A stretch of DNA of 64,000 nucleotides from an uncultured Lachnospiraceae bacterium (GTDB lineage Bacteria > Bacillota > Clostridia > Lachnospirales > Lachnospiraceae). Below, one piece after another: positions 1-64,000 of the stretch. The position numbers and the translations under genes were made by a program. The DNA is taken from assembly GCA_946632055.1 (NCBI GenBank), contig CAMPAR010000001.1, positions 43,730 through 107,729 of the forward strand. Direction: 5' to 3'. The notes beneath the pieces were generated by a model. It saw only the letters and a list, made by a program, of their open reading frames with translations. It ran no database searches and was not told the DNA's origin. The number at the start of each line of letters is the position of its first letter. The first letter of the stretch is position 1.

Positions 1-730
1 TGAGAAGAAGATCTTCGTCGAGCAGGATTTCCCGCGTACAGTGCGGAATGATTTTCGGGGCGGTTCCGCCGGTCGCGACGGCAGTGCAGGACATTCCGAG
101 CTCCTTCTCGATTCTCCCGATCATGCCGTCGATCATCGAGGCGGTGCCGTAGACCGCGCCGGAACGCATGGCGTCGACCGTATTCGAGCCGATGACTTTC
201 TTCGGCGCCGAAATCGAGATGTCCGGCAGGAGGCTTGTCCCGGCGGAAAGCGCGGCATAGGAAAGACTGGTGCCGGGCACAATCACGCCGCCGCGGTAGC
301 AGCCCTTGTCGTCCACGACCGTCAGCGTGACGGCCGTACCCATGTCGATGATGACGACGGGCAGGGGATAGAGATTCATGGCTGCGACGGCGCCGACGAG
401 AAGATCCCCCGCGAGCGTGCCGGGATCATCGATCCGCACGTTCAGGCCGGTTTTGAGGCCGGGGCCGATCACCCTGCAGCGGACCTTTAAGAGGGAGCTC
501 ACCGCTTCCCGGAAGGACTCCGTCACGGAGGGCACGACGGAGGACAGAATGGCGCCGGAGAACGCGTCTTCCCGGATTCCGTAAAAATCCAGCACGCCTT
601 TTAAGCGAACCGCGCTTTCCGCGGCGGTTTCCCGGGACTTTGTGGTAAGGCGGATGGTCTCAAGCACCGATCCGTTTTCGACGCAGCCGAGGACCGTATT
701 CGTATTGCCAATATCGATGCAGAGTATCAT
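1..730 (-). CDS. coaX: Type III pantothenate kinase (partial, C-terminus off the left edge)
   Basis: Not in the ORF track because it runs off the window; I translated it from the reverse strand. Type III pantothenate kinase phosphorylates pantothenate in the first step of coenzyme A synthesis, in the cytoplasm. The N-terminus MILCIDIGNTNTVLG carries the ASKHA phosphate-1 motif (DxGNT), and an internal VIIDMGTAVTLTVVD matches the second conserved aspartate block. About 243 codons are visible of a family length near 255, so only the last few residues should be missing. The start is fixed by AAAGGAGG a few bases upstream. A terminator-like hairpin lies between it and the upstream S-component gene. 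Confidence 0.93.
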   Translation of the reverse strand, partial: MILCIDIGNTNTVLGCVENGSVLETIRLTTKSRETAAESAVRLKGVLDFYGIREDAFSGAILSSVVPSVTESFREAVSSLLKVRCRVIGPGLKTGLNVRIDDPGTLAGDLLVGAVAAMNLYPLPVVIIDMGTAVTLTVVDDKGCYRGGVIVPGTSLSYAALSAGTSLLPDISISAPKKVIGSNTVDAMRSGAVYGTASMIDGMIGRIEKELGMSCTAVATGGTAPKIIPHCTREILLDEDLLL

Positions 731-751
731 AAAAACCTCCTTTGAAAGAAG

Positions 752-791
752 AAAACCGGCCGGGACCTCATGGTTTGTCCGGCCGGTTTTT
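752..791 (-). terminator. Rho-independent terminator/attenuator between the S-component gene and coaX
   Basis: A near-perfect inverted repeat (AAACCGGCCGG ... CCGGCCGGTTTT) reads on the minus strand into TTTTCTTCTTT and ends about 15 nt before the coaX ribosome binding site. It should terminate transcription from the upstream ECF gene, or let only part of it through into coaX. Confidence 0.7.
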
Positions 792-797
792 CGTGAT

Positions 798-1421
798 TTA
801 TCTGGCTGTGCGCTTTCCGAGGTGGATGAGCTGAACGATCACCGGACTCAGAATGACATTGAAAAGAAGTTCAAACAGGAAATTTCCGCCGACAAAGCCG
901 TAGATCATATAGGCGCCGACATTCGGATATCCCGCAGCTTCGCCCCATCCGCGGATGGTCGGAAGGAAGAAGATGAGACAGCCGAGAAGGAAGATGCCGG
1001 TATTGACGACCGGGCAGACGATGGCGGCGACGATGACGCCGAGATTGATCTGCCAGTTTTCCTTTCCGGATTCAAGGTTTTTGAAAACGAATGCCCATTT
1101 CTTCAGAAGGTCATAAACAAGACCGGCGAGCAGTCCTGCCAGAGTACCCTTGAGGAGTACGGTGACAATGGTTCCGAAAATGCTTACGGCGAGGAAAGCC
1201 GACGCATCGGTGATCAGAACGACCACGCTGAAGACGAAGCCGAGCCAGGCACCGGCCCACTTTCCATAAATGGCTGCGCCGACAACGATCGGAATCAGTA
1301 CCAGAGAAATGGAGAAGGGACCGAATCGTAAAGGTGCCCCGAGAAGCTGCAGTACCACAACGACTGCGGTCAGAATTGCGAGGCCCGCGATGGTGCGGAC
1401 ATTGATGCTGCTTTTGTTCAT
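798..1421 (-). CDS. ECF-transporter S component (vitamin specificity uncertain)
   Basis: A 207-residue very hydrophobic protein with about six membrane segments, a short basic N-terminus (MNKSSINVRTIAGLAILTAV) and small-residue-rich helices typical of the substrate-binding S subunits of energy-coupling-factor importers. Such subunits dock on a shared EcfT/EcfA module, which is not in the window. The ORF track start (1532) lies upstream of the mapped -10 element, so I use ATG 1421, preceded by AAAGG. Position directly upstream of coaX suggests pantothenate or another CoA precursor as substrate, but that rests on context only. Confidence 0.75.
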   Translation of the reverse strand: MNKSSINVRTIAGLAILTAVVVVLQLLGAPLRFGPFSISLVLIPIVVGAAIYGKWAGAWLGFVFSVVVLITDASAFLAVSIFGTIVTVLLKGTLAGLLAGLVYDLLKKWAFVFKNLESGKENWQINLGVIVAAIVCPVVNTGIFLLGCLIFFLPTIRGWGEAAGYPNVGAYMIYGFVGGNFLFELLFNVILSPVIVQLIHLGKRTAR

Positions 1422-1476
1422 GAGATTTGCCTTTCTGCTGTCGCTCCGCCATAGGCTGCGGATGCGGCGCAGCTTT

Positions 1477-1505
1477 ATTGTAAAAGATCCGGACGTCGAT
1501 GTCAA
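1477..1505 (-). promoter_or_regulatory. Promoter for the ECF S-component gene
   Basis: On the minus strand TTGACA is followed after 17 nt by TACAAT, about 55 nt upstream of the ATG at 1421. A small GC-rich hairpin (GCTGCG...CGCAGC) sits at the start of the predicted transcript. Confidence 0.8.
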
Positions 1506-1638
1506 GCGCCGGGAGGCCTGAAAAAGTGACAAAATTCAGACGGTTTTCGAAAGAACTGTTGGACATCTGTCAAACTCTCGCTCAATTTCAATCTATAATT
1601 GCTCCGTAAGAGAAGTACGGACGGATTTCGTAAAACGG

Positions 1639-1667
1639 TTTACGAAGAAGAGAATTGGTGGTATAAT
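1639..1667 (+). promoter_or_regulatory. Promoter of the alarmone synthetase leader
   Basis: TTTACG, a 17-nt spacer and TATAAT with an extended TGG in front. Predicted transcription start is near 1674, giving a 5' UTR of over 220 nt before the synthetase ATG at 1897. A weaker TATAAT at 1594-1599 lacks a convincing -35 box. Confidence 0.7.
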
Positions 1668-1683
1668 GACGATATCAGGGTTA

Positions 1684-1827
1684 AAAGCCTTCTCACACGG
1701 CAAGCTTGCTTGCCGGTGGGAGAAAGGCTTTGTGACCCGCCCCACATGGAGCACGAAGTGGAAATTTGTTTCCACGGGAGTGCGGAATGTGGGGAGGAGC
1801 GTGGGAGCACGAAGTGCGAAACGCTCC
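1684..1827 (+). ncRNA. Structured leader: three consecutive strong hairpins
   Basis: Hairpin 1 (1684-1731) is a long stem, AAAGCCTTCTC against GAGAAAGGCTTT, capped by CGGCAAG/CTTGCCG with a CTTG loop. Hairpin 2 (1741-1793) pairs CCCACAT with ATGTGGG and contains GTGGAAA/TTTCCAC. Hairpin 3 (1796-1827) pairs GGAGCGT with ACGCTCC and contains GCAC-GAA-GTGC. The 13-mer GGAGCACGAAGTG occurs in both hairpins 2 and 3. No good protein-coding signal fits the stretch. It may be a cis-regulatory leader or an independent small RNA; I do not recognise an Rfam family. Confidence 0.55.
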
Positions 1828-1896
1828 GGAAATCAGCTGTTGAGACTGATGTCATAAAAGCCTAAAGCCATAAAATGAACGGAGTTGTAAACCGCC

Positions 1897-2556
1897 ATGA
1901 CAGACAGCGAATACCTTTTAACAGGAAATGATGTCAAAGACTGGGAAACCCTGATGTTTCTCTATAATTCCGCGATCAAGGAGATCAATACCAAGATCGA
2001 TATCCTGCGTTCGGAATTTCAGATTACGCATCACTATAATCCGATCGAGCACGTGACCTGGCGTCTGAAAAGCGCGAAGAGCATCGTCCGCAAGCTTCAC
2101 CGGGAAGGGCATGAGACGGATATTGCGAGCATGCAGCAGTATCTGAATGATATCGCGGGCGTTCGAATTGTCTGCTCCTTTACCTCGGATATTTACAAGA
2201 TCGCGGATATGATCAGCAACCAGGACGATATCAAGGTGCTGATCATCAAGAACTACATCGCGAGCCCCAAGGCGAACGGCTATAAGAGCTATCACATGAT
2301 CGTGACGGTGCCGGTCTTCCTCGCAAACGGCCCGGTGGAGACCAAGGTGGAGATCCAGATCCGGACGATCGCGATGGACTTCTGGGCCTCGCTGGAACAC
2401 AAGATTTACTACAAATTCGAAGGAGACGCGCCGGACTACATTAAGGACGAGCTTGCGGCCTGCGCCCGCATGATCAACGCGCTGGACGACCGCATGCTCT
2501 CGCTGAACGAGGCGATTCAGGCGCTCGTCGGCGCGGAGTCCGCGGAAGGAGAATAG
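1897..2556 (+). CDS. Small alarmone synthetase (RelQ/YjbM-like GTP pyrophosphokinase)
   Basis: A 219-residue single-domain RelA/SpoT-type synthetase. It transfers pyrophosphate from ATP to GDP or GTP to make (p)ppGpp in stringent signalling. Visible signatures are WRLKSAKSIVRKL (ATP-binding RxKS segment), DIAGVRIVCSF, NGYKSYHM (substrate-binding Tyr/Lys loop) and EIQIRTIAMDFWASLEHKIYYK near the C-terminus. There is no HD hydrolase, TGS or ACT domain, and the length matches RelQ-type small synthetases. It stands alone between promoter and terminator behind a long structured leader, so post-transcriptional control is plausible. Confidence 0.9.
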   Translation: MTDSEYLLTGNDVKDWETLMFLYNSAIKEINTKIDILRSEFQITHHYNPIEHVTWRLKSAKSIVRKLHREGHETDIASMQQYLNDIAGVRIVCSFTSDIYKIADMISNQDDIKVLIIKNYIASPKANGYKSYHMIVTVPVFLANGPVETKVEIQIRTIAMDFWASLEHKIYYKFEGDAPDYIKDELAACARMINALDDRMLSLNEAIQALVGAESAEGE

Positions 2557-2591
2557 GAGAGAAAAGCGCTCTTTTTTCGGGATACTTTTAC

Positions 2592-2627
2592 AGAAGGGAA
2601 AGGTGGTTTACTTTTCCCTTCTCTTTT
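2592..2627 (+). terminator. Terminator after the alarmone synthetase
   Basis: AGAAGGGAAA pairs perfectly with TTTCCCTTCT and runs into CTTTT. It overlaps the promoter of the next operon. Confidence 0.8.
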
Positions 2628-2635
2628 GTTATAAT
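2607..2635 (+). promoter_or_regulatory. Promoter of the yqhY-nusB-ispA-dxs operon
   Basis: TTTACT, 17 nt, then TATAAT, with start predicted near 2641, just upstream of the ribosome binding site of the first gene. The -35 box lies inside the preceding terminator. Confidence 0.65.
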
Positions 2636-2663
2636 ACTGATATTACGAACCTGGAGGAATTCC

Positions 2664-3014
2664 ATGATGGAAGACAATAAGAAGAACAGTCTCGGCGAAG
2701 TCAAAATCGCCGATGATGTAATTGCGGCGATCGCGGGACTGGCCGCGACGGACGCGGAGGGCGTTGTGTGCCTCGCGGGCGGTCTGACCCACGATATGAT
2801 TACGAGCAGCAACGTCCGGAACCTGCGTAAATCCGTCCGCATATCGATCGAGGACGGGAAGGCGGCAGTGCGTCTTGCGCTGATCCTGACCGGAAACCGG
2901 AGCATCCCGGAAGTGACCTCGGATGTGAAGGAAAAGGTGGTAAGCGCCATCGAATCGATGACCGGACTGCCGGTTACGGATGTGAATATTACGATTGCCG
3001 GAGTGAATGTATGA
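2664..3014 (+). CDS. Asp23/Gls24 family protein (YqhY-like)
   Basis: A 116-residue protein of the Asp23/Gls24 family: [28 protein letters not shown] at the N-terminus, then a beta-rich domain ending [13 protein letters not shown]. The family is cytoplasmic, and in Firmicutes a member sits next to nusB or the fatty-acid genes (YqhY) with a proposed link to acetyl-CoA carboxylase or envelope homeostasis. The start has GGAGG 6-7 nt upstream; a second ATG follows immediately. Its last codon overlaps nusB (ATGA), implying translational coupling. First gene of the operon. Confidence 0.88.
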
Positions 3015-3433
3015 CGATATCCCGTAAAAAACTCCGTGATCTGACTTTCAAGATCATTTTCTCCTGTAATTTTTATACCGGTTCTGAGCTGGAGGAGGAA
3101 GCCGGCGTCTTCCTTGAACAGCAGGAAGAGCTGACGGAGGAGGACCGGCAGGAAATCCTCGCAAGATGCAGGGAGATCTTTTCCAGAATCGAAGAGCTGG
3201 ACGCACAGATTTCGGGGAAGACCGAAGGCTGGAAAATCAGCCGCTTCTCCCGGGTGGATCTTTCGATCGTGCGTCTGGCACTCTATGAAATCCTTTACGA
3301 TGACGAAACGCCGGAAAAGGTCGCGATCAACGAGGCCGTGGAACTGGCGAAAACCTACGGCGGAGACGATTCACCGAAGTTTGTCAACGGCGTGCTTGCG
3401 CGGCTGGTGAAAAAGGAAGGTCCTGAAGCATGA
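3011..3433 (+). CDS. nusB: Transcription antitermination factor NusB
   Basis: A 140-residue all-helical protein whose C-terminal half ([39 protein letters not shown], then [12 protein letters not shown]) is the classic NusB signature. NusB with NusE/S10 binds boxA RNA and prevents premature termination in rRNA operons. It overlaps the preceding and following genes by 4 nt each. Clostridial relatives often have xseA/xseB between nusB and ispA; here ispA follows directly. Confidence 0.95.
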
Positions 3434-4317
3434 CATTTGAAGAGGAACTGGCGCTGAAAACCGAAGAGGTGGAGGAGATTATCGAGCGCTTCCTTCCCAG
3501 GGAAGAGGGACTGCAGAAGACGATCTTCGAGGCGGTCAATTACAGTGTGAGAGCCGGCGGCAAGCGCCTCCGGCCGATTCTGATGCTCGAAACCTTCCGG
3601 CTGTTCGACGGACACGGGAAAACCATTGAGCCCTTTATTGCCGCTGTCGAATTTATCCATACCAGTTCCCTGATTCATGACGATCTTCCCTGCATGGACA
3701 ACGATACACTGCGCAGGGGAAAGGAAACGACCTGGCACAAATACGGGGAGGACATGGGCGTCCTTTCCGGAGACGCGCTCATGATGTACGCGATGGAAAC
3801 CGCGTCCGACGCTTTTTCCTATAATCTGAACACGAGAAACGTCGGGACCGCGCTCGGAATTCTCGCGAAGAAAACCGGCATCTACGGCATGATCGGCGGA
3901 CAGACCGTCGACGTGGAGGAGACCGGAAAGAAGCTGACGGAAGAGCAGCTGGACTTTATCTACAGCCTGAAGACCTGCGCGCTTCTTGAGGCCGCCATGA
4001 TGTGCGGCGCCGTTCTCGCGGACGCCTCTCACGAGGACGTTCTGAATGTGGAGAAAATCGCGCATAAAATCGGCATGGCTTTCCAGATCCGCGACGATAT
4101 CCTGGATGTGACGGCCACGACCGAGGAGCTCGGCAAAAACGCGGGCTCCGACGAGAAGAATGAAAAGACCACCTACGTCACCCTCTACGGAATCGAAGAG
4201 GCGGAGAAAAAGGTGGAGGCGCTGACGGAAGAGGCCGTGCATGAAATGGAAAATCTGACCGGGGAAAACCGCTTCCTTCGGGAGCTTCTCTTATCCCTCG
4301 TTCGAAGGAATAAATAA
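3430..4317 (+). CDS. ispA: Farnesyl/geranyl diphosphate synthase
   Basis: A 295-residue trans-prenyltransferase that condenses isopentenyl diphosphate with allylic diphosphates to give C10-C15 isoprenoid diphosphates. The first aspartate-rich motif is DDLPCMDND and the second [14 protein letters not shown] and the GQTVDVE segment are also present. All metal-binding aspartates are intact and the length is typical of bacterial FPP synthases. Product chain length cannot be set from sequence alone, but context next to dxs supports an ispA role in undecaprenyl/isoprenoid supply. Starts by ATGA overlap with nusB. Confidence 0.93.
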
Positions 4318-4319
4318 AC

Positions 4320-6179
4320 ATGATCGATCAAATCCCTTCGCCCGAAGAGATCCGACGGATGCAGGCGGCCGATTACCGGAAGCTCGCGGCAGATCTTCGG
4401 GAGTTTATTATTGATAAGGTGTCCAAAAAAGGCGGGCATCTGGCGTCCAGCCTCGGAACCGTGGAGCTCACGATTGCTCTGCTTGCCGCCTTCGATTTCC
4501 CCTCCGATAAGATCATCTGGGACGTCGGCCATCAGTCCTATGCCTGGAAAATCCTCACGGGAAGAAAGGACGGCTTTGATTCCCTGCGGGATTTCGGCGG
4601 ACTTTCGGGCTTTCCGAAGCGGCGGGAATCCGTCTATGACAGTTTTGATACCGGGCACAGCTCCACCTCGATTTCCGCCGGGATCGGCTTTGTGAAGGCG
4701 CGGGATCTTCAGCAGGAAGACTACCGCGTCGTCAGTGTGATCGGAGACGGATCCATGACCGGCGGGATGGCCTACGAGGCGCTGAACAACGCCTCCTCCC
4801 TGAAATCGAATTTCATCATGATTCTGAATGACAACAACATGTCCATCGGCGAAAACGCGGGCGGCATGCACCATTATCTGATGAATATGAGGGCAGGGCG
4901 CGGCTACAACCGTGCGAAAAGAAGCGTGAAAAGGACGCTGAACCAGATTCCCGGCGTCGGCGCCGGGCTCGTGAATTTTATTTCGAATACCAAGGATTCC
5001 ATGAAGGAAATGGTGGTTCCGGACGGCATGGTTTTCGAAAATCTCGGCATTACCTATCTCGGCCCCGTGGACGGTCACAACGTGCCGGAAATGAAAAAAA
5101 TCTTTGCCCGCGCAAAGGAACTGGATCGCGCGGTGCTGATTCATGTCAAGACGAAGAAGGGCAGGGGCTATCCGCCGGCGGAAAAGAACCCCGGCGCCTG
5201 GCACGGCGTCGGCCCCTTTGACGTGGAAAGCGGGAAGCCGCTTTCGGCGCCCGGAAAGCCCGAGTATTCCGCGGTTTTCGGCGAGTGCCTGTTAAAGGAA
5301 GCCGCGAAGCGCCCGGAAGTCTGCGCTATTACGGCCGCGATGGGCGACAACACCGGCCTCTCCGCGTTTGAGAAGAAATTCCCGGAGCGCTTTTTTGACG
5401 TCGGAATCGCCGAGCAGCATGCGGTGACCTTTGCCGCGGGGCTTGCGGCGGCCGGCATGCATCCGGTCTGCGCGATTTATTCCTCCTTCCTGCAGCGCGC
5501 CTACGACCAGATCGTACACGACGTGTGCATGCAGGAGCTCCCGGTTCTGTTCTGTATTGACCGGGCGGGCCTCGTGGGAAGGGACGGCGAGACGCATCAG
5601 GGTGTCTTTGATATCAGCTTCCTCACGTCCTTCCCGAATATGACCGTCATGGCGCCGAAAAACGCGGCCGAACTGGAGGACATGATCCGGCTCGGGCTGG
5701 AGATGAAGTCTCCCGCGGCGATCCGTTATCCGCGCGGCGAGGCCTGCACGGAGAATCCGGGAACTTATGTTAAGCCGGAATACGGAAAGGCGGAGATCGT
5801 CGAGAAGGGGCAGGAAGTCCTGATTCTGTCGGTCGGAAACCGGCTTCCGGCGGCGCTTGAAATCCGAAAAGAACTGATTCTAAGCGGTCATGACGCCGCA
5901 GTTCTGAACATGCGCTTCATCAAGCCCTGGGACCGGGAAACGGTTTCTGAGATGGCGCGCGGCTGCCGGCTTATCGTCACGCTGGAGGACGGCGTTATCC
6001 GCGGCGGATTCGGCGAGAGCGTTGCGGCGTATTTTGCCTCCGAAGGGAACAGAATTCCGGTGCTGAATATCGGCATACCGGATGAATTTGTCCCGCAGGG
6101 CAATGTGCCGGAGCTTGAAAGAGCGCTTCATGTCGATCCGAAAAGTGTCACGGAAAAGATTCTCGGGAGGCTGTCATGA
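4320..6179 (+). CDS. dxs: 1-Deoxy-D-xylulose-5-phosphate synthase
   Basis: A 619-residue thiamine-diphosphate enzyme, first step of the MEP isoprenoid pathway (pyruvate plus glyceraldehyde-3-phosphate to DXP). The TPP/Mg motif [16 protein letters not shown] lies near residue 140, the N-terminal HxxS region ([15 protein letters not shown]) is intact, the Pyr domain has [15 protein letters not shown] with the catalytic Glu, and the transketolase C-domain follows. Full length. GAAGGA precedes the start by about 10 nt, two bases after the ispA stop. Adjacent ispA makes this a compact isoprenoid cluster. Confidence 0.97.
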
Positions 6180-6973
6180 AGGAACGACTCGACGTGCTTC
6201 TCACGAATCTCGGGCTCGCGGAGTCCAGGGAGAAGGCGAAGCGCCTGATCATGGAAGGCATCGTGTATGTCAACGGGCAGAAGGAAGACAAGCCCGGCCA
6301 GAGCTTTGATATCTATTCGCCCATCGAGGTGCGCGGCAAAACGCTGAAGTATGTGTCGAGGGGCGGTCTGAAGCTGGAAAAAGCCATGGAAATCTGGCCG
6401 ATTGAGCTCACGGAAAAGGTCTGCATGGATATCGGTGCGTCAACCGGCGGCTTCACGGACTGCATGCTGCAGTGCGGCGCTTCTAAGGTGTACGCGGTGG
6501 ATGTCGGACACGGACAGCTCGCCTGGAAACTTCGGAATGATCCGAGAGTCGTGAACCTCGAGAAGACCAATGTCCGGTATCTCACGGAAGCGGAAATCCC
6601 GGAGCCGGTTTCCTTCGCGTCCATCGACGTCAGCTTCATCTCGCTCTGCCTCGTGCTTCCGCCGGTGCAGGCGCTGCTTTCTCCGGGTGCGGAGCTCGTG
6701 GCTTTGATTAAACCGCAGTTTGAAGCCGGGCGGGAGAAGGTCGGAAAGAAGGGCGTCGTCCGGGAACGGAGCACGCATCTGGAGTGCTGCAGGAAAGTCA
6801 TGGACTTTGCCGAAAGCCTGGGATTTACGGTGCTCGGACTGGACTTTTCCCCGATCAAAGGCCCGGAGGGAAATATCGAATATCTGCTGTATCTCTCTAA
6901 CAGGAAAAAAGAGGAAAACGCGCCCGGAATCGATCCGGAAGCGGTTGTGAATCTCTCCCATGAACTGCTGTGA
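6176..6973 (+). CDS. tlyA: TlyA family rRNA 2'-O-methyltransferase
   Basis: A 265-residue protein with an N-terminal S4 RNA-binding domain (residues about 1-60, ERLDVLLTNLGLAESREKAK) followed by an FtsJ-like SAM methyltransferase domain (DIGASTGGFTDCMLQCGA as SAM motif I, then a conserved SFIS...LIKPQFE segment). TlyA enzymes 2'-O-methylate rRNA cytidines; the older hemolysin label is unproven for most members. It overlaps dxs by 4 nt and is followed after 9 nt by nadK, the usual order in clostridia. Confidence 0.93.
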   Translation: MKERLDVLLTNLGLAESREKAKRLIMEGIVYVNGQKEDKPGQSFDIYSPIEVRGKTLKYVSRGGLKLEKAMEIWPIELTEKVCMDIGASTGGFTDCMLQCGASKVYAVDVGHGQLAWKLRNDPRVVNLEKTNVRYLTEAEIPEPVSFASIDVSFISLCLVLPPVQALLSPGAELVALIKPQFEAGREKVGKKGVVRERSTHLECCRKVMDFAESLGFTVLGLDFSPIKGPEGNIEYLLYLSNRKKEENAPGIDPEAVVNLSHELL

Positions 6974-6982
6974 AGGATTGGA

Positions 6983-7819
6983 ATGAAAAAGTTTTTTATT
7001 ATTCCGAATGTTGAAAAGCCGGAGGCCATGGCCTTTTCCGGCAGGCTGCGCACCTATATCGAGGAACAGGGCGGAGAAGCGGCGGTCGCCGGAAACCGGG
7101 ACTTTGACGGAGAACGCTTCGTCAGCGTCTCGGAGGTGCCGGCGGGAACGGAAGGCATCATTACGCTCGGCGGCGACGGGACGATCATCCAGGCCGCGCG
7201 CGATACGGATGAGCTGATGCTGCCCGTCCTCGGCGTGAACATGGGAACCCTCGGATTCCTGGCAGAAACGGATTCCCGGCGCGCCTTCGATGCGGTCAAC
7301 CGGCTGTTCCGGGACGAATATATGGTGGAGGAGCGGATGATGATCCGCGGAAAAGTGATCCGCGGCGGTGAAGTCATCTGCGAGAACGCCAGCCTGAATG
7401 ACGTGGTGCTTCGGACCGCCGGGCTTTCCACGGTGGAATTTGACTTCTGCGTCAACGGCGAACTCATTAAAACCTATCACGGGGACGGCATGATCCTCTG
7501 CACCCCGACGGGCTCAACCGCCTATAATCTGTCTGCAGGCGGTCCGATCGTGATGCCGAGCGCGAGCATGATTCTCGCGACGCCCCTGAACCCCCATACG
7601 ATGCTTCAGCGGAGCATTGTGCTCCCGGATGACGCATCCGTCTCCCTCCGGATATCCGGAACCCGGACGGGAGAGGTGCTGGTCAGCTTTGACGGCACCG
7701 TGTACCCCGGCCTCGCATGCGGCGACGAGATCCAAGTCAGGAAAGACGAGAAGAAGGTGCGCCTTCTGAAGCTGGAGAAAGACAGCTTCCTGGAGGTCCT
7801 TCGGAACAAACTGGAGTAA
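6983..7819 (+). CDS. nadK: NAD kinase
   Basis: A 278-residue ATP-NAD kinase making NADP+. The GGDGT motif occurs in TLGGDGTIIQAARD near residue 58, followed by LGVNMGTLGFLAE and the glycine-rich CTPTGSTAYNLSAGGPIV substrate block. No extra domains. An argR gene often sits between nadK and recN in relatives; here recN follows after 3 nt. Confidence 0.95.
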   Translation: MKKFFIIPNVEKPEAMAFSGRLRTYIEEQGGEAAVAGNRDFDGERFVSVSEVPAGTEGIITLGGDGTIIQAARDTDELMLPVLGVNMGTLGFLAETDSRRAFDAVNRLFRDEYMVEERMMIRGKVIRGGEVICENASLNDVVLRTAGLSTVEFDFCVNGELIKTYHGDGMILCTPTGSTAYNLSAGGPIVMPSASMILATPLNPHTMLQRSIVLPDDASVSLRISGTRTGEVLVSFDGTVYPGLACGDEIQVRKDEKKVRLLKLEKDSFLEVLRNKLE

Positions 7820-7822
7820 AGC

Positions 7823-9493
7823 ATGCTGGAATACTTACATGTCAGGAACATTGCGCTGATCCGGGAAGCGGAGCTTGTGCTCTCGGATCATCTGAACATT
7901 CTTTCCGGTGAAACCGGCGCCGGAAAATCGATTCTGCTCGGGTCACTGGGCTTAGCGCTCGGCGAGCGTGGAAGCACGGATCTTCTCAGAACCGGCGAAA
8001 GCGAAGGCTTTGTGGAGCTCGTCTTTTCCGTCACGGACCCGGACACGCTTGCAAGGCTCGCGGAGGAATCCGTACAGCCGGAGGACGGGAAGCTGATCCT
8101 GTCCCGGCGAATTTCGGACAAGCGGAGCATCCTGCGCCTGAACGGAGAAGTGGTCTCCGCGTCCTTTGTGCGGAAAATATCCTCGTTGCTTCTTGATATC
8201 CACGGGCAGCACGAGCATCAGTCGCTCCTTAACGAGGAAAACCATCTTTCGGTGCTGGACGGCTACGCGAAGGAGACGATCCGGGAGGCGCTTCTTGCCT
8301 ATCAGGACTGCTATGCGTCCTACCGGAAGCTGAAGGAGGAGATCCGCGCGCTCGGCGGCGGAGACGATGAGGAACGGCGCAGGCGCATGGATTTCATCGG
8401 GTTCCAGATTTCGGAAATCGAGGAGGCGGGAATCCGGCGCGGCGAAGAAGAGGCGCTGACGGAGGAGCTGAAAAAACTATCCTCCGCGGCGGCGATCACG
8501 GCCGGTTTGCAGGAAACGTCCGATGCGCTTTCCGGGCAGAACGCCGACGGAATATCATCCTCGATCCGCGCGCTTCAGGCGCTCCTTGGCGTTGACCCCT
8601 CGCTTTCGGCGCTCGTTTCGGAGCTTCGGGATATCGAATCGCTGATGCAGGATGCCGCTGAGGACGCTAAGGAGCGGCTTCAGAATCTGGAGTCCGACCC
8701 GGCGCGACAGGACGAGGTCGAAACGCGGCTCGCGCTGCTTTCCCGGATGAAGCGAAAGTACGGAAACTCGGAGGAGGAGATTTTACGGACCTGCGATCAG
8801 CTTCAGTCCGAATACGACCAGCTCCGGGACTTTGATGAAAACAAAGAGGAAATGCTCCTGCGGCTTTCGGAGCTGAAGAAAAAGCTGATCGAGGCCGCGA
8901 AGGCGCTGCATGAGCGGAGGCTTCTCGCCGCCCGGGATTTCGAGGGGGAAATGACGGAAGCCCTGAAGGATCTCAACTTCCTGCAGGTGGTTTTCAGCGC
9001 CGAAGTGACGGAGACCAACCGCTTTACGAAGAACGGGGCGGATGAGGTGCGCTTCCTCATCTCCACGAATCCCGGCGAACCGGTGAAGCCCCTTTCGAAG
9101 GTGGCTTCCGGCGGCGAGCTTTCCAGAATCATGCTGGCGATCAAGTCGCTTTCGGCGGATACGGACCGGATCGGGACACTGGTGTTCGATGAAATCGACT
9201 CCGGAATCAGCGGAAAAACCGCGGCGAGCGTGGCGCGCAAGATGCGCCGCATCGCGAAAAACCACCAGGTGATCTGCATCAGCCATCTGCCGCAGATCGT
9301 CTCGGCCGCGGATCATCACTTCCTGATCGAGAAGACCGCGGAGGACGGAAGCGCCGTGACAAAGGTCACTGAGCTTTCCGAAGAGGAGAGCGTCCGGGAG
9401 ATCGCGCGGCTTCTCGGCGCCGGAGAGGAAACCGAGGCGGGGCTTGAAAACGCGCGGGAAATGAAGGGCATGATGAATACGGACCGGACGTAA
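7823..9493 (+). CDS. recN: DNA repair protein RecN
   Basis: A 556-residue SMC-like ATPase acting early in double-strand-break repair. Walker A is GETGAGKS near residue 28, a coiled-coil middle spans roughly residues 150-370, and the C-terminal head has the ABC signature VASGGELSRIMLAIK and Walker B TLVFDEIDSGISG. The head domain ends normally. The spoIVB-spo0A pair that follows recN in many spore-forming clostridia is absent here. Confidence 0.96.
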   Translation: MLEYLHVRNIALIREAELVLSDHLNILSGETGAGKSILLGSLGLALGERGSTDLLRTGESEGFVELVFSVTDPDTLARLAEESVQPEDGKLILSRRISDKRSILRLNGEVVSASFVRKISSLLLDIHGQHEHQSLLNEENHLSVLDGYAKETIREALLAYQDCYASYRKLKEEIRALGGGDDEERRRRMDFIGFQISEIEEAGIRRGEEEALTEELKKLSSAAAITAGLQETSDALSGQNADGISSSIRALQALLGVDPSLSALVSELRDIESLMQDAAEDAKERLQNLESDPARQDEVETRLALLSRMKRKYGNSEEEILRTCDQLQSEYDQLRDFDENKEEMLLRLSELKKKLIEAAKALHERRLLAARDFEGEMTEALKDLNFLQVVFSAEVTETNRFTKNGADEVRFLISTNPGEPVKPLSKVASGGELSRIMLAIKSLSADTDRIGTLVFDEIDSGISGKTAASVARKMRRIAKNHQVICISHLPQIVSAADHHFLIEKTAEDGSAVTKVTELSEEESVREIARLLGAGEETEAGLENAREMKGMMNTDRT

Positions 9494-9539
9494 AAACCGG
9501 GTATAAGACAGAATAAATTGGGCGAAGGAGAGGTGCTTT

Positions 9540-10772
9540 ATGAGTCAGAGAGAAGATGTGATTGCGATTGTTAAGAAATCCGTTCAGGCCGTTATGCCGC
9601 AGCGTTCCGTCCGGGACGCGCTTGCCGGGATGAACTTTGCGAGCGACCGGCTGTACCTTGTGGCGGCCGGAAAAGCGGCTTATTCCATGGCAAAGGCGGC
9701 GGAAGCCGTGCTCGGCGAGAAGATCCGCGACGGCGTGGTCATCACAAAATACGGGCACGCAAAGACGCCGCTCCAGCATTCCAGAATCTTCGAGGCCGGA
9801 CATCCCACGCCGGACCGGAATTCCTATGAAGCCACGCAGAAGGCGATCGACATGGTCTACGGGCTTTCGGAGCAGGACGAGGTGCTGTTCCTTCTGTCCG
9901 GCGGCGCGTCCAGCCTTTTCGAGGTGCCGATCATCGCGGAGGACGACCTGAAAACGATCACGGACAAGCTCCTCGCGTCCGGCGCGGACATTCATGAAAT
10001 CAACATGGTCAGAAAGCACCTGTCGCAGGTAAAGGGCGGCCGTTTCGCGCTCGCCTGCTTCCCGGCGAAGGTTCATGTGATCGCCCTTTCCGACGTCATC
10101 GGAAACGATCTTTCGACGATCGGCTCCGGCCCATGCTATCCGGATAAATCTACCGGAGAAGAGGCCTTCTCGGTCCTCGAGAAATACCATATCAAGCTGA
10201 ACGCGGATATCATCGAGACCCTGATGCTCGATACGCCGAAGTCGCTCAGCAACGCCGATCATCAGGTGATCGGGGATGTGTCGAAGCTCTGTGCGGCCGC
10301 GAAAGACGCCTGCGAGGCGCTCGGCTACCGCACGGTCGTCCTGACCGATTCCCTGAACTGCGAGGCGAAGGATGCCGGGGCCTTCCTGGCGTCAATCGCG
10401 CGTTTCTATCAGGGAACGAAGAAGAGCCTCGCCTTCATCGCCGGCGGAGAAACCGTGGTGAAGCTCACGGGAGACGGCCTCGGCGGCAGAAACCAGGAGC
10501 TTGCGCTTTCCGCGGCGGACGGCATCGCGGGACTCAAGGACACGGTAATTTTCAGCTTCGGCTCCGACGGGACGGACGGCCCGACCGACGCGGCGGGCGG
10601 CTTTGTCGACGGAACAACGAAGGAGAAGCTGGAGGAAGCCGGTCTGAAGATCTATGAGGTTCTCCGGAAGAACGATTCCTATCACGCACTTCAGGCTGTA
10701 CAGAGCCTGATCGTGACGGGACCGACGGGCACCAACGTGAACGACGTCGCCGTGGTCCTGATCAAAAGATAA
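9540..10772 (+). CDS. Glycerate 2-kinase, MOFRL family (type II)
   Basis: A 410-residue member of the GckA/TtuD-type glycerate kinases (DUF4147 plus MOFRL domain). It phosphorylates D-glycerate to 2-phosphoglycerate, feeding serine-, glyoxylate- or sugar-acid-derived carbon into lower glycolysis. Visible are LVAAGKAAYSMAKAAE, GHPTPDRNS, LLSGGASSLFEVP and, in the MOFRL part, GGRNQELALSAAD plus FGSDGTDGPTDAAGGFVD. GAAGGAGAGGTG upstream fixes the start. It is probably monocistronic; no neighbour suggests a particular glycerate source. Confidence 0.92.
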   Translation: MSQREDVIAIVKKSVQAVMPQRSVRDALAGMNFASDRLYLVAAGKAAYSMAKAAEAVLGEKIRDGVVITKYGHAKTPLQHSRIFEAGHPTPDRNSYEATQKAIDMVYGLSEQDEVLFLLSGGASSLFEVPIIAEDDLKTITDKLLASGADIHEINMVRKHLSQVKGGRFALACFPAKVHVIALSDVIGNDLSTIGSGPCYPDKSTGEEAFSVLEKYHIKLNADIIETLMLDTPKSLSNADHQVIGDVSKLCAAAKDACEALGYRTVVLTDSLNCEAKDAGAFLASIARFYQGTKKSLAFIAGGETVVKLTGDGLGGRNQELALSAADGIAGLKDTVIFSFGSDGTDGPTDAAGGFVDGTTKEKLEEAGLKIYEVLRKNDSYHALQAVQSLIVTGPTGTNVNDVAVVLIKR

Positions 10773-10842
10773 ATGATTTTTCTGCAACCCTTCCTGACCG
10801 GACGCTGTCTGTATGTTTGAAGAGAAAAGAGGGACCCGAATC

Positions 10843-11403
10843 TTGGAAGACGCAAAGATTGTCGAGCTCTATTTTGACCGGGATGAAGCCGCCGTGGCGG
10901 AAACCGCCGTGAAATACGGCAGCTACTGCCACACGGTGTCCTACAATGTCCTCCGGGATGCGGAGGACGCCGAGGAATGTGTCAACGACACCTGGCTTCA
11001 TACCTGGAACGCCATTCCGCCGACGCGGCCGGATTCCCTGAAGGCCTTTGTCGGGCGGATCGCGCGGAATCTCTCCCTGAACCGGCTGAAGGAGAAGAAC
11101 GCCCTGAAACGGGGTGCCGGAGAGGCGGACGCGGCGCTCGAAGAGCTGGACGAATTCATTGCATCCGGTGCGACGGTGGAAGATGAGGTTGAGGGGCGGC
11201 TGTTAAAGGACGAGATCAACCGTTTTCTTGGCGGACTTTCCAGGAATATGCGGGTGGTTTTTGTGCAGCGCTATTTCTATTTCAGTACGGTAAAGGAAAT
11301 TGCGGCGAATCTCGGATTGACGGAGAATAATGTCAAATCCCTTCTCTTCAGGGCAAGAAACAAACTGAAAGAGCATCTTGAGAAGGAGGGCTTTGTGCTG
11401 TGA
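10843..11403 (+). CDS. ECF-type RNA polymerase sigma factor
   Basis: A sigma-70 family protein of about 186 residues with region 2 (YNVLRDAEDAEECVNDTWLHTWNAIPP) and region 4 helix-turn-helix (VKEIAANLGLTENNVKSLLFRARNKLKEHL). I prefer TTG at 10843 (LEDAKIVELYF), which has AGAGGG upstream and matches where family members begin; the track ATG at 10813 has no ribosome binding site. It ends in a GTGA overlap with a membrane protein gene, the layout of an ECF sigma factor with its regulator. The target regulon is unknown. Confidence 0.85.
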   Translation: MEDAKIVELYFDRDEAAVAETAVKYGSYCHTVSYNVLRDAEDAEECVNDTWLHTWNAIPPTRPDSLKAFVGRIARNLSLNRLKEKNALKRGAGEADAALEELDEFIASGATVEDEVEGRLLKDEINRFLGGLSRNMRVVFVQRYFYFSTVKEIAANLGLTENNVKSLLFRARNKLKEHLEKEGFVL

Positions 11404-12167
11404 AGGACAATCGAATCATTCAGGCGGTTTCGGATATCGATGACGCCTATATTCTGGAGGCGGACCCCGAAAACGCGGGAAAAAGAATACGCGCGGGACG
11501 GATTCGTGTGATCCGGACGCTCAGCATCGCGGCAGCGGCGCTCCTTGTGACGCTGGCGGGCGTTTTCGCGGGGATTCTTCTCATCCGTCCCTCGAAGAGC
11601 AGTGACAACAAAGCAGCAGCGGATATGCAGGCGGAGGCCGCGGCGGAGGAGTACGAATACGCCGAAGAAACGCGGGCAGAGAGCGCGATGCGGACGGAGG
11701 AGAAATCTGCCGGAATGCTGACGGAAGCCGCGATGGACGCGGAAGCGGACGCCGAAATGCTGATGGATGATGCAGCGGGAGCGCCGGCCGATGCGGAAGA
11801 GGTACCTGACGGTGCGCTGAACGAAGCGGTCACGGCGGGAGCAGAACGCTTCACCTTTGCCGAAGTGTCGGACGGAGCGCTGGTTCTTCTTGTACAGGCC
11901 GGATTTCAGGACATCACGATTACGGAGGAGAACGCCGCCTTTACGCTGCTCCTTTCGGACGGAACGAAGTCGCTGTACCGCGTGGAGCCCGCAGACAACG
12001 CGGCGGAGGACGCCGGGTACGGCACGGTGGAGGTCCGGACGGAGGAAGGCGCCGGGGAGGAAATCTTCCTGGTTTCCCGGGAGATGCTTGCGGCGGAAAC
12101 CCCGGAGGAACTGCAGGCACTTTATGACGGAGCCTTTGAGATGTGCACGGCTCCGCAGGAAGAATAA
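11400..12167 (+). CDS. Membrane protein coupled to the ECF sigma factor (putative anti-sigma)
   Basis: A 255-residue protein starting with GTG inside the sigma stop codon. Residues 1-40 are cytoplasmic-looking and basic, residues about 41-64 form one membrane helix (LSIAAAALLVTLAGVFAGILLI), then comes a low-complexity Ala/Glu/Asp/Met-rich extracytoplasmic linker to about residue 135, and a compact C-terminal domain (about 140-250) that I do not recognise. Gene order and topology fit a membrane anti-sigma or sensor. No ZAS zinc motif (HxxxCxxC) is present, so it is not a classic zinc anti-sigma. Confidence 0.65.
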   Translation: MKDNRIIQAVSDIDDAYILEADPENAGKRIRAGRIRVIRTLSIAAAALLVTLAGVFAGILLIRPSKSSDNKAAADMQAEAAAEEYEYAEETRAESAMRTEEKSAGMLTEAAMDAEADAEMLMDDAAGAPADAEEVPDGALNEAVTAGAERFTFAEVSDGALVLLVQAGFQDITITEENAAFTLLLSDGTKSLYRVEPADNAAEDAGYGTVEVRTEEGAGEEIFLVSREMLAAETPEELQALYDGAFEMCTAPQEE

Positions 12168-12185
12168 TTCAGGAGAGTACCCCAC

Positions 12186-12734
12186 TTGTCCAATTTTACC
12201 GAAAATGCGATTAAACGGTCGTTTATCCGGCTGCTGGAAAAAAAGCAGCTGAAAAACATTACGATCCGTGATATTGTGGATGACTGCGGCATCAACCGCA
12301 GTTCTTTCTACTACCATTTTCAGGACATTCCGGCGCTTCTCGAGAAGATTATTCAGGAGGGCTCGGACTCGATCATCCGGAAGAACGCAAGCGGTTCTCT
12401 TGTCGAATGCATGGACGGCGTGGTGAAGTTCCTTTCCCGCTATCAGAAGTCCGTGATTCATGTCTATAAGGCCGTGGACCGCGAGGTGTTTATCCAGTGG
12501 ACCGAGCGGGCATGCAGCTATTTTGTATCCAGCTATCTGGACCGCGCGCTGACGGAAGGGGAGATTACGGAGCGCACGAAGCACCGGATTACCCAGTATT
12601 ATCTGTATCTCGTGACCGGCTTCATGCTCCGGTGGATCGACGCCGGGCTGGACGAAGGAATGCCGGCGGAATTCATCGAGCTCCTGGAAAAGACCTGCGA
12701 CGTCAGGGAGCTCGTCACCCGGTTTTCTTCATAA
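12186..12734 (+). CDS. TetR/AcrR family transcriptional regulator
   Basis: A 182-residue regulator with an N-terminal helix-turn-helix (AIKRSFIRLLEKKQLKNITIRDIVDDCGINRSSFYYHF, residues about 7-45) and an all-helical ligand/dimer domain. It starts with TTG, preceded by AGGAG about 10 nt upstream. The DNA-binding part resembles the DhaS/YcbG-type TetR proteins of Firmicutes. No divergent target gene is adjacent, so effector and target are unknown. A palindromic repeat follows the stop. Confidence 0.85.
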   Translation: MSNFTENAIKRSFIRLLEKKQLKNITIRDIVDDCGINRSSFYYHFQDIPALLEKIIQEGSDSIIRKNASGSLVECMDGVVKFLSRYQKSVIHVYKAVDREVFIQWTERACSYFVSSYLDRALTEGEITERTKHRITQYYLYLVTGFMLRWIDAGLDEGMPAEFIELLEKTCDVRELVTRFSS

Positions 12735-12738
12735 AAAA

Positions 12739-12819
12739 TCGAGCCGAGGGGTATGGGTATCCTCACAAGGCGTATGTGAAACCGCGCCGCAGGAGGATAC
12801 CCATCTCGCAGGCGAGTTT
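12739..12819 (+). repeat. Dispersed palindromic repeat, copy A
   Basis: An 81-nt element: left flank TCGAGCCGAGGG, arm ATGGGTATCCTC, a central hairpin GGCG...CGCC, arm GAGGATACCCAT (12-bp perfect complement) and right flank CTCGCAGGCGAGTTT. Copies at 35246 (inverted) and 55166 share the flanks and architecture, but their arms have different, still complementary sequence. Copy A also has a diverged central loop. Confidence 0.85.
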
Positions 12820-12828
12820 CGCGATACA

Positions 12829-12868
12829 CAGAGGAGGCCCCGGGCAGTAATGCCCGGGGCCTCCTCTG
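12829..12868 (+). terminator. 18-bp perfect hairpin between convergent genes
   Basis: CAGAGGAGGCCCCGGGCA and its exact complement flank the loop GTAA. It lies between the converging TetR and PPK2 genes, so it can serve both directions. The T-tract is weak on either side. Confidence 0.75.
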
Positions 12869-12892
12869 TTCATTATATATACAAAATTTCAG

Positions 12893-14374
12893 TTACTTCT
12901 GCTCCTTGCAGGCCTTCTTGCAGGCGTCAATCACAATCCGGAGCGCCTTCAGGCGGGCGTAGCGTTTGTCGTTGGATTCCAGAATATACCAGGGCGCGAA
13001 GACGGTGGAGGTCTTCTGAAGCATCTCGTTCACGGCTTCCTCATAGAGATCCCACTTTTCGCGGTTCCGCCAGTCCTCATCCGTGATTTTCCACTGCTTT
13101 TCGGGCGTGTTCTGGCGGTCGGTGAAGCGCTCGAGCTGGGTCTCGTTATCGATCTGCACCCAGAACTTGATGACCACCGCACCCCAGTCCGACAGTTCCT
13201 TCTCAAATTCGTTCATCTCGTTGTAGGCGCGCTGCCAGTCATTCTCGGAGCAGAAGCCCTCGAGACGCTCGACCATGACCCGGCCATACCAGGTGCGGTC
13301 AAAGATGGCGATGTGTCCGGTCTTCGGCAGTCGGTTCCAGAAGCGCCAGAGGAAATGACGCGCCTTTTCGTGAGGCTCGGGACTCGCGATCGGGTGCACC
13401 ACATAGCCGCGCGGGTCCAGAGCGCCGGCGATCCGCTTGATATTGCCGCCCTTGCCGGCCGCGTCCCAGCCCTCGTAAGCGATGATGACCGGAATCTTAC
13501 GGCGGTAGAGCTCGTTGTGAAGGCTGCGGAGCTCCTTCTGCAGCTTGTCGAGTTCGCTGCGGTATTCCTCCTCGGAGACGGTCTTGTCCTTCAGGGAGAT
13601 TTCGCTTAAGAGCGGCATCTCAACGAGCGGGAAGGTGTTCTGCAGAATCGGCACGGCGAGCGCGTGGTTCTTGAGCGCGGTATCGATGCCCTGATTCAGG
13701 AATTCCAGCACCTGCAGCTCCGCCCATTTCCGGTCTTTGGCGTCGATGATGTACCAGGGAGAGGTCGAGCGGTTCGTGCCTTCGAGATACCGGTCGTAGA
13801 GCTTCTCATAGCGGTCGTAGTGCTTGTTCTGCTCTTCGTCGGCGTGACTCACGCGCCAGCTCGTGTTCTTGTCGGACAGCAGATCCTTCAGGCGCTTTTT
13901 CTGCTCCTTGCGGTCGATCTGGAAGAAGAATTTCATGACAAGATAGCCGTTGTCCGTGAGAGACCGTTCGGTGGTATTAATGCTGCGGATCCGCTTCTCA
14001 TAGTCTTTTTCGGAGAGCTCTCCGTCCGCGAGCCCCTGAATGATTTCCTCCATCCAGTAGCCGTCGAAGAATTCGAACTTGCCGGCTTCCGGAATTTCCA
14101 GCATGTAGCGGTACAGGAAGGGGTAGCGCTTTTCTTCTTCGGTCGCGGGCGCCATGGTTTTCACGCGGAAGAAGCGGGGGTCGATATTCCTGATGACCCG
14201 GCCGATCACGCTGCCTTTGCCGGCGGCTCCCCAGCCTTCAAAAATCACCATGACCGGGAGCTTCGCCTCTTTGATCTTATTCTGGTATCCGGCCAGCGTT
14301 TCCTGTTCCTTTTTGAGTGCAAGACGCAGGGTCTCGTCATCGGGCTTTGCGGCTTTCACAAAATCTTTCAACAT
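12893..14374 (-). CDS. Two-domain polyphosphate kinase 2 (polyphosphate:AMP phosphotransferase)
   Basis: A 493-residue protein with two tandem PPK2 domains, the arrangement of class II enzymes that use polyphosphate to convert AMP to ADP. Domain 1 has Walker A EGWGAAGKGSVIGR near residue 46 but a degenerate Walker B (FFDGYWMEEI). Domain 2 has YEGWDAAGKGGNIKR near residue 295 and the good Walker B/lid AIFDRTWYGRVMVER, so the C-terminal domain should be the active one, as in characterised homologues. It is monocistronic with AAAGGAGGA before the ATG, and its promoter region carries a redox-operator-like palindrome. Confidence 0.92.
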   Translation of the reverse strand: MLKDFVKAAKPDDETLRLALKKEQETLAGYQNKIKEAKLPVMVIFEGWGAAGKGSVIGRVIRNIDPRFFRVKTMAPATEEEKRYPFLYRYMLEIPEAGKFEFFDGYWMEEIIQGLADGELSEKDYEKRIRSINTTERSLTDNGYLVMKFFFQIDRKEQKKRLKDLLSDKNTSWRVSHADEEQNKHYDRYEKLYDRYLEGTNRSTSPWYIIDAKDRKWAELQVLEFLNQGIDTALKNHALAVPILQNTFPLVEMPLLSEISLKDKTVSEEEYRSELDKLQKELRSLHNELYRRKIPVIIAYEGWDAAGKGGNIKRIAGALDPRGYVVHPIASPEPHEKARHFLWRFWNRLPKTGHIAIFDRTWYGRVMVERLEGFCSENDWQRAYNEMNEFEKELSDWGAVVIKFWVQIDNETQLERFTDRQNTPEKQWKITDEDWRNREKWDLYEEAVNEMLQKTSTVFAPWYILESNDKRYARLKALRIVIDACKKACKEQK

Positions 14375-14407
14375 GGAGCGTCCTCCTTTTTACGTGCAAT
14401 CATATTC

Positions 14408-14424
14408 TTGTGAATCATTCACAA
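14408..14424. promoter_or_regulatory. Perfect palindrome, Rex-like operator in the PPK2 promoter
   Basis: TTGTGAATCATTCACAA is a perfect inverted repeat with a 3-nt spacer. The half-site TTGTGAA is that of Rex operators, but the usual Rex spacer is 4 nt. On the minus strand it sits immediately upstream of a TATGAT -10 box about 50 nt from the PPK2 start, where a repressor would block transcription. A rex gene is present at 58215. Confidence 0.5.
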
Positions 14425-14517
14425 TTGCTTTCGCATTCCTGATTCTATTTATAGCCATATTTCATGAATCTGTCAAGAGAAATCGGCCCGGAACCCGGTA
14501 AATTTACGAAAAAACGG

Positions 14518-14547
14518 TTGACGGAGCCTTCTTCCCTATGGTATTCT
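14518..14547 (+). promoter_or_regulatory. Promoter for the 74-residue protein gene
   Basis: TTGACG, 18 nt, TATTCT with TGG directly before the -10 box. The start is expected around 14554, so the transcript would begin just before the AAGGGGGTGA ribosome binding sequence. Confidence 0.65.
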
Positions 14548-14562
14548 TTTTCTGATAAGGGG

Positions 14563-14787
14563 GTGAGTGATCTGTTTGGCAGAAAACGTACCGCTCCTGA
14601 AGCGGTTTTTGATCCGAAGACCATGGAAGCGGTCCTTTTATCCAGTATCTGCACCGGAGAGAAAACGGCCGGATTCCGGGACCGCGAAACCGGGAAGTTT
14701 ACGGGCGTCTGCGCCATCCGTGACGAGAAGGACCTGAAGCGCTTTATGAAGACCTACGGCGTGGAGGATCTGAGGACCATCTACTGA
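14563..14787 (+). CDS. Small conserved-looking hypothetical protein
   Basis: About 74 residues, reading DLFGRKRTAPEAVFDPKTME... and ending KTYGVEDLRTIY. The track start at 14464 lies upstream of the mapped promoter and cannot be right. GTG 14563 fits the frame but overlaps the AAGGGGGTGA ribosome binding sequence; CTG 14572, 5 nt beyond it, is the other option. The composition is mixed and soluble, with one Cys (SSICTGEKTAGF). I recall similar small Lachnospiraceae proteins of unknown function, but assign none. Confidence 0.6.
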   Translation: MSDLFGRKRTAPEAVFDPKTMEAVLLSSICTGEKTAGFRDRETGKFTGVCAIRDEKDLKRFMKTYGVEDLRTIY

Positions 14788-14835
14788 AGTTCGTTCCCGC
14801 AATTACAATTTGCACCCTTCGGACGGAAAAGATGC

Positions 14836-14841
14836 TATAAT
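14836..14841 (+). promoter_or_regulatory. Extended -10 promoter for the following membrane protein
   Basis: TGCTATAAT with a poor -35 (TTGCAC, 20-nt spacing). It lies about 48 nt upstream of the start codon at 14889, which has AGGAGG in front. Confidence 0.55.
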
Positions 14842-14888
14842 ACAATCATGGCCGGAAGGCCTGAGATCATATTTTCAGGAGGTTTTCA

Positions 14889-15569
14889 ATGTCAGAAGCG
14901 ATTATTTTCATCCTGGTTTTTCTGATCTGGATCATCTGCTGCTTCGCGGTGCTCGTCGCCATCGGCCTGTATATTCTGCGGGCGGTCGCGTTCCAGAAGC
15001 TTCTCAGAAAGTATAACTACCGGAAATCCTGGATGGCCTGGATTCCTTACGCGCAGTACTATGCGCTGGCCGACGCGGCCGCCGAAGGCCGTCCGACGAT
15101 GAAACTGTTCAGCGCAGACTGTCCGGTCTGGTGGTTCAAATTCTGGTATATCATCACGAATGTGGCGGCTTATCTGCCCTTTGTCGGTCCGGTCGCGATT
15201 TTCATCTTCAAGATGTTCTTCCTCGGAAGCGTGTACCGCACGATCTACGCCCGGGTCGAGGGACGGACGCTCGGAAGCCGGACGGCGCTCGGATTTTTCT
15301 CCGCCATCATCGGCCTGATTCCGATCATCAAATTCCTGCACTACGACAGCAGCAAAATTGCGGGCTGCGAAGAGAAGAAGCCCGCCGAAGAGGCCGTCCC
15401 GGTTCCGCTGATCGAAGCCGTGAAGGCCCCGGCTCAGGAGGCTCCGGTTTCAGAAGCGCAGGCTCAGGCAGCACCGGTTCAGGCAGCACCTGTTTCAGAA
15501 GCGCAGGCTCCAGAAGCGCCGGAAGCCACGGGAAACGCTGCTCCGGAAGAGGAGAAGAGCGAAGAATAA
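14889..15569 (+). CDS. Multi-pass membrane protein with Ala/Pro/Glu-rich tail
   Basis: A 226-residue protein. Residues 1-35 form a hydrophobic helix, followed by RKYNYRKSWMAWIPYAQYYALADAAAEG, a pattern seen in small membrane families with a YxKxGxPGWxAIIPxYN motif (DUF5684-like). Two more membrane stretches follow (about 90-120 and 135-152). From about residue 160 the tail is low complexity with an imperfect duplication of APVSEAQAQAAP/APVSEAQAPEAP. Function unknown. The tail is probably cytoplasmic, since the segment before it is positively charged. Confidence 0.75.
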   Translation: MSEAIIFILVFLIWIICCFAVLVAIGLYILRAVAFQKLLRKYNYRKSWMAWIPYAQYYALADAAAEGRPTMKLFSADCPVWWFKFWYIITNVAAYLPFVGPVAIFIFKMFFLGSVYRTIYARVEGRTLGSRTALGFFSAIIGLIPIIKFLHYDSSKIAGCEEKKPAEEAVPVPLIEAVKAPAQEAPVSEAQAQAAPVQAAPVSEAQAPEAPEATGNAAPEEEKSEE

Positions 15570-15600
15570 AGAAAGCTGACAATCAAATCATATCCATGTA

Positions 15601-15709
15601 GACAGAGTAGGAATGCATGTGTGAAATAGTGCCGGAAAGACGGGGAGTTGCTTTCCGGACGAAACGGTCATAAGGATGACCTGCAGTATGTGTTCCGCAT
15701 CCCGCTGTC
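15601..15709 (+). promoter_or_regulatory. THF (tetrahydrofolate) riboswitch aptamer
   Basis: GACAG...CTGTC closes the element. Inside it the conserved 5' strand CAGAGTAGGAATGC and 3' strand GTTCCGCATCCCGCTG match the AGAGUAG and GCAUCC(C)GCU blocks of the folT/THF aptamer. GGAATGCAT pairs with ATGTGTTCC (P2), and CCGGAAAG...CTTTCCGG forms the internal arm. It lies immediately upstream of a folT-type ECF gene, its canonical place. Called by eye, without a covariance-model score. Confidence 0.82.
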
Positions 15710-15730
15710 GCATAGCAGGCAGTGAAAGGA

Positions 15731-15790
15731 TCCTTTCTTCTATGCGGCATGCTCGAATTATGAGCTGTCCCGTGGAAGAAAGGATTTTTT
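15731..15790 (+). terminator. Riboswitch expression platform: terminator that also covers the folT ribosome binding site
   Basis: TCCTTTCTTC (15731-15740) pairs perfectly with GAAGAAAGGA (15775-15784), which is followed by TTTTTT and then the ATG at 15791. The 3' strand is also the Shine-Dalgarno sequence, so the hairpin could act as terminator, as translation block, or both. Confidence 0.75.
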
Positions 15791-16495
15791 ATGAACGAAA
15801 GAGAACGCACCCTGTTTAAACACCCCTTCTCAAAAGCGTACTGGGCACTGGCCGCGAAGGAATTCACCTCGGTCCGCATGCTTACCGTCGCTGCGATGCT
15901 GACGGCACTTCGGATCGCGCTGAAGGCTGTGCAGATCCCGGTCGCCTTCAACCTGAATATCACCTTCGGATTCCTCGTGAATTCCGTGGGCTCGATGATT
16001 TACGGGCCGCTCGTCGCGATCGCCGCCTCCGCGGTCAGCGATACGGTCGGCGCGATCCTGTTCCCCTCCGGACCGTATTTCTTCCCCTTCATTTTCGTGG
16101 AAATCGCGGGCGGCCTGATCTTCGCGCTGGTCTATTACCGGGCGAAAATGACGGCCTTCCGGATCATTCTCGGACGCTTCCTCGTCACGCTTATCTGCAA
16201 TCTCCTGATGAATCCGGTGATCCTGTATTACTATTACGAGCTCGTGCTCGGGAAGAGCTATACGCTCTTCACGCTGCCCCGGATCGTCAAGAATCTCGTG
16301 CTGTTCCCGGCCGAATCCGTGGTGCTGATCCTGTGGTTCAACGCGCTTCTTCCGGTGACCAACCGCCTGAAGCTGACCTTTACCGGCAATACGAAAATCC
16401 GGGCCGAAAAGAAGGACATCATCATCCTGATCGTCATGACCGTGGCGGCGGTTCTCGCTGTAGCTGGCTGGATCATTTACAAGTCAAAGAGCTGA
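15791..16495 (+). CDS. folT: Folate ECF-transporter S component
   Basis: A 234-residue hydrophobic protein with six predicted membrane segments after a 35-residue soluble N-terminus. The segment LTVAAMLTALRIALKAVQIPV...NLNITFGFLVNSVGSMIYGPLVAIAASAVSDTVG is typical of FolT-family substrate-binding subunits, which take up folates together with the shared EcfAAT module (not in the window). The THF riboswitch directly upstream supports folate specificity. The ribosome binding site AAGAAAGGA lies 6 nt before the ATG, inside the expression-platform hairpin. Confidence 0.9.
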   Translation: MNERERTLFKHPFSKAYWALAAKEFTSVRMLTVAAMLTALRIALKAVQIPVAFNLNITFGFLVNSVGSMIYGPLVAIAASAVSDTVGAILFPSGPYFFPFIFVEIAGGLIFALVYYRAKMTAFRIILGRFLVTLICNLLMNPVILYYYYELVLGKSYTLFTLPRIVKNLVLFPAESVVLILWFNALLPVTNRLKLTFTGNTKIRAEKKDIIILIVMTVAAVLAVAGWIIYKSKS

Positions 16496-16504
16496 ATTTT
16501 CGCG

Positions 16505-16533
16505 TTGTCAAAAAAGGCGGTCTGTGGTATAAT
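16505..16533 (+). promoter_or_regulatory. Promoter for the Glu/Ser/Thr-rich membrane protein
   Basis: TTGTCA, 17 nt, TATAAT with TGG in front; predicted start near 16540. This rules out the GTG at 16545 used in the ORF track as the main start. Confidence 0.8.
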
Positions 16534-16586
16534 AACAATTCATTGTGAGATTATTTTACCGGTCGTTTCAGGGAGATTATAAACTT

Positions 16587-17639
16587 ATGTTTCGGAGTAA
16601 AGCATTTACCATCGCATTTTCGATTCTGTCGGTACTGATTATCGGTCTGACGATTATATTCTGCTATCTGGTATTCGGAAGCGGAAGAGCGGCGCTGCAG
16701 GAAGCGCTGACAGGGACGACGGAAGCGGCAGCGGAAGACACAGGCGCGCCCGCTAACGAGACGGCGCCTTCGGAATCCATCGAAGCCGCCGCTTCTCAGG
16801 ACAGTTCCGAAAGCGGCAGCTCCCTGAAAGAGGAGACGGAAGAAGAGACGAAGAAAAGCTCGGAGACGGAAACGGAAGAAAAGAACAGCACGAAGGAAAC
16901 GACGGAAGAGAGCACGGAAAAACCGGATGAAAGTACGGAAACGGAAGAGTCGACGGCGGCGCTTGCGGAAGAATCCGCCGATCAGACCGTGCGGGCGCTC
17001 CGCGCGGACGAAGATCACAGCTGTCCGGTGCTTCTGGAGGATATTCCGGAGTCGGGAATCGCCACGATCATCAAGTCCGGCGATAACGGCGAAGGAATCG
17101 TGTTCCATCTCTCGCCGCAGTTCGACGCCGCGGATACGCCCGGAAACCTGACGAATTACAGCGGGGCTTTCGATATCGGATCGAAGATCTACATGCTGAA
17201 CAACGGAACACCATTCCTGATGTATAAGACGATCGACGGCTATTATGTGACGAGCAGCGCGAACTACATCTCATATGAGGCGAAGAACGTCACGCAGAAG
17301 CCCGATCCCGTAAGGATCGGCGACTACGGCTACTCCGAGGGCGAGGAAATCGTGGTGCGGGTATTCCATGAGGACGGCAATACGGTGGCCTTTACCGTCT
17401 ATAATTTCAGTCCGGCGGCCGGAGAGCTGCTGCCGGTCCTTGAGAATGTGATTGCGCGCTATGACGGAAGCGGTTTCGCGCTTTTTGAGTATCACAATAC
17501 CGACGGACAGAACCATCAGGGAAAGATCGGCTTCGAGAAGGTCGAAGGCGCGGGATACTCAAGACGCGTGGATGTGGTTTTCGACAGCCCGGTCGCTTTC
17601 CGCACCGGGGAACGCTCGGAAATCGTGCTTCACAATTAA
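16587..17639 (+). CDS. Membrane-anchored surface protein with Glu/Ser/Thr-rich stalk
   Basis: 350 residues from ATG 16587 (GGGAG about 11 nt upstream). A basic N-terminus and one hydrophobic segment (AFTIAFSILSVLIIGLTIIFCYLVF, residues about 5-30) give a signal anchor with no obvious cleavage site. Residues about 45-145 are a highly acidic, Ser/Thr-rich, low-complexity stalk. The remaining 200 residues form a beta-rich domain (FDIGSKIYMLNNGTPFLMYKTIDGYYV, then EGEEIVVRVFHEDGNTVAFTVYNF) that I do not recognise. It resembles the protein at 27782 in having a Ser/Glu stalk and Tyr-rich beta segments. Probably displayed outside the cell. Confidence 0.7.
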   Translation: MFRSKAFTIAFSILSVLIIGLTIIFCYLVFGSGRAALQEALTGTTEAAAEDTGAPANETAPSESIEAAASQDSSESGSSLKEETEEETKKSSETETEEKNSTKETTEESTEKPDESTETEESTAALAEESADQTVRALRADEDHSCPVLLEDIPESGIATIIKSGDNGEGIVFHLSPQFDAADTPGNLTNYSGAFDIGSKIYMLNNGTPFLMYKTIDGYYVTSSANYISYEAKNVTQKPDPVRIGDYGYSEGEEIVVRVFHEDGNTVAFTVYNFSPAAGELLPVLENVIARYDGSGFALFEYHNTDGQNHQGKIGFEKVEGAGYSRRVDVVFDSPVAFRTGERSEIVLHN

Positions 17640-17642
17640 ACA

Positions 17643-17663
17643 CGGCGCTTAACCTAAGCGCCG
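17643..17663 (+). terminator. Short GC-rich hairpin after the surface protein gene
   Basis: CGGCGCTTA and TAAGCGCCG separated by ACC, immediately after the stop codon. There is no T-tract, so termination is uncertain. Confidence 0.4.
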
Positions 17664-17701
17664 CCCATCTGTTCTGACATTATTACCAAGGAAATCATTT
17701 C

Positions 17702-19120
17702 ATGAATCAGAATCCATCGGCGGAGGAAAGCCTCCGCCAGCAGGAATATATCCGGAAGGTCCGGGAACTCACCAAAGAAAAAGAAGAAAAACTCGGCAGG
17801 AAGCTGCGCTTTCACATTGAAACGCTCGGCTGCCAGATGAATGCCAAGGATTCCGAGAAGCTTGCGGGCATCCTGACGGAAATCGGCTATGTGAGTGAAG
17901 AGGAGGAGGAAAAGGCGGACTTCGTGCTCTACAATACCTGCACGGTCCGGGAAAACGCCAACCTGAAGATTTACGGGCGCCTCGGATACCTCCACTCCCT
18001 GAAGAAGCGGAAGAATCCGGGGCTTCGGATTGCGGTCTGCGGATGCATGATGCAGGAGCCGGACGAGGTCCAGACGATCCGCGAGAAGTACAGCTTCGTG
18101 AATCTCGTCTTCGGGACGCATAATATTTTCCGCCTGGCGGAACTGATGTACCGCATGGAGACGGAAGAGGGCATGATCATCGACGTCTGGGAGGGCACCG
18201 ACGAAATCGTCGAGGACCTGCCGGCCGTCCGCAAATACCCTTTCAAATCCGGCGTCAACATCATGTACGGCTGCAACAATTTCTGCACCTACTGTATCGT
18301 TCCGTATGTCCGCGGACGCGAACGGAGCCGCACGCCGGAGGATATCCTTTCGGAGATCCGCGCGCTTGTTTCGGACGGCGTGAAGGAAGTCATGCTGCTC
18401 GGGCAGAATGTGAATTCCTACGGGAAAACGCTGGAGAAACCGGTATCTTTCTCGGAGCTTCTCAGAAGAATCGAAGAAGTGGAGGGCCTCGAGCGCATCC
18501 GCTTTATGACCTCGCATCCGAAGGATCTCTCGGACGAACTGATCGAGACCCTCGCGCATTCCAAGAAAATCTGCAATCATTTCCACCTGCCGCTGCAGTC
18601 CGGCTCCACGAGAATTCTGAAAGAGATGAACCGGCATTATACGAAGGAACAGTATCTTGAAATCGTCCGGAAGCTCAGGGAAGCGGTGCCGGATATTTCG
18701 ATCACGACGGATCTCATCGTCGGATTCCCGGGTGAAACCGAGGAGGATTTTCAGGAGACGATGGACGTGGTCCGCAGGGTTCGCTACGACTCCGCCTTTA
18801 CCTTCATCTATTCAAAGCGCACCGGAACCCCGGCGGCGAAGATGGAGGACCAGGTGCCGGAGGAGATCGTGAAGGACCGCTTTGACCGGCTGCTTGCCCT
18901 TGTGCAGACGATCGGGCAGGAGGTCTCCGGACGGGACCTCGGGAAGGTGCTTCCGGTACTGGTGGAAGAAGTGAACCGGCAGGACGGAACGATGGTCAGC
19001 GGAAGGCTTACGAACAATACCCTCGTGCATTTCCCCGGGAAAAAAGAGCTCATCGGCTCCATCGTACCGGTGAAGCTCATGGAAAGCAGGGGCTTTTACT
19101 ATATCGGCGAGCAGGCCTGA
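17702..19120 (+). CDS. miaB: tRNA-2-methylthio-N6-isopentenyladenosine synthase MiaB
   Basis: A 472-residue radical-SAM methylthiotransferase that adds the 2-methylthio group to i6A37 of tRNAs reading UNN codons. The N-terminal UPF0004 domain has the three cluster cysteines in TLGCQMN, NTCTVREN and CGCMMQ; the radical-SAM motif is CNNFCTYCIVPYVRGRERS; a C-terminal TRAM domain ends the protein. All six cluster cysteines are intact. It heads the miaB-mutS-mutL run that is usual in clostridia. Confidence 0.96.
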   Translation: MNQNPSAEESLRQQEYIRKVRELTKEKEEKLGRKLRFHIETLGCQMNAKDSEKLAGILTEIGYVSEEEEEKADFVLYNTCTVRENANLKIYGRLGYLHSLKKRKNPGLRIAVCGCMMQEPDEVQTIREKYSFVNLVFGTHNIFRLAELMYRMETEEGMIIDVWEGTDEIVEDLPAVRKYPFKSGVNIMYGCNNFCTYCIVPYVRGRERSRTPEDILSEIRALVSDGVKEVMLLGQNVNSYGKTLEKPVSFSELLRRIEEVEGLERIRFMTSHPKDLSDELIETLAHSKKICNHFHLPLQSGSTRILKEMNRHYTKEQYLEIVRKLREAVPDISITTDLIVGFPGETEEDFQETMDVVRRVRYDSAFTFIYSKRTGTPAAKMEDQVPEEIVKDRFDRLLALVQTIGQEVSGRDLGKVLPVLVEEVNRQDGTMVSGRLTNNTLVHFPGKKELIGSIVPVKLMESRGFYYIGEQA

Positions 19121-19171
19121 TCGGGACTTCTATAACAAATCAGGCCTGAAGCAGGAAGAAAGGGGCATCCC

Positions 19172-21823
19172 ATGGCGCTTTCTCCGATGATGGAGAAATA
19201 TCTGGAAACCAAAAAAGAATATCCTGACTGTATCCTATTTTACAGGCTCGGCGACTTCTATGAAATGTTCTTCGAAGATGCCGAGCTTGTCAGTAAAGAG
19301 CTGGAGCTGACGCTGACCGGAAAGGACTGCGGCCTCGAGGAGCGCGCGCCGATGTGCGGCGTTCCGTATCACGCGGTGGAATCGTACCTCACCCGGCTCG
19401 TGGAGAACGGCCACAAGGTGGCGATCGCCGAGCAGATGGAGGACCCGAAGCTCGCGAAGGGACTCGTGAAGCGGGAGGTCATCCGCGTCGTGACGCCGGG
19501 AACGCTGACCGATACCGGCGCGCTCGATGAAACGCGGAACCGTTATATCATGTGCATTGTGTACGAGCGGGGCCTTTTCGGCGTTTCTTTTGCCGACGTC
19601 ACAACGGGCGATTTCTACGCGGCCGAGCTCGAAAAGAGGGAACAGCTCTACGACGAAATCAGCCGCTTTTCTCCGGCGGAAATCATTACGAACGAGGCAT
19701 TTACGGTCTCCGGCGCGGATCTGACGGAGCTTCGGCACCGCCTGAACTTCTCGCTCAGTACGGAAGGCGCCTGGAGATTCCGGGAGGACAATGCCGTCGG
19801 CGCGCTTCTGAAGCATTTCGGCGTGCTGTCCGTTGAAAGCCTCGGTCTCTCCATCCTGCCGACAGCAGCCTCTGCCGCGGGCGCGCTTCTTTCCTATCTT
19901 CTCGATACCCAGAAAACCGAACTGCGTCATATTTCCCACCTTCAGGTCTACACGCTGAACCGCTTCATGCTGCTCGACGCCGCCACGAGGCGGAATCTGG
20001 AGCTTACGGAAACCATGCGGGAGAAGCAGAAGCGGGGGAGCCTTCTGTGGGTGCTCGATCACGCGCGGACCGCGATGGGCGCGCGTACGGTCCGAAGATA
20101 CCTCGAACAGCCGCTTCTTGAGCGAGAGGAAATCGTCCGGCGGCAGGATGCCGTGGAGGAGCTGAAGGAGGACCAGATCCTTCGGGAGGAGCTTCGCGAA
20201 TACCTGAATCCGATCTATGATCTCGAGCGTCTTCTTGGAAAAATCAGCTACCGGAGCGCGAATCCCCGGGATCTTCTCGCGTTCCGGAACTCGCTTGAAA
20301 TGGTTCCGCACATCAAAACCCTTCTCGGAAACGCGCACAGCGCGCTCCTTTCCGAGCTTCGGGACTCGATTGATCCGCTGGATGATCTGTTCACACTGAT
20401 CCAGGAATCCATCTCCGAGGACCCGCCGATCCTGGTGCATGAGGGCGGAATCATCAAGGACGGCTTCAATGATACGGTTGACCAGTACCGGAAGGCAAGA
20501 AGCGAGGGGAAAAACTGGATCGCGGACATCGAGGCGGAGGAGAAGGAAAAAACCGGCATCAAGAACCTGAGGATCCGCTTCAACAAGGTGTTCGGCTATT
20601 ATCTGGAGGTCACGAATTCCTTCAAGGATCTCGTGCCGGATTATTTCGTGAGAAAGCAGACCCTGACCGGGTCGGAGCGCTATATTACGCCGCGTCTGAA
20701 GGAGCTGGAGGACATGATCCTCGGCGCCGAGGACAAGCTGAATTCGCTCGAATACGAGCTCTTTACGACGGTGCGGGACACGATTTCCGGAGAAATCGAC
20801 CGGGTGCAGAAGACGGCTGCGGCGATCGCGGCGCTGGACGCGCTGGCGTCCTTCGCGTATGTCGCGGAAAGGAACCGCTATGTGCGCCCGAAGATCAACG
20901 AGAAGGGCGTGATCCGGATTAAAAACGGCCGTCATCCCGTGATTGAGCGCATGATCCAGTCCGAGCAGTTCGTGCCGAACGATACGCTTCTTGATACGAA
21001 GAACAACCGGATTGCGATCATCACCGGCCCCAATATGGCCGGAAAGTCCACCTATATGCGCCAGACAGCGCTGCTTGCTTTGATGGCGCAGACCGGCTCC
21101 TTCGTGCCGGCGGATGAGGCGGATATCTGCATTTCCGACCGGATCTTCACCCGGGTCGGCGCTTCGGACGACCTTTCCTCCGGCCAGTCCACCTTCATGG
21201 TGGAGATGACGGAGGTCGCGAATATCCTGAGGAACGCCACGAAGAAGAGCCTGATCATCCTGGACGAGATCGGGCGCGGAACCTCCACCTTTGACGGACT
21301 GTCGATCGCCTGGGCGGTGGTGGAGTATATCGCCGATCCGAAGATCATCGGCGCGAAAACCCTGTTTGCGACGCACTATCACGAACTGACCGAGCTGGAA
21401 GGCGCGATTCCCGGCGTCAACAACTACTGCATTTCCGTGAAGGAGCAGGGAGAGCATATCACATTCCTTCGGAAAATCGTACGCGGCGGCGCGGACAAGT
21501 CCTACGGAATCCAGGTCGCGCGGCTTGCGGGCGTCCCGAAGCCGGTGCTGCAGCGCGCGGATGAGCTCGTGGACGAGCTGATCGATACCGATATCGCGCA
21601 GCGGGCGAAGGAGATTGCCTCCTACGCGGCGGTCGGCATGAACACGAAGAAGCGCGTCGAACGGCCGGACGACGTGGACGCGAACCAGATGAGTCTCTTC
21701 GAAACCGTGAAGGACGAGGACGTGCTGAAGGAAATCCGGGAGCTGAACCTGTCCAATATGACGCCGCTCGACGCCATCAATACCCTCTACCGGATTCAGT
21801 CGAAGCTGAACAACCGGGTCTAG
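19172..21823 (+). CDS. mutS: DNA mismatch repair protein MutS
   Basis: An 883-residue full-length MutS1. The mismatch-reading Phe-x-Glu is in YRLGDFYEMFFEDA, Walker A is TGPNMAGKSTYMRQTALL, Walker B is IILDEIGRGTSTFDGLSIAW, and the C-terminus carries the usual helix-turn-helix and acidic tail. It recognises mismatches and recruits MutL. AGAAAGGGG lies before the ATG. A 740-residue minus-strand ORF opposite it is a shadow. Confidence 0.98.
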   Translation: MALSPMMEKYLETKKEYPDCILFYRLGDFYEMFFEDAELVSKELELTLTGKDCGLEERAPMCGVPYHAVESYLTRLVENGHKVAIAEQMEDPKLAKGLVKREVIRVVTPGTLTDTGALDETRNRYIMCIVYERGLFGVSFADVTTGDFYAAELEKREQLYDEISRFSPAEIITNEAFTVSGADLTELRHRLNFSLSTEGAWRFREDNAVGALLKHFGVLSVESLGLSILPTAASAAGALLSYLLDTQKTELRHISHLQVYTLNRFMLLDAATRRNLELTETMREKQKRGSLLWVLDHARTAMGARTVRRYLEQPLLEREEIVRRQDAVEELKEDQILREELREYLNPIYDLERLLGKISYRSANPRDLLAFRNSLEMVPHIKTLLGNAHSALLSELRDSIDPLDDLFTLIQESISEDPPILVHEGGIIKDGFNDTVDQYRKARSEGKNWIADIEAEEKEKTGIKNLRIRFNKVFGYYLEVTNSFKDLVPDYFVRKQTLTGSERYITPRLKELEDMILGAEDKLNSLEYELFTTVRDTISGEIDRVQKTAAAIAALDALASFAYVAERNRYVRPKINEKGVIRIKNGRHPVIERMIQSEQFVPNDTLLDTKNNRIAIITGPNMAGKSTYMRQTALLALMAQTGSFVPADEADICISDRIFTRVGASDDLSSGQSTFMVEMTEVANILRNATKKSLIILDEIGRGTSTFDGLSIAWAVVEYIADPKIIGAKTLFATHYHELTELEGAIPGVNNYCISVKEQGEHITFLRKIVRGGADKSYGIQVARLAGVPKPVLQRADELVDELIDTDIAQRAKEIASYAAVGMNTKKRVERPDDVDANQMSLFETVKDEDVLKEIRELNLSNMTPLDAINTLYRIQSKLNNRV

Positions 21824-21864
21824 GCGCTTGATTTTGATATCAGAAACTGAGGAAAGGAACCTGT

Positions 21865-23766
21865 ATGCCTCCGATCCATGTGCTGGACAAATTAACGGTG
21901 GACCAGATTGCCGCCGGCGAAGTCATTGAGCGCCCGAGCTCCATCGTGAAGGAACTCGTGGAAAACGCGATCGACGCCGGCGCGACTGCCGTCAGCGTGG
22001 AAATCAGAAACGGCGGAATTGATCTCGTGCGCGTCACGGACAACGGCTGCGGAATTCCGAAGTCCGAGATTTCGACGGCCTTCCTCCGTCATTCGACGAG
22101 CAAGATCGAAAACGCCGGGGATCTCTCCGAAATCCGCAGTCTCGGCTTTCGCGGAGAAGCTTTAAGCTCGATCGCCGCGGTTACGAGGCTCGAAATGATT
22201 ACGAAATGCCGGCAGGAAGTGACCGGCAGCTCCTATGAGATCAACGGGGGCGAGGAGGTTTCGCTCACGGAGATCGGGGCGCCGGACGGGACGACCTTCC
22301 TCGTGAAGGACATTTTCTACAATACGCCCGCCCGCAGGAAATTCCTGAAAACGCCGATCACGGAGGCGAGCTATATCGCCGAGCTTCTGGAGAAAATGGC
22401 GCTGTCCCGGCCGGACATCAGCTTCCGGCTGATCGCAAACGGCAAGACCCGGCTTTCAACCTCGGGAAACGGCCGTGTCCGGGACCTGATCTACTCGATT
22501 TACGGGCGGGAGACGGCGTCTTCCCTCGAGGAAACGGACGCTCGGGCAGGAGAAATCCGCATCACGGGCTTTGTCGGGAAGCCGGTTCTTGCGAAGGGAA
22601 ACCGCGGCTTTGAGAACTATTTTGTCAACAGCCGCTATGTGAAGAACAAGGTGATCACAAAGGCCATCGAGGACGCGTACCAGCCCTTCATGATGCTGCA
22701 CCGCTATCCCCTGACGGTCCTGTACATCGATATGCCGCCGGAGATGTTTGACGTCAACGTGCATCCGCAGAAGATGGAGCTTCGCTTCCGGAACGAACAG
22801 ACCGTCTACGACGCGGTGCTTGCGGCGGTGCGCGATTCTCTATCGAAGAAGGAATTCATTCAGGAAACGCGGCTTTCGGAAGAAGAGGAGAAGCCGGAGC
22901 CAGTCTATGCCGCGCCGGAGCCCTTTGAGGAAAAGCGCAGAGAAAGCTCTGTGCCCGCATACCACGCCTTTCCGGATAAAACGGATTTTGTGCGTGAAAA
23001 AAATACAGTTCCGTTTGACAGCGGGCAGGGTCAGGGGTTATTATTAAAAGAGACTGCTTCCGAAAAGGAGGAGGAGACTCCCCGGACGATTCCGGGCTTC
23101 GAAAACGTGACGCATACCGTCCGTGTGAAGCCGGAAAAACCTGTGCAGGAGAGCCTGTTTGAAACGAAGCTGATTTCCGAAGAGGGATACAAAAAGCACC
23201 GGCTGATCGGGCAGGTTTTCGACACCTACTGGCTCCTGCAGATGGAGGACAAGCTCTATATCATGGACCAGCACGCGGCGCATGAGAAGGTCCTCTACGA
23301 GCGGAAGATGAAGGAACTCGAGGAGAGAAAGCATCCCTCCCAGACCGTGTCCCCGCCGATCATGATTTCCTTAAGTTCACGCGAGGAGCTGCTTCTCAAC
23401 CGCTACATGGATGCCTTTTCCGGACTCGGCTACGAGATTTCCTCCTTCGGAGGCCGGGAATACGCGATTTCCGCCGTTCCCTATGATCTGTACGGGCTGG
23501 ACGTCCGGGCGCTTTTCGAAGATATTCTCGGAGAGCTCGAGGCGGAACTCGGCGAAAAGAAGCCGGAGATGATTCTTTCGAAGCTCGCCTCCATGTCCTG
23601 CAAGGCGGCGGTAAAGGGGGAAAACGCCTTAAGCTTTGACGAGGCGGACGCGCTTCTTAAAGAGCTTCTCACGCTGGAAAACCCTTATGCCTGCCCCCAC
23701 GGGCGGCCGACCATGATTTCATTATCCCGGACGGAACTCGACCGGAAATTCAAGCGAATCGTATAA
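21865..23766 (+). CDS. mutL: DNA mismatch repair protein MutL (endonuclease type)
   Basis: A 633-residue GHKL ATPase with motifs ELVENAIDAGATAV, TDNGCGIPKSE and LGFRGEALSSIAAV, a low-complexity linker around residues 335-430 that is less GC-rich, and a C-terminal domain with the metal-binding endonuclease motif DQHAAHEKVLYE and the CPHGRPTM site. It is therefore the nicking MutL of bacteria lacking MutH. GAAAGGAA upstream of the ATG. In relatives miaA often follows; here it is glnS. Confidence 0.97.
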   Translation: MPPIHVLDKLTVDQIAAGEVIERPSSIVKELVENAIDAGATAVSVEIRNGGIDLVRVTDNGCGIPKSEISTAFLRHSTSKIENAGDLSEIRSLGFRGEALSSIAAVTRLEMITKCRQEVTGSSYEINGGEEVSLTEIGAPDGTTFLVKDIFYNTPARRKFLKTPITEASYIAELLEKMALSRPDISFRLIANGKTRLSTSGNGRVRDLIYSIYGRETASSLEETDARAGEIRITGFVGKPVLAKGNRGFENYFVNSRYVKNKVITKAIEDAYQPFMMLHRYPLTVLYIDMPPEMFDVNVHPQKMELRFRNEQTVYDAVLAAVRDSLSKKEFIQETRLSEEEEKPEPVYAAPEPFEEKRRESSVPAYHAFPDKTDFVREKNTVPFDSGQGQGLLLKETASEKEEETPRTIPGFENVTHTVRVKPEKPVQESLFETKLISEEGYKKHRLIGQVFDTYWLLQMEDKLYIMDQHAAHEKVLYERKMKELEERKHPSQTVSPPIMISLSSREELLLNRYMDAFSGLGYEISSFGGREYAISAVPYDLYGLDVRALFEDILGELEAELGEKKPEMILSKLASMSCKAAVKGENALSFDEADALLKELLTLENPYACPHGRPTMISLSRTELDRKFKRIV

Positions 23767-23792
23767 GTTAAGATGGAAGGAAATAGAATTCA

Positions 23793-25526
23793 ATGGCAGA
23801 ACTGGTAAAAGAAACGGAAGCTCCGAAGAGCAGCAATTTTATCTGGGACTTCATCAAGGAAGATCTCGCTCCGGGCGGACAGTTTGAAGGAAAGACCGTC
23901 CATACGCGTTTTCCGCCGGAACCGAACGGCTATCTGCATATCGGACACTGCAAGGCACTGTGCATCGATTTCGGAACCGCGGAGGCCTTCGGAGGACTTT
24001 GCAACCTGCGCATGGACGACACCAATCCCGCGAAGGAAGACACCGAATACGTGGATGCGATCCAGCAGGATATCCACTGGCTCGGCTTCGACTGGGGAGA
24101 CCGTTTTTTCTACGGCTCGGACTATTTTGAAAAGGACTATGAATATGCGGTGGAGCTGATTAAGAAAGGCCTCGCCTATGTCTGTGAGCTCACGCCCGAG
24201 GAATTCAGGGCCAACCGCGGCGATATCGGCATTCCGGCGACCTCTCCGTACCGGGACCGTCCGATCGAGGAGAGCCTCGCGCTGTTTGAGAAGATGAAAA
24301 ACGGAGAGATCGAGGAAGGAAAGATGACGCTGCGCGCGAAGATTGACCTTGCGAGCGGCAATTTCAACATGCGCGATCCCGTCATCTACCGAATCCGCTA
24401 TATCAACCATCACCGCCAGGGCACGAAGTGGTGCATCTTCCCGATGTATGATTTCGCGCATCCGATTCAGGACGCGCTGGAGGGCATTACGCATTCCCTG
24501 TGTTCTCTCGAGTACGAGGAGCACCGTCCGCTGTACGACTGGGTGGTGAACAATGTATCGATTCCTTATCACAAGCCACGCCAGATCGAGTTCGCGCGCC
24601 TCAACATCGACCATACGGTCATGTCGAAGCGGAAGCTGAGAAAGCTCGTGGAGGAAGGCTATGTTTCGGGCTGGGATGATCCGAGAATGCCCACGCTCTG
24701 CGGCCTTCGGAGACGCGGCTATACGGCGCATTCCATCCGCCGCTTCATCGATGAAATCGGCGTCGGAAAGACGACCGGCATCGTGGAGCTTGCGATGCTG
24801 GAGCACTGTCTGAGGGATGACCTCAACATGAGCGCCGAGCGCACCATGGCGGTTCTGAAGCCCGTGAAGCTGACCGTGACCAATTATCCGGAAGGGCAGA
24901 GCGAAAGCTTTGAACTGGAAAACAATCCGACCGATCCCGCGGCCGGCACGCATACGATCACCTTCAGCCGGAATCTTTGGATTGAGGCGGAGGACTTCCT
25001 CGAGACCCCGATTCCGAAGTACAAGCGCCTGTATCCCGGCAACGAGGTGCGCCTGAAGGGCGCGTATCTCGTGACCTGCACGGGCTGCGTGAAGGACGAG
25101 AACGGAAACGTGACGGAAGTGCTCTGCGAGTACGATCCGGATTCGAGGGGCGGCGATCCCGCGGACGGACGCAAGGTGAAGGGCGCCACGATTCACTGGG
25201 TGGATCAGGCGACCGCGGTCGATGCCGAGGTGCGTCTCTACAACAACCTCTTCCTCGACGAGCAGCCGGACGGCCCCGACAAGAATTTCCTCGAGTGCAT
25301 GGATCCGGAGAGCCTCGTCGTGCTTCAGGGCTGCAAGGTGGAGCCGGAGATGGTGAAGGTGGCGGAAGCCTTTGACGGCGTGGAAAACCGCAGCGGCGTC
25401 AATGCGCCGACCTTCCAGTTTATGCGAAACGGCTATTTCTGCCTCGACAACCGCGACAGCCGGAAGGATCATCTCGTGTTCAACCGCAGCGTATCTCTGA
25501 AGGACAGCTTCAAACCGGCAAAATAA
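23793..25526 (+). CDS. glnS: Glutaminyl-tRNA synthetase
   Basis: A 577-residue class I synthetase charging tRNA-Gln. The HIGH region is FPPEPNGYLHIGHCKA, followed by RMDDTNPAKEDTEYVDAI; the KMSKS equivalent is HTVMSKRKLRKL; the C-terminal anticodon-binding beta-barrels include WIEAEDFLE and FMRNGYFCLD. This is the glutamine-specific branch, not a GluRS. Most Firmicutes make Gln-tRNA through GatCAB amidation, so a GlnRS points to lateral acquisition in the lineage, as in some clostridia. It has no tRNA-directed leader: T-box features are absent upstream. Confidence 0.96.
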   Translation: MAELVKETEAPKSSNFIWDFIKEDLAPGGQFEGKTVHTRFPPEPNGYLHIGHCKALCIDFGTAEAFGGLCNLRMDDTNPAKEDTEYVDAIQQDIHWLGFDWGDRFFYGSDYFEKDYEYAVELIKKGLAYVCELTPEEFRANRGDIGIPATSPYRDRPIEESLALFEKMKNGEIEEGKMTLRAKIDLASGNFNMRDPVIYRIRYINHHRQGTKWCIFPMYDFAHPIQDALEGITHSLCSLEYEEHRPLYDWVVNNVSIPYHKPRQIEFARLNIDHTVMSKRKLRKLVEEGYVSGWDDPRMPTLCGLRRRGYTAHSIRRFIDEIGVGKTTGIVELAMLEHCLRDDLNMSAERTMAVLKPVKLTVTNYPEGQSESFELENNPTDPAAGTHTITFSRNLWIEAEDFLETPIPKYKRLYPGNEVRLKGAYLVTCTGCVKDENGNVTEVLCEYDPDSRGGDPADGRKVKGATIHWVDQATAVDAEVRLYNNLFLDEQPDGPDKNFLECMDPESLVVLQGCKVEPEMVKVAEAFDGVENRSGVNAPTFQFMRNGYFCLDNRDSRKDHLVFNRSVSLKDSFKPAK

Positions 25527-25538
25527 AGGAGCGATTTT

Positions 25539-26267
25539 ATGGCTGAGAAACTCTATACGATCCCGGTCAACGACGCCTTTGACGAGCAGTCGGAGTGTCC
25601 GATCTGCTCGATGTACAAGAAGCTCGAGGATGACTCCATCGCTTTCATGATGGGACCGAGCTATATGGAAGACGATATCCGGATGGAGACGGACCGCGTC
25701 GGCTTCTGCAAGCCGCACATGCTGATGCTCTCGAAGCAGGAGAACCGGCTGGGGCTCGCGCTGATCCTGAAGACGCATCTGGACCGCCAGAAGAAGGAAG
25801 CGCTGCAGATCGCGGAAAAGCCCGTCAAGGCCTCGAAGCTCTTCCGGAAGGCGGAGGAGCCGGAAATCGTGAAATGGGCGCGGGAAAAAACCGTCTCCTG
25901 CTATATCTGCAATCGGATCAATGTGATGTTTCCCCATTATCTGGACACCGTACTCCGGCTGTACCAGAAGGACAGCGCGTTCCGTGAAAAATACGCGCAG
26001 TGCAAGGGCTTCTGCCAGGAGCATTTCGGTCTTCTGATCGAAAAAGCGCAGGAAGTCCTGAAAGAACAGGAACTGCAGAGCTTTGTCACGCTGACAGCAA
26101 AGCTCTACACAGATAACCTTCAGCGCCTCTCCGACGATCTGGACTGGTTTACGGACAAGTTCGATTACCGGTACCGGGACGCTCCATGGAAAAACTCGCG
26201 CGACGCAATCGAGCGGGCGGTCACTAAAACCAATGGTATACTACAGGAGAAAGGAAAAGAAAAATGA
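25539..26267 (+). CDS. DUF6062 family protein
   Basis: A 242-residue soluble protein. The N-terminus ECPICSMYKKLEDDSIAFMMGPSYMEDDIRMET followed by GFCKPHMLML is a pattern I associate with DUF6062 proteins of Lachnospiraceae. It has two cysteine pairs of the CPxC...CxxH sort (also SCYICNRIN and KGFCQEHF), which suggests two metal-binding halves. Function unknown. It sits 12 nt after glnS and overlaps mscL by 4 nt, so it is co-transcribed with both. Confidence 0.8.
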   Translation: MAEKLYTIPVNDAFDEQSECPICSMYKKLEDDSIAFMMGPSYMEDDIRMETDRVGFCKPHMLMLSKQENRLGLALILKTHLDRQKKEALQIAEKPVKASKLFRKAEEPEIVKWAREKTVSCYICNRINVMFPHYLDTVLRLYQKDSAFREKYAQCKGFCQEHFGLLIEKAQEVLKEQELQSFVTLTAKLYTDNLQRLSDDLDWFTDKFDYRYRDAPWKNSRDAIERAVTKTNGILQEKGKEK

Positions 26268-26689
26268 AAAAGTTTTTTAAGGAATTCAAGGAATTCGCGC
26301 TGAAAGGCAATGTCATGGATCTTGCAATCGGCATGATTATCGGTGCCGCTTTCACTGCGATTGTCACCAGTCTTGTGAATGACGTCATCATGCCCCTGCT
26401 GTCCCTGATTACCGCAGGTTATCTGGACTTCAGCAACATCGTCTGGCACGTCAACAATGTGGACATCAACTTCGGCACGCTTTTAACTGCGATCGTCACC
26501 TTCATCTGCATCGCGCTCGTTCTGTTCCTGCTGATCAAGCTGATCAAGAAGGTGGAGAGCCTGAAGAAGAAGGAAGAGGAAGCGGAGCCGACCACGAAGG
26601 AATGCCCCTTCTGCAAGTCTGAAATTCCGCTTATGGCTTCCCGCTGCCCTCACTGCACCAGCGAGCTTCCTGAAGAAGAGAAGAAGTAA
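26264..26689 (+). CDS. mscL: Large-conductance mechanosensitive channel MscL with C-terminal zinc ribbon
   Basis: A 141-residue channel protein that opens under membrane tension to release solutes. N-terminal FKEFALKGNVMDLAIGMIIGAAFTAIVTSLVNDVIMPLLSL is the MscL signature with TM1; TM2 is LTAIVTFICIALVLFLLIKLI. After the short cytoplasmic helix (KKEEEAEPTT) there is a zinc-ribbon-like CPFCKSEIPLMASRCPHC at residues about 115-132, an uncommon addition in place of a plain C-terminal helix end. ATGA overlap with the DUF6062 gene. Confidence 0.93.
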   Translation: MKKFFKEFKEFALKGNVMDLAIGMIIGAAFTAIVTSLVNDVIMPLLSLITAGYLDFSNIVWHVNNVDINFGTLLTAIVTFICIALVLFLLIKLIKKVESLKKKEEEAEPTTKECPFCKSEIPLMASRCPHCTSELPEEEKK

Positions 26690-26829
26690 AACGCAAGCGA
26701 TAATTGCGAAGATGTTCACAGCCTGTTCACACTTGTGTTTTATGATGTCAGCGTACAGGGTGAAAGCAGGGAACTTTCGAAAGCCCCTGTCTTACAGATC
26801 GTGAACGAATCAGGAAGGAGATTATAGCG

Positions 26830-27594
26830 ATGGGAAAAATCAGTAATCTTATTTTAGGCGGCGCGGCACTCGGCGCAGTGGCGGCGGCTGCTTATACCTA
26901 CATCAAGAAATACAACTCCATTGAGCCGAAGCGTGCGATGGCCGCTGAAGGCGGGGAGGAGAGAAGCTACGCGAATCTTGACACCGACCGCATGAAGGAA
27001 GCGGCGAAGCTGACCGCGGAAAGCATCAAGAACAGCAGCGTCAAGGCCTGGGGCGTCGCCAAGGACTCCGCAAAGGCCGTCGGCGGCATTGTGAAGGACA
27101 ACTACGGCGAGGAATTCAGCGAGAAGAAGGAAAAAGCCGCGGCAGCCTTCAATGACGTCAAGGAAAAGGCAAGCGTGAAGTTCAGCGAATTCAAGGAAAC
27201 CGCAGTGGAGAATTTCGACGCGGCGAAGGAAAGCGCTCAGGAGAAATTCGACGAGAAAAAGGAACAGCTCAAGGACAAAATCGACGATCTGAGAGATGAC
27301 AATCCGGCGGTTTTCGAGAAGGTGGACAAGGCGAAGGAAGCCGTTCGCGGCGCCTTTGATAGCGCGAAGGAAAAGGTCGAGGATGTGGTCCGCAGCGCGA
27401 AGGAGCAGGTGTCCGACGCGGTTGTGAACGCGAAGGAAGAAGCGGAAGAAGCCGCGGACGATGTGAAGGAAGCTGCGGAAGAAGCCAAAGACGCGGCGGA
27501 AGACCACTATACCTCCCTCGAAGAGGAAGTGGAAAAGACCGAAGCCTTTGAAAATGTGGAGAAGGCGGCGGATGACTTCATCCAGAACATCTGA
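26830..27594 (+). CDS. LEA/YtxH-like amphipathic coiled-coil protein
   Basis: A 254-residue protein. Residues about 5-22 are a hydrophobic Gly/Ala-rich helix (LILGGAALGAVAAAAYTYI), as in YtxH-type proteins. The rest is a long Lys/Glu/Ala-rich amphipathic helix with irregular 11-residue repeats (such as FNDVKEKASVKFSEFKE and FDAAKESAQEKFDEKKE), like late-embryogenesis-abundant or apolipoprotein-like proteins. It ends with an acidic segment. Such proteins are often stress-related, but no function can be assigned. GGAAGGAG lies upstream; the intergenic region before it contains TGTTCACA twice and a TATGAT. Confidence 0.75.
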   Translation: MGKISNLILGGAALGAVAAAAYTYIKKYNSIEPKRAMAAEGGEERSYANLDTDRMKEAAKLTAESIKNSSVKAWGVAKDSAKAVGGIVKDNYGEEFSEKKEKAAAAFNDVKEKASVKFSEFKETAVENFDAAKESAQEKFDEKKEQLKDKIDDLRDDNPAVFEKVDKAKEAVRGAFDSAKEKVEDVVRSAKEQVSDAVVNAKEEAEEAADDVKEAAEEAKDAAEDHYTSLEEEVEKTEAFENVEKAADDFIQNI

Positions 27595-27671
27595 TGATAC
27601 AAGGGAACTAATCCTATAAGCCGTGTCTGCTTGCAGACATCGGGCGCAGGGATGCGGTTTCTTTAAAACGG

Positions 27672-27703
27672 GAATACCGGCAATCACCTGGTTGCCGGTA
27701 TTC
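27672..27703 (+). terminator. Terminator-like hairpin after the LEA-like gene
   Basis: GAATACCGGCAA pairs with TTGCCGGTATTC (12 bp, perfect), followed by TTGACG, which is already the -35 box of the next promoter. Confidence 0.65.
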
Positions 27704-27732
27704 TTGACGATTTAGTATTATTCATATATAAT
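27704..27732 (+). promoter_or_regulatory. Promoter for the surface protein and perhaps mcsAB
   Basis: TTGACG, 17 nt, TATAAT. Start predicted near 27739, so translation begins at ATG 27782 rather than at the track start 27737. Confidence 0.8.
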
Positions 27733-27781
27733 AAGAGTGGGTTGGAAATTCAGTCTCTTTTTCATCGAGGAGAAACATAAA

Positions 27782-29698
27782 ATGAAAAACATTGGAAAAA
27801 TCTGCTTCACATATATGATCATCCTGATGCTCCTTTTGTCCGCTTTCCGGATCAGCGCCTCGGCTTCCGAGGAGCCGCCGTCGGAGTCCGCGGAAGCATC
27901 GGAAAACAATACGGATGCGACTGCCACGGAAGCGCCGCCGGCGACGGAGACTCCTGCCCCGCAGGAATTTCTCGTGACCGTAGTGAACGGCGGGGCCTAT
28001 GACGCCGAATCCGGCGGAAATCATATTGCTCAGGCGCCGGCGGGAACTCAGTTGTGGTTCCGCTTTGACGACTCCCTGCTGGATGAATATCACATGCTGA
28101 CCGGCTGGACGATCAACGGGGCGGAAGCCGGTTTCGGCAGCGCGAAGGTGGTTCCTTTTACGATGCCGAACTATGCCATCACGATCGAAGCCGTGATCGG
28201 AGAGAACCCCGAGGCGATTGCTTCCTCGGAGGAGGCCGCATCCAGAAGCGTGAGTGAATCGGAGTCGATCTCCGAGTCGGAAAGCATCTCGGAATCCGAA
28301 CGCATCTCCGAGTCGGAGTCCGCAAGTGAATCGGCTTCCGCGAGCGAGTCGGAGTCGATCCGGGAGTCCGAGGAAAACGCGAGCCGCGAGTCGGCCATCG
28401 AGCAGATGTCCATCGACGCGAGTATTGCCCAGTCGGAAAAGGAGTCCGCGCGTCTTGACGTGGACGGCTATCAGATTGTCCAGTATCTCAGGAAGATTCA
28501 GGCGCCGGCGGGCTTTACCAGGGCGAACGATAATCGGACCTTTGACGAGAGCACGGAGAGCTTTTACAGTTCGAAATACCGCCTGTACGTCTATTATGCC
28601 GAGAAGGACGATACCGAAGGCTATTATGTTTACGACAGGCTTCACGATACAATGATCCCCTTCGTTTCCTTCAGCGGAAGCGACGGACTGAAGTATATCA
28701 TTTCCGCGCCGGATTACAGCTCCGACCTCCCGAACGAGGTGATCGGAGAGACGCGGGTCAATTTGAGCATGCCCGGAAGCACCTCCTCCGCGGTTGTGCC
28801 CGGATGGAATGTGGAAGGCAGCGATGCGAGACTGTATCCGCTGCTGTATCTTGCCGGAGAAGACGGTTCCCGGAGCTTTTTCGTCTACCAGGAGTCGGAG
28901 GGCGCGATTTCCCTGACGCCCTGGGAGGATTTCAGGGAAGAAATGCAGGAGGCGGAGGAAACCGAGACCTCTTCGGAGGAAAGCGTCTCCGAGAGCGAAA
29001 CGGTGAGCGTTTCGGAAGAAAGCACGGAAACCGCGACGGCCGCGCCGGAGAGAAGGCAGGAGTCCCTGCTCGGAAACTATGTGCTCTGGATTGTGGTCGG
29101 GGCTTTGATTGTGATGCTCCTCGTGGCCGCGATTATCATCGTGGTGCAGATGAGCCGGAAGCAGGAAGAAAAGGAACGCGAGATCGACTTCGAGGAAATC
29201 CCCGAGGACGATGAGCTCCTGATTCAGGATGAGCCTGTGGACCGGGACCGCTTCGATACGGCCTATACGCAGGAGGACAATGATCTCGAGCCCTTCGATA
29301 TCAGCTTTGAAGACGCCTTCCCGGAGGAAATGGGCGTATCCTCCTTCGCGCCGCCGAAGGAAGAAGCAGCAAGCGTAACGGTGCAGGAGGACGACGTCCC
29401 CGCGGTCGAAAAGGTGGAGGGAGAGGTGGTAACGCCGGAGCCCTTCGACGCGGAACCGATTGAAATTGACGGACCTGACGACGACAGCGTGGAGGAAGTC
29501 CGCGTGCGGGTTCGCCGGACGGAAATCAAGGATACGGAAGTCTATGTGCGCCGCAGGGGCGGACGAAGAGCCGGCTCCTCGGCGGAAGACCGGCAGGATA
29601 CGGCTTCCGAGGGGAGCGACGGCTCCGGAATGCCCGCGATTTACGACGAAGTGCTTCAGGATGACTTTGAAGTGGTGGACTTCAAGAAAAGAAACTAA
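27782..29698 (+). CDS. Large Ser/Glu-rich surface protein with one membrane span and acidic cytoplasmic tail
   Basis: 638 residues from ATG 27782 (GAGGAG upstream). A signal peptide (KICFTYMIILMLLLSAFRISASA) precedes an InlB-B-like beta module (FLVTVVNGGAYDAESGGNHI ... MPNYAITIEAVI, about 60-145). Then come a SESE-type low-complexity stretch (about 153-206), a Tyr-rich beta domain (about 215-390), a second Ser/Glu linker, one membrane helix (YVLWIVVGALIVMLLVAAIIIVVQM, about 430-457) and a 180-residue, very acidic cytoplasmic tail ending with a basic patch (YVRRRGGRRAG). The layout suggests an anchored surface protein with an intracellular domain. Function unknown; it lies 19 nt before mcsA. 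Confidence 0.75.
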   Translation: MKNIGKICFTYMIILMLLLSAFRISASASEEPPSESAEASENNTDATATEAPPATETPAPQEFLVTVVNGGAYDAESGGNHIAQAPAGTQLWFRFDDSLLDEYHMLTGWTINGAEAGFGSAKVVPFTMPNYAITIEAVIGENPEAIASSEEAASRSVSESESISESESISESERISESESASESASASESESIRESEENASRESAIEQMSIDASIAQSEKESARLDVDGYQIVQYLRKIQAPAGFTRANDNRTFDESTESFYSSKYRLYVYYAEKDDTEGYYVYDRLHDTMIPFVSFSGSDGLKYIISAPDYSSDLPNEVIGETRVNLSMPGSTSSAVVPGWNVEGSDARLYPLLYLAGEDGSRSFFVYQESEGAISLTPWEDFREEMQEAEETETSSEESVSESETVSVSEESTETATAAPERRQESLLGNYVLWIVVGALIVMLLVAAIIIVVQMSRKQEEKEREIDFEEIPEDDELLIQDEPVDRDRFDTAYTQEDNDLEPFDISFEDAFPEEMGVSSFAPPKEEAASVTVQEDDVPAVEKVEGEVVTPEPFDAEPIEIDGPDDDSVEEVRVRVRRTEIKDTEVYVRRRGGRRAGSSAEDRQDTASEGSDGSGMPAIYDEVLQDDFEVVDFKKRN

Positions 29699-29717
29699 GA
29701 AAAAGCGGTGACTGAAA

Positions 29718-30278
29718 ATGCTTTGCGAAAAATGTCATGAAAAAGAAGCAACCGTGCGGATCACGCGGATTCATAACGGCAGTTCGGAAACGCATAATCT
29801 GTGTCAGGACTGCGCGAATTCCTTCCGTGCCGACGACCCGGAAGCACAGGATTTTTCCAAGGCGATCTTCAAGCTGCTTGCGGATGCGCTCATGAAGCAT
29901 CTCGGGCAGAATGCCGGGACCGAGGAGGACGAGCGGGCGAAAAAGCTTTCCTGCCCGACCTGCGGCAAAACCTACGGAGAAATCCTGGAGGACGGCGCCT
30001 TCGGCTGCGCGGACTGCTACGAGTCCTTTGAGCCCTATATCCGGCCGATGCTCCTCAGAATGCAGGGCGCGGATACCCATACCGGGAAGAAAGCCGGCGC
30101 GTCCGGAAAAAAATCCGTGAAGAAGCAGCAGAAAATCACCGAGGACGTTTTAAGCCCAAAGGAGGAGCTTTCCGTGCTTTCGGACCGCCTGAAGCTGGCG
30201 GTTTCCGAAGAAAACTACGAAGAGGCGGCGCGGCTTCGGGATGAAATCAACCGCCTGAAGGAGGAGAAGCATGGATGA
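29718..30278 (+). CDS. mcsA: McsA, zinc-finger activator of the McsB arginine kinase
   Basis: A 186-residue protein with paired zinc-binding CxxC motifs: MLCEKCHEKEATVRI, LCQDCANSF, LSCPTCGKTYGEI and FGCADCYESF. A C-terminal UVR motif (LKLAVSEENYEEAARLRDEINRLKEE) follows, as in McsA and UvrB/C. McsA activates and delivers substrates to McsB in Firmicutes protein quality control. All eight cysteines are present. It overlaps mcsB by 8 nt. Confidence 0.92.
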   Translation: MLCEKCHEKEATVRITRIHNGSSETHNLCQDCANSFRADDPEAQDFSKAIFKLLADALMKHLGQNAGTEEDERAKKLSCPTCGKTYGEILEDGAFGCADCYESFEPYIRPMLLRMQGADTHTGKKAGASGKKSVKKQQKITEDVLSPKEELSVLSDRLKLAVSEENYEEAARLRDEINRLKEEKHG

Positions 30279-31311
30279 ACGCTGGTATCACCGGCCCGGT
30301 GAGAATGACGATATCATTCAGGTCAGCCGCGTCCGTCTTCTCCGGAATTTCAAAAAGTGGGTTTTCCCGGGCAGAATGACGGAAAAGGACCGCGAGGAGC
30401 TGATGACGGAGGTCGATACCCGGCTTCCGCGGCTCCCGGAAATTCTCGGTCAGAGCATTCAGAAGCTCAGGACGGACGAGCTTACGGAGGCTGAAAAGCT
30501 GACGCTGCAGGAACGGCTTCTCATCAATAAAGCGACGCTGGAGCAGCAGGAAAAGGCGCTGGTCTATGCGAGCGCCGACGAGGCCTTCAGCATGACGGTT
30601 GGCGGCGCGGATCATGTGCGGCTCCTTCTTTCGGAGCACGGACAGAATCTCTATTCGCTCTACGAGCGCCTTGAACAGGTCGACAGCTATATCGACAGCC
30701 GGATTCCCTACGCCTTCAGTAAGAAAATCGGCTTCAAGACCTCGACGCTTGCCAACGTCGGCACCGGAATGCGCGCCTATTATGTGATGCACCTGCCGCT
30801 TCTTTCGGAAAGCCGGAATTTCCAGACGCTGTCCCGGGAAATGATCAAATTCGGCGTGGTGATGAAGGAGGCCTGGATCTCCGGCGCGAAGACCATCGGC
30901 GGCCTGTATGTCCTGTATAACCAGCGAACGCTCGGCCTGCAGGAAAAGGAGCTGATGGACATCCTGACGAACGTCGCAAACCGGCTGATGGGGGAGGAGC
31001 GCGAGCTTCGGGACAAGCTGCAGCAGCTGTCTTTGGAGGACCGCGTCTGCCGCTCCTACGGAATTCTGAAATATGCGAAGCAGCTGGACTTCCCGGAGGG
31101 CTGCAAGCATCTTTCCAATATCCTGCTCGGCGCGTCCACGGGGCTTCTTACGGTCCGCGGAGATCTGTCTGTATACGAGCTCATGCTCGGAATATTCCCG
31201 GGAAATCTGCAGTTTTATTATAAAACTCAGGCCGATGATGCTGAAGTGCGCGTGCTCCGCGCAAAGTATCTGCAGGAGTATCTGAAGTTTATCAGCCTGG
31301 AAGAAAGCTGA
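30271..31311 (+). CDS. mcsB: McsB-like ATP:guanido phosphotransferase, catalytic residues not conserved
   Basis: A 346-residue homologue of the protein arginine kinase that marks proteins for ClpCP. The family fold is clear: VSRVRLLRNFKKWVFPG, ANVGTGMRAYYVMHLPLL, LYNQRTLGLQEKEL, DRVCRSYGILKYA. However, the NEEDH motif of active enzymes reads GGADH (residues 111-115), and the CPTN block with the conserved Cys reads TLAN (159-162). The Arg/Lys after TLG is Leu. Catalysis is therefore doubtful. It sits in the normal mcsA-mcsB-clpC order, so a regulatory or scaffold role is possible. Confidence 0.88.
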   Translation: MDERWYHRPGENDDIIQVSRVRLLRNFKKWVFPGRMTEKDREELMTEVDTRLPRLPEILGQSIQKLRTDELTEAEKLTLQERLLINKATLEQQEKALVYASADEAFSMTVGGADHVRLLLSEHGQNLYSLYERLEQVDSYIDSRIPYAFSKKIGFKTSTLANVGTGMRAYYVMHLPLLSESRNFQTLSREMIKFGVVMKEAWISGAKTIGGLYVLYNQRTLGLQEKELMDILTNVANRLMGEERELRDKLQQLSLEDRVCRSYGILKYAKQLDFPEGCKHLSNILLGASTGLLTVRGDLSVYELMLGIFPGNLQFYYKTQADDAEVRVLRAKYLQEYLKFISLEES

Positions 31312-31322
31312 AAATAAAAGCA

Positions 31323-31355
31323 GAAGGGAGAAGCTTTTTATCGGCTCTCCCTTTT
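31323..31355 (+). terminator. Terminator between mcsB and clpC
   Basis: GAAGGGAGA... and TCTCCCTTTT form a stem ending in a short T-run, 35-45 nt before the clpC start. It may reduce read-through from mcsAB into clpC. I see no clear separate clpC promoter. Confidence 0.6.
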
Positions 31356-31389
31356 AAGAAACTATACACAGAAAAGAGACAGTCTGAAC

Positions 31390-33852
31390 ATGGTTAATCG
31401 TTTTACGGAAACAGCGAAAAAGGCGCTGAATCTTTCGAAAAAGGCTGCGGAGGAGCTGGGCGCGGGGCCGGTCGGGACCGAGCACCTGCTTCTCGGGCTT
31501 ACGAGAGTCTCGGAAGGCCTCGCCTACGAGGTGCTCTCTGCCAACGGAATTTTCGCTCAGGATATTCACGACCTGATCACCAAATACCTGGTGCAGGACT
31601 ACTCGGTCGTGGAGTTTGCGGGCTACGAGTATACCCCGATGTCCACCCGGATCCTGAATGAATCCGTGGAGAAGGCGCGGCTTTATAAATCCAGCCTTGT
31701 CGGGACGGAGCATCTTCTGATGGCCATTCTGGCCTTCCCGAACTGCTCGGCGTGCAAGCTTCTGACCGCATTCAATATTTCTCTCGAGCGGCTGCACGTG
31801 GATCTTGTGACCGCGATCCAGGAAGGCGCCGGGAAATCCGCGGGGAACCGGGAAGACGGAAGCGCTGCCCGTCGTCAGGGAAGCCAGAAGACGCCGACGC
31901 TTGACATGTACAGCCGGGATCTGACCGCGCAGGCATCCGCAGGGCTTCTCGACCCCGTGATCGGGCGCGAGCATGAAATCCAGCGGATCATCCAGATCCT
32001 TTCCCGCCGCACGAAGAACAACCCCTGCCTCATCGGCGAGCCGGGCGTCGGAAAGACGGCGGTCGTCGAGGGACTCGCGAACCGGATCGCGGAAGGCAAT
32101 ATTCCGGACATCATGAAGGATAAGCGCCTCCTGACGCTCGACCTTTCCGGCATGGTCGCGGGCTCCAAGTACCGCGGCGAATTCGAGGAGCGCATCAAGA
32201 ACGTCATCGCGGAAGCGGCCTCGGATAAGTCGATCATCCTGTTTATCGATGAAATCCACACGATTATCGGTGCCGGCGGGGCGGAAGGCGCGCTCGACGC
32301 CGCCAACATTATCAAGCCCTCCCTCGCACGCGGCGAGATCCAGCTGATCGGCGCCACGACGATATCCGAATACCGCAAGCACATCGAAAAGGACGCCGCG
32401 CTCGAGCGCCGTTTCCAGCCGGTCACGGTGGAGGAGCCGACGGAAGAGGAGACTGTGGAGATCCTGAAGGGCCTCCGGAAAGCCTACGAAGACCATCACC
32501 GGGTCATCATCACGGACGACGCCCTGACGGCCGCCGCAAAGCTTTCCACGCGTTATATCTCGGACCGGTTCCTTCCCGATAAGGCGATCGACCTCATCGA
32601 TGAAGCGGCGAGCAAGGTCCGGCTCTCGACCTACGTGCAGCCGAAGAAGATCCGGTCAGCTTCGGATGAACTGAAGGCGCTTGAAAAGGAAAAGGAAGAC
32701 GCGGTCTTCAAGCAGGAATTCGAGCGCGCGGGCGATATCAAGCGCGCGCAGGACAAGCTCCGCGCGAAGCTGAACAAGCTGAAGGAAAGCTGGGAAAAGG
32801 AACAGAATGAGGCGCGTCCTCTCGTAACGGAGGAGGAAATCGCCGACGTCGTAAGCGGCTGGACGAAGATCCCGGTCAAGTCTCTGAAGGAAACCGAGGC
32901 TAACCGCCTGAAGAACATGGAGGGAACGCTCCACAAGCGCGTCGTCTCGCAGGACGAGGCCGTGAGCGCCGTAAGTAAGGCGATCCGCCGCGGGCGCGTG
33001 GGCCTCAAGGACCCGAAGCGTCCGATCGGCTCCTTCCTCTTCCTCGGACCCACCGGCGTCGGAAAAACCGAGCTTTGCAAGGCGCTCGCCGAAGCCATGT
33101 TCGGCTCCGAAAACGCCATGATCCGTGTCGATATGTCTGAATACATGGAGAAGCATTCGGTCAGCAAGCTGATCGGTTCGCCTCCCGGATACGTCGGCTT
33201 TGAAGAGGGCGGCCAGCTCTCCGAAAAGGTGCGCCGGAACCCGTATTCGGTGCTGCTTTTCGATGAAATCGAGAAGGCGCACCCGGATGTCTTCAACATC
33301 CTCCTGCAGGTGCTCGACGACGGTCAGATTACCGATTCGCAGGGGCGGAAGATTGACTTCAAGAATACCATCATCATCATGACCTCGAACTGCGGCGCGG
33401 AGAATATCATTACTCCCAAGGTGCTCGGCTTCGGCTCCAAGAAGAACGACGAAGCGGACTACCAGGTGATGAAGGAGCGCGTGATGGAGGCCGTCCGCCG
33501 TACCTTCAAGCCGGAATTCCTGAACCGGATTGATGAGATCATCGTGTTCCATCCGCTGAATAAGGAGAACATGAAGGACATCGTTAACATCATGCTGAAA
33601 GACCTCTCGAGAAGGGCGAAGGAACAGATGAGCCTCACGCTTCGTTTCAGCGCTTCCGCGAAGGATCTTCTGATCGAGAAGGGCTATGACCCGAAATACG
33701 GCGCGCGTCCCTTAAAGCGTGTGATTCAGAACCTCGTGGAGGATGAGCTCGCCGGAAAGATTCTGGACGGCAGCTTCAAAGAGGGTGATGTCGTCAGTGT
33801 AGGAAAGGCAAAGGATGCGCTGACCTTTAATAAGAGTGAACATCATGGCTAA
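31390..33852 (+). CDS. clpC: ATP-dependent Clp protease ATP-binding subunit ClpC
   Basis: An 820-residue Hsp100 unfoldase. It has two N-domain repeats (GTEHLLLG and VGTEHLLMA), AAA1 with Walker A GEPGVGKTAVVEG, a coiled-coil M-domain with a UVR-like segment (FKQEFERAGDIKRAQDKL), AAA2 with Walker A GPTGVGKTELCKALAEAMFG, and the LGF loop for ClpP docking. The glutamates of both GTEH motifs correspond to the phosphoarginine-binding residues of B. subtilis ClpC (E32, E106) and are conserved. A ctsR repressor gene is missing from the operon. radA starts inside the clpC stop region. Confidence 0.96.
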   Translation: MVNRFTETAKKALNLSKKAAEELGAGPVGTEHLLLGLTRVSEGLAYEVLSANGIFAQDIHDLITKYLVQDYSVVEFAGYEYTPMSTRILNESVEKARLYKSSLVGTEHLLMAILAFPNCSACKLLTAFNISLERLHVDLVTAIQEGAGKSAGNREDGSAARRQGSQKTPTLDMYSRDLTAQASAGLLDPVIGREHEIQRIIQILSRRTKNNPCLIGEPGVGKTAVVEGLANRIAEGNIPDIMKDKRLLTLDLSGMVAGSKYRGEFEERIKNVIAEAASDKSIILFIDEIHTIIGAGGAEGALDAANIIKPSLARGEIQLIGATTISEYRKHIEKDAALERRFQPVTVEEPTEEETVEILKGLRKAYEDHHRVIITDDALTAAAKLSTRYISDRFLPDKAIDLIDEAASKVRLSTYVQPKKIRSASDELKALEKEKEDAVFKQEFERAGDIKRAQDKLRAKLNKLKESWEKEQNEARPLVTEEEIADVVSGWTKIPVKSLKETEANRLKNMEGTLHKRVVSQDEAVSAVSKAIRRGRVGLKDPKRPIGSFLFLGPTGVGKTELCKALAEAMFGSENAMIRVDMSEYMEKHSVSKLIGSPPGYVGFEEGGQLSEKVRRNPYSVLLFDEIEKAHPDVFNILLQVLDDGQITDSQGRKIDFKNTIIIMTSNCGAENIITPKVLGFGSKKNDEADYQVMKERVMEAVRRTFKPEFLNRIDEIIVFHPLNKENMKDIVNIMLKDLSRRAKEQMSLTLRFSASAKDLLIEKGYDPKYGARPLKRVIQNLVEDELAGKILDGSFKEGDVVSVGKAKDALTFNKSEHHG

Positions 33853-35218
33853 AAAAACCACTGTATTTTTCTGCAAGGAATGCGGCTATGAGAGCAGCAA
33901 ATGGATGGGGCAGTGCCCCGGCTGCAAATCGTGGAACAGCTTTGTGGAAGAACCTGTCAAAATTTCGAAACCCGCCGGAACCGCACGCGATTCCGGCGGT
34001 CTTCGCCGCAGCGCCGCCACATCGCTTAAAGAGGTGTCGGTCGCGGATCACTACCGGATTCCTTCCGGCATGGGGGAACTCGACCGCGTGCTCGGCGGCG
34101 GCATCGTCCCGGGATCCCTCGTGCTTCTCGGCGGCGATCCGGGCATCGGAAAATCCACGATTCTCCTGCAGGTCAGCAAATACCTGACCGAGCACGGCAC
34201 CAAAGTCCTGTATGTGTCCGGGGAGGAGAGCCTGCAGCAGATCCGCCTTCGGGCGGACCGGATGGGGGAATTCGGGGGCGACGTGCGAATGGCCTCGGAG
34301 ACGAGCCTGGACGTCATTGAAGAGCTGATTGCGGCGGAAAAGCCGGATTTCTGTGTGATCGATTCGATTCAGACGATTTACCGGGAGGACGTTTCCTCGG
34401 CGCCGGGCTCGGTCTCCCAGGTCCGGGAATGCACCAACATCCTGATGCAGACCGCGAAACAGAACAATATCACGATCTTCCTTGTCGGCCATGTGACGAA
34501 GGAAGGCATGGTGGCGGGACCGCGCGTGCTGGAGCACATGGTGGATACGGTGCTGTACTTTGAAGGCGACCGCTCGGCGGTGTACCGCCTTCTTCGGGCG
34601 GTCAAGAACCGCTTCGGCGCCACGAATGAGGTGGGCGTGTTCGAGATGGGAGAGAACGGCCTGACGGAGGTGGAGAACCCTTCGGAATATATGCTGAACG
34701 GACGGCCGCTCGGCATGTCGGGCTCCTCCGTCACCTGCGTGATGGAAGGAACGCGGCCGATGCTTCTCGAGATCCAGGCGCTCGTCGCGCGCACGGCCTT
34801 CGGGCTTCCGAGGCGCACGGCCGTCGGCATTGACTTCAACCGCCTCAATCTTCTGATTGCCGTCATCGAAAAACGCGCCGGGATTTCTCTCGGCGAGTAT
34901 GATGTGTATGTGAATATTACCGGGGGAATGCGGGTATCGGAGCCGTCGATTGACCTTGCGGTGGTGCTGTCGATCATATCCGGCTATTATGACGTACCGG
35001 CGGGAGAGCATGACATCGCCTTCGGGGAGATCGGGCTGACGGGTGAAATCCGCGGCATTTCAAACGCGCCGATGCGCGTCCGCGAAGCCGTGAAGCTCGG
35101 GTACACGCGCGTCATTCTGCCGGAGGTTTCCATGCAGCGGATGCCGAAGGAACTCCGGGACTGCTGCGTGCCGGTCCGTACGATCCGCGACGCCGTGCGC
35201 CTCCTCTCGAAGAAGTGA
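33845..35218 (+). CDS. radA: DNA repair protein RadA
   Basis: 457 residues from ATG 33845; the track GTG at 33836 is an alternative. It has an N-terminal zinc finger (CKECGYESSKWMGQCPGCKSW), a RecA-like core with Walker A GDPGIGKSTILLQV, the RadA-specific KNRFG motif in AVKNRFGATNEVG, and a C-terminal Lon-like domain. It promotes branch migration of recombination intermediates. It overlaps the clpC stop by 8 nt, the usual clpC-radA neighbourhood in clostridia. Confidence 0.96.
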   Translation: MAKKTTVFFCKECGYESSKWMGQCPGCKSWNSFVEEPVKISKPAGTARDSGGLRRSAATSLKEVSVADHYRIPSGMGELDRVLGGGIVPGSLVLLGGDPGIGKSTILLQVSKYLTEHGTKVLYVSGEESLQQIRLRADRMGEFGGDVRMASETSLDVIEELIAAEKPDFCVIDSIQTIYREDVSSAPGSVSQVRECTNILMQTAKQNNITIFLVGHVTKEGMVAGPRVLEHMVDTVLYFEGDRSAVYRLLRAVKNRFGATNEVGVFEMGENGLTEVENPSEYMLNGRPLGMSGSSVTCVMEGTRPMLLEIQALVARTAFGLPRRTAVGIDFNRLNLLIAVIEKRAGISLGEYDVYVNITGGMRVSEPSIDLAVVLSIISGYYDVPAGEHDIAFGEIGLTGEIRGISNAPMRVREAVKLGYTRVILPEVSMQRMPKELRDCCVPVRTIRDAVRLLSKK

Positions 35219-35245
35219 TGCGGGGAGAGCGCCTGTTTACTGTAA

Positions 35246-35327
35246 AACTCGCCTGCGAGATCAGCCTCCCTCTTCGGCGTGACTTCGTATCCGCCTCATG
35301 AGGGAGGTTGATTACCCTCGGCTCGGA
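35246..35327 (-). repeat. Dispersed palindromic repeat, copy C (inverted)
   Basis: Read on the minus strand it has left flank TCCGAGCCGAGGG, arms ATCAACCTCCCTC and GAGGGAGGCTGAT, and right flank CTCGCAGGCGAGTTT. The 35-nt centre is identical to copy B (CCTCATGAGGCGG ... ACGCCGAAGAGG), yet the outer arm halves differ from it. One arm position is a C-A mismatch on the minus strand but a G-U pair in plus-strand RNA. It lies between convergent radA and the TtcA-like gene. Confidence 0.85.
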
Positions 35328-35367
35328 ATCTCTATGCTTTAAGGAGGTCTTTGGGCAGGACGGCTCT

Positions 35368-36204
35368 TTAGTACCTCTCGAGGAAGCTGTGATGTTCGCC
35401 CTCCGTTTTGAAGCCGGGGAAGGTATCGAGCTGCACGTTGTGAAGTGCGTTAAAGAGGTTCTTCTCGATGTCGGGATTGACGGCACGGAGAGTCCTGATC
35501 AGCTCCTTCACTTCCCGGCGCTTGGAGAGGGATTCCTTGTCCTTCAGAAGCTCGGCTTTTTCCGTGAAGCGGCAGGCGCAGCGGATGAATTCCAGCCCGT
35601 TGTAGCTGGCCCAGGAAATGATGTCCTCCTCGCGGATGCCGTACATCGGCCGGATGAGCTCCATGCCCTCGAAGTTTTGTGAATGCACCTTCGGAATCAT
35701 GGTTTCGATTTTGGAGGAATAGAACATCGACATCAGGACGGTTTCGACGGCGTCATTCAGGTGATGGCCGAGGGCAATCTTGTTGCAGCCGAGACGCTGC
35801 GCCTCGTGATACAGATATCCGCGGCGCATCCTGGCGCAGAGATAGCAGGGATTCTCGGAGACGGAATTTGCCGCGTCGAAAATCGAGGTCTCGAAAATGG
35901 TGAGAGGAATCGAAAGCAGTGCGGCGTTTTCCTCGATTTTCCGTCGGTTTTCGGCGTTGTAGCCGGGATCCATGACGAGGAAGGTCAGACGGAAGGGATA
36001 GTCGGAAATGCGCTGCAGCTGCTGGAAGAGCTTCGCCATCAGCATGCTGTCCTTGCCGCCGGAAATGCAGACGGCCACGTGGTCGTCCGGACGAAGAAGC
36101 TCATAGCGCGTGACGGCGGCGGTAAAAGGATTCCAGAGCTCCTTGCGGTATTTTTTGATGATGCTGCGTTCGGCTGCTTCAGCAGGCGTAAATTCACGGG
36201 CCAT
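35368..36204 (-). CDS. TtcA-like PP-loop ATPase (tRNA 2-thiolation family)
   Basis: A 278-residue ATP-pyrophosphatase with the PP-loop HVAVCISGGKDSMLMAKL. The central NPCYLCARMRRGYLYHEAQRLGCNKIALGHHLNDAVETVLMSMFY contains a CxxC and the conserved GHHxxDxxET, and a further Cys pair occurs in IRCACRF. These match TtcA-type enzymes, which use a [4Fe-4S] cluster to thiolate tRNA cytidine-32; other members of this family have unproven substrates. A tRNA-Glu gene lies just upstream on the same strand. Confidence 0.85.
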   Translation of the reverse strand: MAREFTPAEAAERSIIKKYRKELWNPFTAAVTRYELLRPDDHVAVCISGGKDSMLMAKLFQQLQRISDYPFRLTFLVMDPGYNAENRRKIEENAALLSIPLTIFETSIFDAANSVSENPCYLCARMRRGYLYHEAQRLGCNKIALGHHLNDAVETVLMSMFYSSKIETMIPKVHSQNFEGMELIRPMYGIREEDIISWASYNGLEFIRCACRFTEKAELLKDKESLSKRREVKELIRTLRAVNPDIEKNLFNALHNVQLDTFPGFKTEGEHHSFLERY

Positions 36205-36242
36205 GAGAGAATCCTTTCGTTCATGGAAGTATAGGATAATAC

Positions 36243-36276
36243 AAAAGCGGAACCCAGAAGAGGATTCCGCTTTTTT
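36243..36276 (-). terminator. Terminator after tRNA-Glu (bidirectional shape)
   Basis: AAAAGCGGAA pairs with TTCCGCTTTT, with T-rich tracts on both strands. On the minus strand it directly follows the tRNA and separates it from the TtcA-like gene. Confidence 0.8.
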
Positions 36277-36280
36277 ACAG

Positions 36281-36352
36281 TAGCTCGTACGAGAATCGAA
36301 CTCGTGTTTCCGCCTTGAGAGGGCGGCGTCTTAGCCGCTTGACCAACGAGCC
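36281..36352 (-). tRNA. tRNA-Glu (anticodon CTC)
   Basis: The reverse strand folds as a tRNA: acceptor GGCTCGT/ACGAGCT with a G1-U72 wobble, D-arm TGGTCAAGCGGCTAAGAC, anticodon stem CCGCC/GGCGG with loop CTCTCAA giving anticodon CTC, and T-arm ACGAG-TTCGATT-CTCGT. The discriminator is A and no CCA is encoded. It is not in the ORF track. CTC reads GAG codons; the TTC isoacceptor must be elsewhere. Confidence 0.95.
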
Positions 36353-36370
36353 AAAATTGACAACATCGGT

Positions 36371-36399
36371 ATAATAGCACAAGTCGGGCGCTGTGTCAA
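36371..36399 (-). promoter_or_regulatory. Promoter of tRNA-Glu
   Basis: On the minus strand: TTGACA, 17 nt, TATTAT preceded by TGC; the tRNA 5' end follows about 19 nt downstream of the -10 box. Confidence 0.88.
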
Positions 36400-36447
36400 G
36401 CGGAAAATCACGAAAACTTTTTTACTGAACTTTTCGCCAGTTGGGAA

Positions 36448-36476
36448 TTGACAGGAACAGAAGAAGAGGGTATAAT
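36448..36476 (+). promoter_or_regulatory. Consensus promoter of upp
   Basis: TTGACA, 17 nt, TATAAT: a perfect sigma-A promoter. The predicted transcript has a leader of about 140 nt before the upp ATG. Confidence 0.9.
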
Positions 36477-36519
36477 CTTCGGTTAGAAGATGTTGTTGCA
36501 GCCGGATGTTAAAGCTACT

Positions 36520-36610
36520 ATATCTTGATCATGCCGGGAAGCGTGCGAAGCGCGAAGCCTGACATGGCATATCTTTTTAATCCAATCGTATTTGGATCAG
36601 CCCAAAAAGA
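36520..36610 (+). promoter_or_regulatory. Structured upp leader with a degenerate pyr-type stem-loop
   Basis: First a hairpin closed by CATGCC/GGCATG-like strands and containing CGTGC-GAA-GCGCG. Then, at 36572-36610, TCTTTT pairs with AAAAAGA around an AA(T) bulge and an inner stem ATCCAA/TTGGAT. The layout resembles the elements before pyrR, pyrC and uraA, but the loop is TCGTAT, not ACGGGA. It ends next to the AAAGGA ribosome binding site. Confidence 0.4.
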
Positions 36611-36624
36611 AAGGATGTACAGCC

Positions 36625-37281
36625 ATGGCTATTGAAAACATTTACGGACCGGAAGACGGTGTATTTATTCAGACGCACCCGCTGATTCAGCACAAAATCA
36701 CCATGCTCCGTTCGGTGAATACGGGAACGAATGAGTTCCGCAAACTGATTGAAGAAATCGCAATGCTGATGGGCTTCGAAGCCCTGCGAGATCTGCCCCT
36801 TGAGGATATCGAGGTGGAGACGCCGATTGAGAAATGCATGTCTCCGGTCATCGCCGGAAAGAAGCTCGCGATTGTCCCGATTCTGCGTGCCGGTCTCGGC
36901 ATGGTAAGCGGAATCACGGCGCTGGTGCCGACGGCCAAGATCGGCCACATCGGCCTGTACCGGGACGAAGTGACGCATGAGCCTCACGAATACTACTGCA
37001 AGCTTCCGAGCCCGATCGAGCAGCGCACGATTATCGTCGTGGACCCGATGCTCGCGACCGGCGGATCCGGCGCGGACGCGGTTACGCTGATCAAGCAGCA
37101 CGGCGGCGTGCATATTAAGTTCCTGTGCATCATCGCGGCGCCGGAAGGCATCAAGAAGCTGCACGAGACGCATCCGGACGTGGAGATCTACGTCGGACAT
37201 CTGGACCGGGAGCTCAACGAAAACGCCTACATTTGCCCGGGACTCGGCGATGCCGGCGACCGGATTTTCGGTACCAAGTAA
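36625..37281 (+). CDS. upp: Uracil phosphoribosyltransferase
   Basis: 218 residues from ATG 36625 (AAAGGA 9 nt upstream; the track start 36592 has no support). It salvages uracil plus PRPP to UMP. The PRPP-binding loop is [16 protein letters not shown], and the C-terminal uracil-binding region is [17 protein letters not shown]. It is the true Upp, distinct from the PyrR that follows, and has its own strong promoter. Confidence 0.96.
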
Positions 37282-37301
37282 ATTCAGCCATCTGATATAC
37301 G

Positions 37302-37333
37302 GCCTTTAATTCGCTACGGGATAGCGGCAAGGC
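37302..37333 (+). promoter_or_regulatory. Candidate PyrR-binding loop (anti-antiterminator) in the pyrR leader
   Basis: GCCTT/AAGGC lower stem, 5' bulge TAAT, upper stem TCGCTA/TAGCGG and loop CGGGA. Its 3' strand GGCAAGGC (37326-37333) is complementary at 7 of 8 positions to GCCCTGCC (37390-37397), the 5' arm of the downstream terminator. It can therefore act as the anti-antiterminator of an attenuation switch. Confidence 0.65.
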
Positions 37334-37387
37334 AAAGGAAAAGCGGTTCGAAGGAGAGCGGTCTGTCTCTCTTTCTTTGGATCGTTC

Positions 37388-37435
37388 AAGCCCTGCCCCT
37401 TGCGTTGCCCGCGTAGGAGCAGGGCTTTTCTATTT
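37388..37435 (+). terminator. Attenuator terminator immediately before pyrR
   Basis: AAGCCCTGC pairs with GCAGGGCTT, extended by CCT/AGG after a mismatch, and ends in TTTTCTATTT just 5 nt before the pyrR ATG. A terminator in this place, after upp and before pyrR, implies regulated read-through. Confidence 0.8.
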
Positions 37436-37439
37436 GCCT

Positions 37440-37973
37440 ATGACGGAAAAAGTAATTGTGGACGAACGGACGATGCTTCGCACGCTGACCCGCCTGTCCC
37501 ACGAAATCATTGAACAGAATCAGAGCGGGGAGCCGCTGTACCTCGTCGGCATCCGGCGGAGGGGCGTCTCCATTTCGAAGGTCATCCGCGAGAATATCGA
37601 GAAGTTTTCCGATATCCGGGTTGAAACCGGGGAGATCGATATCACCTATTACCGGGATGATCTGAAGAAGCACTCCGAGGATCCGAAGATCAATGAATCC
37701 CTGATCGATTTTGACGTGAACGGGAAGAACATCATTCTCGTCGACGACGTGCTCTATACCGGGAGAACGGCGCGGGCGGCGCTTGAAGCTTTGATGGCGC
37801 TCGGCCGGCCTTCGCGCGTGGAGCTTCTCGTCATGATCGACCGCGGGCACCGGGAGCTTCCGATTTCCGCGAATTACGTCGGGAAGAACATTCCGACCGC
37901 GCGGAACGAGTTTGTGAGCGTACGCGTGCCGGAATTCGACGGAAAGACGGAGGTCGCGATCGTGCGGAACTGA
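37440..37973 (+). CDS. pyrR: PyrR, pyr operon RNA-binding regulator / uracil phosphoribosyltransferase
   Basis: 177 residues aligning along its whole length with B. subtilis PyrR: TEKVIVDERTMLRTLTRLSHEI, LVGIRRRGVSISKVI, VETGEIDITYYRDDL, IILVDDVLYTGRTARAALEAL (PRPP loop) and VDRGHRELPISANYVGKNIPT. PyrR binds UMP/UTP and pyr mRNA leaders to promote termination or block translation. No Shine-Dalgarno sits at normal distance; AGGAG at 37415 is inside the terminator stem about 20 nt upstream, so translation may also depend on leader folding. Confidence 0.95.
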   Translation: MTEKVIVDERTMLRTLTRLSHEIIEQNQSGEPLYLVGIRRRGVSISKVIRENIEKFSDIRVETGEIDITYYRDDLKKHSEDPKINESLIDFDVNGKNIILVDDVLYTGRTARAALEALMALGRPSRVELLVMIDRGHRELPISANYVGKNIPTARNEFVSVRVPEFDGKTEVAIVRN

Positions 37974-38000
37974 AAAAAGTCCGCTTATTGTGATGAAGAC

Positions 38001-38029
38001 AACCGGAGCACCCCTCAAAGGGGACGGTT
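38001..38029 (+). terminator. Hairpin between pyrR and uraA
   Basis: AACCG/CGGTT and CCCCT/AGGGG form a two-part stem, followed after about 10 nt by TTTTT. It may terminate pyrR transcripts or be part of the uraA leader. Confidence 0.45.
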
Positions 38030-38039
38030 CCGTTGTACT

Positions 38040-38071
38040 ATTTTTAATTTACCACGGGAGGGTAAAAAGAT
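38040..38071 (+). promoter_or_regulatory. Candidate PyrR-binding loop covering the uraA ribosome binding site
   Basis: Lower stem ATTTT/AAAGAT (the 3' strand enters the AUG), bulge TAA(T), upper stem TTTACC/GGTAAA, loop ACGGGAG. The GGGAGG Shine-Dalgarno lies in the loop and upper stem. Stabilising the hairpin would directly block translation. Confidence 0.6.
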
Positions 38072-39473
38072 GAATTTAGTTTATGGAGTAAAGGACAGAC
38101 CCAAATTCGGGCAGCTGATCGTCTTCGCGTTCCAGCAGCTTTTGGCGATTCTCGCGGCAACCATTGCAGTTCCGACGATTGTCGGAAACGGCATGTCCCA
38201 GTCCGCAGCGCTGTTCGGCGCCGGCGTCGGTACGATTGTGTATCTGGCATTCACGAAGTTCCGGAGCCCGGTGTTCCTCGGATCTTCCTTTGCGTTCCTC
38301 GGCTCGATGTTTGCGGCCTTCGGCGGCGCGGTCAGCGTTTCCGTCGGATATGCGGGTCTTCTGATCGGCGCCTGCTTCGCGGGACTGGTCTATGTCGTAA
38401 TCGCGCTGATCGTCAAGGCGGCCGGCGTCAACTGGATCAATAAGCTGATGCCTGCGGTTGTCATCGGACCCACGGTCGCCATCATCGGACTGTCGCTTGC
38501 CGGCAACGCGATCGGCGACCTGATGAAGGGCAGCGTCACGAAGGAAGTCGTGGAGCAGGTTGCGGTCATCGCGGAAGACGGCACGGCGCAGATCGTCGAG
38601 CAGACCTCTACGGTTCCCGTCGCTTCCCACTGGATCGCGCTTCTGTGCGGCCTTGTGACCATGTTCGTCGTCATTCTCTGCTCGGTGTACGGAAAGAAAA
38701 TGGCGAAGCTGATTCCCTTTGTCATCGGTATTGCGGCCGGCTACTGCGTGGCAGCCATCTTCACCCTGATCGGCAACGCCACCGGCAATGAAGCCCTTCA
38801 GATCATCAATTTCTCTCTGTTCCAGAACATGAAGTGGGTTCCGGACTTCGCGTTTATCGAAGCCTTCAAGGGCTTCGGCGAAGGCGGCGTGAACGGCGGA
38901 TACATCGCGACCGTGGCGGTTGCCTATATCCCGGTGGCCTTCGTGGTTTTCGCGGAGCACATTGCGGACCATAAGAACCTTTCCTCGATCATCGGACAGG
39001 ATCTCCTCACCGAGCCGGGCCTGCACCGCACGCTTCTCGGCGACGGTGTCGGTTCCATCGCGGGCGCCTTCTTCGGCGGATGCCCGAATACCACCTACGG
39101 CGAATCCGTCGGCTGTGTCGCCATTACCGGCAACGCTTCCGTCGTAACGATTCTCTGCACGGCTTTCCTCGCGATCGCGGCTTCCTTCTTCGGACCCTTT
39201 GTGACCGCGCTTGCGACCATTCCGAGCTGCGTCATGGGCGGCGTCTGCATCACCCTGTACGGCTTCATCGCGGTGTCCGGCCTCAAGATGCTGCAGCCGG
39301 TGGACCTGAACGACAACCGGAACCTGTTCTCGGCTTCGGTCATCCTGATCGCCGGTGTCGGCGGCATGGCGCTCACGATCGCCGGCACGATCACGCTGAC
39401 GGAAGTGGCCTGCGCCCTGATCCTCGGCATCATCGTCAACCTTCTGGTCAACCTGAAGAAGACGAAAAACTGA
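38070..39473 (+). CDS. uraA: Uracil permease (NCS2 family)
   Basis: A 467-residue nucleobase:cation symporter with about 14 hydrophobic segments. NAT/NCS2 signatures include VPTIVGNG near the N-terminus, PAVVIGPTVAIIGLSLAG, and the loop PEPGLHR-type region QDLLTEPGLHRTLLGDG followed by GGCPNTTYGESVGCVAITG. A short hydrophilic insertion (KEVVEQVAVIAEDGTAQIVEQTS) sits between two membrane helices around residue 170. Following pyrR and upp, uracil is the most likely substrate. Expression seems controlled through the stem-loop over its ribosome binding site. Confidence 0.95.
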   Translation: MNLVYGVKDRPKFGQLIVFAFQQLLAILAATIAVPTIVGNGMSQSAALFGAGVGTIVYLAFTKFRSPVFLGSSFAFLGSMFAAFGGAVSVSVGYAGLLIGACFAGLVYVVIALIVKAAGVNWINKLMPAVVIGPTVAIIGLSLAGNAIGDLMKGSVTKEVVEQVAVIAEDGTAQIVEQTSTVPVASHWIALLCGLVTMFVVILCSVYGKKMAKLIPFVIGIAAGYCVAAIFTLIGNATGNEALQIINFSLFQNMKWVPDFAFIEAFKGFGEGGVNGGYIATVAVAYIPVAFVVFAEHIADHKNLSSIIGQDLLTEPGLHRTLLGDGVGSIAGAFFGGCPNTTYGESVGCVAITGNASVVTILCTAFLAIAASFFGPFVTALATIPSCVMGGVCITLYGFIAVSGLKMLQPVDLNDNRNLFSASVILIAGVGGMALTIAGTITLTEVACALILGIIVNLLVNLKKTKN

Positions 39474-39505
39474 GAAAGTCCCTGAATAACACGGGACTCC
39501 CGCTA

Positions 39506-39535
39506 TTGACAGTCTCGGCGCATTTGTGCTACAAT
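39506..39535 (+). promoter_or_regulatory. Promoter of the aryl-acid/IOR operon
   Basis: TTGACA, 18 nt, TACAAT preceded by TGC. Start predicted near 39542. The leader to the first enzyme gene is about 215 nt long and contains a short translatable ORF. Confidence 0.82.
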
Positions 39536-39569
39536 ACGCGGGAAGGCTTTTGAAAGAAGGTTTCTTATC

Positions 39570-39650
39570 ATGAAAAGAACCGGATTATACTTTACATATT
39601 TTGACGGCGTCGGCTTTCGATTTAGCGGATGCGGGAGAAATACGCGGTAA
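39570..39650 (+). CDS. 26-residue Tyr/Phe-rich leader peptide
   Basis: Too short for the ORF track. ATG at 39570 with AAAGAAGG ending 9 nt upstream, about 28 nt after the predicted transcription start; stop TAA at 39648. The peptide has Tyr/Phe at residues 7, 8, 10, 11, 16 and 18 (LYFTYF, then GFRF), six aromatic residues in 26, a density typical of attenuator leader peptides such as those of pheA and pheST. It precedes enzymes that act on aromatic keto acids and aryl-CoAs, so ribosome stalling at Tyr/Phe codons is a reasonable model. A 9-bp hairpin follows at 39682-39720. Confidence 0.6.
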   Translation: MKRTGLYFTYFDGVGFRFSGCGRNTR

Positions 39651-39681
39651 AGGAATGGTTCTTCGATAATTAAATGAAAAG

Positions 39682-39720
39682 AAGGGGGACTCATTCGTGC
39701 TGTGCGGATCGGTCCCCTTT
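39682..39720 (+). promoter_or_regulatory. Hairpin downstream of the leader ORF
   Basis: AAGGGGGAC pairs with GTCCCCTTT (one G-U). The T-run is short and partly in the stem, so it is a weak terminator candidate. TTCTT at 39659-39663 can pair with AAGAA in and just before its 5' arm, offering an alternative fold. Confidence 0.45.
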
Positions 39721-39757
39721 CATGCACATCGAATAATAACGGCAGGAGAGACGTAAT

Positions 39758-41395
39758 ATGCCTATTTTTGAGACACTGGAACGAAACGCGGAACTTTATC
39801 CGGACGAGACGGCTCTCGTCGAAATCAACCCGAAATTCGAGCCCAAGAGCCGCATTACCTGGCGTGACTACGCCCTGATGCAGCCGATCCCGGGAGAACC
39901 CTTCAGGAGAGAGATCACCTGGAAGGACTTTGACGTGAAGGCCAACCGCTTCGCGAATCTTCTTTTCACGCGCGGCGTGAAGAAGGGCGACAAGGTGGCG
40001 ATCCTTCTCATGAACTCAATCGAATGGCTGCCGATCTACTTCGGTATCCTGAAGACCGGCGCGATCGCGGTTCCTTTGAATTTCCGTTATACGGCGGATG
40101 AAATCCGCTACTGCCTGAAGAAGGCCGACTGCAGCCTCCTCGTGTTCGGACCGGAATTCATCGGACGTATCGAGGAAATCTACGATCGGCTTCCGTTTAT
40201 CCGCCATATGTTCTATGTGGGAGAGGAATGCCCCTCCTTCGCGGACAGCTATGACCGGATGATCGCCTACTGCACCTCGAAGCGTCCCGAGATGGGCATT
40301 ACGGACGACGACGACGGCGTCATCTATTTCTCCTCCGGCACGACCGGATTTCCGAAGGCGATCCTGCACCGCCACCGCTCCCTTATGCACGCGATGAACT
40401 GCGAGCAGGCCCATCACGGGCAGACCCATGAGGACGTCTTCCTCTGCATTCCGCCGCTGTATCACACCGGCGCGAAGATGCACTGGTTCGGCTCCCTGAA
40501 GGTCGGCGGAAAGGCCGTGCTCTTAAAGGGCGTGGAGCCGGAGTGGATCATCAAGGCGGCCTCCGAGGAAAAGTGCTCGATCGTGTGGCTCCTCGTGCCG
40601 TGGGCGCAGGATATTCTGGACGCGATCGAGTCGAATGAAATCAACCTCGGCCAGTACGACCTGTCGCACTGGCGGCTCATGCATATCGGCGCGCAGCCCG
40701 TGCCGCCGAGCCTCATCAAGCGCTGGCTCAAGGTCTTCCCGAACCATGATTATGACACGAACTACGGACTTTCGGAATCCATCGGACCCGGCTGCGTGCA
40801 TCTCGGAATCGGCAACGTGCATAAGGTCGGCGCGATCGGAAAGGCCGGCTACGGCTGGGAGGTGAAGATCGCGGATTCTTCGGATCAGCCGGTGAAGCAG
40901 GGCGAGGTCGGAGAGCTCTACGTGAAGGGCCCCGGCGTGATGAAGTGCTATTACCATGACGAGCAGGCGACGAAGGAATCCCTGACGGCGGACGGCTACC
41001 TCCGGACGGGCGATATGGCGATGGAGGACCCGGACGGCTTCATCTATCTCGTGGACCGCAAGAAAGACGTCATTATTACCGGCGGCGAGAACCTCTATCC
41101 AGTTCAGATCGAGGACTTCATCCGCGGTCACAGGGCCGTCAAGGACGTGGCGGTCATCGGACTTCCGGACACGCGTCTCGGGGAGATCGCGGCGGCGATC
41201 ATCGAAGTAAAGGACGGCTTTACGCTGGAAGAAGAGGAGATCCGCGAATTCTGCATGGATCTTCCGCGCTATAAGAGACCGAGAAAGTATATCTTTGCCG
41301 ATGTTCCGAGGAATCCGACCGGCAAGATCGAGAAGCCGGTGCTTCGGCAGCGCTACTGCGGAGAGTCGCTCGTGGCGCAGCAGGTGGAACTGTAA
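39758..41395 (+). CDS. AMP-binding acyl/aryl-CoA ligase
   Basis: A 545-residue class I adenylate-forming enzyme. The P-loop-like motif is YFSSGTTGFPKAILHRHRSL; core motifs YGLSESIGPG and YLRTGDMAMEDPDGFIYLVDRKKDVIITGGENLYP are intact, and the catalytic Lys is in NPTGKIEKPVL. It should activate a carboxylic acid to its CoA thioester, or run in reverse to conserve ATP. Substrate cannot be read from sequence; as first gene of the iorAB-paaK operon it may act on aryl acetates or related acids. GGAGAG lies upstream of the ATG. Confidence 0.88.
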   Translation: MPIFETLERNAELYPDETALVEINPKFEPKSRITWRDYALMQPIPGEPFRREITWKDFDVKANRFANLLFTRGVKKGDKVAILLMNSIEWLPIYFGILKTGAIAVPLNFRYTADEIRYCLKKADCSLLVFGPEFIGRIEEIYDRLPFIRHMFYVGEECPSFADSYDRMIAYCTSKRPEMGITDDDDGVIYFSSGTTGFPKAILHRHRSLMHAMNCEQAHHGQTHEDVFLCIPPLYHTGAKMHWFGSLKVGGKAVLLKGVEPEWIIKAASEEKCSIVWLLVPWAQDILDAIESNEINLGQYDLSHWRLMHIGAQPVPPSLIKRWLKVFPNHDYDTNYGLSESIGPGCVHLGIGNVHKVGAIGKAGYGWEVKIADSSDQPVKQGEVGELYVKGPGVMKCYYHDEQATKESLTADGYLRTGDMAMEDPDGFIYLVDRKKDVIITGGENLYPVQIEDFIRGHRAVKDVAVIGLPDTRLGEIAAAIIEVKDGFTLEEEEIREFCMDLPRYKRPRKYIFADVPRNPTGKIEKPVLRQRYCGESLVAQQVEL

Positions 41396-41427
41396 GAGGA
41401 TATGAGGCGGTAAGAGAGGGAAACAAC

Positions 41428-43194
41428 ATGAAAAAACTGATGCTTGGCAATGAAGCCGTGGCACGCGGCGCGTATGAGGCGGGAGTGCGTTTCGTCTCCT
41501 CCTATCCCGGTACGCCGTCGACCGAAATCACGGAAAGCATTGTACAGTACAAAGACGATATTTTCGCCGAGTGGGCGCCGAATGAGAAGGTCGCCTGCGA
41601 GGCGGCTGCCGGCGCGGCTATCGCCGGCGCCCGGGCCATGACCTGCTGCAAGCACGTCGGCCTCAACGTAATGGCGGACCCGGTATTTACGATGAGCTAT
41701 ATCGGTGCGAACGGCGGTCTGGTCATCGCGGTCGCGGACGATCCCGGCATGCATTCCTCGCAGAATGAGCAGGACTCCCGGCACTATGCGAAGGCCTCTA
41801 AGATTCCGATGCTCGAGCCCTCGGATTCCGGCGAATGTAAGGAATTCACAAAGGCGGCCTTCGAACTGTCGGAGCAGTACGACACGCCGGTATTCCTGCG
41901 GCTGTCGACCCGGGTTTCGCATTCCCAGAGCCTGGTCGAACTGGAGGAGAGAGCGGCGCTTGACCTGAAGCCCTACGAAAAGAACATTCCGAAGAACGTC
42001 ATGATGCCGGCGATGGCGGTGAAGAAGCACGTTATCGTCGAGGAGCGGCAGAAGAAGCTCGCGGAACTTGCGGAGCGCACGCCGCTGAACAGCATCGAGG
42101 ACAACGGCTCGGAAATCGGCGTGATTACCTCCGGTATTTCCTATCTCTACGCGAAGGAAGCGCTCGGCGACCGGGTGAATTACCTGAAGCTCGGTCTCGC
42201 TTATCCGATGCCGGAGGACATGATCCGCCGCTTTGCGAAGAAGTGCAGGACGCTCTATGTCATCGAGGAGCTGGATCCGTTCATCGAAGAGCACGTGAGA
42301 GCGCTCGGCATTCCCTGCATCGGGAAAATGGTTTCCCCGGGGAAGGAAAAGTTCAGTTATCTCTATGAATATACGGCGGCGATGATCCGGAAGGCGGTCT
42401 TCCCGGAAGAGGCGGAGGACGAAGCTTTTGCAGCGCCCGAAGCCCCGATGCGCCCGCCGGTTCTGTGTCCCGGCTGCCCGCACAGAGGCACCTTCTATGT
42501 GCTGAAGAAGCTGGGCCTGACGGTTTCGGGCGATATCGGCTGCTACACGCTTGGCGCAACGGCGCCTCTTCAGGCCGTCGATTCCGTCATCTGCATGGGT
42601 GCTTCGGTTTCCGCGGCGCACGGCATGGCGAAGGTGCGGGGAGAGGAGTTCAACCATAAGCTGGTTTCCGTAATCGGCGACTCCACCTTCATGCACTCCG
42701 GTATTACCGGCCTCATTGATATTGTTTACAACCACGGCGCGAATACCGTGATCATTCTCGACAATTCCATCACCGGAATGACCGGCCATCAGGACAATCC
42801 GCTGTCCGGAAAGGACATTTACGGAAATCCCGCGAAGCAGGTTGATCTGGAGATGCTTTGCCGCTCGATCGGCGTGGAGCGGGTTGTCGTGGCGGATCCC
42901 TTCGACGTGAAGAATTTCGAGAGGGTCGTGAAGGAAGAAACCGCGGTGGACGAACCCTCCGTCATCATCGCACAGCGTCCCTGCGCGCTCTTAAAGTATG
43001 TCAAGTACGAAGGAAAGTGCTGCGTGAATCCCGAGACCTGCCGCAAATGCAAGATGTGCATGAAGATCGGATGTCCCGCGATCAGCTGGAAGGAAGACGG
43101 GGAGGGCGGTCACATCGAGATCGACCAGACCCAGTGCAACGGCTGCGGCCTCTGCATGAATATCTGCCCCTTCGGCGCGATTGAGAAACATTAA
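41428..43194 (+). CDS. iorA: Indolepyruvate:ferredoxin oxidoreductase, alpha subunit
   Basis: A 588-residue TPP-dependent enzyme subunit. N-terminal domain VRFVSSYPGTPSTEITESI, central TPP-binding domain (CPGCPHRGTFYVLKKLG, GDIGCYTLGA, then SVIGDSTFMHSGITGLIDIVYN) and a C-terminal 2x[4Fe-4S] ferredoxin-like domain (CRKCKMCMKIGCPAI, CNGCGLCMNICPFG). With IorB it oxidatively decarboxylates aryl pyruvates to aryl-acetyl-CoA, reducing ferredoxin; the reaction is reversible. Short (15 nt) gap to iorB. Confidence 0.96.
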   Translation: MKKLMLGNEAVARGAYEAGVRFVSSYPGTPSTEITESIVQYKDDIFAEWAPNEKVACEAAAGAAIAGARAMTCCKHVGLNVMADPVFTMSYIGANGGLVIAVADDPGMHSSQNEQDSRHYAKASKIPMLEPSDSGECKEFTKAAFELSEQYDTPVFLRLSTRVSHSQSLVELEERAALDLKPYEKNIPKNVMMPAMAVKKHVIVEERQKKLAELAERTPLNSIEDNGSEIGVITSGISYLYAKEALGDRVNYLKLGLAYPMPEDMIRRFAKKCRTLYVIEELDPFIEEHVRALGIPCIGKMVSPGKEKFSYLYEYTAAMIRKAVFPEEAEDEAFAAPEAPMRPPVLCPGCPHRGTFYVLKKLGLTVSGDIGCYTLGATAPLQAVDSVICMGASVSAAHGMAKVRGEEFNHKLVSVIGDSTFMHSGITGLIDIVYNHGANTVIILDNSITGMTGHQDNPLSGKDIYGNPAKQVDLEMLCRSIGVERVVVADPFDVKNFERVVKEETAVDEPSVIIAQRPCALLKYVKYEGKCCVNPETCRKCKMCMKIGCPAISWKEDGEGGHIEIDQTQCNGCGLCMNICPFGAIEKH

Positions 43195-43209
43195 AGGAGG
43201 GAGGCCCAT

Positions 43210-43779
43210 ATGAATACGAAAAGTGTCATGATTACAGGTGTCGGCGGACAGGGAACGCTTCTCGCCGTGCGTGTTCTCGGCAATATGGCCCTCCGTCAGG
43301 GCTATGACGTGAAGGTCAGCGAGGTCCACGGCATGTCGCAGCGCGGCGGCTCGGTCGTCACCTACCTTCGCTACGGAGAGCGCGTCTACTCGCCGATTAT
43401 CGAAAAGGGAGAGGCGGACGTGATCCTCGCCTTTGAAATGCTTGAAGCGCTCCGTTCGCTTCCCTATGTGAAAAAGGGCGGACGGATCGTCGTGAACGAT
43501 CAGAAAATCGACCCGATGCCGGTGATCACCGGCGCGGCGAAATATCCGGAAGGGATTCTGGAAAAGCTCGGGGAACGCGCCGAAGTCACCGTCGTTCCGG
43601 CGATTGAGATCGCGGAAGAGGTCGGAAACACCCGCACGGCGAACGTCGTGCTTCTCGGCTCCTACGCGAAGACCTCCGGCATTCCGAAGGAGGAGTGGCT
43701 GGAAGTCCTGAAGGAAACCGTTCCGGCGAAATTCATCGAGGTGAACATCGCGGCGTTCGAAAGAGGATACGCACTCTGA
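43210..43779 (+). CDS. iorB: Indolepyruvate:ferredoxin oxidoreductase, beta subunit
   Basis: A 189-residue gamma-type domain of 2-oxoacid:ferredoxin oxidoreductases: SVMITGVGGQGTLLAVRVLGNMA at the N-terminus and VSEVHGMSQRGGSVVTYLRYG. It pairs with IorA. AAGGAGGGAGG precedes the ATG, one of the strongest ribosome binding sites in the operon. Confidence 0.95.
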   Translation: MNTKSVMITGVGGQGTLLAVRVLGNMALRQGYDVKVSEVHGMSQRGGSVVTYLRYGERVYSPIIEKGEADVILAFEMLEALRSLPYVKKGGRIVVNDQKIDPMPVITGAAKYPEGILEKLGERAEVTVVPAIEIAEEVGNTRTANVVLLGSYAKTSGIPKEEWLEVLKETVPAKFIEVNIAAFERGYAL

Positions 43780-43836
43780 CGCAGAAATAAAACTGGGTAA
43801 AAATTTTTATACACCATCAGGAGGACTTGAAAAGAC

Positions 43837-45141
43837 ATGGGCTACTGGGATGAGAAAAAAGAAACAATGTCACGCGAGGAGCTGACGGCTTATCAGAGCG
43901 AGAAGCTTGTGTGGCAGGTGAAGCGCTGCTACGAGAATGTGGAGTGCTTCCGCACGAGAATGGACGAGCTCAAGCTGAAGCCGGAGGATATCCACGGCAT
44001 CGAGGACCTGCCGAAGCTTCCCTTCTCGTACAAGAAGGACCTGCGGGATTATTACCCCTACGGGCTCTTCGCGGCGCCGATGAAGGACATCGTCCGGATT
44101 CACGCTTCCTCCGGCACGACCGGAAAGCGCATCGTGGCGGGCTATACGAGAAATGACCTCGATATCTGGGCGGACGGCGCGGCGCGCGTCCTGACTTCCG
44201 TCGGACTCGGCGAGGGGGACATTATCCAGATTTCCTACGGCTATGGCCTTTTCACCGGCGGCCTCGGTCTGCACGGCGGCGCGGAGAAGATCGGCGCGAC
44301 CGTTATCCCGATGTCTTCGGGCAACACCGCGCTTCAGATCCAGACGATGATTGACTTAAAGGCAACGGCGCTCTGCTGCACGCCTTCCTACGCGATGTAC
44401 CTCGGCGAAGAGGTCCAGCGCCTGGGCGTTCAGGATCAGCTGTCCCTGAAGGTCGGCATTTTCGGCGCGGAGCCCTGGTCCGAGGAGATGAGAAAGAATA
44501 TCGAAGCGGCGCTCGGCATCAAGGCCTATGATATCTACGGACTCACCGAGATCATCGGGCCCGGCGTTTCCGGTGAATGCGAATATCAGGCCGGCATGCA
44601 CGTCTGGGAGGACAATTTCATCCCGGAAATCATCGATCCGGACACCCTGGAGCCGCTTCCCGTGGGGTCGGAGGGCGAACTCGTCTTCACGACGATCACG
44701 AAGGAAGGCATGCCGATGATCCGCTACCGCACGCGCGATATCTGCCGCCTCGACCCGACCCCCTGCAAATGCGGACGGACGCATTACCGCATGATGAAGC
44801 CGCACGGACGCACGGACGACATGCTGATCATCCGGGGCGTCAACGTCTTCCCGTCGCAGATCGAAGAGGTGCTGCTCGGCTTCAACGACGGCGAAATCAC
44901 GCCGAACTACCAGATCATTGTCGACCGCGTGAACCATACCGACACCTTCGACATCAACGTCGAGATGAGCGAGAAGTTCTTCGCGGATGACATGAAGTCC
45001 ATTCAGAAGCTTGAAAACGCGATCGTGGCGAAGCTGCGTTCGGTCCTCGGCATCGGCGCGAAGGTGCACCTCGTATCCCCGCAGTCGATCACCCGTTCCG
45101 AAGGCAAAGCCAAGAGAGTCATTGACAAGAGAACGATTTAA
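43837..45141 (+). CDS. paaK: Phenylacetate-CoA ligase
   Basis: A 434-residue PaaK-type adenylate-forming enzyme: IHASSGTTGKRIVAGYTRNDL (nucleotide loop), YDIYGLTEIIGPGVSGECE, the Cys-rich CRLDPTPCKCGRTHYRM, and RTDDMLIIRGVNVFPSQIEEVL. It links phenylacetate (or indole-/hydroxyphenyl-acetate) to CoA at the cost of ATP, or makes ATP in reverse. Directly after iorAB it completes the aryl-acetate/aryl-pyruvate interconversion. Full family length. Confidence 0.94.
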   Translation: MGYWDEKKETMSREELTAYQSEKLVWQVKRCYENVECFRTRMDELKLKPEDIHGIEDLPKLPFSYKKDLRDYYPYGLFAAPMKDIVRIHASSGTTGKRIVAGYTRNDLDIWADGAARVLTSVGLGEGDIIQISYGYGLFTGGLGLHGGAEKIGATVIPMSSGNTALQIQTMIDLKATALCCTPSYAMYLGEEVQRLGVQDQLSLKVGIFGAEPWSEEMRKNIEAALGIKAYDIYGLTEIIGPGVSGECEYQAGMHVWEDNFIPEIIDPDTLEPLPVGSEGELVFTTITKEGMPMIRYRTRDICRLDPTPCKCGRTHYRMMKPHGRTDDMLIIRGVNVFPSQIEEVLLGFNDGEITPNYQIIVDRVNHTDTFDINVEMSEKFFADDMKSIQKLENAIVAKLRSVLGIGAKVHLVSPQSITRSEGKAKRVIDKRTI

Positions 45142-45158
45142 GGAGAAAGGAGAATCCC

Positions 45159-45545
45159 ATGTTTGCAACCCAGCTGTCTGTTTTTGTTGAAAATAAGACC
45201 GGACGACTTTCCGAGATTCTGAACACCTTCAGCGAGCATCACATCGATATCCGCGCGCTTTCGATCGCAGAGAACTCCGAATTCGGCATTCTCCGTCTCA
45301 TCGTTTCCGAAACGGAGCGCGCCTACGACATCCTGAAGCGCGAAGGCTTCATCGTAAAGAAAACCGAAGTTCTCTCCCTTCAGATGGAGGATAAGCCGGG
45401 AGCTCTGGCGCAGCTTGTCGATAAGCTGAGCGACGCCGGTGTCGGAATCGAGTATCTGTACGCCTTTGTGAGCCGCGAGGACGGCGGCGCGAATGTCGTA
45501 CTGCGGCTGGATGATACCGAAGCCGCACAAAACCTTTTTAAATAA
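45159..45545 (+). CDS. Two-ACT-domain amino-acid-binding protein
   Basis: A 128-residue protein made of two ACT domains (QLSVFVENKTGRLSEILNTFSEHHIDIRALSI and VLSLQMEDKPGALAQLVDKLSDAGVGIEYLYAF). ACT domains bind amino acids and regulate metabolic enzymes. This stand-alone type commonly accompanies paaK/ior genes. It may sense Phe, Tyr or Trp, or a branched-chain amino acid; the ligand cannot be read. AGGAGAAAGGAG upstream. It lies between paaK and the aminotransferase gene. Confidence 0.9.
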   Translation: MFATQLSVFVENKTGRLSEILNTFSEHHIDIRALSIAENSEFGILRLIVSETERAYDILKREGFIVKKTEVLSLQMEDKPGALAQLVDKLSDAGVGIEYLYAFVSREDGGANVVLRLDDTEAAQNLFK

Positions 45546-45560
45546 GAATCGGGGCAGGGT

Positions 45561-46748
45561 ATGGAATACAGAGTATCTGATAAGATGGTCAATATGAAGC
45601 CCTCGGCGATCCGTGAGATTTTCAAGAGTCTCGGGACGCCGGGCGCAATTTCCTTTGCCGCCGGCAATCCGGCGCCGGAATCCTTCCCGGTGGAGGACAT
45701 GGCCAGGATCGGCGCGGACATTTTCGAAAGCAGCGCGGTGCAGGCGCTGCAGTACAGCGTCACGGAAGGCTATCCGAGACTGAGAGAGCAGGTCCGGGCG
45801 CGGCTCCTTGATAAGTTCGGCATCGGGACGGAAAACGATGATCTCATCATCGTGACCGGCGGCCAGCAGGGAATCGAGCTTTCCTGCAAGGTTCTCTGCA
45901 ACGAGGGCGATACCGTCATTGCGGAAAATCCGAGCTTTATCGGCGCACTGAACGCCTTCCGTTCGCTCGGCGCGAAGATCCGTGGCGTGGAGCTTACGGA
46001 CAAGGGCATGGATACCGCGGCGCTCGAGCGCACGCTGCAGGAAAATCCGGACACGAAGATGATCTATGTGATCCCGACCTTCCAGAATCCCGCCGGCTCC
46101 ACGACGAGCCTCGAGACCCGGAAGGAAATCTACCGGATTGCGGCGAAGTACGACGTCATCATCCTCGAGGACAATCCCTACGGCGAGCTTCGCTTCGCGG
46201 GGGAGGATCTTCCGACCATCAAGAAGCTGGACACGGACGGAAGAGTGCTGTACTGCGGCTCCTTCTCGAAGGTGCTTTCCGCCGGCATGCGCATCGGTTT
46301 CCTTCTCGGACCGAAGGAGCTGATCCAGAAGATTGTCGTCGCGAAGCAGGTTGAGGATGTTCATACGAATATCTATTTCCAGATGCTCTGCTCCCGCTAT
46401 ATGGACGAGTGCGATATGGACGCGCATGTGGAGGAAATCCGCGCGCTGTACCGGAAGAAATGCGGCTGGATGCTGGAGTGCCTCGATAAATACATGCCTT
46501 CCTGCGTGAAATACACGCGTCCGGAAGGCGGCCTGTTCCTCTGGTGCACGCTGCCGGAAACGGTCGCGCTGATGGACTTTGTCATGGCAGCGAAAGAAAG
46601 GCTGGTCTTTGTCGTTCCCGGCACGGCCTTCAACTGTGATGAAAGCGCCCCCTCTCAGTCCTTCCGGCTGAACTACTCGATGCCATCGATGGAAGAAATC
46701 GAGAAAGGCATCCGGATCCTCGGGGATCTGGTGCGGGAAATGGCTTAA
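45561..46748 (+). CDS. PLP-dependent class I/II aminotransferase (probably aromatic)
   Basis: A 395-residue fold-type I aminotransferase without the N-terminal helix-turn-helix of MocR regulators. It has ISFAAGNPAPESFP, VTGGQQGIELSCKVL, IPTFQNPAGSTTSLETR, LEDNPYGELRF and the PLP-lysine in YCGSFSKVLSAGMRIGFL, resembling LysN/KAT II-type enzymes that accept aromatic and 2-aminoadipate substrates. In this operon it would interconvert aromatic amino acids and the aryl pyruvates used by IorAB. Last gene before a strong terminator. Confidence 0.92.
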   Translation: MEYRVSDKMVNMKPSAIREIFKSLGTPGAISFAAGNPAPESFPVEDMARIGADIFESSAVQALQYSVTEGYPRLREQVRARLLDKFGIGTENDDLIIVTGGQQGIELSCKVLCNEGDTVIAENPSFIGALNAFRSLGAKIRGVELTDKGMDTAALERTLQENPDTKMIYVIPTFQNPAGSTTSLETRKEIYRIAAKYDVIILEDNPYGELRFAGEDLPTIKKLDTDGRVLYCGSFSKVLSAGMRIGFLLGPKELIQKIVVAKQVEDVHTNIYFQMLCSRYMDECDMDAHVEEIRALYRKKCGWMLECLDKYMPSCVKYTRPEGGLFLWCTLPETVALMDFVMAAKERLVFVVPGTAFNCDESAPSQSFRLNYSMPSMEEIEKGIRILGDLVREMA

Positions 46749-46764
46749 CGAATATCCGATTGGC

Positions 46765-46805
46765 ATACCCTCTTGACTTTTCATAGTCCGGAGGGTATAT
46801 TTTTT
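46765..46805 (+). terminator. Terminator of the aryl-acid operon
   Basis: ATACCCTC pairs with GAGGGTAT around an 18-nt loop and is followed by ATTTTTTG. Confidence 0.85.
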
Positions 46806-46816
46806 GTAATGGTTCA

Positions 46817-46849
46817 GCATAGGAGATCAGAAAAAGGCAACTCCTATGC
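46817..46849 (+). promoter_or_regulatory. Inverted repeat upstream of the serine hydrolase gene
   Basis: GCATAGGAG and CTCCTATGC are perfect 9-nt complements 15 nt apart, about 65 nt before the start codon. It may be an operator or an RNA hairpin. I see no convincing promoter boxes around it. Confidence 0.45.
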
Positions 46850-46914
46850 ACTGCACGGAGAAAAACTGATTAAAATCACACAGTCATCGATAAAGACTGA
46901 AAAGGAGGCACATC

Positions 46915-48060
46915 ATGTATCATTTTGAACCCTTAACCGCTTTTCTTGACAGTATCGAGGCCAATTTCGGAACGCCGGCCGTCGATATGCTGATTATGAA
47001 GGAGGGGAAGGAAATCTACCGGCATTCGGCGGGCCATCCGGACCCGGAGAAGCAGAAAACGGTCAGCGACAAAGACCTGTACTGGATCTATTCCGCCAGC
47101 AAGATTTCCACCTGCACCGCGGCGCTGACGCTGATGGAGAAGGGGAAGCTCGCGCTCGATGATCCGGTCAGCAAGTATCTTCCGAAGTACGCGAATCTCA
47201 CCGTGAAACAGGAGGACGGCAGCGTCGCCCCGGCAAAGAATGTCATGACGATCCGCCACCTGATGACGATGACCGGCGGCCTGGATTATGACCAGATGCG
47301 TGGCTCTGTGAAGGAAGTGGTCGATGAAAAGGGCGAAGAGGCCGGCACGGTGGACGTCGCAAACGCCTTTGCGGACGGCCCGCTCGTATTTGAGCCGGGA
47401 ACCCACTATCTGTACTCGCTCTGCCACGACGTTCTCGGCGCGGTGATTGAAGTCGCTTCCGGCATGCGCTTCGGTGAATATCTTAAGAAGGCGATCTACG
47501 AGCCGCTCGGCATGACGGATACGACCTTCCATCCGACCGAGGAGCAGCTTTCGCGGGTGTCCACGCTCTGGCGCGTGAATAATGAGACGCAGAAGCTTGA
47601 GAAGGCCGGAAACCGCCGGGAAGACCGTAAAATCCCCGAGGCCTATGAATCGGGCGGCGGCGGACTCGTAAGCTCGGTGAACGATTATATCAGGCTCGGC
47701 TCTGCGCTTGCGAATTACGGAAAGGCCTGGAACGGCTATCAGCTTCTGAAGCCGGAGACCGTCGAACTCTACCGTTCCTGCCAGCTCGGTCCCGTGCAGC
47801 AGGAGGATATGCTGAAGATTTTCGCGCAGAACAAGGGCTATACCTACGGCCTCGGCGTGCGGCGCTTTATCGATCCCGCGGATTCCACCTGTCCGCTCGG
47901 ACATTTCGGCTGGGACGGCGCAGCGGGCTTCTACCTCATGATCGATCCGACGAACAACTTAAGCTATGTCTTCGCGCAGGACGTGCTGAACTCCGGAATC
48001 ACCTTCCATCTGGTGCACCGCCAGCTACGTGACCTGGTGTATCTGTGCATGAGAGAGTAA
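46915..48060 (+). CDS. Serine hydrolase, beta-lactamase class C/EstB family
   Basis: A 381-residue penicillin-binding-like hydrolase. The nucleophile motif SxxK is in YWIYSASKISTCTAALTLM; the second motif region is HYLYSLCHDVLGAVIE (Tyr in YxL rather than YxN), and a late GHFGWDGAAGFYLMIDP corresponds to the HxG block. No signal peptide or membrane helix is visible, so it is probably a cytoplasmic esterase or peptidase, not a resistance beta-lactamase. AAAGGAGG precedes the ATG. It stands alone between two terminator-like hairpins. Confidence 0.88.
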   Translation: MYHFEPLTAFLDSIEANFGTPAVDMLIMKEGKEIYRHSAGHPDPEKQKTVSDKDLYWIYSASKISTCTAALTLMEKGKLALDDPVSKYLPKYANLTVKQEDGSVAPAKNVMTIRHLMTMTGGLDYDQMRGSVKEVVDEKGEEAGTVDVANAFADGPLVFEPGTHYLYSLCHDVLGAVIEVASGMRFGEYLKKAIYEPLGMTDTTFHPTEEQLSRVSTLWRVNNETQKLEKAGNRREDRKIPEAYESGGGGLVSSVNDYIRLGSALANYGKAWNGYQLLKPETVELYRSCQLGPVQQEDMLKIFAQNKGYTYGLGVRRFIDPADSTCPLGHFGWDGAAGFYLMIDPTNNLSYVFAQDVLNSGITFHLVHRQLRDLVYLCMRE

Positions 48061-48145
48061 AGAAACCGGCGCCGTCCAGACTGTGCGGCGCTCCAAGTTA
48101 AATCATTTCATCCGGAATGGACTGATCTTTGGACATTTGGCACAA

Positions 48146-48174
48146 TTGACAGAAAGGGAGGAATCGGTTAGAAT
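48146..48174 (+). promoter_or_regulatory. Promoter of the de novo pyrimidine operon
   Basis: TTGACA, 17 nt, TAGAAT; predicted start near 48181, giving a leader of only about 60 nt that holds the candidate PyrR-binding loop. Confidence 0.88.
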
Positions 48175-48182
48175 ACAGGAGA

Positions 48183-48220
48183 TGGATTTTTAATGCGGTA
48201 CGGGATACCGCGAAGACCCA
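48183..48220 (+). promoter_or_regulatory. Candidate PyrR-binding loop in the pyrC leader
   Basis: Lower stem TGGATTTT/AAGACCCA with one mismatch, bulge (T)AAT, upper stem GCGGTA/TACCGC (6 bp perfect), loop CGGGA. It ends about 6 nt before AGAAGGAG. No terminator lies between it and pyrC, so control would be on translation or mRNA stability. Confidence 0.6.
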
Positions 48221-48240
48221 AATAAGAAGGAGAATCCTGT

Positions 48241-49455
48241 ATGGCAGAACTGAAGAAGCTCCATATCATGACCAGTCCGGATACGATGAATTTTCATCCG
48301 GATCTTGAGAGCATTTCAGCCATTCTTCCGGACGATGATTTTGATTATTATATTTTTCCCGGCTTCACTGATGTGCATGTGCACATGAGGGAGCCGGGAT
48401 TTTCATATAAAGAGACCATCCGTACCGGAACCATGGCTGCGGCGCGCGGCGGATACACCTGCGTATGCGCGATGCCGAATCTGAATCCGGTCCCGGACAG
48501 CACGGAGCACCTCCGGGAAGAACAGGAAATCATTGACCGGGACGCTGTTGTTGAGGTGCTTCCCTACGCTTCGATCACGGTCGGCGAAAAGGGGCAGGAG
48601 CTCGTGGATTTCGAAGCGCTTTCGGAGCGCTGCATTGCCTTCTCGGACGACGGAAAGGGCGTGCAGTCGGAAGAAATGATGCGGGAAGCGATGAAGAAGG
48701 CGAAGGCCTGCAATAAAATGATTGTCGCGCACTGCGAAGTCGACTCGATGCTGCACGGCGGGTATATTCACGAGGGCGCCTACGCAAAAGCGCACGGCCA
48801 CAGGGGAATCTCCTCAGAGAGCGAATGGGCTGAAATCGAGCGGGACGTGCGCCTCTCCGGAGAAACCGGCTGCGCCTTCCACGTCTGCCATATTTCGACA
48901 AAGGAGAGCGTGGAAATTATCCGTAAGGGCAAGGCTGCCGGGCTCAACATCAGCTGCGAAACCGGCCCGCATTACCTCGTGATGGACGAAAATGACCTTC
49001 AGGAAGACGGCTGGTTCAAGATGAATCCGCCGCTTCGCGGGACGGAGGACCGGGAAGCGCTGATTAAGGGAATTCAGGACGGCACGATCGACTGCATCGC
49101 GACCGATCACGCGCCGCACAGCGCCGTGGAGAAAGCAAAGGGGCTCGAAAATAGCGCCTTCGGCATCGTCGGGCTCGAGACCGCCTTTCCGCTTCTTTAT
49201 ACCAGACTGGTCCGGACCGGCGTGATTTCGCTGGAAACTCTACTGAAGCTTCTGACGACGGGCCCGAGGAAGCGCTTCGGGCTTTCGGAAACGCAGGACT
49301 TTACGGTCTGGCGGCTCGATGAGAAATTCACGGTGGACCCCGACGAATTCCTGTCGATGGGCAAGGCCCAGCCTTTCACCGGCATGGAGCTTTACGGCAG
49401 ATGCATGCTGACCGTCCATGACGGGAAGATTGTATACCGAAGAGAAGAGAAATAA
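48241..49455 (+). CDS. pyrC: Dihydroorotase
   Basis: A 404-residue amidohydrolase closing carbamoyl-aspartate to dihydroorotate. The metal-binding HxH is in FPGFTDVHVHMREPG; further ligands and substrate residues lie in IVAHCEV, CHISTKESVEI, CETGPHYLVM and CIATDHAPHS. The N-terminal beta-domain before the barrel is short, about 20 residues less than usual. First gene of pyrC-carB-pyrK-pyrD-pyrF-pyrE-pyrB-pyrI. Confidence 0.94.
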   Translation: MAELKKLHIMTSPDTMNFHPDLESISAILPDDDFDYYIFPGFTDVHVHMREPGFSYKETIRTGTMAAARGGYTCVCAMPNLNPVPDSTEHLREEQEIIDRDAVVEVLPYASITVGEKGQELVDFEALSERCIAFSDDGKGVQSEEMMREAMKKAKACNKMIVAHCEVDSMLHGGYIHEGAYAKAHGHRGISSESEWAEIERDVRLSGETGCAFHVCHISTKESVEIIRKGKAAGLNISCETGPHYLVMDENDLQEDGWFKMNPPLRGTEDREALIKGIQDGTIDCIATDHAPHSAVEKAKGLENSAFGIVGLETAFPLLYTRLVRTGVISLETLLKLLTTGPRKRFGLSETQDFTVWRLDEKFTVDPDEFLSMGKAQPFTGMELYGRCMLTVHDGKIVYRREEK

Positions 49456-49497
49456 CTGCTTTTTTACGATATTGTTACGATTCAGGAGGACATGAAC

Positions 49498-52400
49498 ATG
49501 GCAAAACGCACAGATATCAAAAGGGTACTGATTATCGGCTCCGGCCCGATCGTGATCGGCCAGGCGGCTGAATTCGACTATGCCGGAACCCAGGCCTGCC
49601 TTGCCTTGAAGGAAGAGGGCTACGAAGTCATTCTCTGCAATTCCAACCCCGCGACGATCATGACCGATACGCAGATCGCGGATAAGGTCTATATGGAGCC
49701 GCTGACACTGGAATATATTGCGAAAATCCTGCGCTACGAGCGTCCGGACGCGATCGTGCCGGGCATCGGCGGACAGACGGGACTCAACCTTGCGATGCAG
49801 CTTGAGAAAAAGGGCGTCCTCGCCGAGTGCGGCGTGGAGCTCTGCGGCACTCCCTACGACAGTATCGAGCGCGCGGAGGACCGCGAGCTTTTCAAGGAAA
49901 TGTGCGAATCGATCGGCGAGCCGGTCATCCCTTCTGAAATTACCTATGACCTGGAATCCGCGAAGGAGGCGGCAAAAAGGATCGGCTATCCGGTCGTGCT
50001 GCGTCCGGCCTTCACGCTCGGCGGAACGGGCGGCGGATTTGCCTATAACGAAGAGGAGCTCGTGCAGATCGGCACGAACGCCTTCCGGCTTTCGCCCGTG
50101 CATGAGGTTCTCGTCGAAAAGAGCGTCAAGGGCTACAAGGAAATTGAATTCGAAGTCATGCGCGACTCCGAGGACAACGCGATCACGATCTGCGGCATGG
50201 AGAACGTGGACCCCGTGGGCGTGCATACCGGTGACTCCATCGTCGTGGCGCCGATCCTTTCCCTGAACGACCACGACCTGAAGATGCTGAACGACTCCGC
50301 GATCAAGATCATCCGCGAGCTCAAGATCGCCGGCGGCTGCAATGTGCAGTTCGCGCTGAATCCCGAGAACTCCGAATACTTCCTGATCGAGGTCAACCCG
50401 CGCGTCAGCCGCAGTTCGGCGCTCGCGTCAAAGGCTTCCGGCTATCCGATCGCGCGCGTGACCGCGAAGATCGCGATGGGCATGCTGCTTTCCGAGATTC
50501 CGGTCGCGGGCGGCCTTGCCTCCACCGAGCCTTCCCTCGACTACATCGTGGCGAAATTCCCGCGCTTCCCCTTCGATAAGTTCACGGAGGCGCCGAACAC
50601 GCTCGGCACCCAGATGAAGGCAACCGGCGAAGTCATGGGCATCGGCGCAAACCTCGAGGAGTGCTTCCTGAAATCCGTGCGTTCGCTCGAGGTGGGCGTT
50701 AACCACCTGTATATCCCGAAATTCGACAACTATACCGTGGACGAGCTGAAGGACTACCTGAGGGAATTCCACGCGGATTCACTCTTTGCGGTCGCCGAGC
50801 TCCTGTATCACGGCGTATCGGTACAGGAAATCCACGAAATCACGATGATTACGGAGATTTTCCTGGAGGCCCTGAAACGGATCATCGACATGGAGGAGAC
50901 GCTGAAAAACCACGTTTTCGACCTTCCGACCCTGACCGCCGCGAAGAAGATGGGCTTCTCGGACGGCTATGTCGCGAGAATGTGGAAGTGCACAGAAATC
51001 GAGGTGTACCATTTCCGGAAGGAACATGCGCTGACGCCGATCTTCAAAATGGTCGACACGCTGCATACCGGAAAGTACATACCCTATCTGTACTCCAGCT
51101 ATACCGGCGAGAACGAGTCGCGCCTGACGGACAAGAAGAAGGTCATCGTGCTCGGCGCGGGCCCGATCCGTATCGGACAGGGCGTGGAATTTGACTATTC
51201 GACGGTTCACGCGGTGCAGACGATCCGCCGCGCAGGCTACGAAGCCATCATCATCAACAACAACCCGGAAACGGTTTCGACGGACTATACGACTTCGGAC
51301 AAGCTGTATTTTGAGCCGCTGACGCCGGAAGACGTAATGGCGATTATTGATTTCGAACAGCCGGAGGGCGTCATCGCTTCCCTCGGCGGCCAGACCGCCA
51401 TCAACCTTGCGCAGCCGCTCTTTGACCGCGGCGTCAAGATCATCGGCACGGACTGTGCGGCGATCGAGCGCGCGGAAAACCGCGACAGCTTTGAAAAAAT
51501 CCTGCTGGAGCTGGACATCCCGCAGCCGAAGGGCCAGGCGGTGACGAATCTGGAGGACGGCCTGAAGGTCGCGAACGAGATCGGCTATCCGGTACTCGTG
51601 CGTCCGAGCTTCGTGCTCGGCGGCCGCGCGATGCAGATCGTCTCGAAGGACGAACAGCTGGTCCGCTACTTAAAGAGCGCCGTGGAAATCGACACCGACA
51701 AGCCGGTGCTGATCGACAAGTACATCTTCGGCAAGGAGGTCGAGGTCGACGCGGTCTGCGACGGAAGAGACGTGTTCGTTCCCGGCATCATGGAGCTTGT
51801 TGAGCGCACGGGCGTGCATTCGGGCGACTCCATCAGCGTCTACCCGAGCTACTCGATTTCCGACAAGGTCAAGGGAAAGATCCTGACCTTCGCGAAGAAG
51901 CTCGGACTCGGAATCGGCATCATCGGCCTTTACAACATCCAGTTCATCGTGACGCCGGAAGAGGACGTCTATATCATCGAGGTGAACCCGCGTTCCTCCC
52001 GGACGGTTCCCTTCCTTTCGAAGGCGACCGGATATTCGCTCGCGGATATCGCGACCGAGGTCATCCTCGGAAAGACGCTGAAGGAGCAGGGCATCTTCGA
52101 CCTGTATCCGGAAGAGAAGAAGCGCTACTATGTGAAGGTGCCGGTATTCTCCTTCAACAAGCTGAAGGGCCTGGATTCCTACCTTTCGCCCGAGATGAAG
52201 TCGACCGGCGAAGCGATCGGCTACGATAAGACCCTGCACCGCGCAATGTACAAGGCGCTCGTTGCCTCCGGCATGAATCTGCAGAATTACGGAACCGTCC
52301 TCGTGACGCTTGCGGACGAGGACAAGGAGGAGGCGCTGCCGCTGATCCGCCGCTTCTACAACCTCGGCTTCAACATCGAGGCGACGATCGGCACCGCGAA

Positions 52401-52674
52401 CTTCCTCAAGGAGAACGGCATAAGGACGCGTGTCCGCGGAAAGATCAGCGAAGGCTCGGACCAGATTCTCGAATCCATCCGCGCCGGCTACGTGAGCTAT
52501 ATCATCAACACCCGTGCGATCCTTTCCGGCGTGCATTATGACGACGGCGTGGCGATCCGCCTGGCGGCGACCGAGAACAACGTGACGCTCTTTACCTCGC
52601 TCGACACGGTCCGGGTGCTCCTCGACGTCCTCGAAGAGACCACCCAGACGATCTCGACGATCGACGCGAAGTAA
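49498..52674 (+). CDS. carB: Carbamoyl-phosphate synthase, large subunit
   Basis: 1058 residues from ATG 49498, which is 8 nt after AGGAGG; the track start 6 nt earlier is too close to it. Two duplicated ATP-grasp halves begin VLIIGSGPIVIGQAAEFDYAG and VIVLGAGPIRIGQGVEFDYS, followed by the oligomerisation region and a C-terminal MGS-like allosteric domain (GFNIEATIGTANFLKENGI). It makes carbamoyl phosphate with the small subunit CarA, whose gene is not next to it or anywhere in the window. Confidence 0.97.
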   Translation: MAKRTDIKRVLIIGSGPIVIGQAAEFDYAGTQACLALKEEGYEVILCNSNPATIMTDTQIADKVYMEPLTLEYIAKILRYERPDAIVPGIGGQTGLNLAMQLEKKGVLAECGVELCGTPYDSIERAEDRELFKEMCESIGEPVIPSEITYDLESAKEAAKRIGYPVVLRPAFTLGGTGGGFAYNEEELVQIGTNAFRLSPVHEVLVEKSVKGYKEIEFEVMRDSEDNAITICGMENVDPVGVHTGDSIVVAPILSLNDHDLKMLNDSAIKIIRELKIAGGCNVQFALNPENSEYFLIEVNPRVSRSSALASKASGYPIARVTAKIAMGMLLSEIPVAGGLASTEPSLDYIVAKFPRFPFDKFTEAPNTLGTQMKATGEVMGIGANLEECFLKSVRSLEVGVNHLYIPKFDNYTVDELKDYLREFHADSLFAVAELLYHGVSVQEIHEITMITEIFLEALKRIIDMEETLKNHVFDLPTLTAAKKMGFSDGYVARMWKCTEIEVYHFRKEHALTPIFKMVDTLHTGKYIPYLYSSYTGENESRLTDKKKVIVLGAGPIRIGQGVEFDYSTVHAVQTIRRAGYEAIIINNNPETVSTDYTTSDKLYFEPLTPEDVMAIIDFEQPEGVIASLGGQTAINLAQPLFDRGVKIIGTDCAAIERAENRDSFEKILLELDIPQPKGQAVTNLEDGLKVANEIGYPVLVRPSFVLGGRAMQIVSKDEQLVRYLKSAVEIDTDKPVLIDKYIFGKEVEVDAVCDGRDVFVPGIMELVERTGVHSGDSISVYPSYSISDKVKGKILTFAKKLGLGIGIIGLYNIQFIVTPEEDVYIIEVNPRSSRTVPFLSKATGYSLADIATEVILGKTLKEQGIFDLYPEEKKRYYVKVPVFSFNKLKGLDSYLSPEMKSTGEAIGYDKTLHRAMYKALVASGMNLQNYGTVLVTLADEDKEEALPLIRRFYNLGFNIEATIGTANFLKENGIRTRVRGKISEGSDQILESIRAGYVSYIINTRAILSGVHYDDGVAIRLAATENNVTLFTSLDTVRVLLDVLEETTQTISTIDAK

Positions 52675-52696
52675 GCTTCAGGAAAGATAAAACCTT

Positions 52697-53437
52697 ATGA
52701 AGGAATCTCTGTTCAAGATTATCACCAATAAAGCCCTTACAGGTTCCGTGTATGAAATGAATCTGCAGGGCGACACCTCCGAAATCACGGGACCCGGACA
52801 GTTTGTCAATGTCCGGATCCCCGGTTTCTACTTAAGACGCCCGATTTCCGTAGCCTTCGTCCAGAACGACATCCTGACCCTGACCTATAAAACCGTCGGG
52901 AAGGGAACCATGGAAATGTCCGGCTTCCGGGAGGAAGAAGAGCTTGACCTCCTGACCGGCCTCGGAAACGGCTACGATCTTTCGCGCGCGGGAGAGCATC
53001 CCATTCTCCTCGGCGGAGGCGTCGGCGTGCCGCCGCTTCTGTATCTCGCGAAAAAGCTGCGGGAAAAGAAGCTTCCCATCGACGTGGTGCTCGGCTTCAA
53101 TACGGCCTCCGAAGTGTTCTACCGGAAGGAATTCGAGCTTCTCGGCTGCCGGACGGAAGTGACGACGGCGGACGGCTCTTATGGAACGAAGGGCTTTGTC
53201 ACGGACGCGGCGCTGTTCAGGGAGAATCACAGCTATTTCTACACCTGCGGACCGCTGCCGATGCTGAAGGCGGTATACGAAAAGAGCGCTTCGGACGGAG
53301 AGTTCAGCTTTGAGGAGCGCATGGGCTGCGGCTTCGGCGCCTGCATGGGCTGCTCCGTGAAGGTCAAGGGCGGTTGCAAACGGATCTGTAAGGACGGGCC
53401 GGTGCTCAGGAAGGAGGAAATCCTGTGGGAGAACTGA
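52697..53437 (+). CDS. pyrK: Dihydroorotate dehydrogenase B, electron-transfer subunit
   Basis: A 246-residue ferredoxin-reductase-like protein carrying FAD and a [2Fe-2S] cluster. The flavin motif is FYLRRPISVAFV, the NAD-binding region is HPILLGGGVGVPPLLYLAKKL, and the cluster cysteines are in MGCGFGACMGCSVKVKGGCKRICKDGPVL. It passes electrons from PyrD (class 1B) to NAD. Its end overlaps pyrD by 13 nt. Confidence 0.95.
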   Translation: MKESLFKIITNKALTGSVYEMNLQGDTSEITGPGQFVNVRIPGFYLRRPISVAFVQNDILTLTYKTVGKGTMEMSGFREEEELDLLTGLGNGYDLSRAGEHPILLGGGVGVPPLLYLAKKLREKKLPIDVVLGFNTASEVFYRKEFELLGCRTEVTTADGSYGTKGFVTDAALFRENHSYFYTCGPLPMLKAVYEKSASDGEFSFEERMGCGFGACMGCSVKVKGGCKRICKDGPVLRKEEILWEN

Positions 53438-54384
53438 ATTTTGCCGATAAGGCCCGGATGAACGGAGAAACCGTAGAACGCGACCGTCTTGCCGTCGAGC
53501 TCTGCGGCATCCCGCTCGAGAATCCGGTGATTCCGGCCTCCGGAACCTTCGGCTACGGCGCGGAATTTGCGGAGCTTTACGATATCAACATCCTCGGAAC
53601 CTTTTCCTTCAAGGGCACCACGCTGGAGCCCCGCTACGGAAACCCGGTCCCGAGAATTGCGGAATGCACGGCCGGCATGATCAACGCGGTCGGGCTTCAG
53701 AACCCGGGTATTTCTCATGTGATCGCGGAGGAGCTTCCGCGGATGAAAGCGTATTTTCACAAGCCGGTCATGGCGAATGTCAGCGGCTTTTCCCTTGAGG
53801 AATACGCCGAAACCTGCCGGCTCCTCGGAAAAGAAGAGCAGGTCGGCTGGCTGGAAGTCAATATCAGCTGTCCGAACGTGCACGGCGGCGGCATGAGCTT
53901 CGGGACCGATCCTTCGGCCGCGGCTGAAGTCGTGCGGACGGTGCGGAAGGTGACGGACAAGCCGGTGATCGTGAAGCTGACGCCGAACGTCACCGACATC
54001 GTATCGATCGCCAGGGCCTGCGAAGAGGCCGGCGCGGATGGAATCAGCCTGATCAATACGCTTCTTGGCATGCGGATCGATCTGAAGACCCGGAAACCGG
54101 TCATTAAAAATGTCATGGGCGGCTTTTCCGGCCCGGCGGTTTTTCCGGTGGCCCTTCGGATGGTCTATCAGGTTTCGCACGCCGTATCGATTCCGGTGGT
54201 CGGCATGGGCGGCGTCTCTTCGGCGGAGGACGTGCTGGAGATGATGATGGCCGGCGCTTCGGCGATCGAGGTGGGCTCCCAGAATCTTGTCGACCCCTTT
54301 GCCTGCAAAAAGATCATCGAAGCCCTTCCGGAGACGATGGACCGCTTCGGAATCCGGAGGCTTTCCGAGCTTTCGGCACTTTGA
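53425..54384 (+). CDS. pyrD: Dihydroorotate dehydrogenase, class 1B catalytic subunit
   Basis: 319 residues from GTG 53425, which has AAGGAGG 7 nt upstream. FMN-dependent oxidation of dihydroorotate to orotate. It has NPVIPASGTFGYG, NAVGLQNPG, the active-site Cys in WLEVNISCPNVHGGG, TDKPVIVKLTPNVTDI and the phosphate-binding GMGGVSSAEDVLEMMMAGASAIEVG. The catalytic cysteine (rather than Ser) and the adjacent pyrK mark it as class 1B. Confidence 0.96.
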   Translation: MGELNFADKARMNGETVERDRLAVELCGIPLENPVIPASGTFGYGAEFAELYDINILGTFSFKGTTLEPRYGNPVPRIAECTAGMINAVGLQNPGISHVIAEELPRMKAYFHKPVMANVSGFSLEEYAETCRLLGKEEQVGWLEVNISCPNVHGGGMSFGTDPSAAAEVVRTVRKVTDKPVIVKLTPNVTDIVSIARACEEAGADGISLINTLLGMRIDLKTRKPVIKNVMGGFSGPAVFPVALRMVYQVSHAVSIPVVGMGGVSSAEDVLEMMMAGASAIEVGSQNLVDPFACKKIIEALPETMDRFGIRRLSELSAL

Positions 54385-54426
54385 TCAGAATCGTTTGGAT
54401 CAACAGAGAGAAGATCAGGAGAAACT

Positions 54427-55128
54427 ATGGGAAAAGACGTTATTATCGCTTGTGATTTTTCAAGTGCGGAAAAGGTGTACAGCTTCCTCGACCTTTTTAC
54501 CGAGGAGAAGCCCTTTGTGAAAATCGGCATGGAGCTGTTCTATGCGGAAGGACCCGCCATCGTGCGGGAAATCAAGAAACGCGGGCACAGGATCTTTCTC
54601 GACCTGAAGCTGCATGACATCCCGAACACCGTCAAAAAAGCCATGTCGGTGCTGCGCGATCTCGACGTGGACATCACGAATGTCCACGCGGGCGGAACCG
54701 TGCGGATGATGGAAGCCGCACTGGAGGGCCTGACGCGCCCGGACGGGACGAGACCGCTCCTCATCGCCGTGACGATGCTGACCTCCACCGATCAGGAAGC
54801 CATGGAAGAGGACCTTCTGATCCGCGGAACGGACATTTCGGACGTCGTCATGCACTACGCCGAGAACGCGAAAAAGGCCGGACTCGATGGAATCGTCTGT
54901 TCGCCCCTCGAGGCCGGAAAGGTGCATGAGAAACTCGGCACGGACTTCCTTACCGTGACGCCGGGCGTACGCTTCCCCGGCGGAGAGGTCGGAGACCAGA
55001 AGCGCGTCATGAGCCCGGAGGAAGCAGGGAAGATCGGCTCCGACTACATCGTCATGGGGCGGCCGATTACCGCCGCGCCGGACCCCGTCGCCGCCTACCG
55101 CCGCGCGATGCGCGAGTTCGTCGGGTGA
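54427..55128 (+). CDS. pyrF: Orotidine-5'-phosphate decarboxylase
   Basis: A 233-residue TIM barrel converting OMP to UMP. The catalytic loop is [16 protein letters not shown]; the phosphate-gripping end is [18 protein letters not shown] and [15 protein letters not shown]. It belongs to the short PyrF type. TCAGGAGA precedes the start. A palindromic repeat (copy B) separates it from pyrE. Confidence 0.95.
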
Positions 55129-55165
55129 GTACGCAGGCTGCGAAGAACGAAAGAAAGATAACGAT

Positions 55166-55246
55166 TCGAGCCGAGGGTCATCCTGCTTCCTCATGAGGCG
55201 GATACGAAGTCACGCCGAAGAGGAAGCAGGATCACGCAGGCGAGTT
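55166..55246 (+). repeat. Dispersed palindromic repeat, copy B, inside the pyr operon
   Basis: An 81-nt element with left flank TCGAGCCGAGGG, arms ATCCTGCTTCCTC and GAGGAAGCAGGAT (13 bp perfect), central hairpin GGCG/CGCC containing ATACGAAGT, and right flank CGCAGGCGAGTT. It lies in the 144-nt gap between pyrF and pyrE, so it should be transcribed within the pyr mRNA. Confidence 0.85.
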
Positions 55247-55272
55247 CAGAGATACAGAGAAAGGAAGAGAGT

Positions 55273-55917
55273 ATGAAAAGAGAAGAAGTCATCGCACGCG
55301 ACCTGCTGAAGATCAAAGCGGTGTTTTTCAGACCCGAGGAGCCCTTCACCTGGGCTTCCGGCATTAAAAGCCCGGTTTACTGCGACAACCGGCTCACCCT
55401 GTCGGATACCGCCGTACGCGCGGACGTGGAAAACGGGCTGGCGGAAATGATCCGGGAGAACTACCCGGAGGCGGAAGTCCTGATGGGCACCTCGACAGCC
55501 GGAATCGCTCACGCGGCGATCACCGGATACCTCATGGATCTTCCGATGGGCTACGTGCGCTCCGGCGCCAAGGACCACGGCCGTCAGAATCAGATTGAAG
55601 GAAAGCTGCTGCCCGGACAGAAGGTCGTCGTGGTGGAAGACCTGATCTCCACCGGCGGCTCGGTTCTTGAGGTCGTTGAGGTCTTGAGAAACGCCGGCGC
55701 CGAAGTGCTCGGAATCGCTTCCATCTTCACCTACGGGATGGAAAAGGGTCTGAAGCGGCTTTCGGATGCGAAGGTCAAAAACGTCTCCCTGACGAATTTC
55801 GACGTCATCGCGAAGGCAGCGGCAGAGGAAGGCTATATCCGGCCGGAGGACGTGGAGCGGCTGATCCGTTTCCGCAACAATCCCTCGGATGAAAGCTGGA
55901 TCGGAGGCGAAAAGTGA
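55273..55917 (+). CDS. pyrE: Orotate phosphoribosyltransferase
   Basis: A 214-residue type I phosphoribosyltransferase making OMP from orotate and PRPP. The PRPP loop is [35 protein letters not shown] is the orotate-binding N-terminal motif; the flexible loop is [24 protein letters not shown] lies before the ATG. It overlaps pyrB by 4 nt. Confidence 0.95.
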
Positions 55918-56861
55918 GATCGGTCATCGATATTCTGGACCTCTCGACGGAAGAGCTGTCGGAGCTGATCAAAACGGCGGAGGACATCATCGCGAATCCG
56001 GAGAAGTATCAGGAGGTCTGCCGGCATAAGAAGCTCGCGACCCTCTTCTTTGAGCCCTCGACCCGGACGCGCTTAAGCTTCGAAGCCGCCATGTACGAGC
56101 TCGGCGGAAACGTGCTTTCCGTATCGAGCGCCGGCTCGAGCTCGGCCGCCAAGGGAGAGAGCGTCGCCGATACGGCAAAGACCGTAAGCTGCTATGCGGA
56201 CATTATCGCAATGCGTCATCCGAAGGAAGGCGCGGCCTATGTGGCGGCACAGAACGCGGGCGTGCCGGTCATCAATGCCGGTGACGGCGGACATCTGCAT
56301 CCGACGCAGACGCTCGCGGACCTCCTGACGATCTGGCGTGAAAAGGGAAGATTTACAGGACTCACGATCGGCCTCTGCGGAGACCTCAAGTTCGGACGCA
56401 CGGTACACTCCCTGATCGCGGCCATGAGCCGCTACGAGGGAAACCGCTTCGTGCTGATTTCCCCGGAGGAGCTGAAGGTTCCGAGTTACGTCAAGAACAT
56501 TCTGAAGGAACAGAACATCCCCTACGAGCAGACGGAGGACCTGATGTCCGTGATCGGCGATCTGGATATTCTGTACATGACGCGCGTGCAGCGCGAGCGC
56601 TTCTTCAACGAGGAGGACTACCTTCGCCTGAAGGACAGCTATATCCTGACGCCGGAAAAGATGAACGAGGCGAAAGCCGATCTTGCCGTGATGCATCCGC
56701 TTCCCAGGGTCAACGAAATCAGCGTGGCCATCGATAAGGACCCGAGAGCCTGCTATTTCAAGCAGGTCCTGAACGGAAAATACATGCGGATGGCGCTGAT
56801 TCTCAAACTTCTTTATGAGGCGGGGACGCTGAAGGAACTGCCGGAAAGGAGCAGGGCATGA
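55914..56861 (+). CDS. pyrB: Aspartate carbamoyltransferase, catalytic subunit
   Basis: A 315-residue ATCase catalytic chain. The carbamoyl-phosphate motif is [21 protein letters not shown]; the 80s-loop region is [13 protein letters not shown]; the aspartate-binding segment is [14 protein letters not shown] start within the pyrE stop (GTGA). Paired with pyrI, so it should form the allosteric c6r6 complex known from enterobacteria and also found in clostridia. Confidence 0.96.
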
Positions 56862-57277
56862 ATGTCGATTCGATTCAGAACGGAATTGTCATCGATCACC
56901 TGAAGGCGGGCTACGGCATGCGCCTGTACGAGCTTCTCGGGCTGTCGGATCCGGAGCTCACCGTGGCTATTATGAAAAACGTCACGAGCCATAAGCTCGG
57001 GCGGAAGGACATCATCAAGATCGACGGAATCACCGACGTGGATCTGGATGTCATCGGCTTCGTGGACCCGGACGCCACGGTGAATATCATTCGGGACGGC
57101 AGACTGATCGAAAAGAAGAGCATCGAAGCGCCGGAGCGGCTGACGAATGTTCTCCGGTGCAAAAACCCGCGCTGCATCAGCACGACGGAGCAGGAGCTTC
57201 CGCAGATTTTCGTGCTGAGCGACCGGAAAACGAAAACCTACCGCTGCCTCTACTGCGAGACGAGAGCGGAAAAATAA
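56858..57277 (+). CDS. pyrI: Aspartate carbamoyltransferase, regulatory subunit
   Basis: A 139-residue ATCase regulatory chain: nucleotide-binding N-domain ([33 protein letters not shown]) and the four zinc-binding cysteines in [11 protein letters not shown] and [10 protein letters not shown]. It confers CTP/ATP control on PyrB. ATGA overlap with pyrB. Last gene of the operon. Confidence 0.95.
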
Positions 57278-57354
57278 TTCAGGGGCTTCTCAAAACAGGG
57301 ATTTTTTGGTATCATATAGACGGGCTTCATCGCCTGTAGAAAGGAAGCTGCAAA

Positions 57355-58218
57355 ATGATTTACGACTGTGCAGTCATCGGAACCGGTCCCGCGGGCGTTT
57401 CCAGTGCGCTGAACCTTAAGATTCACAACAAAAACTTCATCTGGTTCGGATCGAAGAGCTTGAGTGAAAAAGTTCAGAAAGCCGAACAGATTCTGAACTA
57501 TCCGGGCTTCTATGCCGCGAGCGGAGACACGCTTCAGGCTGCCTTCCGGGATCAGATTGAGAAGATGGGTATCGAAATCACCGAGTCCATGATCAATGAG
57601 ATCGTGAAATTCGGCGATCACTACGCCCTGATGGCGGGCGCGGATTTCTATGAAGCGAAGACGGTCATCCTGACGACCGGCGTGTCCGTGAAGGCGACGC
57701 TCGAAAACGAGGCGGAATACATCGGCCGCGGCGTCAGCTACTGCGCGACCTGCGACGGCTCGCTGTACCGCGGGAAGAAAATCGCGGTGCTCTGCAATAA
57801 CGCGCGCTTCGAACATGAGGTCCGGTATCTGGCTGAAATCGCCGCCGACGTGCAGTATTTCCCGCAGTACAAGGAACTCGGAGCTTTTCCTGAGAATGTG
57901 ACGATCCGGCGGGAGCGGGTTCTCGGGGTGCAGGGCGCGATGAAGGTGAATGCCATTGTGACCGCGTCCGGTACGACGGAGGTGGACGGCGTCTTCATTC
58001 TCCGGGACAGCATCAGCCTGTCGAGTCTGCTGAAAGGCCTCGCGTCCGAGGACAATCACATCCTTGTGAACCGGCGGATGGAAACCAATATGCCCGGCGT
58101 CTATGCCGCAGGCGACTGCACCGGACGGCCGTATCAGTATACGAAGGCCGTCGGGGAAGGCAACGTGGCTGCGCACAGCGCGATCGAATATCTGGATGAA
58201 ACAGGAAACGCACCGTGA
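57355..58218 (+). CDS. Thioredoxin-reductase-like flavoprotein lacking the NADPH motif
   Basis: A 287-residue low-molecular-weight TrxB-like protein. FAD sites are intact (DCAVIGTGPAGVSSALNL at the N-terminus, MPGVYAAGDCTGRPYQY at the C-terminus), and the redox CxxC is YCATCDG (Cys130, Cys133). The nucleotide domain, where NADPH enzymes have GxGxxA and HRRxxxR, instead reads KKIAVLCNNARFEHEVRYL, without glycines or arginine pair. This matches the pyridine-nucleotide-independent, ferredoxin-dependent flavin thioredoxin reductases of clostridia. The GTG of rex overlaps its stop. Confidence 0.85.
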   Translation: MIYDCAVIGTGPAGVSSALNLKIHNKNFIWFGSKSLSEKVQKAEQILNYPGFYAASGDTLQAAFRDQIEKMGIEITESMINEIVKFGDHYALMAGADFYEAKTVILTTGVSVKATLENEAEYIGRGVSYCATCDGSLYRGKKIAVLCNNARFEHEVRYLAEIAADVQYFPQYKELGAFPENVTIRRERVLGVQGAMKVNAIVTASGTTEVDGVFILRDSISLSSLLKGLASEDNHILVNRRMETNMPGVYAAGDCTGRPYQYTKAVGEGNVAAHSAIEYLDETGNAP

Positions 58219-58841
58219 ACGAAATCAATATATCCAAGGCAATTATCCGGCGTCTGCCGCGTTACTACCGGTATCTCGAGGAGCTGAAAAGCGAAGGCAT
58301 TGAGCGGATTTCCTCCGGAGAGCTGTCCGAACGGATGAAGGTGACGGCCTCCCAGATCCGGCAGGACCTGAACCACTTCGGCGGATTCGGCCAGCAGGGC
58401 TACGGCTATAAGGTGAATTACCTTTATGAGGAAATCGGAAAGATCCTCGGGCTGGACCGTGTGAACCGGCTGATCCTGATCGGCGCGGGAAATCTCGGCA
58501 CGGCGCTTGCCAATTATACGAATTACCGGAACCGGGGCTTCATGATCGAAGCGATTTTCGACCGGGATCCTTCGAAGGTCGGAACCCGGGTTCATGATAT
58601 TCCGGTCTATTCCATTGACGAACTGGAAGCCTATCTTTCAGAGAACAGCATTGATATCGCTACCATTACCATTCCGAAAGAAGAGGCGGTCAAGGTGGCG
58701 AAACGCCTGACAGACGCGGGAATCCGGGCCATCTGGAACTTCGCGCACACCGATCTTCCGGTGCCGGACGACGTGGCGGTTGAGAATGTCCATCTTTCGG
58801 AGTCTTTGATGAGCCTGTCATACAAGTTGAAGAATATGTAG
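58215..58841 (+). CDS. rex: Redox-sensing transcriptional repressor Rex
   Basis: A 208-residue NAD(H)-sensing repressor: N-terminal winged helix (ISKAIIRRLPRYYRYLEELKSEGIERISSGEL, then KVTASQIRQDLNHFGGFGQQGYGY) and Rossmann domain (LILIGAGNLGTALANYTNY), ending with a domain-swap helix. It releases fermentation-gene operators at high NADH. GTGA overlap couples it to the flavoprotein gene upstream, an unusual and suggestive redox pairing. Confidence 0.96.
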   Translation: MNEINISKAIIRRLPRYYRYLEELKSEGIERISSGELSERMKVTASQIRQDLNHFGGFGQQGYGYKVNYLYEEIGKILGLDRVNRLILIGAGNLGTALANYTNYRNRGFMIEAIFDRDPSKVGTRVHDIPVYSIDELEAYLSENSIDIATITIPKEEAVKVAKRLTDAGIRAIWNFAHTDLPVPDDVAVENVHLSESLMSLSYKLKNM

Positions 58842-58851
58842 GGGATTGGAA

Positions 58852-60534
58852 ATGTTTGTGATTTTAGTCTCCCTGATCGGAGGACTCGGCCTGTTTATCT
58901 ACGGCATGAATCTGATGAGCCGGGGAATTGAGCGTGTCGCCGGCAACAAGCTGCGCGACATCCTGAAGAAATTTACCAGAAACAGGTTTTTCGGCCTGGT
59001 TGTCGGCACCTTCTTTACGGCCGTGATTCAGTCTTCGAGTGCCGCGACGGTGATGGTCGTCAGCTTTGTCAACTCCGGGCTGATGACACTTGCGGAGGCT
59101 TCCGGCGTAATCATGGGCGCCAATATCGGCACCACGGTCACGGCCATGCTCGTTGCCTTCCGTCTCGGGGCCATCGCGCCGATCTTTGTATTCCTCGGCG
59201 CGATCATGTCGAATTACATCAAGCGCCCGACGATCCGAAAGAGCGGCGACATTGTGCTCGGCTTCGGCATTCTGTTCCTCGGCATCAGCTCGATGTCCGA
59301 GGCCATGTCCCTTTTGAAGGAAGTCCCGGCCGTCGCAAATGTGCTGAAGGGATTTACGAACCCGTTCATCGGACTGCTCCTCGGACTTGCGATCACATCG
59401 ATCGTGCAGAGCTCTTCCGTGACGGTTTCCATCCTCGTCGTCATGGCATCCCAGGGCCTCGTGGACCTGCATATCTGCCTGTATGTGATCCTCGGCTGTA
59501 ATATTGGCGCCTGCACCTCGGCCCTGATTTCCGGCCTGAACGGCTCGAAGAACGCGAAAAGAGCGGCGCTCATCCACCTCCTCTTCAATATCTTCGGTTC
59601 GATCCTGCTGTTCGCGCTGATTGCGCTCTTCGGCGAATACATCGAAAGGATTATCGTGACCGTAAGCGGCGGTAATTCCGACGCCGGGTCGCTCGGACGG
59701 AACATCGCCATGGCGCATTTCCTGTTCAAGGTCTTCATGGTGATCGTATTCTATCCCTTCATGAACTGGATCATCCGGCTGACCTACGTACTGGTGCCGG
59801 GCGACGACGAGGAAGGGAACGAAGGGCAGCTTGTTACGCGCTTCATTTCGAACGCCTTCCCGAATCCCGCGATTGCCGTGTATCTGGCGGTTCAGGAAAT
59901 ATACCGGATGGCGCACATGGCGAAGGACAACCTGAACCTCGCGATGAGCTGCCTGTATTCCTCCGACGCCGAGAAGGTATGTGCCGTCGAGGATACGGAG
60001 CTGTATATCGATTTCCTGAACATTAAAATCAGCGACTATCTGGTCAAGATCAACCAGAACACCCTGCCGCTGGCCGACGCCGGGCGAATCTCGGGCTATT
60101 TCCACGTCGTAAGCGACATCGAGCGCATCGGCGATTACGCGGACAATATCCGCGAGTATACGATCCAGATGTCGGAGAACAATGTGAGCTTCTCGGACGA
60201 AAGCATCGCCGAACTGAAGCAGATGATGGAAAAGGTCAATCTGATGATCGACGAAGCGCTGGAGATGTTCGGGGAGAAGGAAAACGATGTCCACATGGAG
60301 GAAATCCGGCGTCTCGAGGACGAGGTGGACGCGATGGAGCAGTCCCTGCAGCAGTCGCATATCGACCGCCTGAATCAGGGCCTCTGCACCGCGGAAGCCG
60401 GCATCTTTTTCTCCGATACCGTTTCGGCGCTCGAACGGATCGCGGACCACTCGATCAATATCGCCTTCGCCGTTTCCGAATCCGCCGCGAACGAAAAGCT
60501 CGCGCGCTTCGGCGGCCGCGTACAGCTGAAATAA
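58852..60534 (+). CDS. Na/Pi cotransporter family protein with PhoU-like tail
   Basis: 560 residues from ATG 58852 (AGGGGA 7 nt upstream; the track starts at TTG 58846). The membrane half has two inverted NptA/PNaS repeats, with the paired QSSS motifs TAVIQSSSAATVMVVSFVNSG and SIVQSSSVTVSILVVMASQG and the following GANIGTT and GCNIGAC. The C-terminal 200 residues are PhoU-like helices. It probably imports phosphate with sodium, or modulates it through the PhoU domain. Ends at a terminator. Confidence 0.92.
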   Translation: MFVILVSLIGGLGLFIYGMNLMSRGIERVAGNKLRDILKKFTRNRFFGLVVGTFFTAVIQSSSAATVMVVSFVNSGLMTLAEASGVIMGANIGTTVTAMLVAFRLGAIAPIFVFLGAIMSNYIKRPTIRKSGDIVLGFGILFLGISSMSEAMSLLKEVPAVANVLKGFTNPFIGLLLGLAITSIVQSSSVTVSILVVMASQGLVDLHICLYVILGCNIGACTSALISGLNGSKNAKRAALIHLLFNIFGSILLFALIALFGEYIERIIVTVSGGNSDAGSLGRNIAMAHFLFKVFMVIVFYPFMNWIIRLTYVLVPGDDEEGNEGQLVTRFISNAFPNPAIAVYLAVQEIYRMAHMAKDNLNLAMSCLYSSDAEKVCAVEDTELYIDFLNIKISDYLVKINQNTLPLADAGRISGYFHVVSDIERIGDYADNIREYTIQMSENNVSFSDESIAELKQMMEKVNLMIDEALEMFGEKENDVHMEEIRRLEDEVDAMEQSLQQSHIDRLNQGLCTAEAGIFFSDTVSALERIADHSINIAFAVSESAANEKLARFGGRVQLK

Positions 60535-60563
60535 TTTGAGGCGCTTTAAAAAGCACCGAAGAA

Positions 60564-60603
60564 ATTCCCCCGGGACTTCCTGTTTATGAAGCTCCGGGGG
60601 AAT
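60564..60603 (+). terminator. Terminator after the Na/Pi cotransporter
   Basis: ATTCCCCCGG and CCGGGGGAAT, 10 bp perfect, with a 20-nt loop, followed by CTCTT. Confidence 0.75.
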
Positions 60604-60614
60604 CTCTTATGTAC

Positions 60615-60643
60615 TTGCAAATTGGCGGAAAATCCTGTATAAT
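60615..60643 (+). promoter_or_regulatory. Promoter of priA-def-fmt
   Basis: TTGCAA, 17 nt, TATAAT; start expected near 60650. Confidence 0.78.
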
Positions 60644-60698
60644 GCTATATCAGCTATGGCCATAAAGCAAAAGAGGAATGGAGGGATCCGACAGGAAG

Positions 60699-62918
60699 AT
60701 GTATGCAGAGGTTGTGATCGACATAAACAGCAAAGAAGTCGACCGGCCGTTTACCTACCGGATTCCCGAAGAACTGCAGGAGAGGGCGATTACCGGCGCC
60801 CTGGTGTCGGTGCCCTTCGGACGGGCGAATAAGCTGCGTCAGGGCTATATTCTCGGACTCAGGCGGGAGGCGCCGGAGGGAATGGAGCCGGAACGGATCA
60901 AGGAGATTGATTCGGTCGTCGAGCGGGGCTTCAGCGTGGAGGAGCAGATGCGAAAGCTTGCCCTTCTCATGCGGGAGCGCTACGGCGGGACGCTGTATCA
61001 GGCGCTGTCCGTGGTTCTGCCGAACAAGCTGCAGGTGAAGCCGAAGAGAGAACGCTATTTCGAGTTCACGGGGTCGGAAGAAACGCTGAATGCGCTGCTT
61101 TCGGAAGCCGAAAGGAAAAAGCACTACGCGAAGCAAAGACTGCTGCAGGCCTTCTCGGAAAGCCGCGTGCTTCCGGGCTCCATCGTGACGGACCGGCTGA
61201 ATATTTCGGCGGCCACGATCAAATCCCTGACGGGCGCTGGCGTCCTGACGATCCGCTCCGAAGAAGCCGGCGATGATCTGAAATCGCTCGCCGAGGAGAT
61301 CGGAAGGCGGAAGAAAGAGGGCCGTAAGACCCTGAACGAAGAGCAGCAGATCGCCGTGGACGGAATCCTGCAGGAATCCCGTACGGTATCGGTGCTCTTC
61401 GGCATTACCGGCTCCGGAAAGACAGAGGTCTATCTGGAACTGATCGACCGCGTCCTTCAGGAAGGAAAAGAGGCCATCGTCCTGATTCCGGAAATCGCGC
61501 TGACCTATCAGACCGTCATGCGTTTCTATGAGCGCTTCGGCGACCTCGTGTCCGTCGTGCACTCCAGGCTCAGCAAGGGCGACAAATGCGAACGCTTTCT
61601 GAAGGCGGAGCGGGGCGAAATCCGGGTGATGATCGGCCCGAGATCCGCTCTATTTACGCCGTTCCAGCATCCGGGCCTGATCATTGTGGACGAATTCCAC
61701 GAGCCCAGCTACATTTCGGAGCAGGTGCCGAAATACGACACCGTCGAAACGGCGGAAATGCGGGCCTCGCTTTCCGGGGCGAAGCTCGTGCTCGGTTCGG
61801 CGACGCCGACGGTGGATGCCTATTACCGCGCGCAGAAGGGCGAGGTAGCCCTGTTCCGCCTCACACACCGGGCGGTTTCCGGCGCGGCGCTTCCGAAGGT
61901 TCAGGTTGTCGATATGCGGGAAGAGCTGCAGGCCGGGAACCGGAGCATGTTCTCCGGCGTCCTGAAGGAGAAAATCCGGGACCGGCTGGACCGGAAGGAG
62001 CAGGTGATGCTGTTCCTGAACCGGAGAGGCTATTCCGGCGCTGTGAGCTGCCGCTCCTGCGGGGAGCCCTTAAACTGCCCGCACTGCAGCGTGGCGATGA
62101 AAATGCACCGCTCAGGGCGGCTGCACTGCCATATCTGCGGCTATGAAGCGGATATGCCGAAAGCCTGTCCGCACTGCGGCTCAGGGCTTCTCGGCGCCTT
62201 CGGGACCGGAACGGAAAAGGTGGAGGAGATGGTGAAGTCCTGCTTCCCCGACGCCCGCGTGCTCCGGATGGACGCGGATACGACCGGCGGAAAGGACGGA
62301 CACCGGGAAATTCTCGAAAAGTTCCTGCACCGGGAGGCGGACATTCTTGTCGGCACGCAGATGATCGTGAAGGGACACGATTTTCCGGACGTGACGCTGG
62401 TCGGCGTCCTCGCGGCGGATTTATCGCTGAATGTGCCGGATTACCGCGCCTCCGAGCGCACCTTCCAGCTTCTTCTGCAGGCGGAAGGCCGGGCGGGCCG
62501 CGCCTCGCATCCGGGCGAATGCATCGTCCAGACCTATCTCCCGGAGCACTACGCGGTGCAGGCCGCGGCGGAGCATGATTTCTACGCCTTTTACCGGCAG
62601 GAGATGATTTTCCGCCGCCAGATGACCTATCCGCCCTGCGGCTTTTTCACCGCCTTTACCCTGTCCGGCGCGGATCAGGGGAAAACCGAGGAGACCATGC
62701 TTCGGATTTTCAATGAAGCGAAAACGCGCGCCTCGGTTCCGGTGCGTTTCCTCGGGCCGACGGAGATGAGCATTTACAAGGTGAAGGACATGTACCGTCA
62801 GGTCCTCTACTTCAAGACGAGGACGACGAAGGACCTGTTCGAAATCAAGCGGCTTCTCGAGAAGCTCAGCGAAGCCCTGATCGGAAAAGAACGGCTGTTT
62901 ATCAGCTTTGAAAGATAA
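60699..62918 (+). CDS. priA: Primosomal protein N' (replication restart helicase PriA)
   Basis: About 739 residues from ATG 60699 (MYAEVVIDINSKEVDRPFTYRIP); ATG 60678 is an alternative start. 3' DNA-binding N-domain, helicase motif I GITGSGKTEVYLE, motif II DEFH (IIVDEFHEPSYISE) where the usual PriA motif is DEEH, the zinc-binding region CRSCGEPLNCPHCSVAM...CHICGYEADMPKACPHCGSG with all eight cysteines, and helicase motifs QAEGRAGRASHPG. Full length. The usual neighbours def and fmt follow. Confidence 0.96.
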   Translation: MYAEVVIDINSKEVDRPFTYRIPEELQERAITGALVSVPFGRANKLRQGYILGLRREAPEGMEPERIKEIDSVVERGFSVEEQMRKLALLMRERYGGTLYQALSVVLPNKLQVKPKRERYFEFTGSEETLNALLSEAERKKHYAKQRLLQAFSESRVLPGSIVTDRLNISAATIKSLTGAGVLTIRSEEAGDDLKSLAEEIGRRKKEGRKTLNEEQQIAVDGILQESRTVSVLFGITGSGKTEVYLELIDRVLQEGKEAIVLIPEIALTYQTVMRFYERFGDLVSVVHSRLSKGDKCERFLKAERGEIRVMIGPRSALFTPFQHPGLIIVDEFHEPSYISEQVPKYDTVETAEMRASLSGAKLVLGSATPTVDAYYRAQKGEVALFRLTHRAVSGAALPKVQVVDMREELQAGNRSMFSGVLKEKIRDRLDRKEQVMLFLNRRGYSGAVSCRSCGEPLNCPHCSVAMKMHRSGRLHCHICGYEADMPKACPHCGSGLLGAFGTGTEKVEEMVKSCFPDARVLRMDADTTGGKDGHREILEKFLHREADILVGTQMIVKGHDFPDVTLVGVLAADLSLNVPDYRASERTFQLLLQAEGRAGRASHPGECIVQTYLPEHYAVQAAAEHDFYAFYRQEMIFRRQMTYPPCGFFTAFTLSGADQGKTEETMLRIFNEAKTRASVPVRFLGPTEMSIYKVKDMYRQVLYFKTRTTKDLFEIKRLLEKLSEALIGKERLFISFER

Positions 62919-62930
62919 AGAGGTAAGATT

Positions 62931-63467
62931 GTGGCAATTCTGAATGTGCGCCAGCTCGGCGATGAAATTCTGACGAAAAAGTGTAAACCGGTCAAGCTTA
63001 TTACGCCCAGAATCCGGCAGCTTGTCGAGGATATGTACGACACCATGTACGAATCCGGCGGCGTGGGGCTTGCGGCGCCTCAGGTAGGCATCCTGAAGCG
63101 GATCGTCGTGATCGACGTGACGCCGGACCCGGAAGAGGGCGAGGAGATTCCGGAAGAGGAAATGATGCGCTATACGATGATTAACCCCGAAATTCTCGAG
63201 TCCTCGGGCGAGCAGCGGGGATATGAGGGCTGCTTAAGCTATGTCGGCATGAGCGGCATCGTTACGCGTCCGAGCCATGTGAAGGTGCGCTTCACGGATC
63301 TTGACGGCGACGAATACGAGCTGGAGGGCGAGGGGCTTCTTGCGCGCTGCATCTGCCACGAGCTCGACCATCTGGACGGTCATATGTATACGGAACGCGC
63401 CGAGGAGGGCTCCGTCGTTTCCAACGAGGAGCTTGCGAAGATGCAGGAAGAAAGCGAAGAGGAATAA
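62931..63467 (+). CDS. def: Peptide deformylase
   Basis: A 178-residue metallo-enzyme that removes the formyl group from nascent proteins. Motif 1 GVGLAAPQVG, motif 2 EGCLSYVG, motif 3 CHELDHLDGHMYTER contain all metal ligands. It starts with GTG 12 nt after priA, with AAGAGG upstream. A short acidic insertion (DPEEGEEIPEEEM) sits between motifs 1 and 2. Confidence 0.95.
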   Translation: MAILNVRQLGDEILTKKCKPVKLITPRIRQLVEDMYDTMYESGGVGLAAPQVGILKRIVVIDVTPDPEEGEEIPEEEMMRYTMINPEILESSGEQRGYEGCLSYVGMSGIVTRPSHVKVRFTDLDGDEYELEGEGLLARCICHELDHLDGHMYTERAEEGSVVSNEELAKMQEESEEE

Positions 63468-63488
63468 GACGAGGATAGTGAAGCGGGT

Positions 63489-64000
63489 ATGAGAATTGTC
63501 TTTATGGGGACGCCGGATTTCGCGGTGCCGACGCTGGAAGCGCTGATCCATAGCCGCCATGAAGTGGCGGCGGTTTATACACAGCCGGACCGGGAGCAGG
63601 GACGCGGGAAAAAGATATCGTACTCCCCGGTGAAGACCTGCGCGCTGGAGCACGGAATCCCGGTGCTGCAGCCGAAGGGCCTGCGTAAGCCGGAGACCGT
63701 GGAAAAGCTGAAGAGCTTTGAGCCGGACGTGATTGTCGTCGTGGCCTACGGCGTCATACTCAGGACGCCGGTCCTTGAGGCCGCGAAATACGGCTGCATC
63801 AATGTGCACGCCTCGCTCCTTCCGAAATACCGCGGCGCGGCGCCGATCCAGTGGGCTATCCTGAACGGCGAAAAGGAAACCGGCGTGACGATCATGCAGA
63901 TGGACGAAGGACTCGATACCGGCGATATCCTTGCCGTTTCCCGCCTCCCGATCGAGCCGGACGAAACCGGCGCCTCGCTGTTTGACAAGCTTTCGCTCCT
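63489..64000 (+). CDS. fmt: Methionyl-tRNA formyltransferase (partial, C-terminus off the right edge)
   Basis: Not in the ORF track because it is cut by the window end. About 170 codons are present: [19 protein letters not shown], the formyl-THF binding and catalytic region [42 protein letters not shown] with the conserved Asn-His and SLLPKYRG, and [18 protein letters not shown]. It formylates initiator Met-tRNA, the counterpart of Def just upstream. Confidence 0.95.

Follow-up and report, generated by a model that had tools for sequence, protein, structure and literature searches.

The window (the whole stretch of 64,000 nucleotides that was analysed) carries, between upp and pyrR, a short leader in which an RNA hairpin is followed by an intrinsic terminator. 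The genes and elements of the locus, with their basis in brackets, are the following.

36592..37281, + strand: upp, uracil phosphoribosyltransferase, the upstream gene (protein family match, sequence)
37302..37333, + strand: PyrR-binding loop (PBL), candidate anti-antiterminator (sequence, folding, conservation, models)
37310..37332, + strand: putative antiterminator 5' strand, the 3' part of the PBL, core GCAAGG at 37327-37332 (prefix folding)
37342..37386, + strand: strong middle hairpin, bringing the antiterminator strands together (prefix folding)
37388..37427, + strand: intrinsic terminator hairpin, with a U-rich tail to 37435 (folding)
37398..37419, + strand: putative antiterminator 3' strand, inside the terminator hairpin, core CCUUGC at 37398-37403 (prefix folding)
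37415..37419, + strand: AGGAG, the only clear Shine-Dalgarno-like sequence before pyrR, in the 3' half of the terminator (sequence)
37440..37973, + strand: pyrR, bifunctional regulator/uracil phosphoribosyltransferase, a clear member of its family (NCBIfam NF003549 above cut-off; related to PDB 1non and 1a3c)
38070..39473, + strand: uraA, NCS2 uracil permease (best matches to ncs2 and uracil permease models, below cut-offs)

The position of the hairpin, with pyrR at 37440 and uraA at 38070 downstream, is that of the attenuators of the RF00515 kind.

Leader hairpin, terminator and predicted antiterminator

The hairpin 37302-37333 is made of a lower stem GCCUU/AAGGC, a bulge UAAU (37307-37310) facing a C, a six-pair upper stem UCGCUA/UAGCGG and a pentaloop CGGGA, and no U-tract follows it. 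Folding yielded the same stems, bulge and 5-nt loop as had been read in the preliminary description, with an energy of -9.6 kcal/mol that is mildly better than that of shuffled sequences (16 of 200 shuffles fold equally well). The two-part stem with its purine-containing 5' bulge is a trait of RF00515-type attenuators. The terminator hairpin 37388-37427 is much more marked (-25.3 kcal/mol, z -5.1, none of 200 shuffles as good) and is followed by the tail UUUUCUAUUU to 37435, so that the terminator first placed at 37388-37435 was recovered. Between the two lies the strong middle hairpin 37342-37386, which had been overlooked.

The leader was also folded step by step as its 3' end advances. The PBL forms alone up to 37388, an antiterminator appears when the 3' end lies at 37406-37420, and the PBL and the terminator coexist once it is at 37427; the predicted folds thus pass through the three mutually exclusive states (anti-antiterminator, antiterminator and terminator) that had been proposed. 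The pairing then put forward for the antiterminator, a 7-of-8 complement between 37326-37333 and 37390-37397, does exist with one A-C mismatch, but it is not the favoured one: at 37410 that register reaches -35.3 kcal/mol, while the free fold reaches -38.2 kcal/mol and uses 37327-37332 and 37398-37403. This latter pairing, extended to 37310-37332/37398-37419, is the likelier antiterminator according to these predictions. With the leader complete (37440), the minimum-energy structure has the linker paired to the U-tract region and no longer shows the PBL with a plain terminator; this may be an additional state or an artefact that comes from folding the whole length.

As in RF00515-type attenuators, a terminator and a competing antiterminator are both present; in the window alone, the pairing of the hairpin with the terminator arm is matched by 10 of 40 arm shuffles and is not beyond chance. 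The antiterminator pairing stands above arm shuffles in many relatives, and the hairpin followed by a terminator was found in nearly all leaders tested. It is conservation that carries the case.

The AGGAG sequence (37415-37419) is enclosed in the terminator hairpin, and in two relatives, G062 (L139) and G068 (L140), the Shine-Dalgarno of pyrR is formed by the 3' arm of the terminator, 7-8 nt from the start codon, which physically couples termination with ribosome access there. These observations are compatible with a leader acting also, or mainly, at translation, in which the terminator arm would hide the sole Shine-Dalgarno-like sequence and couple read-through with ribosome access. However, here and in the relatives the terminator is strong and has a U-rich tail, and the AGGAG of the window lies 20 nt from the pyrR ATG, too far to convince. 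We consider this possibility unlikely, although it is the best placed of the alternatives.

Conservation of the hairpin and size of its loop

Relatives were found via the PyrR protein and the DNA upstream of pyrR was then read. In nearly all close relatives, pyrR is preceded by the hairpin and a downstream terminator, the hairpin following the pattern CCTTTAAWTC-stem-C(N)GRGA-stem-GGCAAGG. Alignment of 22 sites revealed invariant UUUAA and C.GNGA sequences, 98.6% of paired cells and four upper-stem pairs with changes on both sides; the window sequence has a compensatory C-G where G-C is commoner. The covariation score exceeds those of all 500 shuffles and of all slid versions of the alignment, none of which comes near it, and RNAalifold, unaided, predicts the identical structure. 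The preliminary description would have abandoned its reading of the hairpin as the local PyrR target if relatives had not retained the UAAU bulge or the loop; both the bulge and a C-GRGA loop are conserved.

Because the training set of a first model (R1) had included the window sequence, a second one (R2) was built with hexaloop sites outside the genus only. The best R2 match in the 2.28 Mb genome is 37303-37332 (E 0.0043) and the second-best is a site before pyrC (E 1.78), these E-values being rough because the calibration was short. A covariance model derived from relatives' leaders, as had been recommended, thus ranks the window hairpin first. Taken with the conservation before pyrR and the compensatory changes, this suggests that 37302-37333 is very probably the local PyrR target. 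One genome of the window's clade (G061) speaks against the proposed regulation, as it retains pyrR yet has neither the leader hairpin nor the pyrC site.

Three side observations were made on these upstream regions. In G061 (L033/L133), pyrR is intact and its leader hairpin is replaced by what, judged by eye, resembles the end of an IS200/IS605-type element. Two members of the genus share a stretch of about 90 bp upstream of pyrR (L034 and L141, GAGGAAAATCGAYGTGCG...TTTATGCCGCTTCCGGTGATT), possibly a mobile or repeat element. The motif GGGGACGGTTC occurs once before uraA in the window (38020-38030) and three times before pyrR in G069 (L141 648-734), within hairpin-like repeats.

The Rfam model RF00515 gave no match in the window at E up to 10. 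At its threshold it reports 2 of 20 relatives, the other 18, hexaloops included, remaining below; several pentaloop leaders elsewhere score 37-52 bits against a threshold of 54 bits. Such sub-threshold scores support the kinship of the pentaloop leaders with this family while showing its under-reporting, and as hexaloop leaders are among those missed, loop length is not the sole cause. Two weak RF00515 matches in the genome of the window, neither beside a pyr gene, were treated as chance: L001 lies at a gene end and is followed by a terminator-like hairpin and L002 straddles the end of a kinase-like gene. Two other RNAs of the window are well above their Rfam thresholds, a Clostridiales-1 RNA (1670-1835) and a THF riboswitch (15601-15709).

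The loop had been described as ACGGGA in place of CAGAGA. This does not hold, the leading A being one half of the closing A-U pair. In the alignment, the window loop C-GGGA keeps every conserved letter of CNGNGA and lacks only the unconserved N2; as it is not a hexaloop, the site is filed as a variant and not as a standard member of the RF00515 kind. GRGA fits the GNRA pattern, and so does the GNGA of hexaloops; the second base of the hexaloop may simply be extruded.

Loop size was mapped on a tree of 102 PyrR proteins, where it requires 8 changes compared with 26.9 in shuffles, at least five of the 8 being forced by well-supported branches. Pentaloops are present in the window's clade, in two other families of its order, in Atopobiaceae (Actinomycetota) and in single Clostridia. 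The pentaloop is therefore a recurrent form, gained or lost several times in evolution. Within the three-member clade of the window, G000 has a pentaloop, G064 a hexaloop, and G061 has lost the leader. The loop was thus rightly called new-looking insofar as the consensus given in the papers found does not include the pentaloop and its leaders are sub-threshold in Rfam, but this form is frequent among Clostridia and Atopobiaceae, where single genomes combine it with hexaloops. No description of a PyrR pentaloop was found in the literature searched, which excluded Bonner 2001 and Turnbough and Switzer 2008.

The clustering of loop size on the PyrR tree could reflect a distinct PyrR-RNA specificity, in which a co-evolved PyrR would read C-GRGA and would not read CNGNGA. 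The composition of the loops points the same way, all pentaloops of the labelled set being CGAGA or CGGGA and hexaloops admitting other bases at that place. In contrast, both sizes occur within single genomes: in G122, G132 and G162 pyrR has the pentaloop and pyrB the hexaloop, in G072 pyrR has the pentaloop and pyrC the hexaloop, in G064 the hexaloop belongs to pyrR and the pentaloop to uraA, and G097 has one of each. Moreover, G064 is the sister of the window's genome, and its hexaloop accompanies a PyrR that is 77% identical. Since single genomes carry both sizes, the same PyrR should recognise the two, and a separate specificity is quite improbable. The shortened loop is expected, from these comparisons, to be tolerated by the same PyrR.

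Further candidate sites at pyrC and uraA

Other copies of the hairpin were found in the window, before the operon of de novo UMP synthesis and over the start of uraA.

38040..38071, + strand: probable third PBL over the uraA start, pentaloop CGGGA (R1 12.2 bits at 38041-38070; homologous elements in G064, G065, G066 and G071)
48146..48174, + strand: sigma-70-type promoter TTGACA-17-TAGAAT of the pyr operon (sequence)
48187..48216, + strand: second PBL, upper stem GCGGUA/UACCGC, pentaloop CGGGA, no terminator (R1 and R2 models; homologous sites in G069 and G072)
48241..56861, + strand: pyrC-carB-pyrK-pyrD-pyrF-pyrE-pyrB operon (protein family matches)
56858..57277, + strand: probable pyrI after pyrB (read by eye)

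The site 48187-48216 heads the operon, of which pyrC is the first gene; it begins 12 nt past a good promoter and ends 10 nt before the pyrC Shine-Dalgarno AAGGAG (48227-48232), so that a PBL lies at a ribosome-binding region without a terminator. In G072 and G069 the site is directly against the Shine-Dalgarno. Among the seven genomes of the genus in which pyrC was found, the site is present in G000, G069 and G072, all with pyrR, and absent in G063, G067 and G070, where no pyrR was found, and in G061, where pyrR is kept. In an alternative fold of 48182-48260, at -18.1 kcal/mol, the loop strand UACGGGAU is paired with AUCCUGUA in the region of the start codon. As a regulatory fold hiding the start codon it was rejected, being predicted for neither G072 nor G069 and giving the wrong direction of control. 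A match in G071 (C78) lacks the loop and was not counted.

At uraA, the structure 38040-38071 is composed of AUUUU/AAGAU, a bulge UAAU facing an A, UUACC/GGUAA, an A-G mismatch and the pentaloop CGGGA. The loop plus its flank is the Shine-Dalgarno GGGAGG (38056-38061), which places this hairpin, also without a terminator, at the ribosome-binding region. Its R1 score is weaker, at 12.2 bits, about two such matches being expected by chance in 64 kb. At the uraA start of four other members of the genus, G064, G065, G066 and G071, the element occurs again and shows a compensatory replacement of C-G by U-A, the five sequences giving modest support; it was not seen at uraA in G063, G067, G070, G062, G068 and G072. 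Sequence comparison thus designates the uraA site as a probable PyrR-binding loop.

As no terminator is present at pyrC and uraA, translational repression is the likely mode at these sites, which suggests that PyrR also represses translation there. The full scheme would be that of one PyrR governing three genes or operons in two ways, through attenuation in the case of pyrR and, for pyrC and uraA, by directly masking the site where the ribosome binds, with CGGGA and its 3' flank serving as Shine-Dalgarno at uraA and with C-GRGA recurrent and interchangeable with CNGNGA. We put this forward tentatively, at somewhat less than even odds.

Proposed regulation and its significance

The scheme in which a PBL, an antiterminator and a terminator compete under the control of PyrR is an established mechanism (PMC7430163, PMC6296669), and we estimate at roughly 0.88 the probability that 37302-37435 is a PyrR-dependent attenuator of pyrR(-uraA), the loop being tolerated by the same PyrR and the pyrC site probably, the uraA site perhaps, being bound too. 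When UMP is high, PyrR would bind and hold the hairpin 37302-37333 by its UAAU bulge and C-GGGA loop; the terminator 37388-37427 would then form, and transcription coming from upp would no longer continue into pyrR-uraA. At low UMP, the free 3' half of the hairpin would pair with 37398-37419 while the RNA emerges, an antiterminator that would hinder the terminator and allow pyrR-uraA to be transcribed. The same PyrR would probably bind the second loop in the ribosome-binding region of pyrC, and perhaps the third at the uraA start, and block translation at each. A reading of the hairpin as nothing more than a structure for 3' processing or termination of upp, with 37388-37435 as an unregulated terminator, would suit its position 20 nt after the upp stop with no promoter-like site found between upp and pyrR. 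This reading is barely credible, as the hairpin is kept in G062 and G068, whose pyrR and upp genes are on different contigs, is absent after upp in genomes with no pyrR found, and lacks a U-tract.

The proposed attenuator shares with those of the B. subtilis pyr operon (RF00515) the purine-containing bulge, the C.GNGA loop, the antiterminator, the terminator and the position before pyrR or pyrimidine genes. It differs by a loop one base shorter (CGGGA), by the silence of RF00515 on the window and by the lack of a separate promoter-like site for its PBL, which follows upp. The switch is thus of a known kind, and what is new is that its recognition loop lacks one base of the textbook form. In Streptococcus pneumoniae, several pyrR RNA elements per genome, one of them at a uracil transporter, have been described as attenuation (PMC6296669); the window likewise has several elements with one at the transporter gene, but its uraA site has no terminator. 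For the predicted pyrC and uraA sites, the model is the PyrR-dependent translational repression of Mycobacterium smegmatis (Fields and Switzer 2007, as cited in PMC6455119), with a PBL at the ribosome-binding region and no terminator. Compared with that system as summarised there, the putative translational mode would here coexist with attenuation in one genome, and the Shine-Dalgarno of uraA would be provided by the loop region itself.

These results widen the expected recognition rule of PyrR from CNGNGA to C(N)GNGA and indicate that sites of this type in anaerobic Clostridia and Atopobiaceae are under-reported by the PyrR family of Rfam. This genome and its sister G064, with 77% identical PyrR proteins and different loops, provide a natural experiment in which the length of the loop varies. 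Of the possible extensions, the probable regulon that mixes control of transcription and of translation is the most interesting, and it points to genomes in which a single regulator may act at both levels.
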